Shown here: piece by piece, positions 1-64,000 of the stretch
How the letters are laid out: every line of letters begins with the position of its first letter
Numbering within the stretch: position 1 is the first letter of the stretch
Assembly: GCA_948474755.1 (NCBI GenBank)
Contig: CAOLHI010000361.1
Span: 1 to 64,000, forward strand
DNA: 64,000 nt
Direction: 5' to 3'
Source: Ctenosaura bakeri
Taxonomy: Eukaryota; Chordata; Lepidosauria; Squamata; Iguanidae
The notes under the pieces: model-generated
What the model saw: only the letters and a program-made list of their open reading frames with translations
What the model was told of the DNA's origin: nothing
Databases searched by the model: none
Made by a program: the position numbers and the translations under genes

Positions 1-101
1 AAATGCTTCATGAGGCGCAAGAAGAGCTGAAGAACCTTCGAAATAAAACAATGCCAAATGCCATATCACGCCGTTACCATTCATTAGGCCTTTTCCCCAT
101 G
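1..101 (+). CDS. TRAK1: TRAK1 coding exon (window-truncated 5' end), end of the coiled-coil region
   Basis: This is the first visible exon of trafficking kinesin protein 1 (TRAK1, a Milton homologue), the adaptor that links kinesin-1 and dynein-dynactin to the Miro GTPases on mitochondria. The window opens inside the exon: two bases of a codon, then 33 codons starting MLHEAQEELKNLRNK and ending YHSLGLFPM. This matches the human protein as I know it, at the end of the HAP1_N-type coiled coil and the start of the Milton domain. The exon stops at 101 in phase 0, before the donor GTGAGAAG. The ORF is too short to stand alone; the call rests on the residue match and on the six following exons joining in frame. 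The rest of the gene lies left of the window. Confidence 0.95.
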
Positions 102-2426
102 GTGAGAAGTCTTGCCATAAGTCCTTTTTGGCAAATTCTTCTTCCTCTAACGTAACATAGATTAGCATAGAAATATAGATTCCACAAATATTATGGCAGG
201 TTGAAAAATTATTATTTATTTGAATCAATGATAATTTTTCACTCATCTTTTTTAGGAAAATCAAGATTAAAACAAAATTAAAACAACCAATACCCTTAAC
301 AATTTGGCAGACATTACTTATACAAATACAAGCTGCACAATTAATCATGGATCCATAACAGGGAAGGCAGTGTATGCTTTCAAAGATATTCCTAGAAAGG
401 GAGCAAGCAAAGGATAAACTAATTTCTTTCAACCCTGTAAAAATCACATTAATAATAATATATGTAATACAGTTTGCTGGCACACATACTTAGTACAGTT
501 TGCTTTTGTAATGCTGTTATATCTTTGTGTCGGAATAGGAGGTTAGAAATCATTGAAGTGAACTATTGGACATAGCTTCCTGCATTTTGTGACAAATGAT
601 AAACTCTTGGAAATAGTACAGCTTCCAACTCTCAGAGCTTATGGAGGAAAAAAAACCTTTAGGCAGCAGTTATAGAGCTCTAATAATTAATTTGGATAAA
701 ATCAGTTTCATCCAATGAGAGCATGAGAACAATTATTATGTGCTGACATATGTAAGAAAAAATATTTTTCAAAAAATTCTTCTAAGCAGTTCTTTAGGAG
801 TCCTGATCCACTGCATATAACCAATTAGAAGTGTCCTCCAAAAATAAATGTCTGAGCCACTTCAGAGCCAATCTTTGCTTTCTATCAAAATAGAATCAGC
901 ATCTGTGCCAAGTAGTGCTGATGGCACACATTTGGGTACACCAGTATTTCACTCAGGAAGATCTGACAGAGCCAATTCAAGAGGAGCATTCACCTGTAAA
1001 ATTTGTGCTTTTATTGCAAACCAAAGTTATGTCAGGGGTTAGCACAGAAAACCCAAAAAAGTGTTAGGGCAAAACTGTCTGTACCCCCACCCTTGGTAAA
1101 ATAAAATGTAACTGATACAAAATAGTTTTGGTACTTTCGAGTATGTTTAAAACAAAGTGCTTCTGAGTTAAGCAAGCAGAAGAAAATCAAAATAACACTG
1201 AAGTACATAATCCTCATTGCTTGCTCCGTCTAACATCCATTTGCCTTTTGTCATGCTTCAGGAGACCATAATCTTCATTTTATAATGATTGGTAATTAGG
1301 AGTTCTACATTTTTTAAAAATAAAAAAGATTATCTCAGACTTTCTTTAATTATTGATAAAAATACTCATTTGTAAAAAAGAAAAAAAAAAGTTTTGCTGT
1401 CTTAATACCTGCCAGCATAAGAGAATTCTGCTCATCAGCTATAGAACCAGAGGCTAGATTGTTTAAATATAACTTGAAGAGCTTCATGGTAAAGATAGAT
1501 TTGTGCCAACCCCACTGTTTTGTTGATATAAGGACTGATTATGTTCATTTTGAATCATAGCATATATTACTTGCAGTATTTGAATAAAAGAAGCAAGAAT
1601 ATATTATCAGATGATATTTAATATAATTTTTCTCTAAGTCTTTGTCTTAGGAAAGAATTTAATGTAGTTTTAAGATAAATGAAAGCTGCAAATAGTAATC
1701 TTCTGAAAGACCATCTACTCAACCAGATGAGATAAAAGTATAACAATAATCTACTGTACATCTTCCCTGCCTTGGTCTAACTTGTTACATACCAACAATA
1801 TCTTCAATTCAATATCTGAACTTAAAATTTATAGTTTAGGAATTGTGCTTATAGTTTACCAATAATAGAAGACTAATTGGCCTGTGGCTATGGAATTTGA
1901 CTTTGGTTCTTTCTTAGTGATAGAAACAATATTGCACTATTCCTTCTCATAGGCACCCAAGACATTCTTGTTCTGTGTAGACAGAACAGTCAGCATAAGC
2001 GCTCAGCATTATATATCAGCAATTGGGGTTTTAGGTGATATGAGATCATGTGAAAATGCTTGTTTTTAGCTGAGAGATCAAGATATCTAATTTCTTCAGT
2101 AGATATAGGGGGATAAAAAGCCAATGCACAAAGCACATTTCAAATGGAATATTTTTCTTTCTCAGACTTCTACAATAATATGATAGTAAATCATGCTCAA
2201 ACAGTCCCCAAGAGACCCAGTAATCATTGCCCAGAAAGTTGCTGAATCATTGTCTCGAGGCAGTTATAGCAGTTTTCCACTAGCACAAAGTGTGATAAGT
2301 CCTTCTGCATCTAATAGACTTTTAAAAATTAGAGAAGATCTATATCCAGGCATGACCTCATTATACACTACAAAAATAGATGTGTTAGTAACATGGTGTT
2401 GACATCTTTAAAAATTGTCTTAACAG
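102..2426 (+). other. TRAK1: TRAK1 intron, no other feature seen
   Basis: This is AT-rich intronic sequence between the GTGAGAAG donor and the TTGTCTTAACAG acceptor. It has an A-run near 1378-1391. I see no recognisable gene, RNA or classified repeat, and the short ORFs here have no coding character. Confidence 0.8.
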
Positions 2427-2503
2427 GATTCTTTGGCAGCTGAAATTGAAGGGTCAATGCGAAAAGAACTTCATCTGGATGATCCCGACTGCCCTGACTT
2501 AAC
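2427..2503 (+). CDS. TRAK1: TRAK1 coding exon, 26 residues
   Basis: This 77-base exon follows the acceptor TCTTAACAG and ends before the donor GTATGG. It continues the frame of the previous exon from phase 0 and leaves two bases (AC) that complete a Thr codon with the next exon. The peptide DSLAAEIEGSMRKELHLDD matches human TRAK1 just after LGLFPM. The stretch after it (PDCPDLT) is less conserved. It belongs to the Milton-type central region. Confidence 0.95.
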
Positions 2504-3261
2504 GTATGGCCAATGCATTATGAAATTTTTGATGTTTAAATAAGAAAAGCAAGCATTTAACATAAGCCTTAAGCTGAGTTCCCCCAAAATATATTACTCT
2601 TGATTTTGTCTTGGCAAGTAGTGGTTGACCATGATGCCTCACTGCTGCAGCATTTTTTCTGCTCAGTGTTTAGTGAGATTTTTCAAAACTTGTGGGGTTT
2701 GGGGGGAAATAGACATTGTGCTTATATGTTACCGTCACAGCAGTATGAAAGCAAGTGTACCAGAAGATTCCAATTTTATTCGATTGGAGGATTTCCTTGG
2801 CTATAAAACCACAACTGTCTTGCAGGATCAGAGAGATGCCACGTTCACTGTGGGATCATCAAAGTCAACTATCCCTTTCTTCTAGTGAGAGTACAGCTGA
2901 GGTGGGGGATGTAGGCCTGTGAGGCTAAGAAATAATGTTAGTTTCATCCTGGTTGTTACCTAGACCAAGAATCAAGTGAATAGGCTTATTGAGTTAGCTA
3001 ATGTAGATAATAGGAAGCACTTGCTCAGGAAAATTTTACCATTTTACAATCCCTCCCTTTTATCCAGAATGAAAATCAACTGTTAGCAATTTAATCAAGT
3101 CCTGTCCATTGATGATAATTGTAATGAATATGTATTCACACAGTCACACATGATCATTCTTTACAAAGGCTGCATTAACGATGAAATTGTTGAGAAGACT
3201 TAAGCATTTATCTCTTATGGACATAATTCTTGTTGTCACTAACTGTCTGTTTCTTTGTCAG
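2504..3261 (+). other. TRAK1: TRAK1 intron, no other feature seen
   Basis: This short intron of about 760 bases ends in the acceptor TTTCTTTGTCAG. I recognise nothing else in it. Confidence 0.8.
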
Positions 3262-3498
3262 CCATCACAAGAGGGTCTTTGATACAGTACGAAGTGTCAA
3301 TCAGGTGGTAAAACAGAGATCACTAACTCCATCTCCAATGAACATCCCAGGATCAAATCAGTCTTCAGCAATGAACTCAGTCATTTCTAGCTGTGTCAGC
3401 ACACCACGGTCCAGCTTCTATGGAGGAGATATCTCCAGTATTGTGATAGACAACAAAACTAATAGTATCATCCTAGAAACTGAATCTACTGACTCCGG
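3262..3498 (+). CDS. TRAK1: TRAK1 coding exon, Milton domain
   Basis: This 237-base exon runs from acceptor TTTGTCAG to donor GTCAGTAA, entering and leaving with split codons (ACC Thr in, GGA Gly out). It reads HHKRVFDTVRSVNQVVKQ, then a Ser/Thr/Pro-rich part with RSLTPSPMNIPGSNQ and STPRSSFYGGD, and ends NKTNSIILETESTDSG. These blocks are near-identical to human TRAK1 in the Milton (TRAK) domain, the region linked in mammals to binding of OGT and Miro. The SP and TP motifs are possible phosphorylation sites, which is inference. Confidence 0.96.
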
Positions 3499-4941
3499 GT
3501 CAGTAATATATAGTTAAAATTTAAATGCATCTCTAGTGTAATTTCATCTCTTTGGTGTCTTATATCTTTAGTGATGTGTTGTGTACTAGCCTGGCATCAG
3601 GAGTTTGCATCTGCTGTATTTGAGACGCTTAGAAGAATCCTGGATTTAGCATACTGCTGTGTTCCATACTACTGTGAAATGCTAATAGTGTTTACTGGAT
3701 TTTCTAGAATTACTAGACACCTTAATAGTATAATCTATCATTCTTGGGTAATTCTGTTTTTCTGGTTCAATCAGATGATTTTGTTGCAGATGCCCTCTAA
3801 CATCTCTTAAAGTTACACTAATGACGAGCTTTGCTTTCCACTCCAGTAGTTGAATGCTAATTACTAACAACAGAGTATCCTTCTAGTGAGTCAGTAATCA
3901 AGTAACCAAATAATTCAAAATTATTTGAATCAGTTTGTGATCTTGGAATTCTAGATTTTTGTTCCCTGAATTAATTGTCTGTCATCCAGTTGCTGGTCTC
4001 ATTGCCACTTGTTAGCATCACCCTTGGGAATAGAATTTAGTTAGATAACTTACTTGTCAGAAGTTCGTGGTCCTCAAAATAATTTTCTGTGTAACAGAAA
4101 GTCTGACCTCCTTTTCTAAAAAAAGAAAATAAAGTTCTTTCTAGCTCTTTCTAGCTGCAGAGAAAAATGTGTGTACTGTCTGGTAATTGTTGCTGAATTG
4201 ATCTGATGCCCATGTGGAGTGAGAAAAATAAAGATCTGTTTGGTACCTTTGGGTAGAAGTAGCAATAGTCTGCCCTTCTCCCTCTTGGTGTGGAATGCAC
4301 TGCATTTCTTACAGACATCTGTATTTGTTAAATCAGCTCTGTGTTTTGCAAAAATCTCTACCAGGATTATATACCAATCTCTCCTAATTTGAATGGGGCA
4401 GATTATGGAGCCTGGATAACATGGGCCAGTCTTTTTCAAGGTGTTAGATACAGTAACAGTGAGGCATTTTGATAGACTTCCAGTCTGAGATTGGGGAATG
4501 TGTTGTCCAAGACTCTCTTGACTCTTCTCCTGACTCCCCCAAATTGAATTTTGAGGGACAAAGAAAGAAATGCATATTCCAGAAGTTCCCAGGAATAGCA
4601 GATCACCCCCATAAAGGAGTTGCAGAGGCCCTGATACTGTTTAACATAAAAGGATTCCAGTTATTTTTTTTCTTCCTCCATTGTTTAGTCATTTTTGGCA
4701 GTCTGTGTGGTCCCCTTAATCCTAAGATTAGGAAATTGCCTCCTAAATCCAGGGAGGTTGCCCACACCTATTTCAGTTGACAATCAGCTGTTTTGATGGT
4801 GAAGTGAAATATACATCCTGTGGAAAAGTAGAAACTTCATTTTTTGGTATAGTTCAAAACTGAATCTGTTTTCATTCCTCTCATTTTTCTTGTTGCCTGT
4901 GTGAAAATTATCAATTAAATTATGTTTGCTCTTCATTTTAG
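3499..4941 (+). other. TRAK1: TRAK1 intron, no other feature seen
   Basis: This intron lies between the Milton-domain exons and has pyrimidine-rich 3' sequence before the CTTCATTTTAG acceptor. No classified repeat or RNA gene was recognised. The ORFs at 4116-4439 (minus) and 4469-4780 (plus) look like chance frames. Confidence 0.75.
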
Positions 4942-5258
4942 AAATGATGACAAGAACAAAAAACCTGGAACTCCAGGAACACCTGGTTCCAGTGACCTAG
5001 AAACAGCCCTGCGAAGGCTGTCTCTTCGAAGAGAGAACTACCTGTCAGAGAGGAAGTTTTTTGAAGAAGAGCAAGAAAGAAAGCTGAGGGAGTTGGCTGA
5101 GAAGGGAGAATTCCATAGTGGCTCCATTACTCCAACAGAGAGTATCATGTCGTTGGGAACTCACTCCAGGTTTTCTGAATTTACTGGATATTCAGGAATG
5201 TCCATCAGCAGTCGCTCATACCTCCCAGAGAAGCTTCAGATTGTGAAGCCCTTAGAAG
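4942..5258 (+). CDS. TRAK1: TRAK1 coding exon, GTPGTPG and LRRLSLRREN block
   Basis: This 317-base exon runs from acceptor CATTTTAG to donor GTGATAAT. It encodes NDDKNKKPGTPGTPGSSD, then LETALRRLSLRRENYLSE, a Glu/Arg-rich helix-prone stretch (FFEEEQERKLRELAEKGE), TPTESIMSLGTHSRFSEF, and finishes SRSYLPEKLQIVKPLEG. All blocks match human TRAK1 closely. The open frame continues past the donor to 5407, but that tail has no coding character and the next exon (11301) restores the known protein, so the exon end is placed at the donor. It leaves one base of a split Gly codon. Confidence 0.96.
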
Positions 5259-7655
5259 GTGATAATAAAGGGCCTCGACCTTTATCTGTTCTCCTTGGTG
5301 ACTGTCTGTGGTCTCTCCTTCATCAACAAGAATCAGGAAACCTTTGCAACACATACTCCTTTTACTTTAGAGATAGCCACCCACGTTGCTTGTTTGAACT
5401 CTTCTGAAACTAAAGTTATTTGTTTTTGTTTTTTTGAGCAAGCAACTCCCAGAGTAAGGTTAAATTGTGCTATGTCTCTAATATATTTCAGGAGTATATT
5501 CATATAGTTCAGTAAATTCATTTGAATTCTCAAATTAATTCACACATTTATAGAACACTGCTAAAAGAGAGAAAAGGTAAAACTGTATTGGTATAGCAAA
5601 GAACAGTAGAGTCAAGTTATAATACATTAAGTTGGAACATGCGTTAGACAGTTGCAAAAATTTTTTGAACATCTATGCAAGCTGAAATATTTCATACATC
5701 ATGGTTTTGCCACTAGATATCTAGACAACAGTCTAGATACATGTATCTGAATTGTTCCACTGATTTCAAAGTTGCTGTTACAAACCAGTGCACAGCATTT
5801 TATGCCTTCAAGACAAGGATGTCCGTATTCTTGTCAATTTCCAAAGACACTGAAGATGTTTAAAGCACTTAAAAGCCGTAGTCTTTCACGCACAATGTTT
5901 CACTTTTGTGTTTGGTTTGCAGTCATAGGATTTCTAACTTTCAGCTCTGTCCATTGGCTGTTTTCCATTTTTTATTCCCTAAACTATTTTGAGTTGGTAC
6001 ATGATCCATGTAAGACATGCTTCATGTTTTTCTTCCTTATGGGGAAATGACTATCCTTTTATTTTGTGTGAAAGTGGCAACTACTATCAACTCAGATGAG
6101 TCAAGAAGTAATATCCTCTTCAGATTTCATAAAGTGCCTGTTCCAAATTCTGGAAATACTTTAGGGAAAGAATAGCAGATAACCAACTTTAATTTACCTA
6201 TTATTAGCATTGTAATTGGTTTCTGTCATTCCCTTATTTCTCTGCTTTCTTCTTCAATAAACTTCCACTCTCCTTCATATTCTCTGTCTCTCTTGCTTTT
6301 TCACTTTTCATTTATTCCTTTGTGTATTGACCCCCTTTTCTTCTGTCTATAACCTATTCATGTCACTGGCCACCTTCTTAGTTTAAAATATTTACCATGC
6401 ATTTCTTTTGAGGGCTGGAGAATTTTGAATCCAAATATTCTGTATAATTGCTGGTTGCTATAATACATTAAACTAACTGAATCCAAATATTCATACACAT
6501 ACACATACTGTAGAAGAAATCTCACTTGGGAGTAAATTGTTCTTGAAACTGAGAAACCATCTTGAAACAAAATATTTTACAGCAGATACAGATATGCCTT
6601 CTCCATCTCCATTCTTCCAGTTCTGAACTGTTGTACTTTACATAGTGTCATCAGTATTACTTTTCACTCTCTTAAAAAAATGCAAGTACAAGGAACTTTA
6701 GTGCTTGGTTAAATTGCTTCCAAAATATAGTTTAGGTGGCTGCACAATTTGCAGCCCAAAAATGATTCCCCTATTGCAGGTAAAAATTAGGGAAGCCTTC
6801 ATTACAGAATAGGAAACAGTATGACCACTACCTCTTTTTTTTAAATCAAACTCTACTGTAATCTTTTTTGTTTGGTTTAGCCTTCTTAATATCTTTTCTC
6901 ACTATTACCAGCTTCTAGAAATGTATGACCCTCCACATGTTGTTGGACTGCAGTTTCTCTCTTTTTTCACTATTTGGGTTGTTGACTAGGACTAATGGAA
7001 ACTGATGTCTTAACCACAGCTGAAGGATCACATATTTCCAAAACTATTCTAAGAGAATGGTAGAACCATATAGAGAAGAAGTGATTTGTTTCTAGTTTTA
7101 TAATACACCTTTGTTAGTTAAACTGTTTAGCAGTGGCGTAGTTACTGAGTCAGGAGAAAGACATCTGTTCAAGAGCCACAGAATATATGTTCAAATGTTC
7201 ATTTGCCATTGGGTAGTTTTAAACACTTTTTATACACATACCCTGATACTCAGTTGCCCTGTCATTGTACATGCAAAAACATAGACACCTAGAGTTTCCA
7301 TACATATCATATGTTTGTACTAATGTACTAGTACAGAGAATGTACTAATTTCCTTTACCATTGTCTCACTCCCATCCTGATGGGTAGTTACTGTTGCTGA
7401 CACATCCCCACCACAAAAATAAACTTAGGACACACAGTTTAATGAGATAACATATTTGGAAGCTCTGGGTTCTGGTTGGTTATCCAGAATCATTCTTGAA
7501 TAGATATGTATCAGTTAAACTCTTATTTATGCCCCTAAAAAGTTAGGCCTAATTAAGTTACTTCCTTTAGAAAAAATGTTGCAAAGATCTTACATGGAAA
7601 TATTCAGATATCGGCATATTTTACAGCTGGAGGGAACTTAGTACCTCTACCTGTT

Positions 7656-8240
7656 ATTTGTTTGTTTGTTTGTTTGTTTGTTTATATCCTGGCTTTCTCC
7701 CAATGTGGGATCCAAGGTGGTATACAGCCTTTAAAAAAATACGAGTAAGAAAGCTTTCAGTATAAAAGTTAAAAAATATTAGTTAAAAATGCAGGTTAAA
7801 ATTAGTTTTTAAAGCACATGCAGGTTGAAAGCAGTTTTTAAAGCACATATAAAAACATAATAAAAACAGGAATACCCTCCACCCCATTAAAAGCTCATCG
7901 TATTAATACCACATCGTATTAAAAGCCGAAAGCCTCCTTAAATTAAAAAAAACTTTACCTGGCAGCAGAAAGACAGCAGGGAGGGGTTCAACTGGACCTT
8001 TCATGGAAAGGAGTTCCACAACCTGGGAGCAACCAGAAAGTAGGGTTTCCCCGGTGTCTTCACACGTTTTGCCCGTGTTGGTGATGGAACTGAAAGAAAG
8101 CCTTCCTATGCAGATCTTAGAGCTTGAGCAGGCCCATGTAGGGAGGAAGAGTGTTTCAAATAGTCTGGACCCAGGTCATGTGCTGCAGCTTTCATCAGCT
8201 CCAGTCAATAAAGGAATCAGTAAGAAGGGGCCCTGTTGGA
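7656..8240 (-). repeat. L2/CR1-like LINE fragment with (TTTG)n edge
   Basis: A (TTTG)n tract (about 7656-7683) is followed by TATATCCTGGCTTTCTCCCA, which I recognise as the reverse complement of the gggatataaat 3' tail of common reptile LINE-derived repeats. The following sequence has the usual phrases of such elements, including GAAAGGAGTTCCACAACCTG. It is degraded and non-coding. The family name is from memory and was not searched. Confidence 0.5.
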
Positions 8241-10211
8241 CAATGCCGAAACACGATGCAGTCATTTCAGTGTATCCGGTCCATTGTCTTATTATGAGCT
8301 TATAGGCTGGATCAGAAAATGAAAAAGAGCAAAGAATAAAAGGAAGGCATGACATTCCAATTACATTCAAATAGCTTTAAAAACCCATATAATTTATAAT
8401 ATTTAAAATATATTGAATGGGATGTACAACATAATATTTGAAGAGATCAAAGTAAATAAATAACCAAGAAATTATAATGCATAGTAACAGCAACAATAAT
8501 TCAGTCATTTCAATGCAGTGTTCAGAGATCCATAGCCACTTGCTGCCTTTCTGATGATAACTTCTCATGCCTTACTAACGATACTGAAGAAGTTGTTATT
8601 ATACGAAGCTAATTGTGAGTTGCCCTGATAGCCTTTTTGAAGGATTTGGGTGGACTCTCTTGTCCCTTTCCCTTTCTCCTGCTGTGTCTCATGCTTCCCC
8701 TCTGTTTCCCAAAACATCTCTTGTCCAGGTGATTTCTTGACACTTAATCACAGTAGGAGCAGAACATATAACCTGAAAGACTGGGGCACAGAATGTTACT
8801 GTGTTGGAAATGTTTGTACCAATAGAGAATATTCAGTTGTGTTTTAGAGGTACACAAATACATTTTGTTGCATTCTTTTATTTTTTATTTTTGTTGTATC
8901 CATACTGCATAGAGTCATCACAACTCTTGTATATACCTCACAGCACTTTTATGTACCTCTCTTTGGCAAATTGTTGGAGTTTATTTTGTTGACCTGCATT
9001 GTGTTTTTCTAATCCCATAATTTGCACCATGTTTGGTGCCTGTTAGTTGAAGATTACCTTTAATCTAGGTTTTAATCTAGGTTTTAATGCATTTGTCTGG
9101 AAGGTGGAGATGGGCTCAGTGCATTTGAAGAATCCCTTTCTTTATTACTCCTCCACAAAATGCTCTGTGCAGCATTTTGCACTTTGCACTTTAGCACTTT
9201 GTTTGATATGCCTTTTCTCAAAAAGTAACACTAGACTGTTTTCCACATATTTTGTAATTTTATATTATGTGGCCAAGGGCTTATGGAAGTCTGGAAGGAT
9301 TTTGAGGCATTTTGTGTTTCTTCTGAGTGACAGACATTCATGCTATATCTCCAAATGACTTTTGGAACTCTACAAAAGAATTTTGAAACACGCAGTCAGA
9401 TTTTAATCCTTGTGTTCATTCCTGGGAGAAAAGTGGGATATAAATTAAACAAATAATATAAATATAAATAAGTGAATAATCAATACTCCTACTTAGTGAG
9501 AAGAAAAATCCACACAAATGGGGTTATACCTGTCACCAGCAAGAAAGATGCAGGAGAGTCATTGAATAACCAGATGCTCATAGCCCCCTCCAAGTATCTT
9601 TGCTCAGAGCAGAACTTGTTCTTTAATTTCACTCTGATGTAGACATTGTTAATCTTAACACCTTCATTCTTTATCCTTTTTTTGTCCCTCTACTCTTTTC
9701 TTTTATAGGAGCCCTATGGCCTGGTAAAAATACTTCAGATCATTCCCCCATATAACTAACACACACACACACACAAGCACACACAGAGTTCTGCTGCCAC
9801 CAATTCACTTGGAGAAACTTTCCTGTGTTTCCCCTTTTCTTTCAGACTTAGGCGTCTACCAGCCTGACAGACAACTGAATTTTAAACCTACACAATAGTG
9901 TTCATTCTAGTAAAAGGCGTCACAACAATCTTTTTTCCTTGCTTCGTTAAACTGAAATGAGATAGGCCGATGTACCCAAATTGGACTTACTTCTGAATAA
10001 GCACATTTAGAAATGCACTCTGATTATGTCAAAGATATTCAATATTATACTACCTCAAAACACTCACACTTAGGATGCACCCTATGGCTTCTCCACTAAC
10101 ATTTTTCCACTGGAAATACCTTTATCTTTAGTGCTTTTTCCACTTGATCTCTTGTAGTCTTACCAGCTTTTTTCTTACTTGGTCAAATTCAATAGAGTCT
10201 ATAATACCATC

Positions 10212-10231
10212 TAATCCAATCCAATCCAATC
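10212..10231. repeat. short CCAAT-type pentamer repeat
   Basis: CCAAT-type pentamers are repeated about four times in the TRAK1 intron. Confidence 0.8.
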
Positions 10232-11300
10232 CCTTTTATGGGGTTGTCCTACTACTTTCTTTGAATTTAGAAATTACATCTGTCTTAGAACCTCAGTCTT
10301 GAGTGTGGAGTGCAATGCTCTTAAAGTGATTATTTTTCATTTGTGTTACATGTATTATCCTTTTTATGTATATACTGTATATTTTCTTACCAAAAATGTT
10401 TTCAGCCCAAGGATGAATTCACAGGTATAGTAAAAAGTACTTTATGTATTAGTAAGTTTTGTGTAAATAATAGTGTGCTTGGCAATCAAACAAGTAGAAT
10501 ACAAAATTACTATTTAGATATTTATAGAGCTGATGTAGTTTGTTCTGTTTTGTAGAACAGTTCTTTCTCTTAACTTCTAGTAATTAGTTCTAGGCTATGT
10601 TCATAGCATGTCTCCTTTCAGTTATTTTTCCTCAAAAAATTTAGAAATATAGAATCATAAAATTATAGTTAGGAAAGATCCAAGGGTGGTTAAGTATAAC
10701 TTACTCCTAGTGCAGAGATACACAGCAAAATCATTCCTGACAGGTAGCCCTCTAACCTCAGTTAAAAAACCTCCAAAAAACCTCCTTTCAAAGATGTCTT
10801 CTTGTCTAGATATATTTGATGTCCATATTTTCTGACCATTTGCCAATATGAACATGAGTATGATTTGTTGTATTAAATATCCATATTTGTTCTATTGTTC
10901 CATTGTGCCATTAGTTTTTATTCTAGGAGACTTTTAAGTTTTTAGGTCTACATGACTTTAAGTCCATGGAACTTGACGTTCTGGGTCTATAGGACTTGAA
11001 GTTTAAAAATACAAATAAAAACAAGATAATAAAATTTTAAAACAAATGTTCAGACTTAAGCCTTACAGCTGGCCTTTACCCTATTAAGAATATGAACAGC
11101 AACAGTTCATGCTTTTCATCTAGCCCGCTAGCATTTTTAATGAGTTTTATAAGTAACATTTTAATATCCAGATTCCTTATGGGGGGATTTTTTACTAAAC
11201 AGTTTAAACCCTGTTAGTGTTTGAAATGAATGATGGGATTTAAACAGCTTTGGAGGGAAATCTTCATTCTGACCATTGTTTTGGTTTTTTAACTGTCCAG

Positions 11301-11516
11301 GTTCTGCCACTTTGCACCACTGGCAGCAGCTTGCTCAACCTCACCTGGGAGGCATTCTTGACCCACGGCCTGGTGTTGTTACTAAGGGCTTCCGGACTCT
11401 GGACCTTGACCTGGATGAAGTATACTGCCTTAATGATTTTGAAGAAGATGAGTCAGGTGACATTACATACAAGGGCCTAGCTACCTCGACACCGATTCAG
11501 CACACCGAGACCTCAG
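11301..11516 (+). CDS. TRAK1: TRAK1 coding exon (spliced form)
   Basis: This exon begins after acceptor TAACTGTCCAG and completes a split Gly codon from the previous exon. It encodes SATLHHWQQLAQPHLGGILD, then PRPGVVTKGFRTLDLDLDEV, YCLNDFEEDESGD and LATSTPIQHTETS. These blocks match human TRAK1 almost residue for residue. In the long form the exon ends at 11516 before GTGAGAGG, leaving one base to join the exon at 19015. The same donor can also be read through (see 11301-11755). The domain lies C-terminal to the Milton region, within the segment reported to bind Miro in mammals. Confidence 0.95.
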
Positions 11517-11755
11517 GTGAGAGGTCCCAAGCACAAGTGACTGTTTCAGACACCGAGAATTACCCAAGTCGCTCTCAGGCTTTCCCAGAGGAGATGCAGG
11601 AACCCGCGACTGACGATGATGAGGGGTCTGGTGAGGGAACCTCATTAAGTCCAGCACAGCTGCCATGTTTGCAGGATGTTGATTATTGGGCCATTCTCAC
11701 ATCTCTTCAGAGCAGCATCCACAGGGTTGCTTCGTGTGTAGCTTCTGCACAATAG
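11301..11755 (+). CDS. TRAK1: TRAK1 alternative terminal exon (read-through, short isoform)
   Basis: The frame stays open through the 11517 splice donor for 79 further codons to TAG at 11753-11755. The extension reads GERSQAQVTVSDTENYPSRS, then an acidic patch (ATDDDEGSGEGTSLSP) and YWAILTSLQSSIHRVAS. From memory, the short human TRAK1 isoform ends in a closely similar tail with SPEEMQEP, GSGEGT and WAILTS motifs, so this looks like a conserved alternative 3' end made by not using the donor, rather than chance read-through. The product would lack the C-terminal third. A possible polyadenylation signal is the ATTAAA near 12544. Moderately sure. Confidence 0.75.
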
Positions 11756-13780
11756 TGCACACAACAACTAACACAAACCCATTTCAGAACTACTACTTCT
11801 AACATGTTCATTGCTATTTCTATAATTTAAAAAAAAAGTGCATGGTTCATTCCCTCCCCCACCTTCAGTTTGATAAGAGAAGGCTGCTAAAAGAATGTGA
11901 TTTGTTTAGGTCCTGAGAGAAAAGCCATGTTTTAGTACTGGTGTGTCTGTGTACCTGTGTCATTATGGAAGCAACTATTTTCTAAATCATATTTGCTTTT
12001 GAAGTAGAATTTGGGCTGCCATGCTTGTATTTGGTCAGAAGTTTGTTATTGGACTTTCTTCATCACACGAGGTAGCAGACAGCACCTTGTGACCAAACAG
12101 AAGCATTGTCTCATTTAATAACAGAAGTTCCTTAAAACTGATCACTCCTTATTGCAAATACACATTGCAAGAAAGGGATTTTAACAGTTTGCAGCCTGAA
12201 GAAGCTGCAACTTGAAGTTGCAGCCTGAATCTGGATTTGGGATTATAATATAAGAGGATGGTGGGTTTTTTTAAAACTCTTTTCTCCAGAGCAAAGTTCT
12301 CATGTAGAAGTCTCTGATGCTGCTATTTACCTGGGTGTGTCAGTATTTAAGGAAGATGGATTTGGAAGACAAAAGATTCCTTGTTGTGCCAAAGTTGTGA
12401 TTTCTTGGTGTTTTCCTGCCCAAGACACGCCCATGGAAGTTTGTAGCAGAGCCAAGATTGGAAGACTAAGTTTTTATATCATACATATAACATGACCTTT
12501 TAATCCTATCTTAAAAGACATAGTATTTTTTTACCTAGAAAACATTAAAATTAAATTTTTCAGATCTTTTTGTTGTTCTAAACAAAGGTTATGTTTATTT
12601 ACATCTGTGGTATAATTCTGGCTTGTTACTCAGGGAAGCACTTCAGAGAAAAAGTATTATCTGTTATATACTTTTAGTGTACATGTGTAGGCAAATAGAA
12701 CATTTTGGTATCTGGTGTACATTATATGATAGGTAGGACTATGTGAAGGGATGAATTCAAGCTAAAGTGGTAAATCTGATATTAGATCCAATACCCAGTA
12801 ATTCCTTCAATTTTAAGAAATAGTACAGTTGGAACAGCAGCATAAACTCTTATTGTTTTAAAACTGGAGTAACGTTTATCATGTTGTGGCCTTATATCAT
12901 AAAATCTAAATGTGTGTGTGAAAGGAGGATTGAAGAATATTGTACTGTTTTCAGAATCTTGTAATATTATTTGCTTACTGATGGACATCATATCCACAAC
13001 GAAAAACGTATATCAGAAAGTATTCATACCAGCCAAAGTACAGCTATTTGCCTCTTCATATGGGTTTCCATGCATTTTAAATTCTGACAGATGCCATGCG
13101 ACCCCTGTGGGCTAATCCAATAACCTGTGGCAAACATACAGTGTTGTGCTGATAGTTGCATCCTGGCAGGTTTTGGATTAGTGAAGGAACATAAATAGCT
13201 GCATTTATGCAGCAGTTCTTCAGTGGTGTGAGGATATTGGCTTTTCTCACACTTCTAATCCAAGAGCATATAGGCTACAAATTATAGGTATGTCTACATC
13301 TGAATTTCACAGGTCCAGGAGTTTCTTCTTGGTGCAATAGCCAGACAAATTGCTTGTGGCTGCCAGTGAATGCTCTTTCCTTTCGACTGTCTAGAATGTG
13401 CAGATTACTTGAGGAAGAGAGTGGAAAGTTCCTCTAATTCTAAAAGCTGGTGGAACAGCATGAAACACCCAGTGCTATTCTTGCCCAATCTACTGCTCAG
13501 CACAACCTGAGTGTCTTACAAATTTTTGCACATCATTGGTTCATGATTAGGAATTTCTGGCTGAGGAACATGAAAGTTGTACTGAGCATGAGCTTGTTCA
13601 TTTTTTTTTAATTGCAGCAAAACCTGGCATGTATGGAATTCTCCCCAAGGTCCTTGATAAGGAGATGCATTGAGCTTCAAAGGGGTGAAAATTTTTGCCT
13701 GTTCCAAAGCTTAGTGTGACATAAGGGACTTATTTACAGTTCTCAGTAATTAATGGAGAATACCAAGTGTGTATATTGAG

Positions 13781-13976
13781 AGCCAGAATGATGTAGTGGT
13801 CTGAGCATTAGACTATGACCCTTGAGACCAGCGTTTGATTCCATGCTCAGCCATGGAAACCCTCTGAGTGACCTTGGGCATGTCACATACTCTCAGCCTC
13901 CAGAAATCCCTGTGCTAGGTTTGGTGTAGGATCCCCATAACTTAGAAATGACTTGAAGGCACACAATGACAATATA
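13781..13976 (+). mobile_element. tRNA-derived SINE with BovB-like tail (Sauria SINE type)
   Basis: The head AGCCAGAATGATGTAGTGGT resembles a pol III A box, and GTTTGATTCC resembles a B box. The middle reads GTGACCTTGGGCATGTCACA, and the 3' end GAAATGACTTGAAGGCACAC is the tail shared with squamate BovB LINEs. This layout is typical of the Sauria SINE of lizards and snakes. It is the plus-strand copy and is decayed, so probably inactive. Confidence 0.75.
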
Positions 13977-14272
13977 CATTCTACCCAGGGCAGGGATTCT
14001 GCCAAGAGATGGAGCACACTTGGGCATCTTGTGGCCTTTGAGAAATTGCTGGAAGTTTAATTTCTGTCTTTAACTTAGTCAGCATAGTCAATGGTGAAGG
14101 GTGGGGGAACTACAGGCCAGCAACTTCTAGAAGAATTCATATCACCCAATCCTGAAATATGGTCATTTGTCCCTTGCAAATACACAAGTGAAAATCTGCT
14201 GGTTCTTAGTAGTCCTCTGCCTCCTATTCAAAGAGTAAAATGTAACTACATTGTAAATTATTGTTTCTCAGG

Positions 14273-14891
14273 CCTTTTCCACACGTGGTCGCGAAATCGC
14301 GTAGGGACGGTTCTGGCCGGTTTTATTTGTATCTGCGCAATGGCGCATTATATTTTTTAACGTTCCACACAGCTCTAGCGTGTTCCGCACTAGCGTGTGT
14401 CTGCAGATCCACACTGTAATCAGATTTAATCTCCCGCTCGCTTCCTAACCACGCCCCCTTCGTCCGTGATTGGACGTTTTTTTAAAAAAATGGCTCCGTG
14501 CGTCACTGCACACGTGTGTACCTTGAATGTTCTAAAATGATAAATAAATATAAATAAGTGAAAGAACCCACATACCTAGAATCCTCCCTCTTTTTTTCTG
14601 TTCTTCACTGCTTACCGAGGAAAACAAAATGGCGCCGCCCAGCTCTTTGGGCGAATCAGTGCGTATCTGCGCTTCCACACACGTCCGCAGGTGCGCACAA
14701 ACCCGCATCTCGGGGAAAAAACCACATTTTTCAAGGTTTTTAAAAAGTGCTCGCAAAGCCAGTTCGGACCGTGCCTATGCGGATTCACGTGTGGAAACAA
14801 AAAAATAAATGCGATCAAACGCACCACAAGGTGTGGAAGACCTCCATTAGAGGTCGCATTGATCCGTTTTATATACACGTGTGGAAAGGGC
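14273..14891. mobile_element. GC-rich MITE, copy 1 (5-bp target duplication CTCAG)
   Basis: The inverted ends are GCCTTTTCCACACG on the left and CGTGTGGAAAGGGC on the right. CTCAG is duplicated exactly at 14268-14272 and 14892-14896. Near the right end is a short hairpin (GACCTCCATTAGAGGTC), which recurs in copy 2. The interior is rich in CpG compared with the AT-rich intron around it. ORFs inside, such as 14612-14917 minus, are by-products of base composition. The superfamily is unknown to me. Confidence 0.8.
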
Positions 14892-15633
14892 CTCAGATAG
14901 TTTACCAGGTGAAGCATTAGATAGGCCTTTATCTTAGTCCCACTCTGATTCTGTGTTTATCTGTATTTGTCTTCATTTGCATAGTAACACATCACAGACA
15001 ATCCTGCTGCTTCTGCATGACTCTGTATGTCCCATTTTCCCTTTGATTGCATTAGATGTGTTGGGGGCGGGGACTGTTACTCTCCAGATGTCTTGAACTG
15101 TGTCTCCTGTCTGAGAAGAATAATGGGGTTAGTGACCTCAGAATGTCTGAAGCACAGAAGCTTTTCTGCTCCTCTTGTTAGTTTTTACAATATACTGAAG
15201 GTTTTATGTTGATAAAGTTGGAAAGTGCACCCTCTAGGGGTTATCAAACAATGCAGTTTAAACTTCTGTAGTGACACAATTCTTTTCAACATCAGACATA
15301 TCCTGGTTTATGGTTCTGATTGATCTCAGTTCATGATGGGTTAGGAGCTGTGCTTTTGCAACTGATGATAGCTGAAAGTATTTTTCAGAAGTTTTCCTTG
15401 GGCCTGATTCACATTTATCCATTTTATACAGTAGACATGAGAGCATCATGTGTATAGAGTTGTGGAAAGAGTGACTAGTTACATTTATCCTGTTCAAATT
15501 CAGAGTGAGTTTTGTTAAGTGCCCTGCCTCTTCATAGTATTTTTATCTTAGGTCCATTTGAGACCAGATTTTGGAGGTACGAATGTGAACAAAAGTGGAG
15601 GTCCCATTCTCTTCTTTGTAACAATTGTCATTG

Positions 15634-16117
15634 GCCCTTTTCACACGTAAAGGAAAAGACTTCCTAAGACGTCCTGAAACGGAGCTTACCCCAGTCCGTT
15701 GCCACATGGAGTAGTATGTTTTCGCTGCTCCACACTTGTCGGCGTCCTGCAACGTCCTGTGGGGTCCTACAGCGTCCAAAATGGCGGCTGCTGGCTGGCG
15801 GAGGCTCTCCACCAACCGGAGAGGCTCGCCAGCTGGAAAGCCCACCCCCGGCAGATCTGTAGGCACGCCTTTGCATGCGCCTGCAAATCCATACTGGGCG
15901 CTGCAGCGGGGCTGCACGCAGCTGCACGATCGTTCCTTTTAAAGACCACATGAAAAGTGGCTTTTAAAAAGCACGCGGCGCTGCCACTTCCAGGCGCCCT
16001 AGCATGGATTGGGGTGTGGAATTACTCTAAAGTAATCCACCCCAATCCACTTTACGGTGTAGACGACCTCCCATGGAGGTCGCGCTACAACATTTTATTT
16101 CCCCGTGTGGAAAGGGC
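15634..16117. mobile_element. GC-rich MITE, copy 2 (5-bp target duplication CATTG)
   Basis: The inverted ends are GCCCTTTTCACACG and CGTGTGGAAAGGGC, flanked on both sides by CATTG (15629-15633 and 16118-16122). The interior is GC-rich with GACCTCCCATGGAGGTC as a perfect hairpin near the right end. The stretch GCCCACCCCCGGCAGATCTG is shared with copy 3, which links the two. ORFs on both strands inside (for example 15543-15917 minus) show no recognisable protein. Confidence 0.82.
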
Positions 16118-19014
16118 CATTGTGTGCTACAGAAAGTAAGTGGGAGATCATCTGGTGGCTGCAGAAGAGAATAACCCTTTTTAAATGCATACTTTTCGAT
16201 TTTCATTGTATGTTACTTGTTAAACTGCAATGGCAAGGGCCTATTTCTCTTTTGAACCTTTCCCATTTTATAGTAGCCATATATCCCACCCAAAAATGTA
16301 CTTGAGATTTTTGTGCCATTTGCATAGAAATATAATACTCTAGTCTTCATTTTTGTAATTGCTGGATCATTTATAGGAGACTCACTCTTTCCTGTTATGT
16401 TCAAAAGGGCAGAGAATGCTACAGTCGTGTGAAAAGCTTCGCTGTTGAACCGCTGGAGATGCTGTTGTTCAGGTTTTCCATAGTGATATCTTTCAGGATC
16501 AGTCATTTTGCACTCTAGAAATTGATTTCTCTTTGATTACTCCTCTTACTGGGCTCAATTCCTACTTTTAGCAGCCTTTTCCTATCTTACGTATTCATTA
16601 ATAACAATCAGTTGTTTCTTATTTGCTTAATGCACCTGGAATCCTTCTACTATAATTCTGTGGGGAAATAAAATTGGTAACTGTGTAAAGGAGACATTGC
16701 AGATTGGGGATTACTGTATTTGATAGTCAGAATAGACACCTAAATTGAAAATTTCACTGCTTTTGCTTTTCTTTGGCATCTAGCACTGAGCTTTTCTAGC
16801 TTATCTTTATTTATGTCTCAATTTCCAATATACTTTTCTCCATATTTTGGTTGTTTGACATTTTCTCCAACATTTTAACCTCCTGCTTATGCTTCATGAT
16901 GTGTGGAGAATCATGATTGCTAGGCCCTGCCCCACCACTCCTTAAGTATTAACTAATTTATATTGCTTACATTGAACTCTGAAGCATCAGCAGCATCATT
17001 TCTAGAGGTGAGGTAGAGATTTTTTTAAAACATTGTCCTGATAATTGATGTGTTAATTTGCAATGGAATATTTAACACTGTGTGGTGGGGCATTTATTAG
17101 GATGGGAAAAACTAGCTCCACTTTGAGTCACTTTTCACCTGCATAGGCACCTTTGCATATGTAGCTTTCTCACTTTCATGTATACAATTAACTTTTAAGG
17201 GATTGCATGGCTACACATGAGTCATCTTAATTATTTCATTTTGTTTGCCTCAGATCATGAGAAAATGTAGCCACAACAAATGAAAGACCTTGTGTGTTTC
17301 TCAGCCTCTCTGGAAGTTTGGAGTGGCATTTGGGTGTCTGTCCAAAACAATGTGTCGAACAGTTACATATGTCCTGTTGTACTAAATTTTATAATTAATG
17401 TTTTGTATATGTTTAAATGTTGGATGAATGAGGAATAATAATCACAGCAAACTCACCAGCATGTTTCTTGTGCATGTTTTAACAAGAGCAATTTGTAACA
17501 GCTTTTTACTAAATAAGAGCACCTATGCAATCATGATATCTTCACAGTAGTACTTAACTTTGGGTCGTTTCTCAGTGAGCATTTTGGGTGCATGGTCTTT
17601 GAATTTCTGAATTATGTGGCAACATAGGGGCTATCCGTAAAGTATGTCACATGTCAGAAGGAAGAGGAGCAGCACAGTTGAGGTAACCCTATGACACAGG
17701 CTGTCAAGGAAGTGGCATTGATTCAAGTATGGTGAGGTCCTCCTGCATTTGTTCCCTTGCTAGAAACAATATACCAACAATATACTGACAGGTATATTTC
17801 TGTGCTGCAGTTTGGGCTCATATGTGAGCATTAATGTCTAGGGTGGATTTCAGGGCATTTTGAGCAACATGACATACTTTGTGGTCAGCTCTAGTTGCAT
17901 TCTGCAGCTGCACTCTATAGCAATTTATAAATTCAAATTAAGGACTCATTAAATAAATTATAGTGGGATTCTAAGATGTGTGATAGCAGCAGCTAAATAT
18001 GTTGTTGCAGTATCACAAAGTGTGACATTCCTCTTTCCTTTCCACTTGGAGTGTCAGAACATTTTTATGAATAAACATAGCGTAGTTGGTATCGGGTGTA
18101 GCTGCAGATGTTTTTTCTTTGTTGAGGGGAAAGGGCAGAGGTGAGGAAATGTCACAGATGGACAGTAGTGGATCCAAAATGGTTATACTGTGATCTCTGG
18201 TTACAAAAGGTAACCATACTGTAATGTACATTTCTTGAAATCTGCTCATGTCTCTCTCTTAGGATCCATTACTGAAACAAAAGGTGATGAGATAACTTTT
18301 GCAAGGATCGGTATGGAGGAAGCTGAAATGTATGAGTATTTTGGATGCTGCAGATTTCTTTTCAGATACCATTTAAGCCTCGTCTACAGAGCAGACGTAC
18401 TATTTATATTATCTATCAGTGTTAACCCCTCCACACACACTTCAGAAAGTGCTAATGGGAGCCCCCCCCCCGCAAAAAAAAATTACCAACTGAAAAGATT
18501 CTTGTTTTCATGGATCCATTGCATGCAACTCTGATCATGGCATCAGCAAAACTGTTTCACAAGAAATGACCATGTTAAAGGTTGGTGCCCCTCTCAGTCA
18601 ATCTTGTTGTTCTGTTATCTTCCCAGAACTGACCCTGAGAGTGTGGCAGCCATTACACCCTGTAATGTAAGAACTAACCCTTAAGTGCTGTAACTTACAT
18701 TTGCTGTCAGGGCAGTTGGACTCCCTAATCCCTAAGCATTGAGGGTCACGCACCACTTAGAGCCTAATGAAAACTTTGTTATAATTGAAGAGATGCTACT
18801 ATTGGTGGAAAAGAGCTGGACTGACTTTGTAGATATTGGTGTGCTGAAGAGGTCAGAGGTAAAAGCAAATCAGAAACGTTGTGCATTTCATCCTCCTTGC
18901 ACAGATCCCACATGAAGTATCTCATCACTTTCCATTTGTTTGAGTACACAGAACTTTTCTTTTTTTTTCTTTTTATATATAAATGCAAAGAATGTTCTAT
19001 TTTTTTTAATGTAG

Positions 19015-19117
19015 TACATCATCCGGGGAAGTGCATGTCACAAACCAACTCCACCTTCACCTTCACCACCTGCCGCATTCTGCACCCTTCCGATGAGCTC
19101 ACACGAGTCACTCCAAG
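19015..19117 (+). CDS. TRAK1: TRAK1 coding exon, HHPGKCMSQTNS block
   Basis: This 103-base exon lies between acceptor TTTTAATGTAG and donor GTAAGG. With the split codon it reads VHHPGKCMSQTNSTFTFTTC, then RILHPSDELTRVTPS. Human TRAK1 has AHHPGKCMSQ at this place. It joins the 11301 exon in phase 1 and leaves two bases for a Ser codon with the last exon. It is needed only in the long isoform. Confidence 0.95.
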
Positions 19118-20589
19118 GTAAGGGGTTTCAGGCTCCCTAGTGCGCACAAGCCAAAGTGTAGGCAAGGCAGTGTTACCAATGATGATTTAGCAATTCGATC
19201 ATTTGGTGAGCAGCTGAGAGGGTACCTGAATTCACCCCCATATAATCTCACTACATTACTTTGCATATACACAGTGAATCTGTCTGTCTTACATAATCAG
19301 CAGCTAGTATAAGCCAGAAATTAATAGTTAATGCTCATCACAGATGATGTGCTTTGGTAATTTTAAAAGTGTTTCCATGAACTTTCTGTTGTAGATGAAG
19401 TGAGAATAACCCAAAAGATTTAATTTTATAAGTTCATAACAGATGATCAGTAGTGAGGTGAGTAAAGATGCCTTGAAGCAAAGATAAACAGGTGTCCCTG
19501 GAAAAAAAAAATACTTGAAAATATAGGCCAGTTGTTTTATGTTAATATAATATTGAAGTAATCCAAGCATCTGCAAAGATTTAGGCAAGGTAACGTAATG
19601 TGTGAGAAGTTCCTAAAAGTCAGTATTATCTAAGTGTCAACATCCAAAAAGAAGTGCTAAACATTCTGCCTGCCACTTTTCTCATAAATGTAATTGCGAT
19701 TACATTACAAATTGCAAAACAGGAGTTCCTCAGTCTTGGTAAATGAAATGTGTGTCTATTTAAAATGAGATTGTTACTTCAAGAGCTCAAACAATAACAG
19801 CAGATAGCACAGGGATGACTTGCTTTTAAACAATTAAAATAGAATATTTGTTCACAGACCAGGGTAAGATTTAAAGAATTAATAAATTAGGAGATATGTT
19901 TTTTCTGTTCTGAAGTCCATTTTGAAAGATACGTTGCAGATATGATGAGGTATTATAGAAAAATTCAGAGTAGTTGTAATCTGCAATAATTTATATGATT
20001 TAAATTAAAAATATTCAGGAGGTATCAATAGAAATATATTAATGGACCTGGAAATAAGGCCATCACATTAATTAAAATATCTTAAAGTTTAAGTAATTCA
20101 TATTCAGTGAGCTTGAATATGAAGATTTTTTCAATATTTGGAGTCATCATATGTATCATATGTTAACAGCAAATTTAAATACTAAGTTATGATGCCTGTG
20201 TAGCCAAAATAGGGCTCCTGCATGACAACATGAAACTATAAATATGTCTGTGGTACCTTAAGATTTGCAAGGGTAAGAATAAATAGGAAAGAAAGTTAAG
20301 GAAGTCAAGTCCAAGCAAAAAAGCCCTTGATAGCCACTGAATGCTGATTAGCTTTGGCTAGGAAAGTAACAGATGGAGGAGAAATAGATAGAGAATCTTG
20401 AAAGAAACCTTTGCTGGCTGGCTGAACATTGAATGGGTGCATCTTCTAGCATTTTTGATGTAATTCTCCCCCTAGTTCTGGTATAAAAGAGTATGGTCTT
20501 TTGAATGTCTTCCTAGTCCTACCAAAGATATTAAGGAATTAATAATCCAGACCATGAGTAAGTCTGCTTCTTCATACTTCAGGAGAGCC

Positions 20590-20672
20590 TTCTCTGTCTC
20601 TGTCTCTCCCCCCTCCAACACAGACACAGACAGACAGACAGACAGATGCACACACACACACATATATATACT
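20590..20672. repeat. compound microsatellite (CTGTCT, GACA, CA, TA)
   Basis: Adjacent runs of CT/CTGT, (GACA)n, (CA)n and (TA)n are visible. It is simple sequence and the ORF over it is a by-product. Confidence 0.9.
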
Positions 20673-22159
20673 GTGTTTGTTTTTCTACATTCCTGTTCCC
20701 CTTTGTACTTTTTTCCCCCTAGTGGCATCCTGAAAAATAGCCAATGACTTCACTGCATGAAATGCTGGAGAAAGCTGACAAAATAGGACACATGCCATAA
20801 TTCCTTTTCCAACATAACTTTTCAAGTTTTGGTAGGGATTCCTATTGCTTAAATATAAACATGCTCAATGCATTGTTAATCTCTGTGTAAAATGCAGTTG
20901 TGACTAAACTCATTGCTATACCCTGATAACTGTACTTGGCTTTAGCTGACGGTCCTGGGCTTGGCTGCTTTCACATTCATTGTTGATTCAGGACCAGTAC
21001 TATCAGTGCAAGGGAGTGGGAAGAGAACCTTCTTAAACTATGAATGATGCTTCTTCACAGGTCATGTGAGGAAGAGGATGAATCTGCCTTATGTCACCTT
21101 ATGCTGAGAGGAGATGTAGGGCAGACATTATGACCACCGTGACAGGGGGTGAGCAGCACTGCCAGCAGCCTCTATGCTGACAGAGTCATATAGAAGGAAT
21201 GCTAGTGTTTGTGGTACCAGCTAATTCAAAGGCTTCTTACCAATCCCATCCCTCCTTTCCATTCTAACCTAACACCCTAACATGAGGTGACCTTCTAACA
21301 AAATTCTAAAATTCCATATAGTGAAGTTGCCGTTTTTACAATCTAACACTAATTTAGAGACAAAAGATTTGGGGTGGGGGTGGGGATCTACAAATTTCTT
21401 TTTGTTCTCAGCTTGTATTTTATTTCATTCTCCTATACCCAAGGCCCTCTGTTGGTGTAGTCAACTGAGAGAACTTCTGGCATCCTCTCTGCTATGTGCT
21501 TTGGAAATCAATTTAATATGGATGTACTTGGTACAATTAGTCTGAAATTAGTCTTTTGTTTTTTCCATAATGACAAAAGCAATATAAAGCTTGAGCTGCT
21601 TCAGAGGTAAGCATAAGACAAAAACACACAGGCCCAACCCAAGATCTAAATTTGTTATTTTTTTCCCCAAGAAGTACATAGGCCTCAATGCTATTGGTTA
21701 GTCCTGTTTGGAGTAGACCTATCCAATTAGTTGAGTCAACACATAGATAAACTCAATTGGTTCAGCTGATTGGCTTTAACTGGGACTAGCAATAGGACCT
21801 GGTCCATAGTGTATTGAGACAATGAAAATATAAAGAGGAGAAGTGTGCACACTTTTCATTAGCTACAGACACACCTTTAAAACCTTTCTAAATCTGTTGC
21901 AATTGTACCTGACATAATATAACTGTTTTTTTTTAAAGTCCCAAACATTTGTGTCTCAGAAAATGCTGTTTTGCATTTGCAGCCTCTAAAATGAAAATAG
22001 GCCTCAGCTGTGGCACACTGCATTACTTATGTGGGTAAGGTAGTGCTTGTGTGAACCAGTGCTTCAGTGCAGCTTGTCTTCATATTAATAATTTGATATC
22101 TGTTGAAGTGGCACATTTTTGGGGCCACCAACATTGCAAGAATATGGATGTTCAGATAC

Positions 22160-22292
22160 AGCAAAGGTGGGCAACTAGTTGCCCTCTAGATGTTACTTAG
22201 TTGCAGTTCCACTTATCCTTAGCCATTGGCTATGCTGACTAGGGCTGATGGGAACTGCAGACCATTAGCATCTGAAGGACAAACTGCCCACC
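22160..22292. repeat. palindromic squamate interspersed repeat
   Basis: GGTGGGCAACTAGTTGCCCT at the left and CAAACTGCCCACCTC at the right are inverted. The middle has the phrase GGCTGATGGGAACTGCAG, a widespread reptile element whose consensus reads like a folded-back MITE. Related, more decayed copies lie near 29217-29350 and 52640-52770. Confidence 0.6.
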
Positions 22293-23689
22293 TCAAACTA
22301 CATGAAACCACATGGGAGTGCTTATTCAGGCAAATGAAACCTCCACAAGCTATGTGTGGATCCCACTTGTCTTACAGCAGGAGAGAGGCCTAGAAGCCAC
22401 ATGGCCCAAGAGGGTCTCCACTTCCAAAACTAATACAAACATTCAAGAAATTACACCCAAATATCCCCCAACACCCTCTAGTGTGCATTGGGTCACTAAT
22501 TCTGCTACGTTGTAGGCCCAGGAGAGGTCATCTTCCAACAAGAAGAGACCAGGTAATTGACGTATCACTGTTAGGACAATAAGAATCTAAAACAGCCGTG
22601 GGGGGTATGTGGGAAAAATGTTTCCCAAGTCCACATTTTGTTTTGAGTTTGTTTTGTTTCCCCCCCTGAATATAGAGGGCTTGGTGGCAGCAATCCCCAA
22701 GGTTTCCTGCAGAGGCAGTGTGGCTCCTAAGCCACTGAGGATTGTTCACCAATCCTTTACAGCATACGGTGTGCAAGCAATCAGATAATATCAAAGTGAA
22801 ATTTCGTGGTGAATTATTTTTTTCTTTTCTCCCCAAGAAACTCCCATTGTATTGTATACCTTGGTTTCATAGTAGTCAAACAGCTTGCACAATCAACCTT
22901 GATCTTTCTGTATTCTCCTCTGCACCCTTGAAAACCTTCTCCAGAAGGTTGGGAGGGAGGGTCTTCTTGAGCACTGTGGCCCATGTTGTGGAGAGCAGCA
23001 ATGGCAGGGAGAGATAAGTTGAAATGAAACCTTGCACTAGCAAAGTTTAATAGTAGAGTTAGATTTAAAAAAAATATGGACAGTTATATGAAATGAAAAT
23101 TGTTAGTTGCTCTGTTAAAAAAGCACTAAAAATCTCCAGGTAGTAGTAGACCTTGAACGCTGACATCTCTCATATAAAATTCAAGTGCTAGGGCACATGG
23201 ATTTTTTTTTCTCCATGTGTATTAGCATCTGAATTTTATGTATGTGGTGTTCAGGTTTGAGGTCTACTTTTGTGTGGAACTCTTTGCTGGAAGCTTTTAT
23301 TTACCACAAATGGAAGGTAAGCTTGGATTTCCTGGAATAATTTAAATCTCTTCTACAACATTGATAGTGTTTTTGTCTGAGATCTTACACAGTAGTATTT
23401 CACGTCCCAAGTTTGCAAAGAGAATACGTATATATAGTTCCTTACAGATGCACTTGCATATACTGATAGATAGATATATACATATCTCCAATCCTTGTAT
23501 AGTTCTGTCTCATGTACTGATTTTACATGTAAACAAAAAATCTAGCCATATTTTCCAAAGTTGCTCGAGGTTGTAATGATTTATTGCACTGTTACTATGC
23601 ACTGCTTTGTGGTATACTCAGACAAAGCTAGTTGTACAAACAACTGGAATTACAATTATATAGTAGAAGAGCATGTATGGAAGCATGTA

Positions 23690-24218
23690 CAGTTCTCCCC
23701 CCATATTCACAGGTTTGACTCTCATGGATTTGATTATTTGTGGTGCCTGCTTCCCACCCCCCAGCTCTCCTGCCTACAGTTGCCAGTACAATTGCACTGG
23801 CAGTAGACAAGAGAATGAAGAGGAGGGAAGGTCTCTCCCCATGCTCTCTGGCTGCCACTGCCCGTGTGATTACATGTGCAGGGGTCAGAGACAGAGTGAA
23901 GGGTGGAAGATCTCCCCCCCCATGCTCTTCTGCCTGTGCAATTGCGTGTGTGGGAGGTGGTGAGAGAGTGAAGGGGGAAGATCTCCCCCATGCTCTCCTG
24001 CTGTGAGGGGGGGTGAGAGAGATTTAAGGGGAGGGAAGATCTTCCCCCCATGCTCTCCTGCACCGCTGCACAGGTGGAGGGGCAGTGAGAGAGTGAAGAG
24101 AAGGGAAGACCCCCCCCCCATGCTCTCCTGGCTGTCTGCGGTTATTTGGGTTTTGTTTTTGTTTTAGTTTCGCAGGGGTTCTTTGTCCCTAATGCCCACG
24201 AATATGGATCGCTTACTG
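23690..24218. mobile_element. Tigger-like MITE with internal minisatellite
   Basis: The element is bounded by TA on both sides. Its ends are inverted: CAGT followed by CCATATTC and GGG-like sequence at the left, and the reverse complement CAGTAAGCGATCCATATTCG at the right. TA target sites and CAGT ends fit Tc/mariner Tigger-type elements. Between the ends are about five imperfect units of roughly 59-83 bp, each closing with CCATGCTCTCCTG or a variant, with purine-rich GAGAGAGTGAAGGG blocks. Several overlapping ORFs arise from these repeats and are not genes. Confidence 0.7.
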
Positions 24219-25806
24219 TATAGTGCAACAGCGAAAATGCTGTTTTAATGACTAAAGATGTGTGTGTTTGAAGGGATGTCTAGGTTTTTGTAGCTTGAGA
24301 GAGAGATTTAAGTGAAGACAAGCCAACCTATTCAATTGATACTCATTTTGAGATTTGTTCAACACATTTCCCAGTTAGTGTGAAGGCTTGTGAGGACATG
24401 TCAATGCAAGCTGGAAATGCACTAAGTTTTTCATGAAACAAATTTAGAATATGAAATATGCTGATGGAAATATGTTATTAGGCTGCGTTTCGTGAAGTGT
24501 ATCTGAAATGCCCCGTAAATTTTGTTAACATCCCATGGCTGCTTTTTCAAGGAGTTGTACCATGAGTAAATTCTACTGCAAAATATTGAGGTCTTTCATA
24601 GACCCTTGTACTCTTGCATATATTTTTAATATTTAAAGAATATCCACCCACAGAGGACTTTTAACTTTCACGAGGAGCTTCTTTTGTATCAGAGCAGCTG
24701 CTTCCTTTTTGGACCATTGCCAAGCGAAGAAATGTTACTACAAACACAGCTATTCATAGATACCAACAGTGAACTATGTATTCATTGTACCTATAACAAT
24801 TGCTGTTATGACTGTGAAAATTTCAATATGTATACACTCTGAGGCTTCTCAGGAGGGATGGGACATACAGGGAACCTCCAGACACTGAATTAGGCCCAAG
24901 GTTTAGAGATTCCAATCCTTGATGCACATCATGTTTCACAGTAATGGTTCCTCAGATGTTTGTGTCAACATAACTGTTCTACATACAGCACAATTGCCTG
25001 TATGAACCATCCTCTTTATGCTGTTTGTGCTAGTCTTTTCTTTTACTGCACAACAAAAATTTTCATCAATATACCTAAGTCTAAAATAGGGTGATGCTGT
25101 ATTCTGGAAAAAATATATATTGCACAGCAACTCCAACCTGGAACTCACTTAAGTCAGTTGCAATGTTGTTGCAGATTTTGATAGGCATCTATAGTAAAGC
25201 AGTGCATCATGGTGTTTCTCAACCCCAGTCAGGATATTAAATAGCCTTGTAATTAATGTTTTGCCAGAAAAAATAATTTTTGTAATTAGAATACACAGGC
25301 AGTTGAATTGTCAACCAGTTTTCTCCTGAAATTAGTAATTGGAATGGGTGGGTGGGGAGATTCTATAATGGTAGAATTGAACAATCATCTAAACCCGCAT
25401 GTATTTTAGAGTGCATATTGCTTGTTTTGCATTATTTTTATGACATTGAGATTTGATTGATGTTTTCTGACCTGTTGCTTGGAGTTTGTTTGGAGGGAAG
25501 GGGACGTCAGTGGATTTGTAGTTTCTCTGTGATTTGAAATTAATGCCCATCAAGCATGAGAAGTGTGAGTCACCAACATAACATGAAAGCTAATATTTAT
25601 TATATAGTGAGAAGGTAAGAGTTCACAACTTGCACTAATAATAACCAGCCTTCTTTTGGATGGGTAGGTATCAAATGCTCTGAGGATCATACACACGTTC
25701 TACAGGGGTTGCAAATCTGTACATCTTACAAGCATCCTGAATCATTTTGAGCACTAGGATTTTCAATGAAGGGCTTAACTCAACTTTTTGGTTTTCCTCC
25801 TTCCAG

Positions 25807-26605
25807 CCTTAACGCAGCACCTACTCCAGCTTGTAGCAGCGCTGGCAATTTGAAAGGCACCCCGGTGGCTACCCCATGCACTCCTCGGCGTCTGAGTTTG
25901 GTGGAATCCTTCACTAACCTTCGGGAGTCCACAACTACAATGAGCACATCCTTGGGGCTTGTGTGGCTACTCAAGGAACGAGGGATATCAGCGGCAGTGT
26001 ACAACCCTCAGAGCTGGGACAGAGCTGGCAGGAGCACCCTCCTGAGTGCATACTCTCCCAAAATGGCTGCCATTCCTTCCACTCCTCCAAACTCACCTAT
26101 GCAGACACCCTCCTCTTCCCCACCATCTTTTGAGTTCAAATGCACAAGTCCCCCTTACGACAATTTCCTTGCTTCCAAACCAGCCAGTTCCATTCTGAAG
26201 GAGGTGAGGGGCAAAAAGAGTATCAGGAACAGTGAGAGTCAGACTGACGTGTCTGTCTCCAACCTTAACCTAGTGGACAAAGTGAAAAGGTTTGGAATTG
26301 CCAAAGTAGTTAGTTCAGGGCAACCACAAGCTCCTCCGTTAACTGATGAACATGGACCTCAGCTCTGGGGGGCACAAAGGCCAGTGAAAGCATTTGTTCC
26401 TGGAGGCCTGGTGCCAGAAGGCCTGCCCTTGGGTTGTCCTGCTGTAACAAGTACTATTGGGGGCATTCAGTTGAACAGTGGCATTAGGAGGAACCGAAGC
26501 TTCCCAACTATGGTGGGTTCCAGCATGCAGATGAAAGGGCCATCAACATTAACCCCTGGCATCCTAATGGGAGCTAAGCTCCCCAAACAAACAAGCTTAC
26601 GATGA
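25807..26605 (+). CDS. TRAK1: TRAK1 last coding exon and stop codon
   Basis: This 799-base terminal exon follows acceptor TCCTTCCAG and ends at TGA 26603-26605. It encodes the C-terminal 265 residues: SLNAAPTPAC, VATPCTPRRLSLVESFTN, STSLGLVWLLKERGISAAVY, IPSTPPNSPMQTPSSSPPSF, KCTSPPYDNFLASKPASSIL, SESQTDVSVSNLNLVDKVKR, and the end MGAKLPKQTSLR, all as in human TRAK1. The stretch around VSSGQPQAPPLTDEHGPQL is the variable part. It is Ser/Pro-rich and probably disordered, with many SP/TP sites. In mammals the C-terminus is needed for mitochondrial targeting. The frame is open upstream to 25766 but that part is intron. Confidence 0.97.
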
Positions 26606-28860
26606 GTGATCTACAAAGCACCCTCCTTCAGACATTTTTTAAAAGATTTTTCTTCCGTTTGCTGTTGAATTTAACCAATCAACTTTGTGCCTAATGGAGG
26701 GGGAAAAGTGTAAACTTTGTACAGGAATGTAAATATGTACCAGATGTATTATAAGTGAATTATAACACAGTTTTGACAATGGAACATGCTAACCTTTTGA
26801 AAGGCTGTTTTGTTTTTCTTTGCACTGAAAAAAAAAAGCAATCTTTGGTTTTTACAAAAATGATAAATTCTCTGGTTAGCTTAGCTTAACCTTGTGCCTC
26901 TTCTGGCAAGGGTTAGCTGTCATACTATCAGAATTGTGGAATGCTAGTGCACATAGTAACTCCCATAGACAAGGAGTCTTTGTTGTTCATCAAAGCAGTA
27001 ACTTAACATTTTGACCATTCTGTTTTGCCTTTGTGAAGAACAGGGAGTATCTTAGCTTGTGGCTTATATGCCTAATTTATTTAAAAGTTTTTTTTTATTA
27101 CACAATAAACTTGAAGCAATTATGTGTTGAGAATGATTACCAATCCTGCAAGATGCCTGGAAAGAGAACACGCTTCTGTTGTTTCTAGCACATCCATGTT
27201 CTGTGTTAATATTACTTTCAATGCTGCACTGGAGTGTGGAAGGAAGAGTGCTAAAAATAGTGTTTTGTTGCAGACACTGAGAACACACGCCTCATTTAAA
27301 AAAAAAGACTCCTTAGAATTATTTCTTGCTTTTGTAAGGTTTTAAAAACTACTTCTGTCTTTGGGAGCCAAAGTCACTGAAAGAGTCAATTATGTAGGTA
27401 TGGTTAAAAATCTTAATTTAAACAGATGTAGTATAGGATGCGTCCTTAGGAATAATTTCAAATAATATTTAACAGGGGTGGTCAAGTGAAGGAGAATGAC
27501 ATTTTCAGCTGCTTTCCACTTCTCTCCAGATTTTGAAGGAATAAAAAGGATCCTGTGGATGTTTTCTAAACAGAGTTAGAATATTTCTGTTTTAATTGAT
27601 GTTATACTTACTTTTCACACCCGTTTCCATCATACCCAAGTAGTTACCAGATATTACTAGCCAAAGATTTAATATCATCGACCCTAACATTTTTGAAAAT
27701 CTTCAGCATTTGGGCTTTTCTTCTCCACAAAGCAATGGCCCTGTTCAGATTAGACACTAAATTGTACCTTGGCAGTATGTGTTTCAGCTGTGATTCATTC
27801 AAACAAGCCAAGATCAAACAGTAGTTATAAACTAAAATTTCTCTCAATTTTGGCATAATAGGGAGCTCTGTTTAGTTTAGCTTCCAGTCGTGCAACTGAG
27901 TCAAAGAAGGAGAGGTAAAGTAAATGTTCATGAGATCAGGGCTCATTAAAACATTGTTTAGCATTGTATCCAAAACAGACCAACAGATAGAAACTTGAAA
28001 TAACATCTGAAAGGAACTGAGAACAAATAGAAACAGGGTGTGCAACTTTATACCTGCCATTAGGTCCAGCCAGCAGGACCAGGGGTTAGATCAGGGTACT
28101 CCAAAACATCTGGATGGTACCAGTGGCCTACTTCTGAAGGAGAAAAGGAGAACAATGTACCATCAAGTTCTTCTGCCAAGCCTCTTTGAAATGAGTGGGA
28201 GATGTACCAGTATGATCTTGTACAACTTCAGTTCATTTCAGCAGAGCCCATGCAACAGAACTTTTTGGTGGGTTGAGCCCCAGTTCAAGGTTATTTCTGA
28301 GATTTCTTTTTGGAGCAGTCAGTGTGTGTGGGTTGTGTGAGTGGCTGTTGCTCTTTTGGGCTAATTTAAAACCAAACCCAGTTATTTATTTTGATGCCAG
28401 TACTGCACTTCATGTAATTGCTGTGCATTGCCACTGTGCCAGACTGTTACTAAAATTATTAGCACTGATAATTATTTGTACTAGTAGAACTGTAGTGTTT
28501 TTTTTAAATGAATGACGGGTGAGTCCATTTTCTTTAATGAAATAGCTAGTATCAATATAGCAGTGAACACTGAGAATGTTAGAAGAGAAGAAGAGAGAAA
28601 ATGAGCACATGCACGAGTCATTGCATGTGTTTTCAATTTCTATTTATTCTACATACATTTCAGCACATTTTCATTGGCTCCACTTGCCAACTGTATGTGT
28701 GCACTTGACTGCAAGTATGTAACTTTATCTTTTTATCTGAATGTATCTTAATCCAAAATTAACCATTTTGAATTGTTAAAAAATCATGAATGTATTAGGA
28801 CTTTCTGATGTACCCAGAGAAAACGATATTGTTTGTGAAATAAAAAAGGAGAACCAAAAT
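26606..28860 (+). other. TRAK1: TRAK1 3' UTR with candidate polyadenylation signals
   Basis: The sequence after the stop is AT-rich and lacks obvious repeats. An AATAAA lies at 27104-27109 and another at 28839-28844, giving 3' UTRs of about 0.52 or 2.25 kb. Which is used cannot be told from sequence. Confidence 0.55.
27104..27109 (+). terminator. TRAK1: candidate TRAK1 polyadenylation signal AATAAA
   Basis: This is the first canonical AATAAA after the TRAK1 stop, preceded by a T-run. It is a candidate only. Confidence 0.5.
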
Positions 28861-31660
28861 ATTAAATTGGAAAATATTGTTATTTACTCTTTTGGAACAG
28901 TAAATAGCCAACCATGAGGTGGTAGGGCACTGAAAAATGGCATTTATATTTTCTTCACAAATGGATATCAATTAACCAATAAAAGTTCTGTTGTGGCTTA
29001 TCTATATGTCCTGCCTCTGTTTCTGAACACAAATATGTAGTTCACCAAGGACCTGTTATGCCAATTAGAATTCAAGAGATTCCAGGTTACTTTTGGTTTC
29101 CTAAATGTAGAACAGAATCCCCTGACAAGAGCAAATTATACCAGTGCTCCTGTTTCATTACTGATGGGCTATGGATTTTGAACCCAGTTCCAGAACCCAG
29201 GTTTTGATTTAGAGCAAGGGTAGACACCAGTGACCTTCTAGGGAGTTTTAGATTGCAGTTCCCATAATCCCTTGTTACTGGCTATTGTGACTAAAGCAGC
29301 TGGAAATTGCAGTCCAACAACATCTGGAAGGCAACAGTTGCCCATCCCAGACATAGAGCTTAACAAGACAATATAATATCTTTTTTGGGGGGAAAACCCT
29401 AAAAGATTGTTGTCGTTATTGTTATTATTATTTTAAAAGTTGATTATATCTGGCTCTGGCCTGGGGGTTTAACAGTCTTGATCTAATCTGCAGTACTGCA
29501 ACAACAGCTGCTTCTAGGCTATTCTGTTAGAATATCTGAGCTATACTTGAGGGATAGGAATGAGAGCACATGTCTTTCAAGGAAGCAAGTTAATAACCAG
29601 TTTCTTAGAAGAGCACCATGTTCCTGTAAGAGTAGTATCATGTCGTTTTGCAGGAAACTACTTGAGCAGATAATGTTCAATTCTGGAGGTTTTTTGAACA
29701 ATTCCAAAGTAATGAGTGGAACAGGGTGAAGAGAACTCACTGTTATTAGTGATATTTCTCTGAATGCATGTTTTGATCACAGGATCACTGACTTAAGATT
29801 CTAGGGGATACAATCCTTGCTGTATTATAAAAATCCAAGAAAAAAATGCTTTGCCAGTGACCATTGTATAAATGTGCATCAGGTATAAGGTGCTGCAGGT
29901 AAAAGATGACTGCAGTTCTCTGTACAGCTCCTTGGAAGGGCACTCTTTGGGATGTAAGATTGTGCTATAATGCTCCCTCAATAAAAAGTGTTTAAACGGA
30001 TGAGTGTGCTTATAAGTTTCCTGGGATTCAGCTGCTACTCCAAAACTGGAGAATGCCTTTCCCCAGAGCCTGTAGTACATTTGGAAAACATAACAAGTAC
30101 TTTCCACAACATGTTGTCCTTTATACAATGGCAATTCCTTCTTCAATGTGTCTGGTGCCCAAATACATGCCATTAGGGAGAGGAAAGAAAATAAAGTCAT
30201 AAAAATTAAACATACTTGTGTATGGCTGCTTGTTAGACTGTACTTGCCCATTTAAAAGTTTATATTCTCTTCTTGAGGATGGATTCAGAAGAGATGCCAT
30301 CACTGTAAAAGACTGGCTGAGAGACCCAGGCTGATTTGGAAATGGTAATGAGCATTTTGAGACAAAAGCAGAGGATGATTGAGGTGATGAATTTGGGAGG
30401 TCTTGGGGAAAGAACGTGTGCATTTCTAGAACGCCTAGATGACTTTGGAAGTCCCTATGTAGAGCATAAAAACTTTATGTTGGTTGTCCCATCTGGTATT
30501 CAGATAGGTACCTGCATAGGCTGCGTACTCAGCAAAACTTTTCAATGATGTAAAGATGATGAGGCCTTCCAGAAGCAAGCATCTTTGCACCCTGAAGTCT
30601 TCCTCTCTACCAGCAGCTGATTCATTTCATCCTTGGCGGGTGCTTTTGGGGCCCAGATCTCCACTTCTGAGCCATGCATGGGTATCCACAAGCAAAAGAA
30701 AAAAATGATGTCCATGAAAGGAAAATGGTACTGACCTAGTCATAGAGGCTTGGCATGCCTTTATTTTTAAATACTTGCATCCTACTTTTCTGTCCAGTAT
30801 CCCTAGCAGGTAAGAAATACCAAAATGTACCTGAAAATGATGAACACACTAAAAGTAAAAAAATGAATCATACTCCTTTGCAGAGCATTAAGAGATTGGC
30901 TGAAATGTTGAAGATGTTTCTGTTTCTCAGTGCCCTTCCACCCTGAGATTAGCAGATTTTTTTCCTCAAATATTTTCTACTGTGTTTTTGTGGTGCATGG
31001 TAACCTCCCATGCCCCTGCTCAGGAATGATCTCAATTCCAGGGCATTGTGGGGAGCACAAAATGGTGTTCCTTCTCACTGGAAAGAAGAGGATAAAGTGG
31101 ATCCCCTCTTAATTATTCTTGTCAGAAGCACAGAAGAAATTTTCAAGAAACTATTTGCAAAGAATTAAAAAATAAAACTAACAAAACCAGAAGAAAATAG
31201 ATATTATTTATGTGGAAAGAAAGGAGCATAAGCCCTAGTGGGATTCATTTTAAGAGTCAGAGACCAATGCCTAATCCAAAAAAGGAAGGGGGAATCTAGA
31301 AGAAGAGGGTTATGTAGAAAAACATGATAGTTCAGATATTCTGGTCCTTTGCTGTTAAGGGCTTTAAAGATCAGTTTGAACCAGGGCACAAATAGGAAAC
31401 AAATGTTTCCTGCATTTGTTTGATCAGTAAAGCTGAGTGCTCCAAAGGTTTTAGGTTTAGGGTGTCTCAGATATTTTCTGTCAAAAATGACTTGAGAGCT
31501 CTCAGTTCAGCTCGACTTGTCCTCTCCTTTTCATGATGAGCAGAGAACTGTCCTCCAGAACACATTTGCGCTTAAAGCAGAATAGGGAGCCTCCGGTCTT
31601 TCAAATGTTTTGGAATCCCTAAGGGGCAGATGTATTATTATTTTACCAGTATGATCATAA
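28861..31660. other. intergenic DNA between TRAK1 and CCK, left part
   Basis: This is mainly AT-rich sequence. It holds a decayed palindromic squamate repeat (29217-29350) and a LINE-like fragment near 31200-31420 that has the phrase GTTAAGGGCTTTAAAGATCA. The 152-codon minus frame at 29793-30251 resembles nothing I know. Confidence 0.6.
29217..29350. repeat. palindromic squamate interspersed repeat, decayed
   Basis: It reads AGGGTAGACACCAGTGACCT at the left and GGCAACAGTTGCCCATCCC at the right, with GATTGCAGTTCCCATAATCC and GCAGTCCAACAACATCTGGA between. It belongs to the same family as 22160-22292. Confidence 0.6.
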
Positions 31661-31661
31661 T

Positions 31662-31794
31662 AAAGCCCAGGGTTAATATTGACGTGTTCCCCCCACGTAT
31701 GTGAGTGTGTAGTAGGAACACATCAATATTACAGTTAATATTGATGTGTTCCCCATATATATGGGGAAACATCAACATTAACTTTAGGCTTTAC
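31662..31794. repeat. two adjacent palindromes forming one folded-back element
   Basis: The arms of the right palindrome (31734-31783) are near-perfect inverted copies around CCCCATATATATGGGG. The left palindrome (31672-31733) repeats the same arms around a longer spacer. The outer ends TAAAGCC and GGCTTTA are also inverted, so the 130-bp unit is probably a small MITE. Confidence 0.65.
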
Positions 31795-32084
31795 AGTCAT
31801 CAGTATTCCATATCTAGTACTTCAATTTCATGGGGTGTCACAATTTTATTTTCCTCTTCATCCCCATTTACTGTTAAAGTAATTGATCCCAAGGGGCACT
31901 TCATATTCATTAAGGAGAAAATGGAGGCAAACAACTATACTTCTGCCTCACTATAGTGTAACATAACTTTCTTAGAGATACTTTTTTCTAAATTAGGCAA
32001 ATTAAAGAAAATTTGATGATATTTATGGGCAGTTTTAGCTTCTGGATTGGCTAAACAACCAAGCCATTACATATTTCTACTTTT

Positions 32085-32237
32085 GTTGATGTTGTGTGCT
32101 TTTAAGTTGTTTCTGACTTGCAGTGACACTAAAGCAAAGCTATCACAGCATTTTGGGGGGCTGAGGGTGTCATCCAGTGAGTGGGTTTCCATGACGTAGT
32201 GGGGAATCAAACCCTGGTCTCCAGCCCTTTAATTATA
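32085..32237 (-). mobile_element. tRNA-derived SINE, minus strand
   Basis: TTAAGTTGTTTCTGACTTGC is the reverse of the BovB-like SINE tail, and GGGAATCAAACCCTGGTCTC is the reverse of the B-box region. It is the same family as 13781-13976. Confidence 0.7.
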
Positions 32238-32814
32238 ATACAACTTCATAGATTCCTGGTGCTATGCAAGTCCTGGGATATAGGGTTATTCATATCCCTT
32301 GATACAGTGTACCTACAAGAACTGATTATATCCTAACCATCTCTACCCTGACACTAGATAAAAGAGGAGCTAATATTGAACAATTACATTTTTTCCAGAC
32401 CATTCCTCTGTATTCCTAAATATTAAATCACCCATTGAGGGACCATACCCTAGAGCAAGGATGGGCAGCTGTGGAAGTCTAGGGGGCCACAGTAAGTTCA
32501 CAGGAGGCCTCGAAGGGCTGCATCCCAGATTGCACCCACTCCCATAAAAATACCAACATTTTCCCCTTACAGTGCCCCTGAACACTCTGTTAGACATTGG
32601 AAGTATTTTCATCATATTATTGGGCCTTCCTGGGCCATTTTAGGCCAAGAGACAGAGGTCACTTCCTGTTCACTTCTATTTTTTAAAAAAAGGGTTCTCC
32701 TTGTGGCTGGTGAGAGTCACAAAATGTGGTAGAAATGCCCCTAACACATCCTAGAAGACATTTGGAGGCAAAACATATGTTAAAAATTTTCAACATATTT
32801 TGAAATGTTCATAA

Positions 32815-32976
32815 ATGAACTCTAAGAGGTGTGGAGGGCATTTCCATCATATTTGGAGGCCCCTCTGCGCACCAGTGGTTAAAATAACTTTTTGCAAAAA
32901 TTTTCGTTTTAACCACTGGTGCACAGAGGGGCCTCTGAATATGATGGAAATGCCCTCCATACCTCTTAGAGCTCAT
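32815..32976. repeat. long inverted repeat (arms about 72 bp)
   Basis: The left arm starts ATGAACTCTAAGAGG and the right arm ends CCTCTTAGAGCTCAT. The arms agree at about nine of ten positions, with a loop of some 20 bases containing TTTTTGCAAAAA. A strong hairpin or a folded-back MITE is the likely explanation. Confidence 0.8.
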
Positions 32977-32993
32977 TTTGGGGCATTCTGGAG

Positions 32994-33056
32994 CTATATC
33001 TATATCTATATCTATAACTATATCTATATCTATATCTATATCTATCTATATCTATC
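32994..33056. repeat. (TATATC)n microsatellite
   Basis: A hexamer array with few errors lies directly right of the inverted repeat. The 32815 ORF over it is a by-product. Confidence 0.9.
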
Positions 33057-33945
33057 TTGGGAATACAAGAATAATTTAAACTTGTTAATTTACCACTAAC
33101 TCCCTTTGAAGAACTTATTAAAATGTTGTGACTCTAAGTCTGAAGGGTTAGCTTCTGTTATCTATAATTTACTGCTCTCTAACAAAGACCCTAACATGCA
33201 AGGGTTAAGAATGCAGTGGGAGCAGGACCTGGTTCATGCTATTAGTGATGTTAATTGGACTAATTTATAGAAGATGAAACTCTTTAAATCAATCCCTGCA
33301 CAATCTGGGGGAACTAATTTATATATAGTATTTAACCCCATTTATAGGTGGCATGTAACATATTTTCTCTGTATAGCTCCAGAATGTTGGGGAGGTTGTA
33401 ATTTATCAGGCAATTATTTTCACATGTGATGTAATTGTGTGAAAGTTTCTATGTTGTCCACAGAAATCTTCCAGAAAATAATCAACAGATGCAATCTATT
33501 TCTAGCTTGGCACTGATGAACATTTTTCTGGTCCAAACATTAATTTATCCCATGACGATCTTATTGCATTTTTATTATTACTGGCTCGGCAATTAAAGCT
33601 TGTTAACTAGAAAAATGCTGACAATTTAAAGAGTAACAAGTGGTATGTGAAAGCCTAGGATCTTTCTTTATTGGAAAAGCTAACACAAAAAGTTAAAGAA
33701 CTGGTATAGAGACACAGGCAAAAACAACTTTACAGAAATTTGGTTTGCTTTTATTAGCTATATTATTATAGGGACAGAGGGAAGGAAGCAAGCTCTGCAA
33801 CCTATGGAAATATTTGAAACAATGCATTTGGTTAAAGTAAATGATGGTCTCAGATGAAGTTTTCCTTTTTATATAAGGGTGCTGTGTTGTAGTTTATGTG
33901 CACTGTTGTTGATTTGATCTTGCTTGTTTTTTCCCCCTTGTATAT
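33057..33945. other. intergenic, no repeat recognised
   Basis: This is AT-rich unique-looking sequence without ORFs or repeats that I know. It is one of the few repeat-free stretches between the genes, so it could hold regulatory DNA, but nothing in it proves that. Confidence 0.5.
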
Positions 33946-34102
33946 TTATTATTGTTGTTGTTGTTCAAGTAGTGACCCTAAGGTGAACATATTATTGGTT
34001 TTGGGGAGGCAGACAGTGTGTGACATGCCCAGTAAATTTCTTTGGTCAAGTGTGGGATTGAACTCTGGTTTCCAGAGTTGTAGCACACTCTGTATCATAA
34101 GA
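33946..34102 (-). mobile_element. tRNA-derived SINE, minus strand, with (GTT)n tail
   Basis: A TTGTTGTTG run is followed by AGTGACCCTAAGGTGAACAT and GGGATTGAACTCTGGTTTCC, the reverse of SINE tail and B-box sequence. Confidence 0.65.
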
Positions 34103-34194
34103 TTTATCGGTACCTTACAATAAGTTCTTTAAACAACTTAGGCAACTTAAAATTTAAAACAACAAAAAAATCCTCTGTGTGCATGTGTGTATGG

Positions 34195-34214
34195 GTGTGT
34201 GTGTGTGTGTGTGT
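34195..34214. repeat. (GT)n microsatellite
   Basis: A run of about ten GT units, preceded by imperfect GT sequence. Confidence 0.85.
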
Positions 34215-35650
34215 TACCAGAGAGCATCTGGAGGTCCAGAGGCTCTCCGTATGTGTCAAAGAGAAGAAGTGGGTAAAGTACACAACTGGACTACAACCCC
34301 AGGCATTTCTCACCATTGACTATTACAGCTAGAGCTGATGGAAGATACATCTGATAACATCTGGAAGGTCCCCTGTTGCCCATTCCAGGGCTTGCTGTGT
34401 AGAGAAGTTTGCTGGGCATTTCTCCAGAAGCAATATAAAGCTTCCTTTTTGAGGGTTGGCTTCCAAATGGACAAAGGTAAGTGAGCAGACTTGCTTGATC
34501 CCCTGCAGGGGATTAGAATTCCTCCAGGTAACCACTTGGTATCTACTGTAGGGATAGAGCTTCACATGCAACTCTGCATTGCTCACTAGATTGTGTTTAC
34601 AAAGGTCCATGTGTAGTTCTTATTCTCTCTCCTACTCTTACAGAACTTCTGGCATTTCAGGATTAAATAGAATGGGAAACACAGAGTCTGACATTCACTA
34701 TTTCAGTGCCTCCATGAAATTGATAATGGAAAAGAATGGCGGGAGGGGCCCCCCCTGTCCTCAAGACAGGAAGAAAGTGGGAAAAGGCAGGAGAGTCAAG
34801 TCAATATACTCTACAGCACTGCAACCCAAGCTACCTGTTTTGGGGGCAGACGATCCCCCACCTCCATGCCAGGAACCAGTACTTTATTTGTATCAATTTG
34901 CTAAAGTTGTTTCTTTATTTCTTAGAATTTGCCTGGAACTGGCTGCTGATATCTCACAGACCGGCAGCAGTCCACGGACCACCGCTATGTGTAGTACTAA
35001 TCTACAGCGATCCTAAGCTAAACAATATAAACTGTAAAGTGCAACTTCATGTTCCTGTGGGTACATGTTTTGTTCTGATTAAGGAAACACTTCCATTTCA
35101 CTTTCAAGGAAGCATGTGGAAAAATTTATCCTGATTGTTTCCCACCCCCTTTACTCCAAGCAAATCACTTCACTCACTATAGACATGTGCATCACTCCAT
35201 GCAGTCAAAACTTGCCTTGTATCGCAGTTTCTTTGTGACTGCAGACATACATTCCTAGTTACATACTTCACCTCCACATATTAAGTTTTTGTTTATAGTT
35301 TTTGTTTATAGATAGGAACCATTTGTTTTGTCTCTTCTGCTGTCCCAAATATACCAGGAGAGGGCACTCTAAGACCTATTCAAGATTAGAACTAGAGCCG
35401 CAACACTATTTGCTTGGGTTTCTCCCTTAGGCAGTTCTTTATAACGTATATGCCGGCCCATGAAATGTTCATTGCCTGTCTGAAATCTGGAAACAAGGAT
35501 GCTTGTCATTGTGGGACAAACTTCTCATGAAGCTTCTAAACAAAACAGTTGACTGTTTAGAACAAAATCTCCAGACCAGGAAGGCAACTTCCACAGATGG
35601 GAGAGTTTGCATCCTTGAACCAATTAGGGGCTCCATCTCTTATAGAAGCT
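34215..35650. other. intergenic, no gene seen
   Basis: The overlapping ORFs at 34579-35016 and 35503-35847 lack codon structure, splice context or any recognisable motif. A decayed palindromic repeat appears near 34285-34385. Confidence 0.55.
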
Positions 35651-35651
35651 G

Positions 35652-35657
35652 GATGAT

Positions 35658-35700
<43 letters not shown>
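35652..35700. repeat. (GAT)n microsatellite
   Basis: About 14 near-perfect GAT units, read as poly-Asp in one frame. There is no evidence of coding. Confidence 0.9.
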
Positions 35701-35857
35701 AGAAGAAAAAGAAGTGCCATCACCATATGTGGTGCTTTATATGAGTGGTTTACAATTGTTATTTTGACAGTTACCTACCCTCAAGCTTACAATCCCAAAA
35801 GACACTACACACATGGAAAAGGGTATGGCAGTGGAAGAGGAGATTAAATCCAGCAGC

Positions 35858-36155
35858 TGCTGGCTGCTCTTCTCTCCCCACATGGCCACAGTAGTGGCAA
35901 TCAGGAGGGAGGGAGGGCTTTTTATCAGCTGCTGTGGCCAGGGTTAACAGAGCTGTGCCTGCCTGTTCTTATCTTCTTCCAAGCCCACATAAGTGGCAGT
36001 TGGGTTGGATGGAGGGCCTTTCCTCAGCTACTATGCTAATGTATGATGGAACTGTGCCTGCATATTCTTTTGTCCCTCCAAGGCCACAGCAGTGGCAGTT
36101 CGGATGGATGGAGGGTCTTTCATCAGCAACTGGGTCTAGACATGAAGGACCCATG
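35858..36155. repeat. 99-bp tandem repeat, three units
   Basis: Units begin near 35858, 35958 and 36057. Each holds CCACANNAGTGGCANT, GGATGGAGGG-like and CTTTNNTCAGC blocks at the same spacing and ends with GCTGTG or a variant. The units differ at many sites, so the array is old. Confidence 0.75.
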
Positions 36156-38390
36156 CCTACCTGAATTTCATTGGTGCAACAACAAAGAAGGCAGAATTTG
36201 TCAATAAAAAAAGACACACAGGGGGTACACACCTTGTTGACAGTGTGGTTCACAAGTACTCTGTCTGTGAAACAGACAAAATCTGAGTTTCTTACAGACC
36301 TGGATGCCACAGTCTTCATCTGGATGACAACTGCATGACAGTGTATAAATGATCCATATGTTCTTAACCATAGATAACAGGTGAATGGATGAAGTCAAGT
36401 TTCTTTGGTCTCAGTTCATTATGATTTAATTTGAAGGAAGATGTCCTGCCACAGAAGGCGAACAGGATACTAATAGGAGAAGTGATGGAACGACATTGGA
36501 GTCTGGAAGGTTATGTGGTTATCAACTGTAAACCCATTATTGTGCATATAGCATTGCTGAGAACATAAACAAAGAACCCAGTGTGATCATCTCACAGGGA
36601 TGCTATGGTGGCTATGCATGAGGTTAGACAGTTGGACAAGTAGTTGAACTTTCTCTGAGGTTGCACAGGGCTAGTATGCTTTCTGGACTGTGCATGGAGG
36701 TTTTGTAATCCTTGCCCTTGGAGATTTGGGGGCAGAGAAAGTGAAGTATCTGAAACATAATAGCAGAGTGCATGGCCCTGCTGCTTTTTCTGCAGTTGGT
36801 TGTACAACAGCTCTGTCCAGGCTTGCAGCATAGCTACACTTGCCTGGTTTTATGCAGCTACTGAGTAGGATTTCAGCCCTGACTTATACTTTATATATCT
36901 TGTTGACTAAAAAGACCATCAGGACCATAAATTAATGTCAGGTTGAGAATGAACATGTGTGAATGTGACATAGACTAGAAACTGACTGATCTGTTCATCC
37001 CATTTCATAACCATATCTCTTCTGGTTGTTCAAGCTTCTGCCATGACCAGTGAGCCAGTAGCAGTATGTATGAAAGCATGGAAGTGGCCAGTGATGTGTG
37101 TCTTTACAAACATTTGGATAGTTCAGAGCAGAATGCATGGAAAGGCTATGCTGTGACATGGTAACTACCTCCACCCACAGCATTCAGTGGCTTATAAGTT
37201 GGTATAAACGATGGCTACTGGTTGGGAAAAAGACCTTAGTCTTGTACTCCCCAACTTTCCAAATGTTGATCTATGTCTTTACATGCTTATTCCTTTGGGG
37301 CTTCCTATGGCCTGTACTAGAAACAGAATGCTGGTCTTTATGAAGGAATTGAGTAATGCCCTTTTATGTCTTTCCTCCTGACTGGAGCTATGCACATGTT
37401 TAATTTTTATGCATGAACTAGAAAAGCACAAGTCCAAGAACATTCTCCAAATCATGTTCCTGATGAAGTGGTAAAGAAAGACAAGGTGTCTCTGATCCTA
37501 GAACCTCATTGTGACTATTAGCTGTTGAATGTCTTATCTTTTATAAACATGTCTATTCATTTTAAAAAGAGATTTGTGGTCATCCTGATACCATCAAGCT
37601 TAACGAAACAATATTAGGATGTATTTAAGGCCTGCATTCACTAGGTTCTCTTCAAGAAAGGAAGTTCTCTTCAAGAAAGGAATGTATAGCACTGCAGGGA
37701 AAATGCAGATAATGCAGAGAAAATGCAGGGAAAAAGAGAGGTTAAACAGTAGAGGTTATGGGAAAATAAGGAGAGTAAATTCTTTTTTGCTATAAGATTC
37801 TCTCTTATTTATCTTTTTGGTTTTGGAAAAAAATCATTAAATTGTCATCAGAGACTCCTGATCGTCCAGCGTTTGGGATTCTCTCATTGAATGTTTCATT
37901 TTTGAGTTCAACTCTCTCTTGTGCAATAGAATTGAAGCATAGCCCTCTTAAGAACTACAAGTGTTCTAATACCTTCTCCTATAAACTTTCATGCTGATTA
38001 GCCCCAGGAACTCATTATTGTCATGACCCCTGAATGATGCTTTAATAAGTAGTGAATTAATGAGTTCAATATATTCTCACAATTTCATTTTGGCTTTAGA
38101 GGAGTTGATGCAAGAACCCCCTGTGGTCCTATCTATTCTGCTTGTCTGTTTTGATCAGCCTTGGGCAAATTTTGCACAAACCACTTGATGAGCATTAAAT
38201 AGTCTGGTCTCAAAATAATTAAAAGAACGAGTTAGCAGTTGACACCCTAGCAGCTTCTATGCAGTAGCTGACACTCTCTGTCATTCCACTTTTTCAAATT
38301 CAAATATCCCATGTTCCCCCACTTTGTCCTCAGTTTATTTCGACTGATACAAAATGGATTCAAAGTACAAAAATAATTTGCACTCAATAA
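36156..38390. other. intergenic, little recognised
   Basis: A 20-bp perfect tandem duplication lies at 37644-37683 (GTTCTCTTCAAGAAAGGAA twice). I see no gene or classified repeat elsewhere in this part. Confidence 0.5.
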
Positions 38391-38392
38391 CT

Positions 38393-39029
38393 CTGGAGAA
38401 GCCCTTCTCTCTGTCTCACCACCCTCTCAGGCTTATTTGGGGGGAACAAGGGAGAAGGTCTTTTCAGTCGCTGCTCTCAGACTTTGGAACTCCGACCCTA
38501 GGGAGGTCAAGTTAACCTCATCTTTACTTTCCTTCCTTTTACAGGTCAAAACATTTTTGTGCCATCAGGTTGTTATAAACTAACTAGGGCTGGGCTTTCA
38601 ATGCTGTGTGGTTCTGTTTTTAAGGTTTGTACAGTCGACCCTCCATATCCACAGATTCTGTATTCACAGATTCAACTAATCATGGCTTGGAAATATTAAA
38701 AAAAAAATCCAAAAGGCAAACTTTGATTTTGCCATTTTATATAAAAGATGCCATTTTGCTATACCATTGTACGTGATAGGACTTGAACATCTCTGAATTT
38801 TGGTGTCCATGGGGGTTCCTGAAACCAAACCCTAGTGGATACCAAGCGCCCCTGTATATAGCCCTTAATGCATTTTAATATTATTAATGTTTTCACTTCA
38901 TAAATTGTTTATTTTTTTTCAAATCTTATATTTATACTTTTATATATTTTGCATTGCTTTGTTTTAAATATGTTGTTAGCCATATATCTCCCATTATCAG
39001 GAGAAAGGCAGGATATAAATAAATAAAAC
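38393..39029 (+). mobile_element. L2-like LINE 3' end, interrupted by a Tigger-like MITE
   Basis: The left part encodes, with errors, the end of a non-LTR reverse transcriptase ORF (phrases like FSVAALRLWN and REVKLTSS). The right part ends GGAGAAAGGCAGGATATAAA followed by TAAA units, a typical squamate LINE tail. The MITE at 38632-38854 splits the 3' UTR. Confidence 0.65.
38632..38854. mobile_element. Tigger-like MITE nested in the LINE
   Basis: The left end is CAGTCGACCCTCCATATCCA, and the right end, read in reverse, is CAGGGGCGCTTGGTATCCAC. TA flanks both sides. CAG ends, TATCCAC and a TA target fit the TcMar-Tigger group. Confidence 0.75.
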
Positions 39030-39790
39030 AAGCATACTCAGTGAGGGGAGAGGACAGGAGACGCAAAATCTTGCCCTTCACAGTAGACTAAGGCAACACT
39101 GAACTGCTTCAGCCTTTCCTAGTTCATATGTTCTTCCTCATTAATAATATTGGTCATCTTGGCCACACTCTGATGTTGTTTGGCCATATACATTCCAGTT
39201 TTCACCTGCAAATTGTTGGAGGATATGTATTTCTTGGAACAACATCACTCTGCAAAGGAGCTCAGATTTTGGACACTAGAGAAAGAGACGTTATTGATGA
39301 GAAGATTTTGTTTAAGAAGGAGGGGGAGTGGATTTTACCTTAAAATCTTTGCTTCCTAGAGGCCTGAATGAGTATCTTGGCCCCCTCTGACTCTGGTAAA
39401 CCTCTCCTTAGCCTCGAGGGTTGCATGTGTCCTTGAGCTTTCACCCCTTGTTCATATGTTTTCAATTGTCCAATAAATGATTTGAGAGTTCCTGGTCCAG
39501 AAAGTTTCAATGTTTGGTTCTTAATTGGCATGTACAGGCCACAGGCAATGCACTAACGTAATAATGATTTCATGTAAAGTTATATTATGTTTTGTTATCT
39601 TATATATTTATGTGTTTTCTTTTATAGGGTTGCCATATTCCACTTCCTCAATCTGAACCTAATTTGCATGTTATGCAAATTATTCTTATTTACATTCTTC
39701 TTGTATGAATCAGGCACATCAATTATTTCATTTTTTTCACGCTAGGTTTCAAATTCCACTCTATCTTTTACAGTTACAAGTAATCTGAGA
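39030..39790. other. intergenic, no gene seen
   Basis: Only short chance ORFs and AT-rich DNA are present. Confidence 0.5.
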
Positions 39791-39794
39791 CAAC

Positions 39795-39960
39795 CAGTGT
39801 AATGTATAAAGTGCTGGACTTGGAATGGGGAGACCCAAAGTCAGGCTTAGTCATAGAATTCCTTGTATGACTATGGGTCACCACAACTTCTCAAATAAAG
39901 CTAGCTTACAGGATTGCTGTGAGGATTCAAAGAGAGAGGGAAAGGGAGTAAAGTGGACAT
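39795..39960 (+). mobile_element. decayed tRNA-derived SINE, second family
   Basis: ACCAGTGTAATGTATAAAGT at the head and CTTACAGGATTGCTGTGAGG in the body resemble another tRNA-headed reptile SINE family. It is strongly decayed. Confidence 0.45.
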
Positions 39961-40314
39961 CCCCTAGTGCAATAAGAATAAAACAAAAACAATGATATTA
40001 ATATTTTAAAACACTTCTAATGCTCTTCTCATCAGATCACTTTTTTTAACCTCAGTTTTTCACTGATAGCAAAAAGCTAAGATTCATGAAAATACCACAG
40101 GAAGCCCCTGAGAGTGACTACCATCTGATTCACAGGGCAAGATGCAGATGAAAGTAGAGACAAACAGCAGTAATTGAGATGGAGAAGGAATGACTGATTT
40201 CCTTCAGAGAAACAGAATAGATGTTTTATTACAAGTGGAAAACAGTCTGCTTTAACTGTCTTTCACCTACTTGACTCTTATTCAAAATGTGCATGGTTCA
40301 TTTGTGCTACAATG

Positions 40315-40475
40315 TCTGTTGTTGTTACTGTGTGCCTTCAAGTTGTTTCCAACTAATAGGGACCCCAAGATGACCCAATCACCTGGTTTTCTGGGGCTGA
40401 GAGTGTGTGAAGGGCCCAAGGTTGCCCAGTGAATTTCCATGGAACTGCAGGGTCATCCATACTGGCTCTGTTAGA
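40315..40475 (-). mobile_element. tRNA-derived SINE, minus strand
   Basis: It begins TGTTGTTGTTACTGTGTGCC, then TTCAAGTTGTTTCCAACT, GGGGCTGAGAGTGTGTGA and AAGGTTGCCCAGTGAATT, the reverse of the Sauria-type SINE body and tail. Confidence 0.75.
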
Positions 40476-41150
40476 ATATCTGTGCTCCCACTCAATTAAG
40501 GTAATGATAAAAGTTTGTACTTTTTACATTTCCATTCCATCCCGCCTCACTAATTGCATCCTCCCACCCCAAACATGTACTTAAATATCTGCCAAAAGAA
40601 GCAATTTTCCATGCAGCCAATGAAATGGGCTGCAATTTGCAAATGAAACTCATTAGGCTTTTAAGAGTAGATGAGGGTCAATTAGAGTAGATTGCATGTG
40701 CCTGTTTTTTGCCTGTTGCTTTTGTGGCTAAGGACTCCACACAGCTCCCTCCCCCCAGTTTCTATCCAATCTGGCAGATTTGTTCCTCCCTTAACATCAT
40801 CTCTGTACTTCTCAATGTAAATCCTTTTTTCATCCTCACCCTTGTAGCTGCTGTTTTGTTGCGCTGATAGAGTTTATATGGTAGAGATAAATAGTATTCC
40901 TCTCTTATGCATTGTAGTGTAGTAGGATATGCAAATAAACAGTTCAAATGCCCATATCGTACTCCTAAAACAAATAAATATGGAATTAATCCACCAAAAC
41001 AAGGCCTTATTTTTCTTTATAATTCTTTGGATCCATTTTCCCTAAAATATGAAGGTAGAACCAAGCAGCTGCCTTCTTAACTTGTCTTTCCTCAGCTCTT
41101 TCTTTCCTCAGAATAGTATCATGAGGTAGCTGGCTCAGGATGGAGAGCCC
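40476..41150. other. intergenic, no gene seen
   Basis: Nothing recognisable beyond AT-rich sequence. Confidence 0.5.
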
Positions 41151-41154
41151 TGGA

Positions 41155-42015
41155 GCAAGGAATTGCACTGTTCCCCTCCTCCTGGAGGACCTCTACTCTG
41201 CTATCTTGCCTCCTTTCCTGCTGTGCCCCTAACTTGCCCAACCCCCATTTCACCCCCACAGACTCACCTCATATCTCTGCTTTGATCCCCTCTCTTGTTC
41301 TTTATACTCTGCTGGCTGTGCTCCTTCTTTCACATCACATCTTCTTTCCTTTCACCTTGCCTCTCTTCATGACCACCTGTCTTATTCCTTGCACCCTGCC
41401 CCTCTCACCCTTCCTTTCCTCCTTTCCCAGTCCTCCCTCACCTCATTCACCCTTCCCTCATATTGATTTCCTTGCCACATATAACAACCTTGTGGTGCAC
41501 CTCTCATTTGCCACTGCTTACACCTCATGGTCTCTTGTTTCTCCTCCCTCACCTCAGAAGACTGTGGTGCACCTCTTGCCCGTTTCACGCATACCACTGC
41601 TTCTGCTGTTCACTGTCTGGGGTCTCCTACTCCCTCCCTTACCTCACCCTCTCAAAGTGACCTCTTGCCTGTTCCATGCGCATCGCCACTCACATCACTC
41701 ACTTTATTGTGCTCCACTTCCCCACCTTGTCTCTTGTACTCCTCTTCTTTGTCTCACCTTGCACTTTCATGGCACTCCTCTTGCTTGCTTCATGTACACT
41801 GCCACATGCCCCGTGCACTCTCCCATCCCTCCTACTCACTCTCTTGCTTCACATTGTGTCCCTTTGTTGCTTCTTGCATTCTGCCCCTCACTTTGCTTGC
41901 TTGCTCCCCTCTCCTACTCAGACATTCCCACTTCTCATCTCCCACTCCAGCAGTTTTTTCCTCCATCGCTTCTTACACTCTACTGTTCACACTCCTTTGT
42001 CTTATCTCATTCCTG
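41155..42015. repeat. pyrimidine-rich decayed minisatellite, left block
   Basis: The plus strand is dominated by C and T, with recurring phrases such as TTGCTTGCTT, GTGCACCTCT, CACTGC and CTCACC at roughly 100-bp spacing. Long frames on the plus strand (323 codons at 41234-42205, plus two others overlapping) are Ser/Leu/Pro/His-rich in all three frames, which shows that composition, not selection, keeps them open. Confidence 0.75.
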
Positions 42016-42019
42016 TACA

Positions 42020-42530
42020 ACTGATAAATCAAACAAACAAACTGAATATCTCCCAGCTTGTTACTTAATTCCAGGCAGTAAGCAAAGAGTCATAAATAAA
42101 GTCCAACATAAAGTCCAGCAGGGTTTCACGGCAAAGGGAATGTCCAAGGTCAATCTGAGCATTTGTCAAGGCATCCAGCAAGGTAGCAGGTCAGATAAAC
42201 TCTGACAACTCCTGAAGGGGAAGGAGGCCAGCTAAAAAGACCCAAAGCCTAGTGCAGCTATGCCTTGATTGATTGTTGTCGGTTATAAATTTGGAAAGAG
42301 TGACACTGAGTCTCTCTTTGCTACCTGTGCTGTGTGAAGCTGGGTCTAGGTAAGTGTTCCTCTATATCAGAAGAGGCAGGACTCTCTGTTGAAGCTGGCA
42401 CCATCCCCTGTTCTGGCACTGTAACCTCTCTCTGTACAGCAGGCCCTGGCATGCCTTCTGTTTCAGCCTCTGGCATCCCCTCTGCTTCAGACTCTGAGTC
42501 AGAGTCCATGCTCTGGAAGGAGGGCATGAC
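42020..42530 (-). mobile_element. possible LTR-retroelement fragment inside the minisatellite
   Basis: This 0.5-kb insert is not pyrimidine biased and splits the CT-rich array. The minus frame at 42321-42527 has a Glu/Pro/Ser-rich peptide (DSDSESEAEGMPEAETEG) that I have the impression of seeing next to reptile LTR elements. No boundaries were found and the class is unsure. Confidence 0.3.
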
Positions 42531-42534
42531 GTCC

Positions 42535-42905
42535 TTGCTCTTCTTCCTTCATCTCACTTTACCACCTGGTGGCAGGCCCCTTGCTTGCTTCTTGTGTGCC
42601 ACTGCTTGTATCTCTATTCCTGCTCTCTCCTACTTCCTTCCTCATTTCATCTCCTGCCCTCATAGTGCATCCCTCATTTGCTTTTTGAACTCCACTGCTT
42701 ACACCAGTTGTTCTCCTGTTCTCCTGTCTCTCTAACTTTGTCCTTCATCTCTTCTCCTGCCTTTGCAGTGCACCTCTTGCTTGCCCCTCCTTGCTCACTG
42801 CCACTCACATCATTTACTCTCCCTGCTCCCCTATTCTCTGTCTTCCCTCACCTTACATCCTTGCAGTGCACTCCTCATTTGCTTCTTGTACACTTGCAGG
42901 CTTCT
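42535..42905. repeat. pyrimidine-rich decayed minisatellite, right block
   Basis: It has the same phrases as 41155-42015 (TTGCTTGCTTCTTGTG, CTCATTTGCTT, GTGCACCTCTTGCTTGC). Confidence 0.7.
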
Positions 42906-43084
42906 TTCTTGCAAAGATTTGACAGAAGTATGTCCTCATGTTTTGACCTATATTTTGGCTTCTATAGGGGCCAGGGACTTACTTTTTTAAAAAAATGAAA
43001 GTTTGGAATCTGGGCTAAATGAGGGTCCAAACAGGCACCGGATGGCATGCCTAGAAGCCAAGTAAAACCTGGCTATCCACGTGA

Positions 43085-43615
43085 TACTGTGACACTATCC
43101 TTTTATGACTTTACTAGTGTATTTACCCAGCATTGCCCAGGATTTTATTTTCTCATAAATAATACTTGTTAGAAGTACCTTAGGAATTACCTTACCTTAC
43201 CTTACCTTACCTTAGGGATTACATGTGATTGAAATACACAGATTTGAGATCCTGTGTCTCTAATTCCTCAGACTGTCTTGTTGAGTGACTGTAACTTTTC
43301 CCCATATTCTCCAATCCAATCTGTATTCAGAATTATTAACATATAGAGGTTGGTTTCCTGAGGGAATACACTGCCCTCCTTCTTGTTGGTAGGCCTCATC
43401 TCTATAGCAACCAGCCTATTCAGAGCTCTCTGACTGAGAATTCTCAAGGCCCCTCCCTGAACTGCCAACCCCAGAATTCCATAGAATCTTCATAGCCAGC
43501 CAATCATATGAGGTCGTCGCCTCACACAGCCAACCATATGAGGTCTTTGTCTGCCTGACACAAACAAACAGACAAACTCACAAACAGGCAAAGTTTGGCA
43601 TTTATATAGTAGATT
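43085..43615. repeat. unclassified interspersed repeat with (TTACC)n
   Basis: It starts with TATTTACCCAGCATTGCCCA, includes a TTACC array (43188-43214) and a 30-bp imperfect duplication (about 43498-43550, ATATGAGGTC twice), and ends with ACAAACAAACAGACAAAC and GCATTTATATAGTAGAT. The ends look like those of a dispersed reptile repeat but I cannot classify it. Confidence 0.45.
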
Positions 43616-45019
43616 TAGCCTCTGGAAGAAGTCCTTAATAGTACCCTGAAGCCAAAATGCATTGGGCTTTTGGAGCATCTTGAGACATGTCTCCAGTTTC
43701 TTCTGTGGACTTTATTGGATGTTCCCCAGTTTCTGCTTCTTTTTTTCATAGTTTTTGAGACAAGAGCTGTGTCACAAAATTTGGAATACTGAGGATAACT
43801 GTTTTGATCTACATATTAATCCAACAAGATTGGTTGGGTTAAAAATGATTGACCAAAGAAAATTCACTAGCATGCCTGCTGCCTCTATCCTATGTAGTAC
43901 TGTTTATAACATTAAGAATTGCTTTGGACACAGTTGCTACATATGGAAAGTGTTGTATTCTGTATTTGCCTGCATTATATGTTTTTGCCTGGAAGATTAC
44001 AGATACATGCATGCATCAGCAAAACTTTGATGTTATTGATGCAATGGGAGCATGAACCCTTCCCTTTTCCACATGACCATAAACACTGAACAACAAATGC
44101 ATGTGATGTTAATCCACTGCTATTTGTGATGTGGAGGGAATGCTGTGTAGGCATGTGCAGAAGGTGAATATAAGGTATGATAATATCTGCAACCTGTTTT
44201 AATAACATTTTGCTTTCTGTAGGCCATAGGATTGCCGTATGTGCTTCTTTTCCAGGACATCTCCTCTTTTTCAGAGTTAAGAATTCCTGCTTCCCAATTT
44301 CCCAGATATGTCCTCTTTTTCAGAACTAAAATTTATGTCTGGGCAGATTTTTTAAATGCCTAGATTTTCTTACAAGTTTTGGACTGGAGGAGATTGGCAA
44401 TAAGATTGTAGAACTCTGTTGAGGAGGAGGAAGAGAGATGCCAGATTAAAGAGGGACAAGGAAAGTACCTAAAACATCTAGCCTTCACCCTGTGGAGATT
44501 TCTGAGTGACTCACTGGCTTCCAACAAGGTTGGGGGCTTCACCTTCCTCCTCCATCCCAAGGGGAAGGTCAATCAAGAAGATGGTGGGGAGGATAAAAGT
44601 GTCCCACAGACATTATTTGGGATGGTGACTAGTCTCAAGGAAAATCTGCCTTAGCTGTTCAACTTTCTCCACTGAGGAGTACTAGCTCCTCTCACAACTG
44701 CCCAGAGCTTATAGGGCATTTCAAGTGGGAGTTATCATGGCAATTAGTGGTTTAAAGTAGTTCATCAGTAATTGTGTCATCTTTTTTGCTTTTCAAAATA
44801 TGGTAACTCTAGTACATAGTAGATGATAGGTCCCTTCAAAGATAAAATCTAGTGGCCTTTATCAAGGTAAAATGACAGCAAAATAAAGAAGCCCCTGTGA
44901 CGGGCAGGGCTCTGGAACATGAATATATCTTAGATTAAAATTCACTGTTTAAAATTCATTGTTCATGCAGACAGGCTTTCATCTTTTCTCTTCCTCCTAA
45001 TTTGTGCTTCTGCGGCAAA
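43616..45019. other. intergenic, no gene seen
   Basis: AT-rich sequence with short chance ORFs. I recognise nothing. Confidence 0.5.
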
Positions 45020-45024
45020 TAGAG

Positions 45025-45479
45025 GCCTTTTCCGCACAGGGTGAGGGAATCGCCCCATGCCGGTACTCACCGGACCTGTGTGCTCCACCCGCGGGTCCAG
45101 GTTGGTCCGAAGCAGTCCATGGCTGCCGCTCTGCACTGCTCCAGGGATGAAAATGGCGGCTTCCAGTTGGTGGAGGCTCTCCACCAACTGGTGAAGCTTG
45201 CCAGCCTAAAGCCCACCCCCGGCAGATCTGCAGGCCTGCACTGGTGCGAGCCTGCAAATCTGCACCGGCGCATGTCCACGGAGCGGCACGCTCCGTGCTT
45301 TTGAAAGACCTGTTTTAAGCGGTCTTTCAAAAGCACGCTGAACAACCACTTTGGGTCTTTCCGGAGCGTGCTGAGGTCTGGAACTACACAAAGTAGTCTG
45401 GACACACTCCGCTCTCAGGTGCAGTCGTCCTCCCTGGAGGACGCTCTGCACCGTTTTAAAAGCCCCGTGCGGAAAAGGC
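45025..45479. mobile_element. GC-rich MITE, copy 3 (target duplication TAGAG/CAGAG)
   Basis: The ends are GCCTTTTCCGCAC and GTGCGGAAAAGGC. The flanks TAGAG (45020-45024) and CAGAG (45480-45484) match at four of five bases. It shares GCCCACCCCCGGCAGATCTG and the GGAGGCTCTCCACCAAC block with copy 2, and carries a hairpin CGTCCTCCCTGGAGGACG near the right end. Overlapping ORFs inside are not genes. Confidence 0.8.
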
Positions 45480-45484
45480 CAGAG

Positions 45485-46367
45485 ATTGCTGTGGTGTAAG
45501 GGAAAGTAGTGATGACCCTTATCTGGGCAGTGAAAGTCAGATAATACCTGATGAAGTTTAGTCTTGTGTCTTAGTTCACACTGATGCTCAGTTGTGATGC
45601 TTCATTTCAGCACAGCTTGGATATATTCTTTTTTTGAGAAGCTACAACAATGTGGCCAGCATCTGAAGGATTCTGGAACATGTAGTCCAAAAAAAGAATT
45701 ACCTTCAGCACTTTAGTGTCCTGCTTTGTTCCATAGAGTAGTGAAAGCAGTCAAGGCAGTGAAGTCACAGAATCTTTCCAAAATGTGACCAGATCTTCTC
45801 TTTGATAAGTTCATGAGCCTATGCATGGTGTGTTGCACAATATTATCAGTAGCTCTTGAGCACCAGACATTTCACCCTTTCCTTTCCTAGCTGACACTAC
45901 TACTCATGCCCACCAGCCTATGCCTGAAATGACCACCTTTATGGCATCTTCAATACAATATCATTCTGATTATTGTAAGATGTCCAGATAGCCTTGTTTG
46001 GATAGATGGGTGAAAACAACAACAACAATGACTTTTGGGGCACCTATCCCTCTTTCCCTGTATCTTTTAGTCACTGAAAACAGAACTTATTCTACAGAAC
46101 TCAGACAAATGGTACCTCCTCAAATTCTCTTTTCTACAGCTATCAGGGATACAGGAAACTTTCTTTGTATCTCATCACCATGGACTGAAATGCATCCTTC
46201 ATTTGCTAGGATTCCTTTTTACAGGAGCTCCAAGAGTAACTGGAAGCTGTCTCATGTTTTGAATCTCAATGAAAAATATTGTTAGTTAGTCTCAGTATCT
46301 TTCCCAACACCTTTGCTGCTCCTTTGCATGAGTCAGATATGATTCCCATCAATGATTTGTAAACTAA
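45485..46367. other. intergenic DNA downstream of CCK
   Basis: A decayed palindromic repeat lies near 45640-45710 (GTAGTCCAAAAAAAG). Nothing else recognised. Confidence 0.5.
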
Positions 46368-46446
46368 CAACAAATGTTTAAAGTCACCATGAGGCAAGGA
46401 ATGTTCTGTTTATTCCAGGATTCATAATCTGAGCAGAATTTTCACA

Positions 46447-46452
46447 TTTATT
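46447..46452 (-). terminator. CCK: candidate CCK exon 3A polyadenylation signal AATAAA
   Basis: TTTATT on the plus strand reads AATAAA on the CCK strand, about 640 bases after the exon 3A stop; a second one lies at 46409-46414. The matching places in copy B are T-runs. An ATTAAA just after the stop (about 47058) is shared by both copies but is very close. Candidate only. Confidence 0.4.
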
Positions 46453-47091
46453 TCACAAAGGAAAGTAACCTCCAAAATAACATAATATGCACCAGTGATT
46501 CATTTCACTGTGGCAATGAAAATTCATTTCACAGGAAAGCTCTTCTCCTATGTTGATATTTGTACAGATTGAGTGAGAGTCAAATGTAGTCATGCTCAAC
46601 AGTAAACCCCTTGCAATCAATAAGACTTAGGTTAGTCCTGACTAACTTGCAAACAATGAGTCTAAAGTAAATATGCCTAACTCTGGATCCAACCCAGTGT
46701 TTAAAAGGGAGCAGACTGGTAGACAGATAGATAGAACTCATTCTTTCAAAAGTTGTTCGGATTAGTTTATAGCATATAGTTGTCTTGGAAGTAGTTTCCT
46801 TTTGCAGTAAATTGTGGTACTCAGCAACATTTGCTATGACAAGATAACTGAGGGATGAGTGAAATACTTTCGTATGTCTACAATAAGCTGTAAGAAATTA
46901 TAGGAGAAAGTTTTTTTCCTTGAAAATTCTGCATATGTTATATAATATATATTGCATTGTATAGTTTTACAGACTTTTTTTTACATCAAATACATTTTTT
47001 TAAACACTGATTTGAAAAGGATGATGATTTTTTTTTCTGTACAGCACTGGGACTTTGATTTTAATTTCTTTTAAGCATAGTTTAGCACTTT

Positions 47092-47222
47092 TTAAGAAGT
47101 GTACTCATATTCTTCAGCACTGCGGCGTCCAAAATCCATCCAGCCCATGTAGTCTCTGTCTCTTATCCTGTGTGTAGGGTCAAAATTTTGTAATCCCATC
47201 ACAGAGACCTTTCCAGTAGAAC
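47092..47222 (-). CDS. CCK: CCK exon 3, copy A: canonical cholecystokinin peptide
   Basis: This terminal exon encodes the bioactive end of preprocholecystokinin, the gut and brain hormone that acts on CCK1/CCK2 receptors. It follows acceptor CCTTTCTTTTCAAAG and joins exon 2 in phase 1 (split Gly). The residues are [19 protein letters not shown], then [19 protein letters not shown] and YEYTS, stop TAA at 47092-47094. Seen directly: the sulfation tyrosine in DRDY, the octapeptide DYMGWMDF after a processing Arg, the amidation donor Gly followed by Arg-Arg, and the SAEEYEY tail, all as in chicken and human CCK. With exon 2 the precursor is 125 residues, between human (115) and chicken (130). Confidence 0.97.
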
Positions 47223-47821
47223 CTTTGAAAAGAAAGGATGTGAAACATGAGTAAATAAATGAATTCATAAAATAATGATAGCAACAAACAGTCCTATGAC
47301 ACTTTAAATCACAGGATAGAAAACCTGTGATCCCCTAGATGATGCTGTTCTCCCAGTTCTATTGGCTCAAGCAACTGCCAATAGTTAAGAGCTGTGGTGC
47401 ATCCCTCATCCCAGCTTTAAATGACAACATTCACTTCAGTGTGCCATGAGCATTTAGAGATTATTGTACCTCATCAGATATGGGAGAGTTCAATCTACCA
47501 GTGGATTGCTGGGTGTGGAGATCCCTGTGAGCCCCACACAACTCCTGGAACTCTTTTTCAACTGACCTGGTCTTAACAAAATTACCTTTTTTGCACTTTC
47601 CACAAAAGGAACAAGAAATCACACCTTTCCAAGATGTTTTTGGAGAACTACAGTATAAAGAAAACATTTTACACAGTAAAGGGCTTCAGTAACACATTCA
47701 CAACTGCTATATATTCATGATCTCCATGTAGCTCCTAGTCTATGGATTGTGAAAGTCTCCTAAATTCCATTTACTGGTAAGCAACCACTGACATCAATGG
47801 GGGATCCATTCCTCTGCTTAT

Positions 47822-47970
47822 CAGGAAGCAGCTATCTGATGTTCCCACCTCCTCCCTCTTGTGAGTGATCTCTGGCATGAGGGGGGTTTGTGACAGGGGT
47901 CTTTTTTCTGCCTGTCACAGAGCAGATCACTCACAGGAGGGAGTGGGAACATCAGGCAGCTGCTTCTGTA
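47822..47970. repeat. palindromic element in copy A only
   Basis: The left arm GGAAGCAGCTATCTGATGTTCCCACC... and the right arm ...GGTGGGAACATC-like...GCAGCTGCTTC are inverted copies of about 50 bases around a loop rich in G and T. It lies in the ~1 kb absent from copy B, so it inserted after the duplication or was lost from B. Confidence 0.6.
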
Positions 47971-49499
47971 TTGACAGAAGAAGAGACCCCAGCTGATCCC
48001 AGTGACTGATTATTGGTATGTGAGTTTTGGGGAGGTCATGCCAACATTCAGTATGTAGCAATGATCTTATGGTGCTACATAGTACACAATGGTCATATAA
48101 AATGCCAACAGGGGACATTAGTTAAATTCCACAAATAAATGTGTACATTGGTCAGAATGCATTTAAAATGTGTGTGAATTTCTATGCAGAAAAAAGGAGT
48201 CTTGCAATCTGATACGAAACAAGTTTGGAAAGAAAATGAAGGTGGGACTGAGAGAAATGCAATGAAATAAAAACTGAGATATATTTTTCATTCCTGCCAG
48301 AAAGGTGCATAGATGGTAGACTTGCATTTATGATCAGTTCTTTGGTTGATTTGTAGGAAACTGGAAAAAGTTTCTGACTCTTAACAGCAACAACTAAGAA
48401 CTATTCCTTCACCCCTGCAAAAAAACAGCACCTAAGATGGGGAACTAGAACTTCTTAATAAAAGGACTAGTGAACTGGATTCTTTTAAGGATTGCAAGAT
48501 CCCAGGTTAAGTATGTGCTCAGAGTTTTGCTGTCCATAATATAACCACATGGTTGAGCCCTTCATATGTACCTATATCCAGATGCAGGATTGTAGAATTC
48601 TAAACTTTCTTTAAAAAACTAGATCTTGCATATCTGAGATCTACCCACCCTGTGCCACCACCACTTATCACTCAACTGTAGTCAACGACAACATCCAGTC
48701 ATTAGAAGTTGTTAAGCCTCCAAATGCAAATATGTTCTATCTCTGACCATTCTTTGCATAAACCTGATGTGAGTGATCACTTTGTTATGACACTGTTAAT
48801 AGATATTGTTAACAATTACTTGTTGCGACACACAGTCTTGGTCAAAGCAGAAGGAACTGTCAAACCTGTAATGAATACCAGTTCTATTGCTTCAGTGGTT
48901 TATCACTATATTCTGACTGAGTACTCTGACACTAGAAAATGCAATGCCACACCAATATTGTAGAAATTTTTCTGCCCAGGTTTCTATCTGCCAGTCCTGA
49001 GATGTAATAAGGACCCTCACTTTGTGGGGGTTAGGTAGGCACTCTCTTTTTGACTACTTTTGCTGTTTCAGTTTAGCAAATCAAACAGCCATCATTGTTG
49101 CTTTCTCCTCTGCTTACTCTCCTTGCCCTTGTGCAGCCTTAAGTACTTTTTGCAAAAGAGCCTGCTGCTCTTTGAATGCACCAATCTGCTCCTGAATCTG
49201 CCTCTGAGTGGCTGGTAAGTAGAACCCAGATGATTTTTGCTACTGCTTTCTGCTTGCACTTTTCTCCCACTTCCATTATCAGAACACACTTCAGGATTGC
49301 ACTAGGATTGGGGCCAACCTGCTCAGCCATCTTAATTCCCCATTCAACCAGAGTAATCACCCCATTTAACACTTCAGCCACTGGGACCCAGGCACTGGTG
49401 CCTGGCCATTTTAGGATGTATCTCTGGCCAACATCCTGTCCAACTGACTTATTTTCTCACTAGGAAGGCATTGTTCTTGATCCAATTGTTTTGCCAATT

Positions 49500-49925
49500 G
49501 CAAGAGGTTCTTTTAGGTCCAAGAGCAATCATTATATTAGTGGGAAAAGTTTAAAGCTTTATTGCCAACTTGCATAAAACAGGGATATATGGCAAAGATA
49601 CAGGGAAAGCAGTGGGGCAGTCTCACACTCTCTGTTCAGCTGCCGGGAACCCCAGGACAGCAGCAGAGAGATCTCATCACTGGCCCACAAGTACACAGCA
49701 CCACCATGGTCCAAGGTGTATGTTGAAGCTCACTGATCATAGTTTTATTTATACATGCAAAGGTCACTCATCACACTTGTCTTTGAAGGTCGTGCTCCCA
49801 TCTCTTATCAACTCTTCTTGGACACCTCCCCAGATCCAGATGTGTATACAAAGGATGTGAAGACAAGGGGTCCTTCCCAATTTTTCAGGCGTGGACCCTC
49901 CCAATAACTAACAATGCTTACCAAA
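49500..49925 (-). mobile_element. possible solo LTR of an endogenous retrovirus
   Basis: On the minus strand a TATA-like TGTATAAATAAA (about 49745-49760) is followed some 190 bases later by AATAAAGCTTTAAAC (about 49550-49565), the spacing and order of promoter and polyadenylation signals in a retroviral LTR. The boundaries are guesses: I could not find clear TG...CA ends, a primer site or gag. The 80-codon minus frame at 49139-49381 is not recognisable. Confidence 0.35.
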
Positions 49926-50040
49926 CCTGTTTGAAGCTTAACTCAGTAGCTTCTCAGGCATGGGCACAGATACAGCATACAGCCAAACTCTTCCTGCAAT
50001 AGTCTTTTGACTCCTTTCCCATACATGTGCCTATAATATC

Positions 50041-50100
50041 CTACATATATTTTAAATTTAAATTTATTTTTACATTTAGATTTAGATTTACATTTAGATT
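50041..50100. repeat. TTTAGA/TTTAAA-type simple repeat
   Basis: Hexamer-like AT-rich units such as TTTAAATTTAAATTT and TTTAGATTTAGATTTACATT. Confidence 0.75.
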
Positions 50101-50729
50101 GCTCCCAATCTTCTCATTGCTGAGATATCTTCTCATTGCTACTACCTCATTTATTTTCCCTCTAGCCCATAGATGAATCAATGTTAGGTGGTTGAGGTCA
50201 CTTTGCCTTCCCAGGAGACTTGAGGGCATTTGGGGGTGGGATATTCCTTTCTGAAAAACTTTAAAATTCTTTTTGAATCTTAGGGGCCACCAGAACAGCC
50301 CTGGAGATCACAAGTGGTCCAGGGCCTACATTTTGCTCACCCCTGCTCCAGCCATAGCAACATAACTTCCAACTCTAGCACGGGGTGGGGAACCTTCAGT
50401 CCTGGAGTTGAAACTGGCCATTTAGGGTTTATTTAATTAATTTATATTCCATGTTTCTCCCACAGTGGACCCATAAAGGTTCACCAGCTGGTCACGATCT
50501 GTCCTCATGATACAATCCTCTGAGAGCTTCCCATCTTTGGTATGGGTTTTTCCTCCCATTCTAAAAAGGTTAAATGCACCTCCTATGCCTTATTTACTGG
50601 CAGTTAAGAGCTTTAAACCAAAAATATGCTGTCATTTTTGGTCCCACCCTTTTGCCTTTGCAGTGGAATTCATCTCTTGCTCTAATATACTTGGGTGTCA
50701 GTGGGAGTGAGCAGTTCATCTTGCACTGC

Positions 50730-52090
50730 AGAACAAATGCATAAGTCACCACAAGGCAAGGAATGTTCTGTTTTTTCCCCAGGATTCATAATATGAGTAG
50801 AATTTTCATATTTTTTTCACCAAAGAAAACATCATAATATGCACCAATTATTTTTGTCTGGCTTAAATTTTAAAAACTGTAGCCAAGAAAATGCTCTTCT
50901 ACTGTGCTTATATTTAAATGTACAGATTGGGTTGAATTCAAACTTGCTCAAACTTGCCATGCTCATCAATAAACCTCTTGCAATCAATAAGACTTAGGTT
51001 AGTCTTGACTAACTTGAATACAATAGGTCTAAAGTAAGTATGCCTAACTCTGGATCCAACCCAGTGTTTAAAATGGGGCAATCTGATAGACAATTAGACA
51101 GAACACATTTTTTTGAAAGTTGTTCACATTAGTATATAGTATACGGTACACTTGAAAGCATTTTCCTTCAGCAGTATATTGTGATACTCAGCAACAATTG
51201 AGGGATGAGCAAAATACTTTTAATAGATCTACAATAAATTGTAAGAAAGTATAAGAGAAATATTTTTTTGACAATTCTGCATATGTTCATTTAATATATG
51301 TTGCATTGTATAGTTTTACAAATTCATGTCAGTTACATGGGGTTTTTTAAACACTGATTTGAAAAGGATGACTTTTTTTTTTTTGGCACAGAAATGGGAC
51401 TTTGATTTTAATTTCTTTTAAGCAGAGTTTAACACTCTTTAAGAAGTGTACTCATATTCTTCAGCACTGCGGCGTCCAAAATCTATCCAGCCCAAGTAGT
51501 CCCTGTCTCTTTTCGTGTGTGTAGGGTCAAAATTCTGTAATCCCATCACAGAGACCTTTCCAGTAGAACCTTTTTTTAAAAAAGGAAGTGATATAGAAGT
51601 AATAAATAAATGAATTCATAAAACAATGATAAAACAAACAGTCCTGCTTCACTTTAAATCAGAGGATAGAAAACTTGTGTCCCCCCCAAATTACCTTGTT
51701 CTCCCCATCCTATTGGCCCAACCAACAGGCAAATGGTTGGGAGTTGTGGTACAACATGTTGAAGTCTAAAGGTTCCTAATCCCAGCTTTAAATGCCAACA
51801 TTCCTTGTGGTCTGCCAGAGGCATTTGTAGACAAGTATCTATTTCATCAATCTACCCATAGATCACTATGTGTGGAGACTCCTGGAGGGGCACATGTGGT
51901 TCATGGAAAACTCTTTGACACACCTTGTCATAACAAAAATAGCTTTTTTGTACTTCACTTTGTACTTACAAAGGAAACAAATCTTGCTTCAAGAAATCAC
52001 ACACAGTTCTCTGTCTAAACTTCATGTGAGATATTAACTTGTTAATATCCTTTCTGACATTGTTAATAGACACTGCTAATAATCTTTCTG
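50730..52090. repeat. segmental duplication, copy B (contains CCK exon 3B)
   Basis: This is the partner of 46368-48830; see there for the shared landmarks. The CTTGCAATCAATAAGACTTA dispersed-repeat segment (about 50975-51060) is in both copies, so that insertion is older than the duplication. Both copies have the same orientation and start about 4.36 kb apart. Confidence 0.85.
51439..51569 (-). CDS. CCK: CCK exon 3, copy B: variant cholecystokinin peptide DYLGWIDF
   Basis: This is a second terminal exon, 131 bases like copy A, same phase and same stop context, with no frameshift or premature stop. It reads [43 protein letters not shown]. Against copy A there are six base changes: two silent, and four giving Arg to Thr and Ile to Lys before the RDRD, and Met to Leu and Met to Ile in the octapeptide. 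Kept are the tyrosine with its acidic neighbour, the Arg before it, Trp-x-Asp-Phe, the amidation Gly and Arg-Arg. The acceptor CCTTTTTTAAAAAAAG has an A-run next to the AG and looks weaker than that of copy A. It is either an alternative terminal exon or an unspliced relic. Confidence 0.8.
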
Positions 52091-52639
52091 CCCTGCACTC
52101 AGGTATAACAGTTTTGAAAACTCTCTAGTCTCTGTTCTGCCATGAAATGTATTGTGTTGCTTTGGGCATCTGTCCTTCAGACTGACCTGACTCAAAAGGT
52201 TGTTGTGAAATATACCATATGATTGGTATCATTGCTTGCCATTGCACACTTCTTGGAGCACAGGTAGAATGTATACATGATGAATATATCAAAAATAGAA
52301 GAATTATGCACCAGATATTTGTTTGTTTGTATCTCACTGTTCTTCTAAGTGGCTTACAATATAAGTTTAAATCAGAACAGCTAAAACCACATATAATGCT
52401 TTCTATGCTGTTGTACTTATTAAAAAGCATTAAACCACCAATTGAATTAAAATACTGTTTTTAAAATATTAATTTAAAAAACAATTTAAAACACATGGAA
52501 TACCTCTCAAAAATAGCACCTGTAATTTCAGGTCAGTTATGGCCAAAGGTTTTTTTAAACAGAAATGTCTTTCCCTGCTAGCAAAAAGGCAGCAGAGCGG
52601 TGAAGAATGAACCTCCCTCAGAGAAAGATTCAAAATATT

Positions 52640-52770
52640 GTGGGGTGGGGAACCACTTCTAGACGTGACTGGACTTCAGACTCCATAATCCCTGACCAAC
52701 AGCTATAGTGGCTAGAGCTGTTGGGAGTTGGAGTCCAAAAACACTTGGAGGCCCACTGCAAAGTTATCCA
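52640..52770. repeat. palindromic squamate interspersed repeat, decayed
   Basis: It has phrases ACTTCAGACTCCATAATCCC and TGTTGGGAGTTGGAGTCCAA in inverted arrangement. It is the same kind as 22160-22292. Confidence 0.55.
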
Positions 52771-55027
52771 TATCTGGTCAAAAAGCTTCGTGCTGTTTTG
52801 TACGGTAACTAATAACTTAATCTGGACACGTAAGAATTTATTCCATCTCTATTGTCTAGCAAATTTATGGCTAAATAAGACCTAAAATTCTTAAACAAAT
52901 GAGTAGATCTTCTAAAGCATATTCCTGTATTCATTTTGCATCAAGCAGCTCGGTGAGTGGAACAACCTGTACTTTTAAGCACAATTTTTTCTTTTGATGT
53001 TTCTTATTATGTCAGTGGTCTTCATGCATACAGAGAATTTGGAATTTAATAATCATATAAACAGACTGAAATTAAAAGTCATTTATATGGGGGGGGGAGA
53101 TTCTGCAAAATCACTGAAGCCAAAATCACAAAATTAATTAATTATTTGATTAATTAATTACATCATAAAATTAATACAATACTTTCAAAAAACAGTCTAA
53201 GGAAACTATGCATTCAGGCCAAAATAACTAACATTAAAATAATATTAATTAACATTATATAGAAGTATTTAAGTGCAGAATAATAATACATTAATAAATA
53301 ATACAAAATAAAACATTAATAAATAATGCAAAATAAATGCAGAAACAAAATGCTGCATTTGCAGTCAGGTTTCTAACCAGGTAGCCTTGCTCTTTTTAGA
53401 ATACTCCTTTCTATTTACTTTTCTTTCTGGTTCTCAGATTGTCTAAAGTGAAGACAGTGAAGAAAAATACAGGGGAGGCTCAAAAAACAATGTTGCAATG
53501 TGACATATTCCTATTCTTGGCTCCGGTTAAGCACTTTTATGTCCTTTTCTTCGATATACTATCCCACCTTCATCCTTCATAATTGTTTGCTCCTTTAACC
53601 TGTTAGCATTGCTAGCTTCATGAAGTATGCTCATGCTTACTGAACTATAGTGAGGAACATGAAGTTTCCCCTTCCTTTTCTAGAAATCACGGGCTTTTCA
53701 AAGCCTGCTGGGACATCCCCTTGCTAGTAGATGCACAGTTACATAAGACTCTGTCCTGAACTAATGAGTTTGCTCTATGTGCCCTGGTTGTTGTAACTGC
53801 TGTCTTCAAGGAGCAAAGCAACAGCACTTGAGCACTCCCTGTATGTCTTTCACCTGGAAACTACTTGCTTTCTGTGTTAACCTTTGGGCATCATTTTATC
53901 CCCTTATCACAAAATGTTCCATGAAATCTCCTACAGAAGCAACTATTCTGTTCCCTATATAGAACAATTGTCAATATTACACACATTTCTGCAATTAGGA
54001 ACATAACGTGTAGCTGACTGGTGTGATATTGAGGAAAAATGGGATTAGGAAATCTCTAATTGTTGTCATCAGTGTGCCAGTGCAAAGAGGATGAGATTCA
54101 TATTTCTTCATATTTCTTAATGTTGGGAAATTCCCAGTTTAACTGTTTCTTTAATAATTTATTGTGCATAAGTGTTAATCTAAAACTGCTGGTAAACAAT
54201 GACAAATGTTTTCATGGACCTCTTTTGCTTTCTGATGTAATATTTTCAATTATTAATCTTTTTTATAAAGTCAAAGTAGGAGAAACTGACACACCAATAA
54301 ACTTTTGTGGACTTCAGCTTCCACAATAAAATAGTATTTCAGCTTGGTTGTTTTTTGCACAGTCAATCTTGTTGAATTCATTTGCATTGGAAACTGTGTG
54401 CTTTATAAGGCATCCCTATCGTTAAATAAACATCACCTTCTGAATACACTTCTTCCCACAGTTAAATTAATGAATTGTATAGTACTGTTATTCAGTGCAT
54501 GATGACTAGACATACTGAAAGTTGCTTCAATGTTCAACATTAGGAAAGGGAAACAACAGGAAAGGGAATCATATAGCTCAAAGACCACATGTGGGCCAGA
54601 GGGGCTCCTACATGGATCTCAGATTGCACAAATCCCTGAAAGCCCTCAGCCCCCTCCCCCCAAAATCAGCTCAAAACACAATTTTAAGAGGAATTAGAAA
54701 CATGGCTTGTGTATTTCACAATGTGGTTTGTCCTATTTTGTGCTGTTTTACTTCTACTCACCCCATTGATCAGAACATCACTCTTTATTCCCAAAAATGG
54801 CAGCAGTGTGGCCTATATGGGATTTGGAGAAGCAGAAAATGGCCCTCCAATTTACCACATATGTCCACCTGTGGCTTAACATAATGGTAAATACTAGAAG
54901 GTACAAATAAGATTGTACCTTACTGATGAAATGTTAATGCCTAAATGCAGTAGCAGCTGGTGGTTTCTATGTCAATTGGGCAGTGAGTCCACCCCACATT
55001 TTGGATGGCTTCAAAGGAGCTGTCAAG

Positions 55028-55180
55028 GTGCTGAACATAATCTGAGAATAAGCTTCAGCACTTTGGATAGTTCATTTAAAGCTTGTCCAAAGGACCTCTC
55101 TAAAATGCTGAACCTATTTTGGAGGATAAAGTTCAGCACCTTTGATAGCTCTTTTAAAGCCTGGGTTAAGCCCTCAAATA
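55028..55180. repeat. about 76-80-bp imperfect tandem duplication
   Basis: AGCTTCAGCACTTTGGATAG...TTTAAAGCTTG is repeated as AAGTTCAGCACCTTTGATAG...TTTAAAGCCTG, each unit opening with a TGCTGAAC motif. Confidence 0.7.
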
Positions 55181-55569
55181 GATTCACTGATATGGGGAGC
55201 CACTAGCCACCATTATCTAAATATCCAAATTGTAGAAATTACAGAAATGTATGTTGAAAATTACGCTTATGGTATTTGTAGGAGAACTCTAAAGCTGCAA
55301 TCTTATACCCCTGTGATGGTCACATATCTGAGACAAATTGTGAGAAACCTGCAAGTTCTTTATATATGTCATGACAGCCTGCCATGGGCTTGCAAGGGTC
55401 ACTATTATACAAAAGCACAATATTTAGATGTCAAGCTGAACTTTCTACCCAGTGTGGAATCATTCCAGAGATAAGGTCCAAGCTCCTAGGGTGTAAGCTT
55501 AGACACACTTCCAAGGGAATAAGAGCTTTTCCCAATAAGACATACTTCTGAGTGGATGTATCTGCTAAA

Positions 55570-55680
55570 CTTGGAAAAGTTTACTTTTTTGGACTACAGC
55601 TCCTAGAAGCCAACAGCTGGCATGGCCAGTGGCCATACAAGCTGTAGGATTCTGGAACCTGTGATCCATAAAAGTAATTT
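55570..55680. repeat. palindromic squamate interspersed repeat (GGACTACAGCTCC type)
   Basis: TTTTTTGGACTACAGCTCCT and GGATTCTGGAACCTGTGATC...AAAAGTAA are the inverted arms; a sister copy lies near 62005-62095. Confidence 0.55.
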
Positions 55681-56268
55681 TTGCATGCTCCATATGTATA
55701 GCACTGTATTTTAAATAAAGAAGCACAGTGGAAGGGTAAATATTTCATCCAGGTTGAACCTTCAGCATTTTGCCGCCACAGAAGCCCTGAAATCAAAATG
55801 CTTTTAATTAAGGTCCAGAAAAAGGCTTCTGGACTTCTTATCCTCCTGACATAGTTCAGCTGGAGTCAATAAACACAAATGGAACTAATGGAACATTGAG
55901 AAAATGTTGGCCCTGAAGGTACAAAGATGGAAGTGATCTTGGGGAATGAAATGATTGCTCAGATAACAAATGCCCTTCTAAAAGCAATTGAAGCAAATTT
56001 CCTTTATTCTTCACCTACTTCACATCTCACAGTCTCCCTTTTGCTGTCATCCAAACAATGCCAGAGTGAATTAAAAAATCCTCTGGGGATTCAATGTGCG
56101 ATTTAGGCTGCAGTTGTATTGGAAAGCAGCTTCTATTGAAGTAAACTGAGCTGTTTTGTGGGAAAAAATATTCTAAATTGAGGTTCTTCTGAGCTAACCT
56201 CTGGTAGTGCAAGGACTACAGTTGTCAGCTGAACCTGCCTGCTCTATCTTTGGGGATAGGTGCCAAGA

Positions 56269-56520
56269 TGACTAAACTGAGGCTGTTGTTGTACTTTGGC
56301 CATATCAGGAGAATACCTGACTCACTAGAAAAAACTAGAAAAATGCTTGGTAAGGTAGAAGGCAGTAGGGAAAGAGGAAGACTGTATTATAGATGATAGA
56401 TTATATCAAGGAAGACTGCAAGACCTGAGCAGAGCAGTTGATCATAGGATAGCTTGAAGGTCTCTCATCTGTAGGGTCACCTTAAGTCGAGGTTGACTTG
56501 ATGGCAGTTAATAACAACAT
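56269..56520 (+). mobile_element. BovB (RTE) LINE 3' end
   Basis: Decayed reverse-transcriptase C-terminal codons (KLRLLLYFGHIRRIPDS) are followed by GTCACCTTAAGTCGAGGTTG and ACTTGATGGCAGTTAATAAC, the BovB tail shared with the SINEs in this window. Confidence 0.75.
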
Positions 56521-59109
56521 ATTCTCCAAACTTGGAGGGAGTGGCCTAGTTGTTTATCTATTTGTGTCTGTGCAGGGTCACAGACATCAGGTTCTCTTAG
56601 GGCAATGGGGCACAGATGAAGGTAACACATCCTCCTTCTTTTCAAAATAGGTATGCATGGTTGCCACCATCACTGCATCCTTCTCAGGGGTGAGATAAAG
56701 GATATGAGTGCTACCATTGCTACCTTGTTCTCTGCCCCCTTCTCAGGGAAGTGCATTTTCCACATCCCTGTCTAATGCATGTGTTGGGATTGGTTGCCAC
56801 TGTTGGCATGGTGCAATGTGGGATTTTGGTTCATCCCTCAAGCAGTGAGATAGCTTGAACTGCCCCGAAATTGGGTCACTGACATGTGTCCTAACCTATC
56901 TACTTTAACCAGAAGAGTCTCTTGAAGTACACGTGTTACACACATCCTTGAACACTGACATTCTTCATTTTGGATATGGAGTGGAGAGTGTTTAGAAGCT
57001 GCTGGGGGAGAGACAACTCATAATGGAGAAAAGGAGGGAGCCTTTTCCACAAACGTTTATCGGCTCCAAATCACCTCCACCAGCAACTTTTAAACCCTGT
57101 GGAAAGGCCATTTGTTTGGGAACTTCTGAGGGACAGATTCAGCCGTAGAGACATTATTGTGGCCTGCATTTCTATTGGCAGGTGTGGCAAGGGCAAATGA
57201 ATAAGCCCCTGGTGCATTTTGCCGCTTAAAGCTCTTACTGCAAGTAACTAAGCTATACGAGAAGCATGTCAATGTTTAGCATGTCAATGCTTAGAATGGG
57301 AACAGAACTAAAATGAAAGCTGGGAAACCACCAAATGCAGATGTCATGGGAAAGGGGATGTAGCCCTCTGGAGAACCTTAAGAAGGAGAAATTCACCCAT
57401 TTCCCTAGAAGTCCAGATTCAGCCCAGGATTTGAAAGTTTCCATATCTGATTCATTATCCCAAACTACTCAACCTACAGACCTGTAACAGACATTTTGCT
57501 ACAAATGTCCAATTGAGCCCTCAAGTACAGTTTGCCCCATACCTTCTACCTGATCTCCTTCAACTGGACATCCTACTAATGGTTCCAAAGACCTAATTTG
57601 TACAAAGGATATTCTGAACCATTCTGCTTTACTCCTCACAAGGCTAGTTCAGAAAGGATGTAGTGGTAAAACAACAATCCCCATAGCAATATCTCCCTGC
57701 CCAAGGATAACTCCAAACTGCAGGCACTGCTCTGATCCAATATCAAGGAAGAAATTCTTGTAGTTTTCATCTTCACCAGAAACAGATCTTTTGTAAAGCT
57801 AATGGGTTCTGATTAGTCAGTTCAAGACAAAACCAATACCAAATATTTTGCATTGCAACAGAAATAGCTCCCAACATCCTTGCTGGGAGAAAACCTATAT
57901 CCAACCATGCTTCTGTATGGCTTGCAGCTGTATATAGAAAAAACAGAAGCCAGAGGGCAGGTGCAGATGACATAATTATTCCTGCTAATCAAATAGTCCT
58001 AGTGCTTTCCCATGCAAGCCCTGGCGCCACTGCAATGTTGTTGGTGAACCGCAAGAGTTGCTGCTGTTAGTGAAAAGTGTTTGTAGCCCATTAGGTTATG
58101 ATTCACATTCTCACATCTATTCCAGAAGAGACAGATGTAATGGAACACTCAGTCAGGAACCTAATTGCATGCTTATTTCTCTTCTCCTGTGAACACAATA
58201 GGTCTTAAGTCTACAATCCCAGCGCCAGTTACCCAGTAGTAAGTCCTACTGAACTCCTGGGGACTTAAATTGGATTGCACTATAAGCTTCCTTTCCATCT
58301 CTGGAGCCCTTACCAAGTGCGTCATTTAGCAGTCACTAGGGCTTCACTCAGACTCCATTAGAACAACACCAAAACGCACAAATCAGCCTTGTGCATATGA
58401 TGATTTGACAGCAAGGATCCAATCTGAGTAGCTGAATTGTATTGCAAGGAGGGTATCAGTGAAAGAATTTCAGAAAGCTGATCACTGTTGGTTCCTCAAT
58501 TGCCCACCAAAGGCAAGAAAGGACTGGCTCCATTTCTAGGTGTGCTAAGATATTTGGGCACTCAGCAAATATGCTTCAATCATATTCTATCCCAGTCTGA
58601 ACACAGCTTATCAAGAAAAGTCCATGATAGGTTCACCTTAGGATTGCTGTAAGACAAAACTGACTTGAAGAACAAATGGTTGTTTGGAAATGGAGTTGAG
58701 AAGGACCAATGGAAAAATAAATGAAACTTCCCTGTCTAGCTACCATTAAGGCAACTTCTTTGCCACTACACTGGAAAAACCCAGTCTGCAGATCTCAGGG
58801 CACAACAAAAGGCTGATTTTTTGCCATTTACTTTTTTCCCTCACCTCTGCCTTTTAAAGTATCATGTAGCTTCATGAAGAGCTTTGGTGAAGCTTATCCA
58901 CTAGTTTTGTATTTATCGTCAATCCTAACAAAGGTATTACCTAATTGTGGATTGTGTTTCTACTTATGAACCTACATGGCTAGCCATTCTTGTCAGACTA
59001 AATGAGGCTACCCTTCTTCTGGTTTGGATTTATTCATGCATCAAATCTTAGAGAACAATTTCTTTGACATCAACCAATATTTGGATAGAACACGATTCAA
59101 AATTTATAC

Positions 59110-59358
59110 CTCTTCGGGTTTGCTGAAGGTATTTGGCTAACAGAGCTCCAAGGTTGGCTTTCTGATCCACGGTGCCATCTACTCGCTGGATAGACTTCCC
59201 TGAGGCTGAGGTACGGATGTGCCGGTGGTTTTGGAGCACGCTCTGCTCCAGATCAGTGGCCATGGGATTCTCATTGTGAGAGCCAGATGTCTGCTGCCCT
59301 GAGGAGCTCATGGACAGCACAGCCAGGAGGAGAAGGAGACAGATCCCACTATACATAG
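59110..59358 (-). CDS. CCK: CCK exon 2: start codon, signal peptide and propeptide
   Basis: This exon holds the ATG (59354-59356) just two bases after acceptor CCTTTTCCTCTCTAG, and ends at 59110 before donor GTATAAAT, one base into a Gly codon. It encodes 82 residues: signal peptide MYSGICLLLLLAVLSMSSSG (cut probably after this), then QQTSGSHNENPMATDLEQSV, NHRHIR, and KANLGALLAKYLQQTRR. The match to chicken preproCCK (MYSGIC, QQT.GSHN.NP, LGALLAKYLQQ) is strong. The frame runs on to 59048 but that part is intron. It can splice in the same phase to either exon 3B or 3A. Confidence 0.97.
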
Positions 59359-60496
59359 CTAGAGAGGAAAAGGGAAAAACATGATGAAAGTCCTGAATGG
59401 ATAGATAGATGGATACAGTTCTGAATTTACAAGAGGAAGGACTGTGCTTACAAAATGAAGATTCAGACTGTATTGCTTTTGCCTGTTCCTAGCCAACTTA
59501 AAGATGCTTTGGGAGAAATCTAATCCATCACAGATAACTCCCACTGAGAGCCTGTAAGCTCTTCTTTTTCATTACGTTTCATGACAACAACATGCAGACA
59601 ACATGATTTAAAGTTCAAAGCGTTCCATCACGCTTTCCTTTCCCTGGCTGAATTATGTAACATCTTGCCTAATGAAGAGATCTGAAGATCTTGAAAGATT
59701 GCACATGTCTTTTTTTTTTCTTTTCCTTTTGGCCCAATAACAGTATTGCCACAACATGGATTCTAAATGGCTGTTGTTTCCAAACAATCACATATCATGG
59801 GCGCTCAGTTACATGAGAAAGAGAAGCAGAGAAGTATACAGAGAAGTATACAGTAGTTGGGACTGATGATGGTCTGAGCACAGAAAATCAATCCAGAGCA
59901 AATCTTTTTTAGTGGAAGAGTTAAACCCCTTTTGTGACACATCACTTTGTTGAACTGAAGTAATTCATTACATTCTCTTTTGCTTGACTTTTTAGGTAAA
60001 ACAGAATGCAGTGTCTGGAGTGGAGGGGCAGCGGCTTTTCACCCTTTTATAAGTATGGTATGTTCCATTTTGGAAAGATAGTGAAAGGTTTACTTCAGTA
60101 TTTTTGTGATTATTTATCACTGTTCACCTTTTCATACCCTAGAAAAATAAATGGTGTTAACTTCATTATGAGACAACTTTTGTGTGAAACAAAATGCAAT
60201 TCCCCCAGATTGTGTAAACTGTGTAAATTTCTCTGGAGTAACAAATGCAAATTAGAAACAGATTGGAATGACTTGATTCTCTTGGGAGAAAAATGCCTCT
60301 TGTAGCCACCAACTTGGCTGTGAATAAGAAAGTGATTTAAAGGTACTGATCTGTGGGAAAGGAGTTTCACCATAACTAACCATAGGTGGGTTCATATGCA
60401 AACCTACCGGACTGATAGATAGAGAGAGTGAGAGTGAGAGAGAGATGTCCTTTGTGAGGATGCTTTGCATCAGAGAGAAAAACGATGTGTCTTGAA

Positions 60497-60539
<43 letters not shown>
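60497..60539. repeat. (GT)n(GA)n compound microsatellite
   Basis: About ten GT units run into about eleven GA units. A (GA)n-like stretch also lies at 60418-60448. Confidence 0.9.
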
Positions 60540-61017
60540 GAAGATGGAGGGGAGGGGAGAGAGATGTTTCTGATGTTATATTGATCCTATGATTTGACAT
60601 ATTTATTAAACAACCATACTTTATAGATTTCAGTATCACATTTCACACACACGTAGAAAGTCAGAAAACGAGCCATCCAAAACTAAGGATGTACAAGTGC
60701 TACAGATTTTAACAGGAGTGTTTATTACATGCTCTACCTCGCAAGAGAACTCAAATATGCTTCAGTTTGGCTAAATCATGCCAAATTAAATGTACTATAG
60801 TGCATAACTTATCTCTTTGAAACCCTGCAGCTAAGATGGTTGTAAGAGGCATGAAAAATTACTGTTGAAATTTTATCCTGCATCCAGTATCTCTTCACTA
60901 ATCAACACTTCAGAAGCAAGGAACTGAAAAAAATGTTACTTAAAAACTACAATTGCTAACAGAGAATAAAACTGCAATGATCTAACTTGTAATCAAGTCT
61001 CATTCATAATCTATTAA

Positions 61018-61115
61018 GACTACAATCCTATGCACATTTACCTGAGAGTAAGGCTAAGTTCCATTGAACTCAAAGTGGCTTACTACTGAGTACGCATATA
61101 TAAGACTGCATTTCA
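61018..61115. repeat. squamate dispersed repeat (AATCCTATGCACA type)
   Basis: ACTACAATCCTATGCACATT, ACCTGAGAGTAAGGCTAAGT and CCATTGAACTCAAAGTGGCT, then TACTGAGTACGCAT, are the phrases of a common reptile repeat that I cannot name for certain. Confidence 0.6.
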
Positions 61116-61565
61116 TGTGGCTGTTTCTATGAAATATAACAACAATTCCTCTAAATACCTTTAGGACTGGAGTCTCAGAAAAGAAACCAGCCCATGCTCC
61201 TGTTCTTTATGCAAAATTGACTGTCTCTTTGCCTTACAGCACAGCAGAGACAAACTCACACAGCAAAAGTTCTGGTCAAAACGAACAAGCTGAAAAATCC
61301 AATCTTACCAAACAAGAATTCTGTTACAAACACCATCCCCATTAGCAAAAGATTAAGAAAGCCAGCAAGCACAACACAAATAACAAATACTCCTAGAGCT
61401 CCACATTTCTGCAGGCTGCAACTGATTAGATTCTTACAGTTTCTTGGAGTAGCTCAGTGTAGTCCCTGAGAAATAAAAAATAAGGAAACCTCTAATAGCT
61501 TTGCTTTTTTCACCACCCATCCAGCCCTCATCTTAGAGGTTCTTTATGGCACCCTCCCATCCTAC

Positions 61566-61626
61566 CTTTGAAATGAAGTGCAGATTCCTGCTGTACACCA
61601 GAGAGAAGAGGCAGCCTTGAGGCGGT
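61566..61626 (-). other. CCK: CCK exon 1 (5' untranslated, start approximate)
   Basis: The exon end is set by AAAG|GTAGGA. The start is inferred about 30 bases after the TATA-like box. It is non-coding, as exon 1 is in known CCK genes; the translated part begins two bases into exon 2. Confidence 0.7.
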
Positions 61627-61650
61627 AGCTGAGCCCTTCAGACCTGCCCC

Positions 61651-61657
61651 TTAAATA
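61651..61657 (-). promoter_or_regulatory. CCK: CCK TATA-like box (TATTTAA)
   Basis: TATTTAA on the minus strand, about 30 bases before the inferred start of exon 1. Confidence 0.65.
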
Positions 61658-61700
61658 GTCTGGCTCAACAATGGGAAGAGTGGTGTTTGTTTGCACAGGT

Positions 61701-61708
61701 CTGACGCA
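61701..61708 (-). promoter_or_regulatory. CCK: CCK CRE/TRE-like element TGCGTCAG
   Basis: The octamer TGCGTCAG on the minus strand lies about 80 bases before the inferred start, the same core and distance as the CREB/AP-1 site described in the human CCK promoter. Confidence 0.7.
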
Positions 61709-61721
61709 ACTGTGGGAGCAC

Positions 61722-61727
61722 CACATG
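61722..61727 (-). promoter_or_regulatory. CCK: CCK promoter E-box CATGTG
   Basis: CATGTG lies about 15 bases upstream of the CRE-like site; the human promoter also has an E-box just upstream of its CRE. Confidence 0.55.
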
Positions 61728-64000
61728 CTCCACTGCATGGATCGAGCAGTCACTTATATGGGGAGGGGGAATGTGGGGGGGAGGAGGAAAGGGTCTGAAA
61801 GAAAGTACAGAACTCTTGTCTTTAATCTTGTCTGCAGCAGGACCAGTGCTTCTCTGATATGTCCATAATATTCCAGGGACTTGAGCACTAAAACTTTTGC
61901 TACATGCTGAGAGGTGAAGGAAGAACATCACAGTTCTTGGACACAAGTGTGGAGTGCCAAATGCAGAAACTAAAGTGCTGCAAAACTTGGAAAATGATGT
62001 TTTGTTTTGTTTTGGACTACAGCTCGCAGGACTCCCTAGCCAGCATGGGCAGCTGGGGGATTATGGGAGTTGTTATCAAAAAAATTAACTTTTTCAAGCT
62101 CTGGGTTGCAATTACATGAAAGGATGCTCTTCTTCAACGGGCAACCTTTCCTCTGTGCAGGAACACATAGCCAAGGCAACTAAGACCTGTCCTTTAGGGC
62201 TGTAATCTCATGCACACTGTGAGAAGGTCCCACTGAATTCTGAGCAATAGGCATTGAACTGGGACACAGCTGCTGAACAAAGCAATCCTACTTTTCCATC
62301 CAGAATGCTCTGATACTGGTGAGGTTTCTCTATGAGTTGTGAAAAGTACCTGATGATGGATTTCACCCATCAAGGCCATAAAAAATAGTGGCCACTATTC
62401 TTCTAGGGGTCATTGGATTGCAACCTATGTAGGATGGGCTTATTATTTTTATTTCCCTGAATCCCAATACTCTCTCTGTCTCTTTCTCACACACATATTA
62501 TATGCACACATGATCCTGAAAGTGTTCACCAGGCTGCAAGCTTAGATAGACTCCCCTAGAATTCGTCCCCCCGGCGTTATTTTGCGGGGGGGGGGACACC
62601 TTTGCTGACCTCTCATGAGAAGAGACCATGCAATCACTGTGTGACAAGGGTCATGTGGTGGGATGGGGAGCAGGTGGAGCTTGCAGCCCCCTTACTCAGC
62701 CTCTTTGTTTCCCAGTGACCCACCCCCCACCTATGGTTTCAGTGTAAAATCACTGGTCACTTTGGGATCGGGTAGGAATCTGTTCACCTACCCTACACTG
62801 TGCCAAAGGATCAGGAATTGGCTTCTCAGGGTGGTGTCTAAACTGGGTATTAAATAGGTCTCCACAGCTGGTAGTGGGGGTCTGAGCATTTTGGTGAGTA
62901 CCAATGGCACCCTTTGGTGTACCCACTGTGGGGTCGAGAGATGGGGGGTTGCTGTTTGGGGGGCTCACCTTCCAGAAAAGGGCTGGCCGAAGTTTAACCC
63001 AGTCTCATGGACTGGCTTTGGGGCCCAGTACCTCGCCCAAGGTGGTCTACCTCTGAAGGCAGTCCAGAGGTGACCCTGGCCTTGGCCTACCCATTCTGTA
63101 AACCCCCCATCAGGTCAAAAGTTCATATTCAAGCTCAAGTACAAATTCAAGCCCAAGTTTAAGTTCAAGTTCACCACTAGCTTTATGTTAATTAGGCATA
63201 CATTAAGAAATTGCCCTAGTTCAACCCAAGCCCTGTGTGTGGTCTCTTCATTTTGTGGGTTGGGCAGCAAATGGTATCTGCTGAAATCTTGGAACCAAAG
63301 CCATCATTGGTGAGACTGAGGTATGTCATGTTTTGTCTTATTCCCTTGAATCCTGCATCACAATTGATATAACTGTTTTCACCTTAACAACATTAACTAT
63401 ACCAGGTACTAAAACCCAACAAGGTTTAATTTCCCAAATGAATGTCATGATAGATGTTTCTTATTTACTCTGAGGAGACAGATTTTCTTTTGAGAAGCCA
63501 GTGCGGGGAGGCAGACTATGAGATGTCTGTTCCATCAAACTAAACATTATTTCTTGTGGCCTGCCACCTGTTCTGACCCCTTCCCCCCCTTTCTGCCATG
63601 TCAGGTAGCCCATATGGGTCATATGAGTCATAGCAAGAGATACTATTTTGTGATTGCGCCTGCTCTAAGAGAAATGTTATAATTTTGAATGAAGAAAACA
63701 TAGAGGCCAGGCAGAATAACTGATGTCATCTCCCATATGACAGCATACAAATAAATAAAAATGGTCTGCTTTATCATACATGGAAGCAAAGTCCTGTGAA
63801 ATTAAACAGAATGTTAACTGTTAAAGAGAATATGCTCTCCTGTTATTGTTTGTCAAATTAAGCAACATTAAAGAGAAAGTGCTGTTTATTTGCTGGAGTT
63901 TTTTTATGGTCTTGTTTTTGACTGCTTTTACATCCATAGTTAGCTTAATCCCATTTTTATTTTTGGGTGATATGAATTTCAAAGCTGCACTTCTTTTAAC
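61728..64000. other. upstream flank of CCK, no gene seen
   Basis: It contains a palindromic GGACTACAGCTCGC-type repeat (about 62005-62095), a G-run (62585-62595), a GC-richer block (62640-63100) and a stretch of TTCAAG-like hexamers (63125-63172). ORFs are short and without motifs. Confidence 0.5.
63125..63172. repeat. TTCAAG-like hexamer repeat
   Basis: Imperfect TTCAAG/CTCAAG/TTTAAG units in a row. Confidence 0.7.

Follow-up and report, generated by a model that had tools for sequence, protein, structure and literature searches.

An iguana cholecystokinin gene with two intact hormone-coding terminal exons, the proximal one encoding a variant core

Few vertebrate hormones are as strongly conserved as cholecystokinin (CCK), and the vertebrate CCK gene places exon 2, which encodes the signal peptide and propeptide, ahead of a single terminal exon that encodes the hormone itself. 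Alternative terminal exons are known from CALCA, the calcitonin/CGRP gene, and its proximal poly(A) site is described as weak in the part of that work on which we draw (PMC3647115). In pipid frogs, the cck-derived caerulein genes are reported, in the cited excerpt, to carry tandem-repeated peptide exons that show almost no divergence (PMC3731216). Adjacent homologous exons chosen as exclusive alternatives are also documented for SNAP25 exon 5 and for the terminal exons of Drosophila pip, and no peptide-hormone exon appears among the examples in the excerpts of these two sources (PMC2581893, PMC9013439).

We analyzed a window of 64,000 nucleotides of the iguana Ctenosaura bakeri (positions 1 to 64,000 of contig CAOLHI010000361.1, assembly GCA_948474755.1) and found on its minus strand a CCK gene in which a single exon 2 precedes two terminal exons, a proximal one (3A) and a distal one (3B), both intact and 131 bases long. 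The first-pass annotation had described two such exons, each with an AG acceptor, phase 1, and a stop codon at the equivalent position, and this description proved correct: when joined in silico to exon 2, either exon continues the reading frame to give an open preproprotein of 125 residues, and both joined precursors match the Pfam family Gastrin/cholecystokinin (PF00918; E = 1.9e-45 with 3A and 3.4e-49 with 3B). Each terminal exon thus combines an acceptor and a stop codon with a candidate poly(A) signal, ATTAAA, 27 nt further on, as in a CALCA-type arrangement, and the pair has the makeup of a tandem exon duplication, being adjacent, homologous (95% identical), equal in length and phase, and set in duplicated flanks.

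Exon 3B is the canonical exon. The gene therefore resembles other vertebrate CCK genes up to its last exon and differs from them in having two, the proximal one encoding DYLGWIDF. Its likeness to CALCA lies in the candidate alternative terminal exons, which here are recognizable duplicates with near-identical predicted products. The pipid caerulein genes are skin-secretion genes, as far as the excerpt goes, whereas here the hormone gene itself carries the duplication and its terminal exons have diverged. A search of open-license papers found, among the matches listed, no account of a CCK gene whose terminal exon is duplicated or whose product has the variant core. Coordinates are collected in Table 1.

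Table 1. Positions in the 64,000-nucleotide window of the features of the CCK gene and of its duplicated block
Feature	Position	Strand	Basis or remark
Promoter and non-coding exon 1 (common to both products)	61566..61660, approximate	minus	by eye
TGCGTCA element	61708-61702	minus	by eye
TATA-like TATTTAA	61657-61651	minus	by eye
Exon 1, 3' end	61566	minus	donor AAAG/GTAGGA located in sequence
Exon 2	59110..59358	minus	start codon 59356; signal peptide and propeptide; donor G/GTATAA; phase 1 end
Exon 3A, proximal, variant	51439..51569	minus	131 bases; encodes DYLGWIDF-GRR
Exon 3B, distal, canonical	47092..47222	minus	131 bases; encodes ordinary CCK
Candidate poly(A) signal of 3A, ATTAAA	51407..51412	minus	27 nt past stop
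Candidate poly(A) signal of 3B, ATTAAA	47060..47065	minus	27 nt past stop
Additional AATAAA near 3B	46452, 46414	minus	sequence scan
Intron -31 to -111 of 3A	51600..51680	minus	86% identity with 3B counterpart, 81 aligned
Duplicated block, copy A	50732..51955, extra weak piece 52083-51996	minus	alignment
Duplicated block, copy B	46369..47598, extra weak piece 48816-48739	minus	alignment

Elements of the TGCGTCA type occur in CCK promoters. A search of the whole assembly (1,904,890,459 bases in 8006 contigs) with exon 3B found, among the best candidates scored, two places only, 3A and 3B, and a degenerate 26-mer for DYMGWMDFG, allowed up to 3 mismatches, found two sites in the window, a number that none of 100 shuffles equaled. 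The closest named CCK proteins in the protein database, among the best 120 of 268 passing entries, were those of Phrynosoma (90%) and Sceloporus (88%), in keeping with a pleurodont lizard. The cytochrome b encoded by the mitochondrial contig of the assembly matches that of Ctenosaura bakeri at 100% over 346 residues and that of C. oedirhina at 99%, which places the animal among the spiny-tailed iguanas of this group. Past the 3' end of CCK lies a plus-strand gene with a Milton domain (4919-5404), which we read as TRAK1; TRAK1 is likewise the neighbor given for the frog cck-derived cluster in the cited excerpt (PMC3731216). The window matched no Rfam family at gathering score, and a sequence search of the PDB returned two matches, both unrelated and with E above 0.4.

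The main blocks of the duplication align with E = 0.0, and the weak upstream pieces, at 66% identity, extend it. The earlier estimate of a flanking block of at least 1.3 kb was about right, with the addition that copy B carries ~1.1 kb of extra sequence between its main block and its upstream piece. Positions 46591-46833 of the block are repeat-like. In the downstream flank, 119 of 581 aligned positions (20%) are mismatched between the copies, and in the upstream flank 121 of 395 (31%), for corrected distances of ~0.24 and ~0.39, with 18 gap openings across the two. Divergence of this order rules out a recent or allelic duplication, and a retroposed or processed copy is ruled out because the flanking intron was duplicated as well. 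At published squamate rates, the duplication would be roughly 65 million years old or older; being so old, it should be common to other iguanids and perhaps also to other pleurodont families.

Against this background, exon 3A differs from 3B at only 6 of 131 bases and by no indel; two of the changes are synonymous and four alter an amino acid (dN 0.040, dS 0.079). By comparison with the proteins of relatives, we could place all four amino acid changes (R>T, I>K, M>L, and M>I) in 3A. This assignment, and with it the identification of 3B as the canonical exon, goes beyond the first-pass annotation. The product of 3B has the Asp-Tyr, the WMDF core, and the Gly-Arg-Arg amidation site, and the 26 residues compared match the Sceloporus sequence except at the penultimate one, which is Thr in 3B and Ala in Sceloporus. 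Exon 3A keeps the Gly-Arg-Arg site, the Asp-Tyr context, and an unchanged tail; it has lost one Arg and gained a Lys-Arg pair two residues upstream of the octapeptide.

The core of the 3A peptide is WIDF, whereas WMDF is found in all 123 CCK representatives compared (database entries clustered at 90% identity, comprising the best 120 of 268 passing proteins and 3 from the search with 3A residues). On the strict definition of CCK by a C-terminal WMDF, the 3A peptide is therefore to be classed not as CCK but as a CCK-like peptide encoded by the CCK gene. Its core was absent from all of these representatives and from the 12 candidates scored in a search with 3A residues 83-125, a result that is nearly uninformative: clustering of the entries at 90% identity could conceal a 3A isoform, whose identity to ordinary CCK would be ~97%, and one entry with query words in common was missing from those 12. 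The individual substitutions have precedents. Leu stands at the first Met position in teleost CCK sequences of the database, as it does in the CCK of the white sea bream, and the gastrin of that fish is DYQGWVDF, with Val at the second Met, according to the cited excerpt (PMC3527491); in some other squamates, the database sequences have Val or Thr at the first Met position. WMDF is thus not universal in the wider gastrin/CCK family, in which a branched aliphatic residue can stand at the second Met, and the precedents of Leu in a CCK and Val in a gastrin make activity of DYLGWIDF-amide plausible.

That the exon is more conserved than its surroundings is a plain observation. Its difference rate is lower than that of the downstream flank (Fisher P = 3e-6), and the lowest of 772 overlapping 131-column flank windows has 12 mismatches, so that none has 6 or fewer. 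To put a figure on drift, we simulated a neutral 3A in 40,000 runs, with its drift set at half the downstream distance, equal rates in the two copies, and no gene conversion: frame and AG survived without an indel in 9.5% of the runs, 6 or fewer changes occurred in 0.3%, and the two coincided in 0.065% (~0.0007). With the distance set at 0.05 instead, this joint figure rises to ~0.11, so the rejection of neutrality depends on whether the flanks keep time fairly. If they do, and if no gene conversion has occurred, 3A is unlikely to have evolved neutrally, and the comparison suggests that 3A has been retained by selection.

These figures bear most directly on the possibility that 3A is an unused relic, either intact-looking by chance or deprived of its function only recently after long use. 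Its weak acceptor, with a polypyrimidine tract diverged from that of 3B, and the loss of a core kept by every CCK representative would then be the first signs of decay; the lack of any AATAAA within 900 nt past the 3A stop codon fits as well, as does the fact that four of the six exon changes alter the protein, which also means that constraint on 3A is not tight. A relic would nevertheless have to belong to the very small fraction of neutral simulations that left an exon intact with so few changes, and in 3A the frame is unbroken and the Asp-Tyr, the Gly-Arg-Arg site, and the tail are unaltered. We consider a relic unlikely, while ranking it first among the alternatives.

Gene conversion from 3B could also have kept 3A similar, leaving it functionless or only occasionally functional. 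Synonymous divergence in the exon is below the flank level (2 of ~27 sites, P ~0.06), which hints at some conversion, and the exon contains unbroken matches of 38 and 46 columns. However, the last 30 bases of the intron are only 50% identical (26 aligned) compared with 95% for the exon, and identity returns to 86% at -31 to -111; low divergence thus begins at the acceptor, a boundary that a conversion tract would not respect, and four clustered amino acid changes persist in the hormone region of 3A. We regard conversion as the main cause as rather improbable. The sharp onset at the acceptor indicates that conservation follows functional units at the 5' end of the exon, and speaks for selection over conversion. 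At the 3' end, it does not clearly do so: from the stop codon to the presumed downstream element, 20 of 109 aligned bases differ (18%), hardly below the flank, so that the poly(A) region, taken together, shows no clear constraint, although the copies agree fully in the first ATTAAA and, further on, in a run of 29 columns.

The signals that would govern a choice between the exons are unequal. With an approximate frequency matrix, the 3A acceptor CCTTTTTTAAAAAAAG scored 1.0 and the 3B acceptor CCTTTCTTTTCAAAG 6.2, placing them at percentiles 90 and 99 among 4546 AGs. The scan for AATAAA within 900 nt past the stop codon, negative for 3A, found two after 3B. A transcript that contains both exons, with 3A internal and 3B terminal, was judged unlikely, as no good donor could be seen by eye past the 3A stop codon. 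Fox-type TGCATG sites are a feature of CALCA regulation; neither acceptor has one in the 1 kb upstream of it, and on the minus strand between 46 and 60 kb they occur at 59596, 59040, 58016, 53028, and 49759. In CALCA the proximal poly(A) site is weak, in the excerpt cited above, and here the proximal acceptor likewise looks weaker.

With its proximal place, its own ATTAAA, and its altered WMDF core, 3A might act as an RNA-processing brake that lowers the output of normal CCK, or might yield an inactive or antagonist peptide instead of a second agonist. We think this quite improbable, since 3A keeps a full coding frame and an amidation site, which is more than a brake needs. That the 3A/3B pair is an assembly artefact or a set of uncollapsed haplotypes, a point flagged earlier for checking, is vanishingly improbable, since the flank divergence is far above allelic difference and effectively excludes it together with the 992,678-base contig and a window without a single N, even though apparently broken ND1 and ND2 frames in the mitochondrial contig suggest that residual indels are possible in the assembly.

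The best-supported explanation, to which we give about an even chance of being right, is that selection has kept 3A for use as an alternative terminal exon. We infer its splicing, polyadenylation, processing, and function as follows. An old tandem duplication of ~1.3 kb in the ancestry of this iguana would have copied the hormone-coding terminal exon, with the distal copy still giving ordinary CCK. Splicing of exon 2 to 3A would lead to cleavage past the ATTAAA of 3A and end the transcript, and skipping of 3A would bring 3B into use, on the calcitonin/CGRP plan. The 3A precursor would share with CCK its signal peptide, propeptide, Asp-Tyr context, Gly-Arg-Arg site, and tail and give DYLGWIDF-amide. 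Because the 3A acceptor looks weaker and canonical AATAAA signals lie near 3B only, 3B would be the default and 3A minor or tissue-restricted. Several observations count against retention as an alternative exon, namely, the broken WMDF, the weaker acceptor, post-stop divergence near the flank level, loose constraint on the protein, and low synonymous divergence. The proposal of mutually exclusive terminal exons made in the first-pass annotation thus stands in part: the anatomy fits it and the pattern of divergence favors selective retention of 3A, but equal use of the two exons is not supported, and a second, variant CCK made at a low or tissue-restricted level is the best reading of the sequence.

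Because the duplication is old, the proposal can be put more broadly, and with confidence somewhat short of even: iguanas, and probably other pleurodont lizards, may obtain two cholecystokinins from a single gene through the choice of terminal exon, the second with a methionine-free DYLGWIDF-amide core. If so, splicing, and not gene duplication, would have diversified a CCK-type hormone, in parallel to calcitonin/CGRP, with both hormones still recognizable as duplicates. The 3A peptide would perhaps differ from CCK in the receptors that it prefers, or resist oxidation at methionine, and a second CCK chosen by splicing would offer a natural experiment on the core residues required by CCK receptors.

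Downstream (3') of each terminal CCK exon, alignment of copies A and B of the duplicated block revealed a conserved stretch, beginning CACTGGGTTGGATCCAGAG, in which the two copies agree at every position over one run of 35 columns and another of 28. This stretch is as well conserved as parts of the 131-base terminal exon itself. On its sequence, it looks like an old repeat common to both copies. Copy B carries additional sequence at a place where copy A has only 41 bases, a difference in length that could reflect either an insertion in copy B or a deletion in copy A.

Features of the CCK duplicated block and of the neighboring TRAK1 region
Feature	Position	Strand	Evidence
Conserved stretch 3' of each exon	51073-50977 and 46591-46833	-	A/B alignment
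~1.1 kb in copy B, missing from copy A	48738-47599	-	A/B alignment
Open frame with Milton domain	4919-5404	+	Domain match (E 1.2e-46)
Open frame	11273-11752	+	
Open frame	25751-26602	+	

The three plus-strand open frames lie in convergent orientation to CCK. We assigned the first to TRAK1 because of its Milton domain; the other two, for which no Pfam match was found, were judged by eye to be TRAK1 exons. Elsewhere in the window, positions 40001-42000 have a strong GC skew (-0.31) and an AT skew of -0.20, and long C/T-rich open frames occupy 41117-42202 on the plus strand.

On the mitochondrial contig of the same assembly, no open frame of 200 residues (code 2) was found at the expected place of ND1 and ND2 (locus L007, C7330:4500-7500), and cytochrome b is intact. 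The missing frames are probably due to residual indel errors.

Among the database CCK proteins from other squamates (P0006, P0008, P0012, and P0019), the first Met of the octapeptide is replaced by Val in two skinks and one girdled lizard and by Thr in Rhineura. The frog peptide caerulein also has Thr at the matching position.
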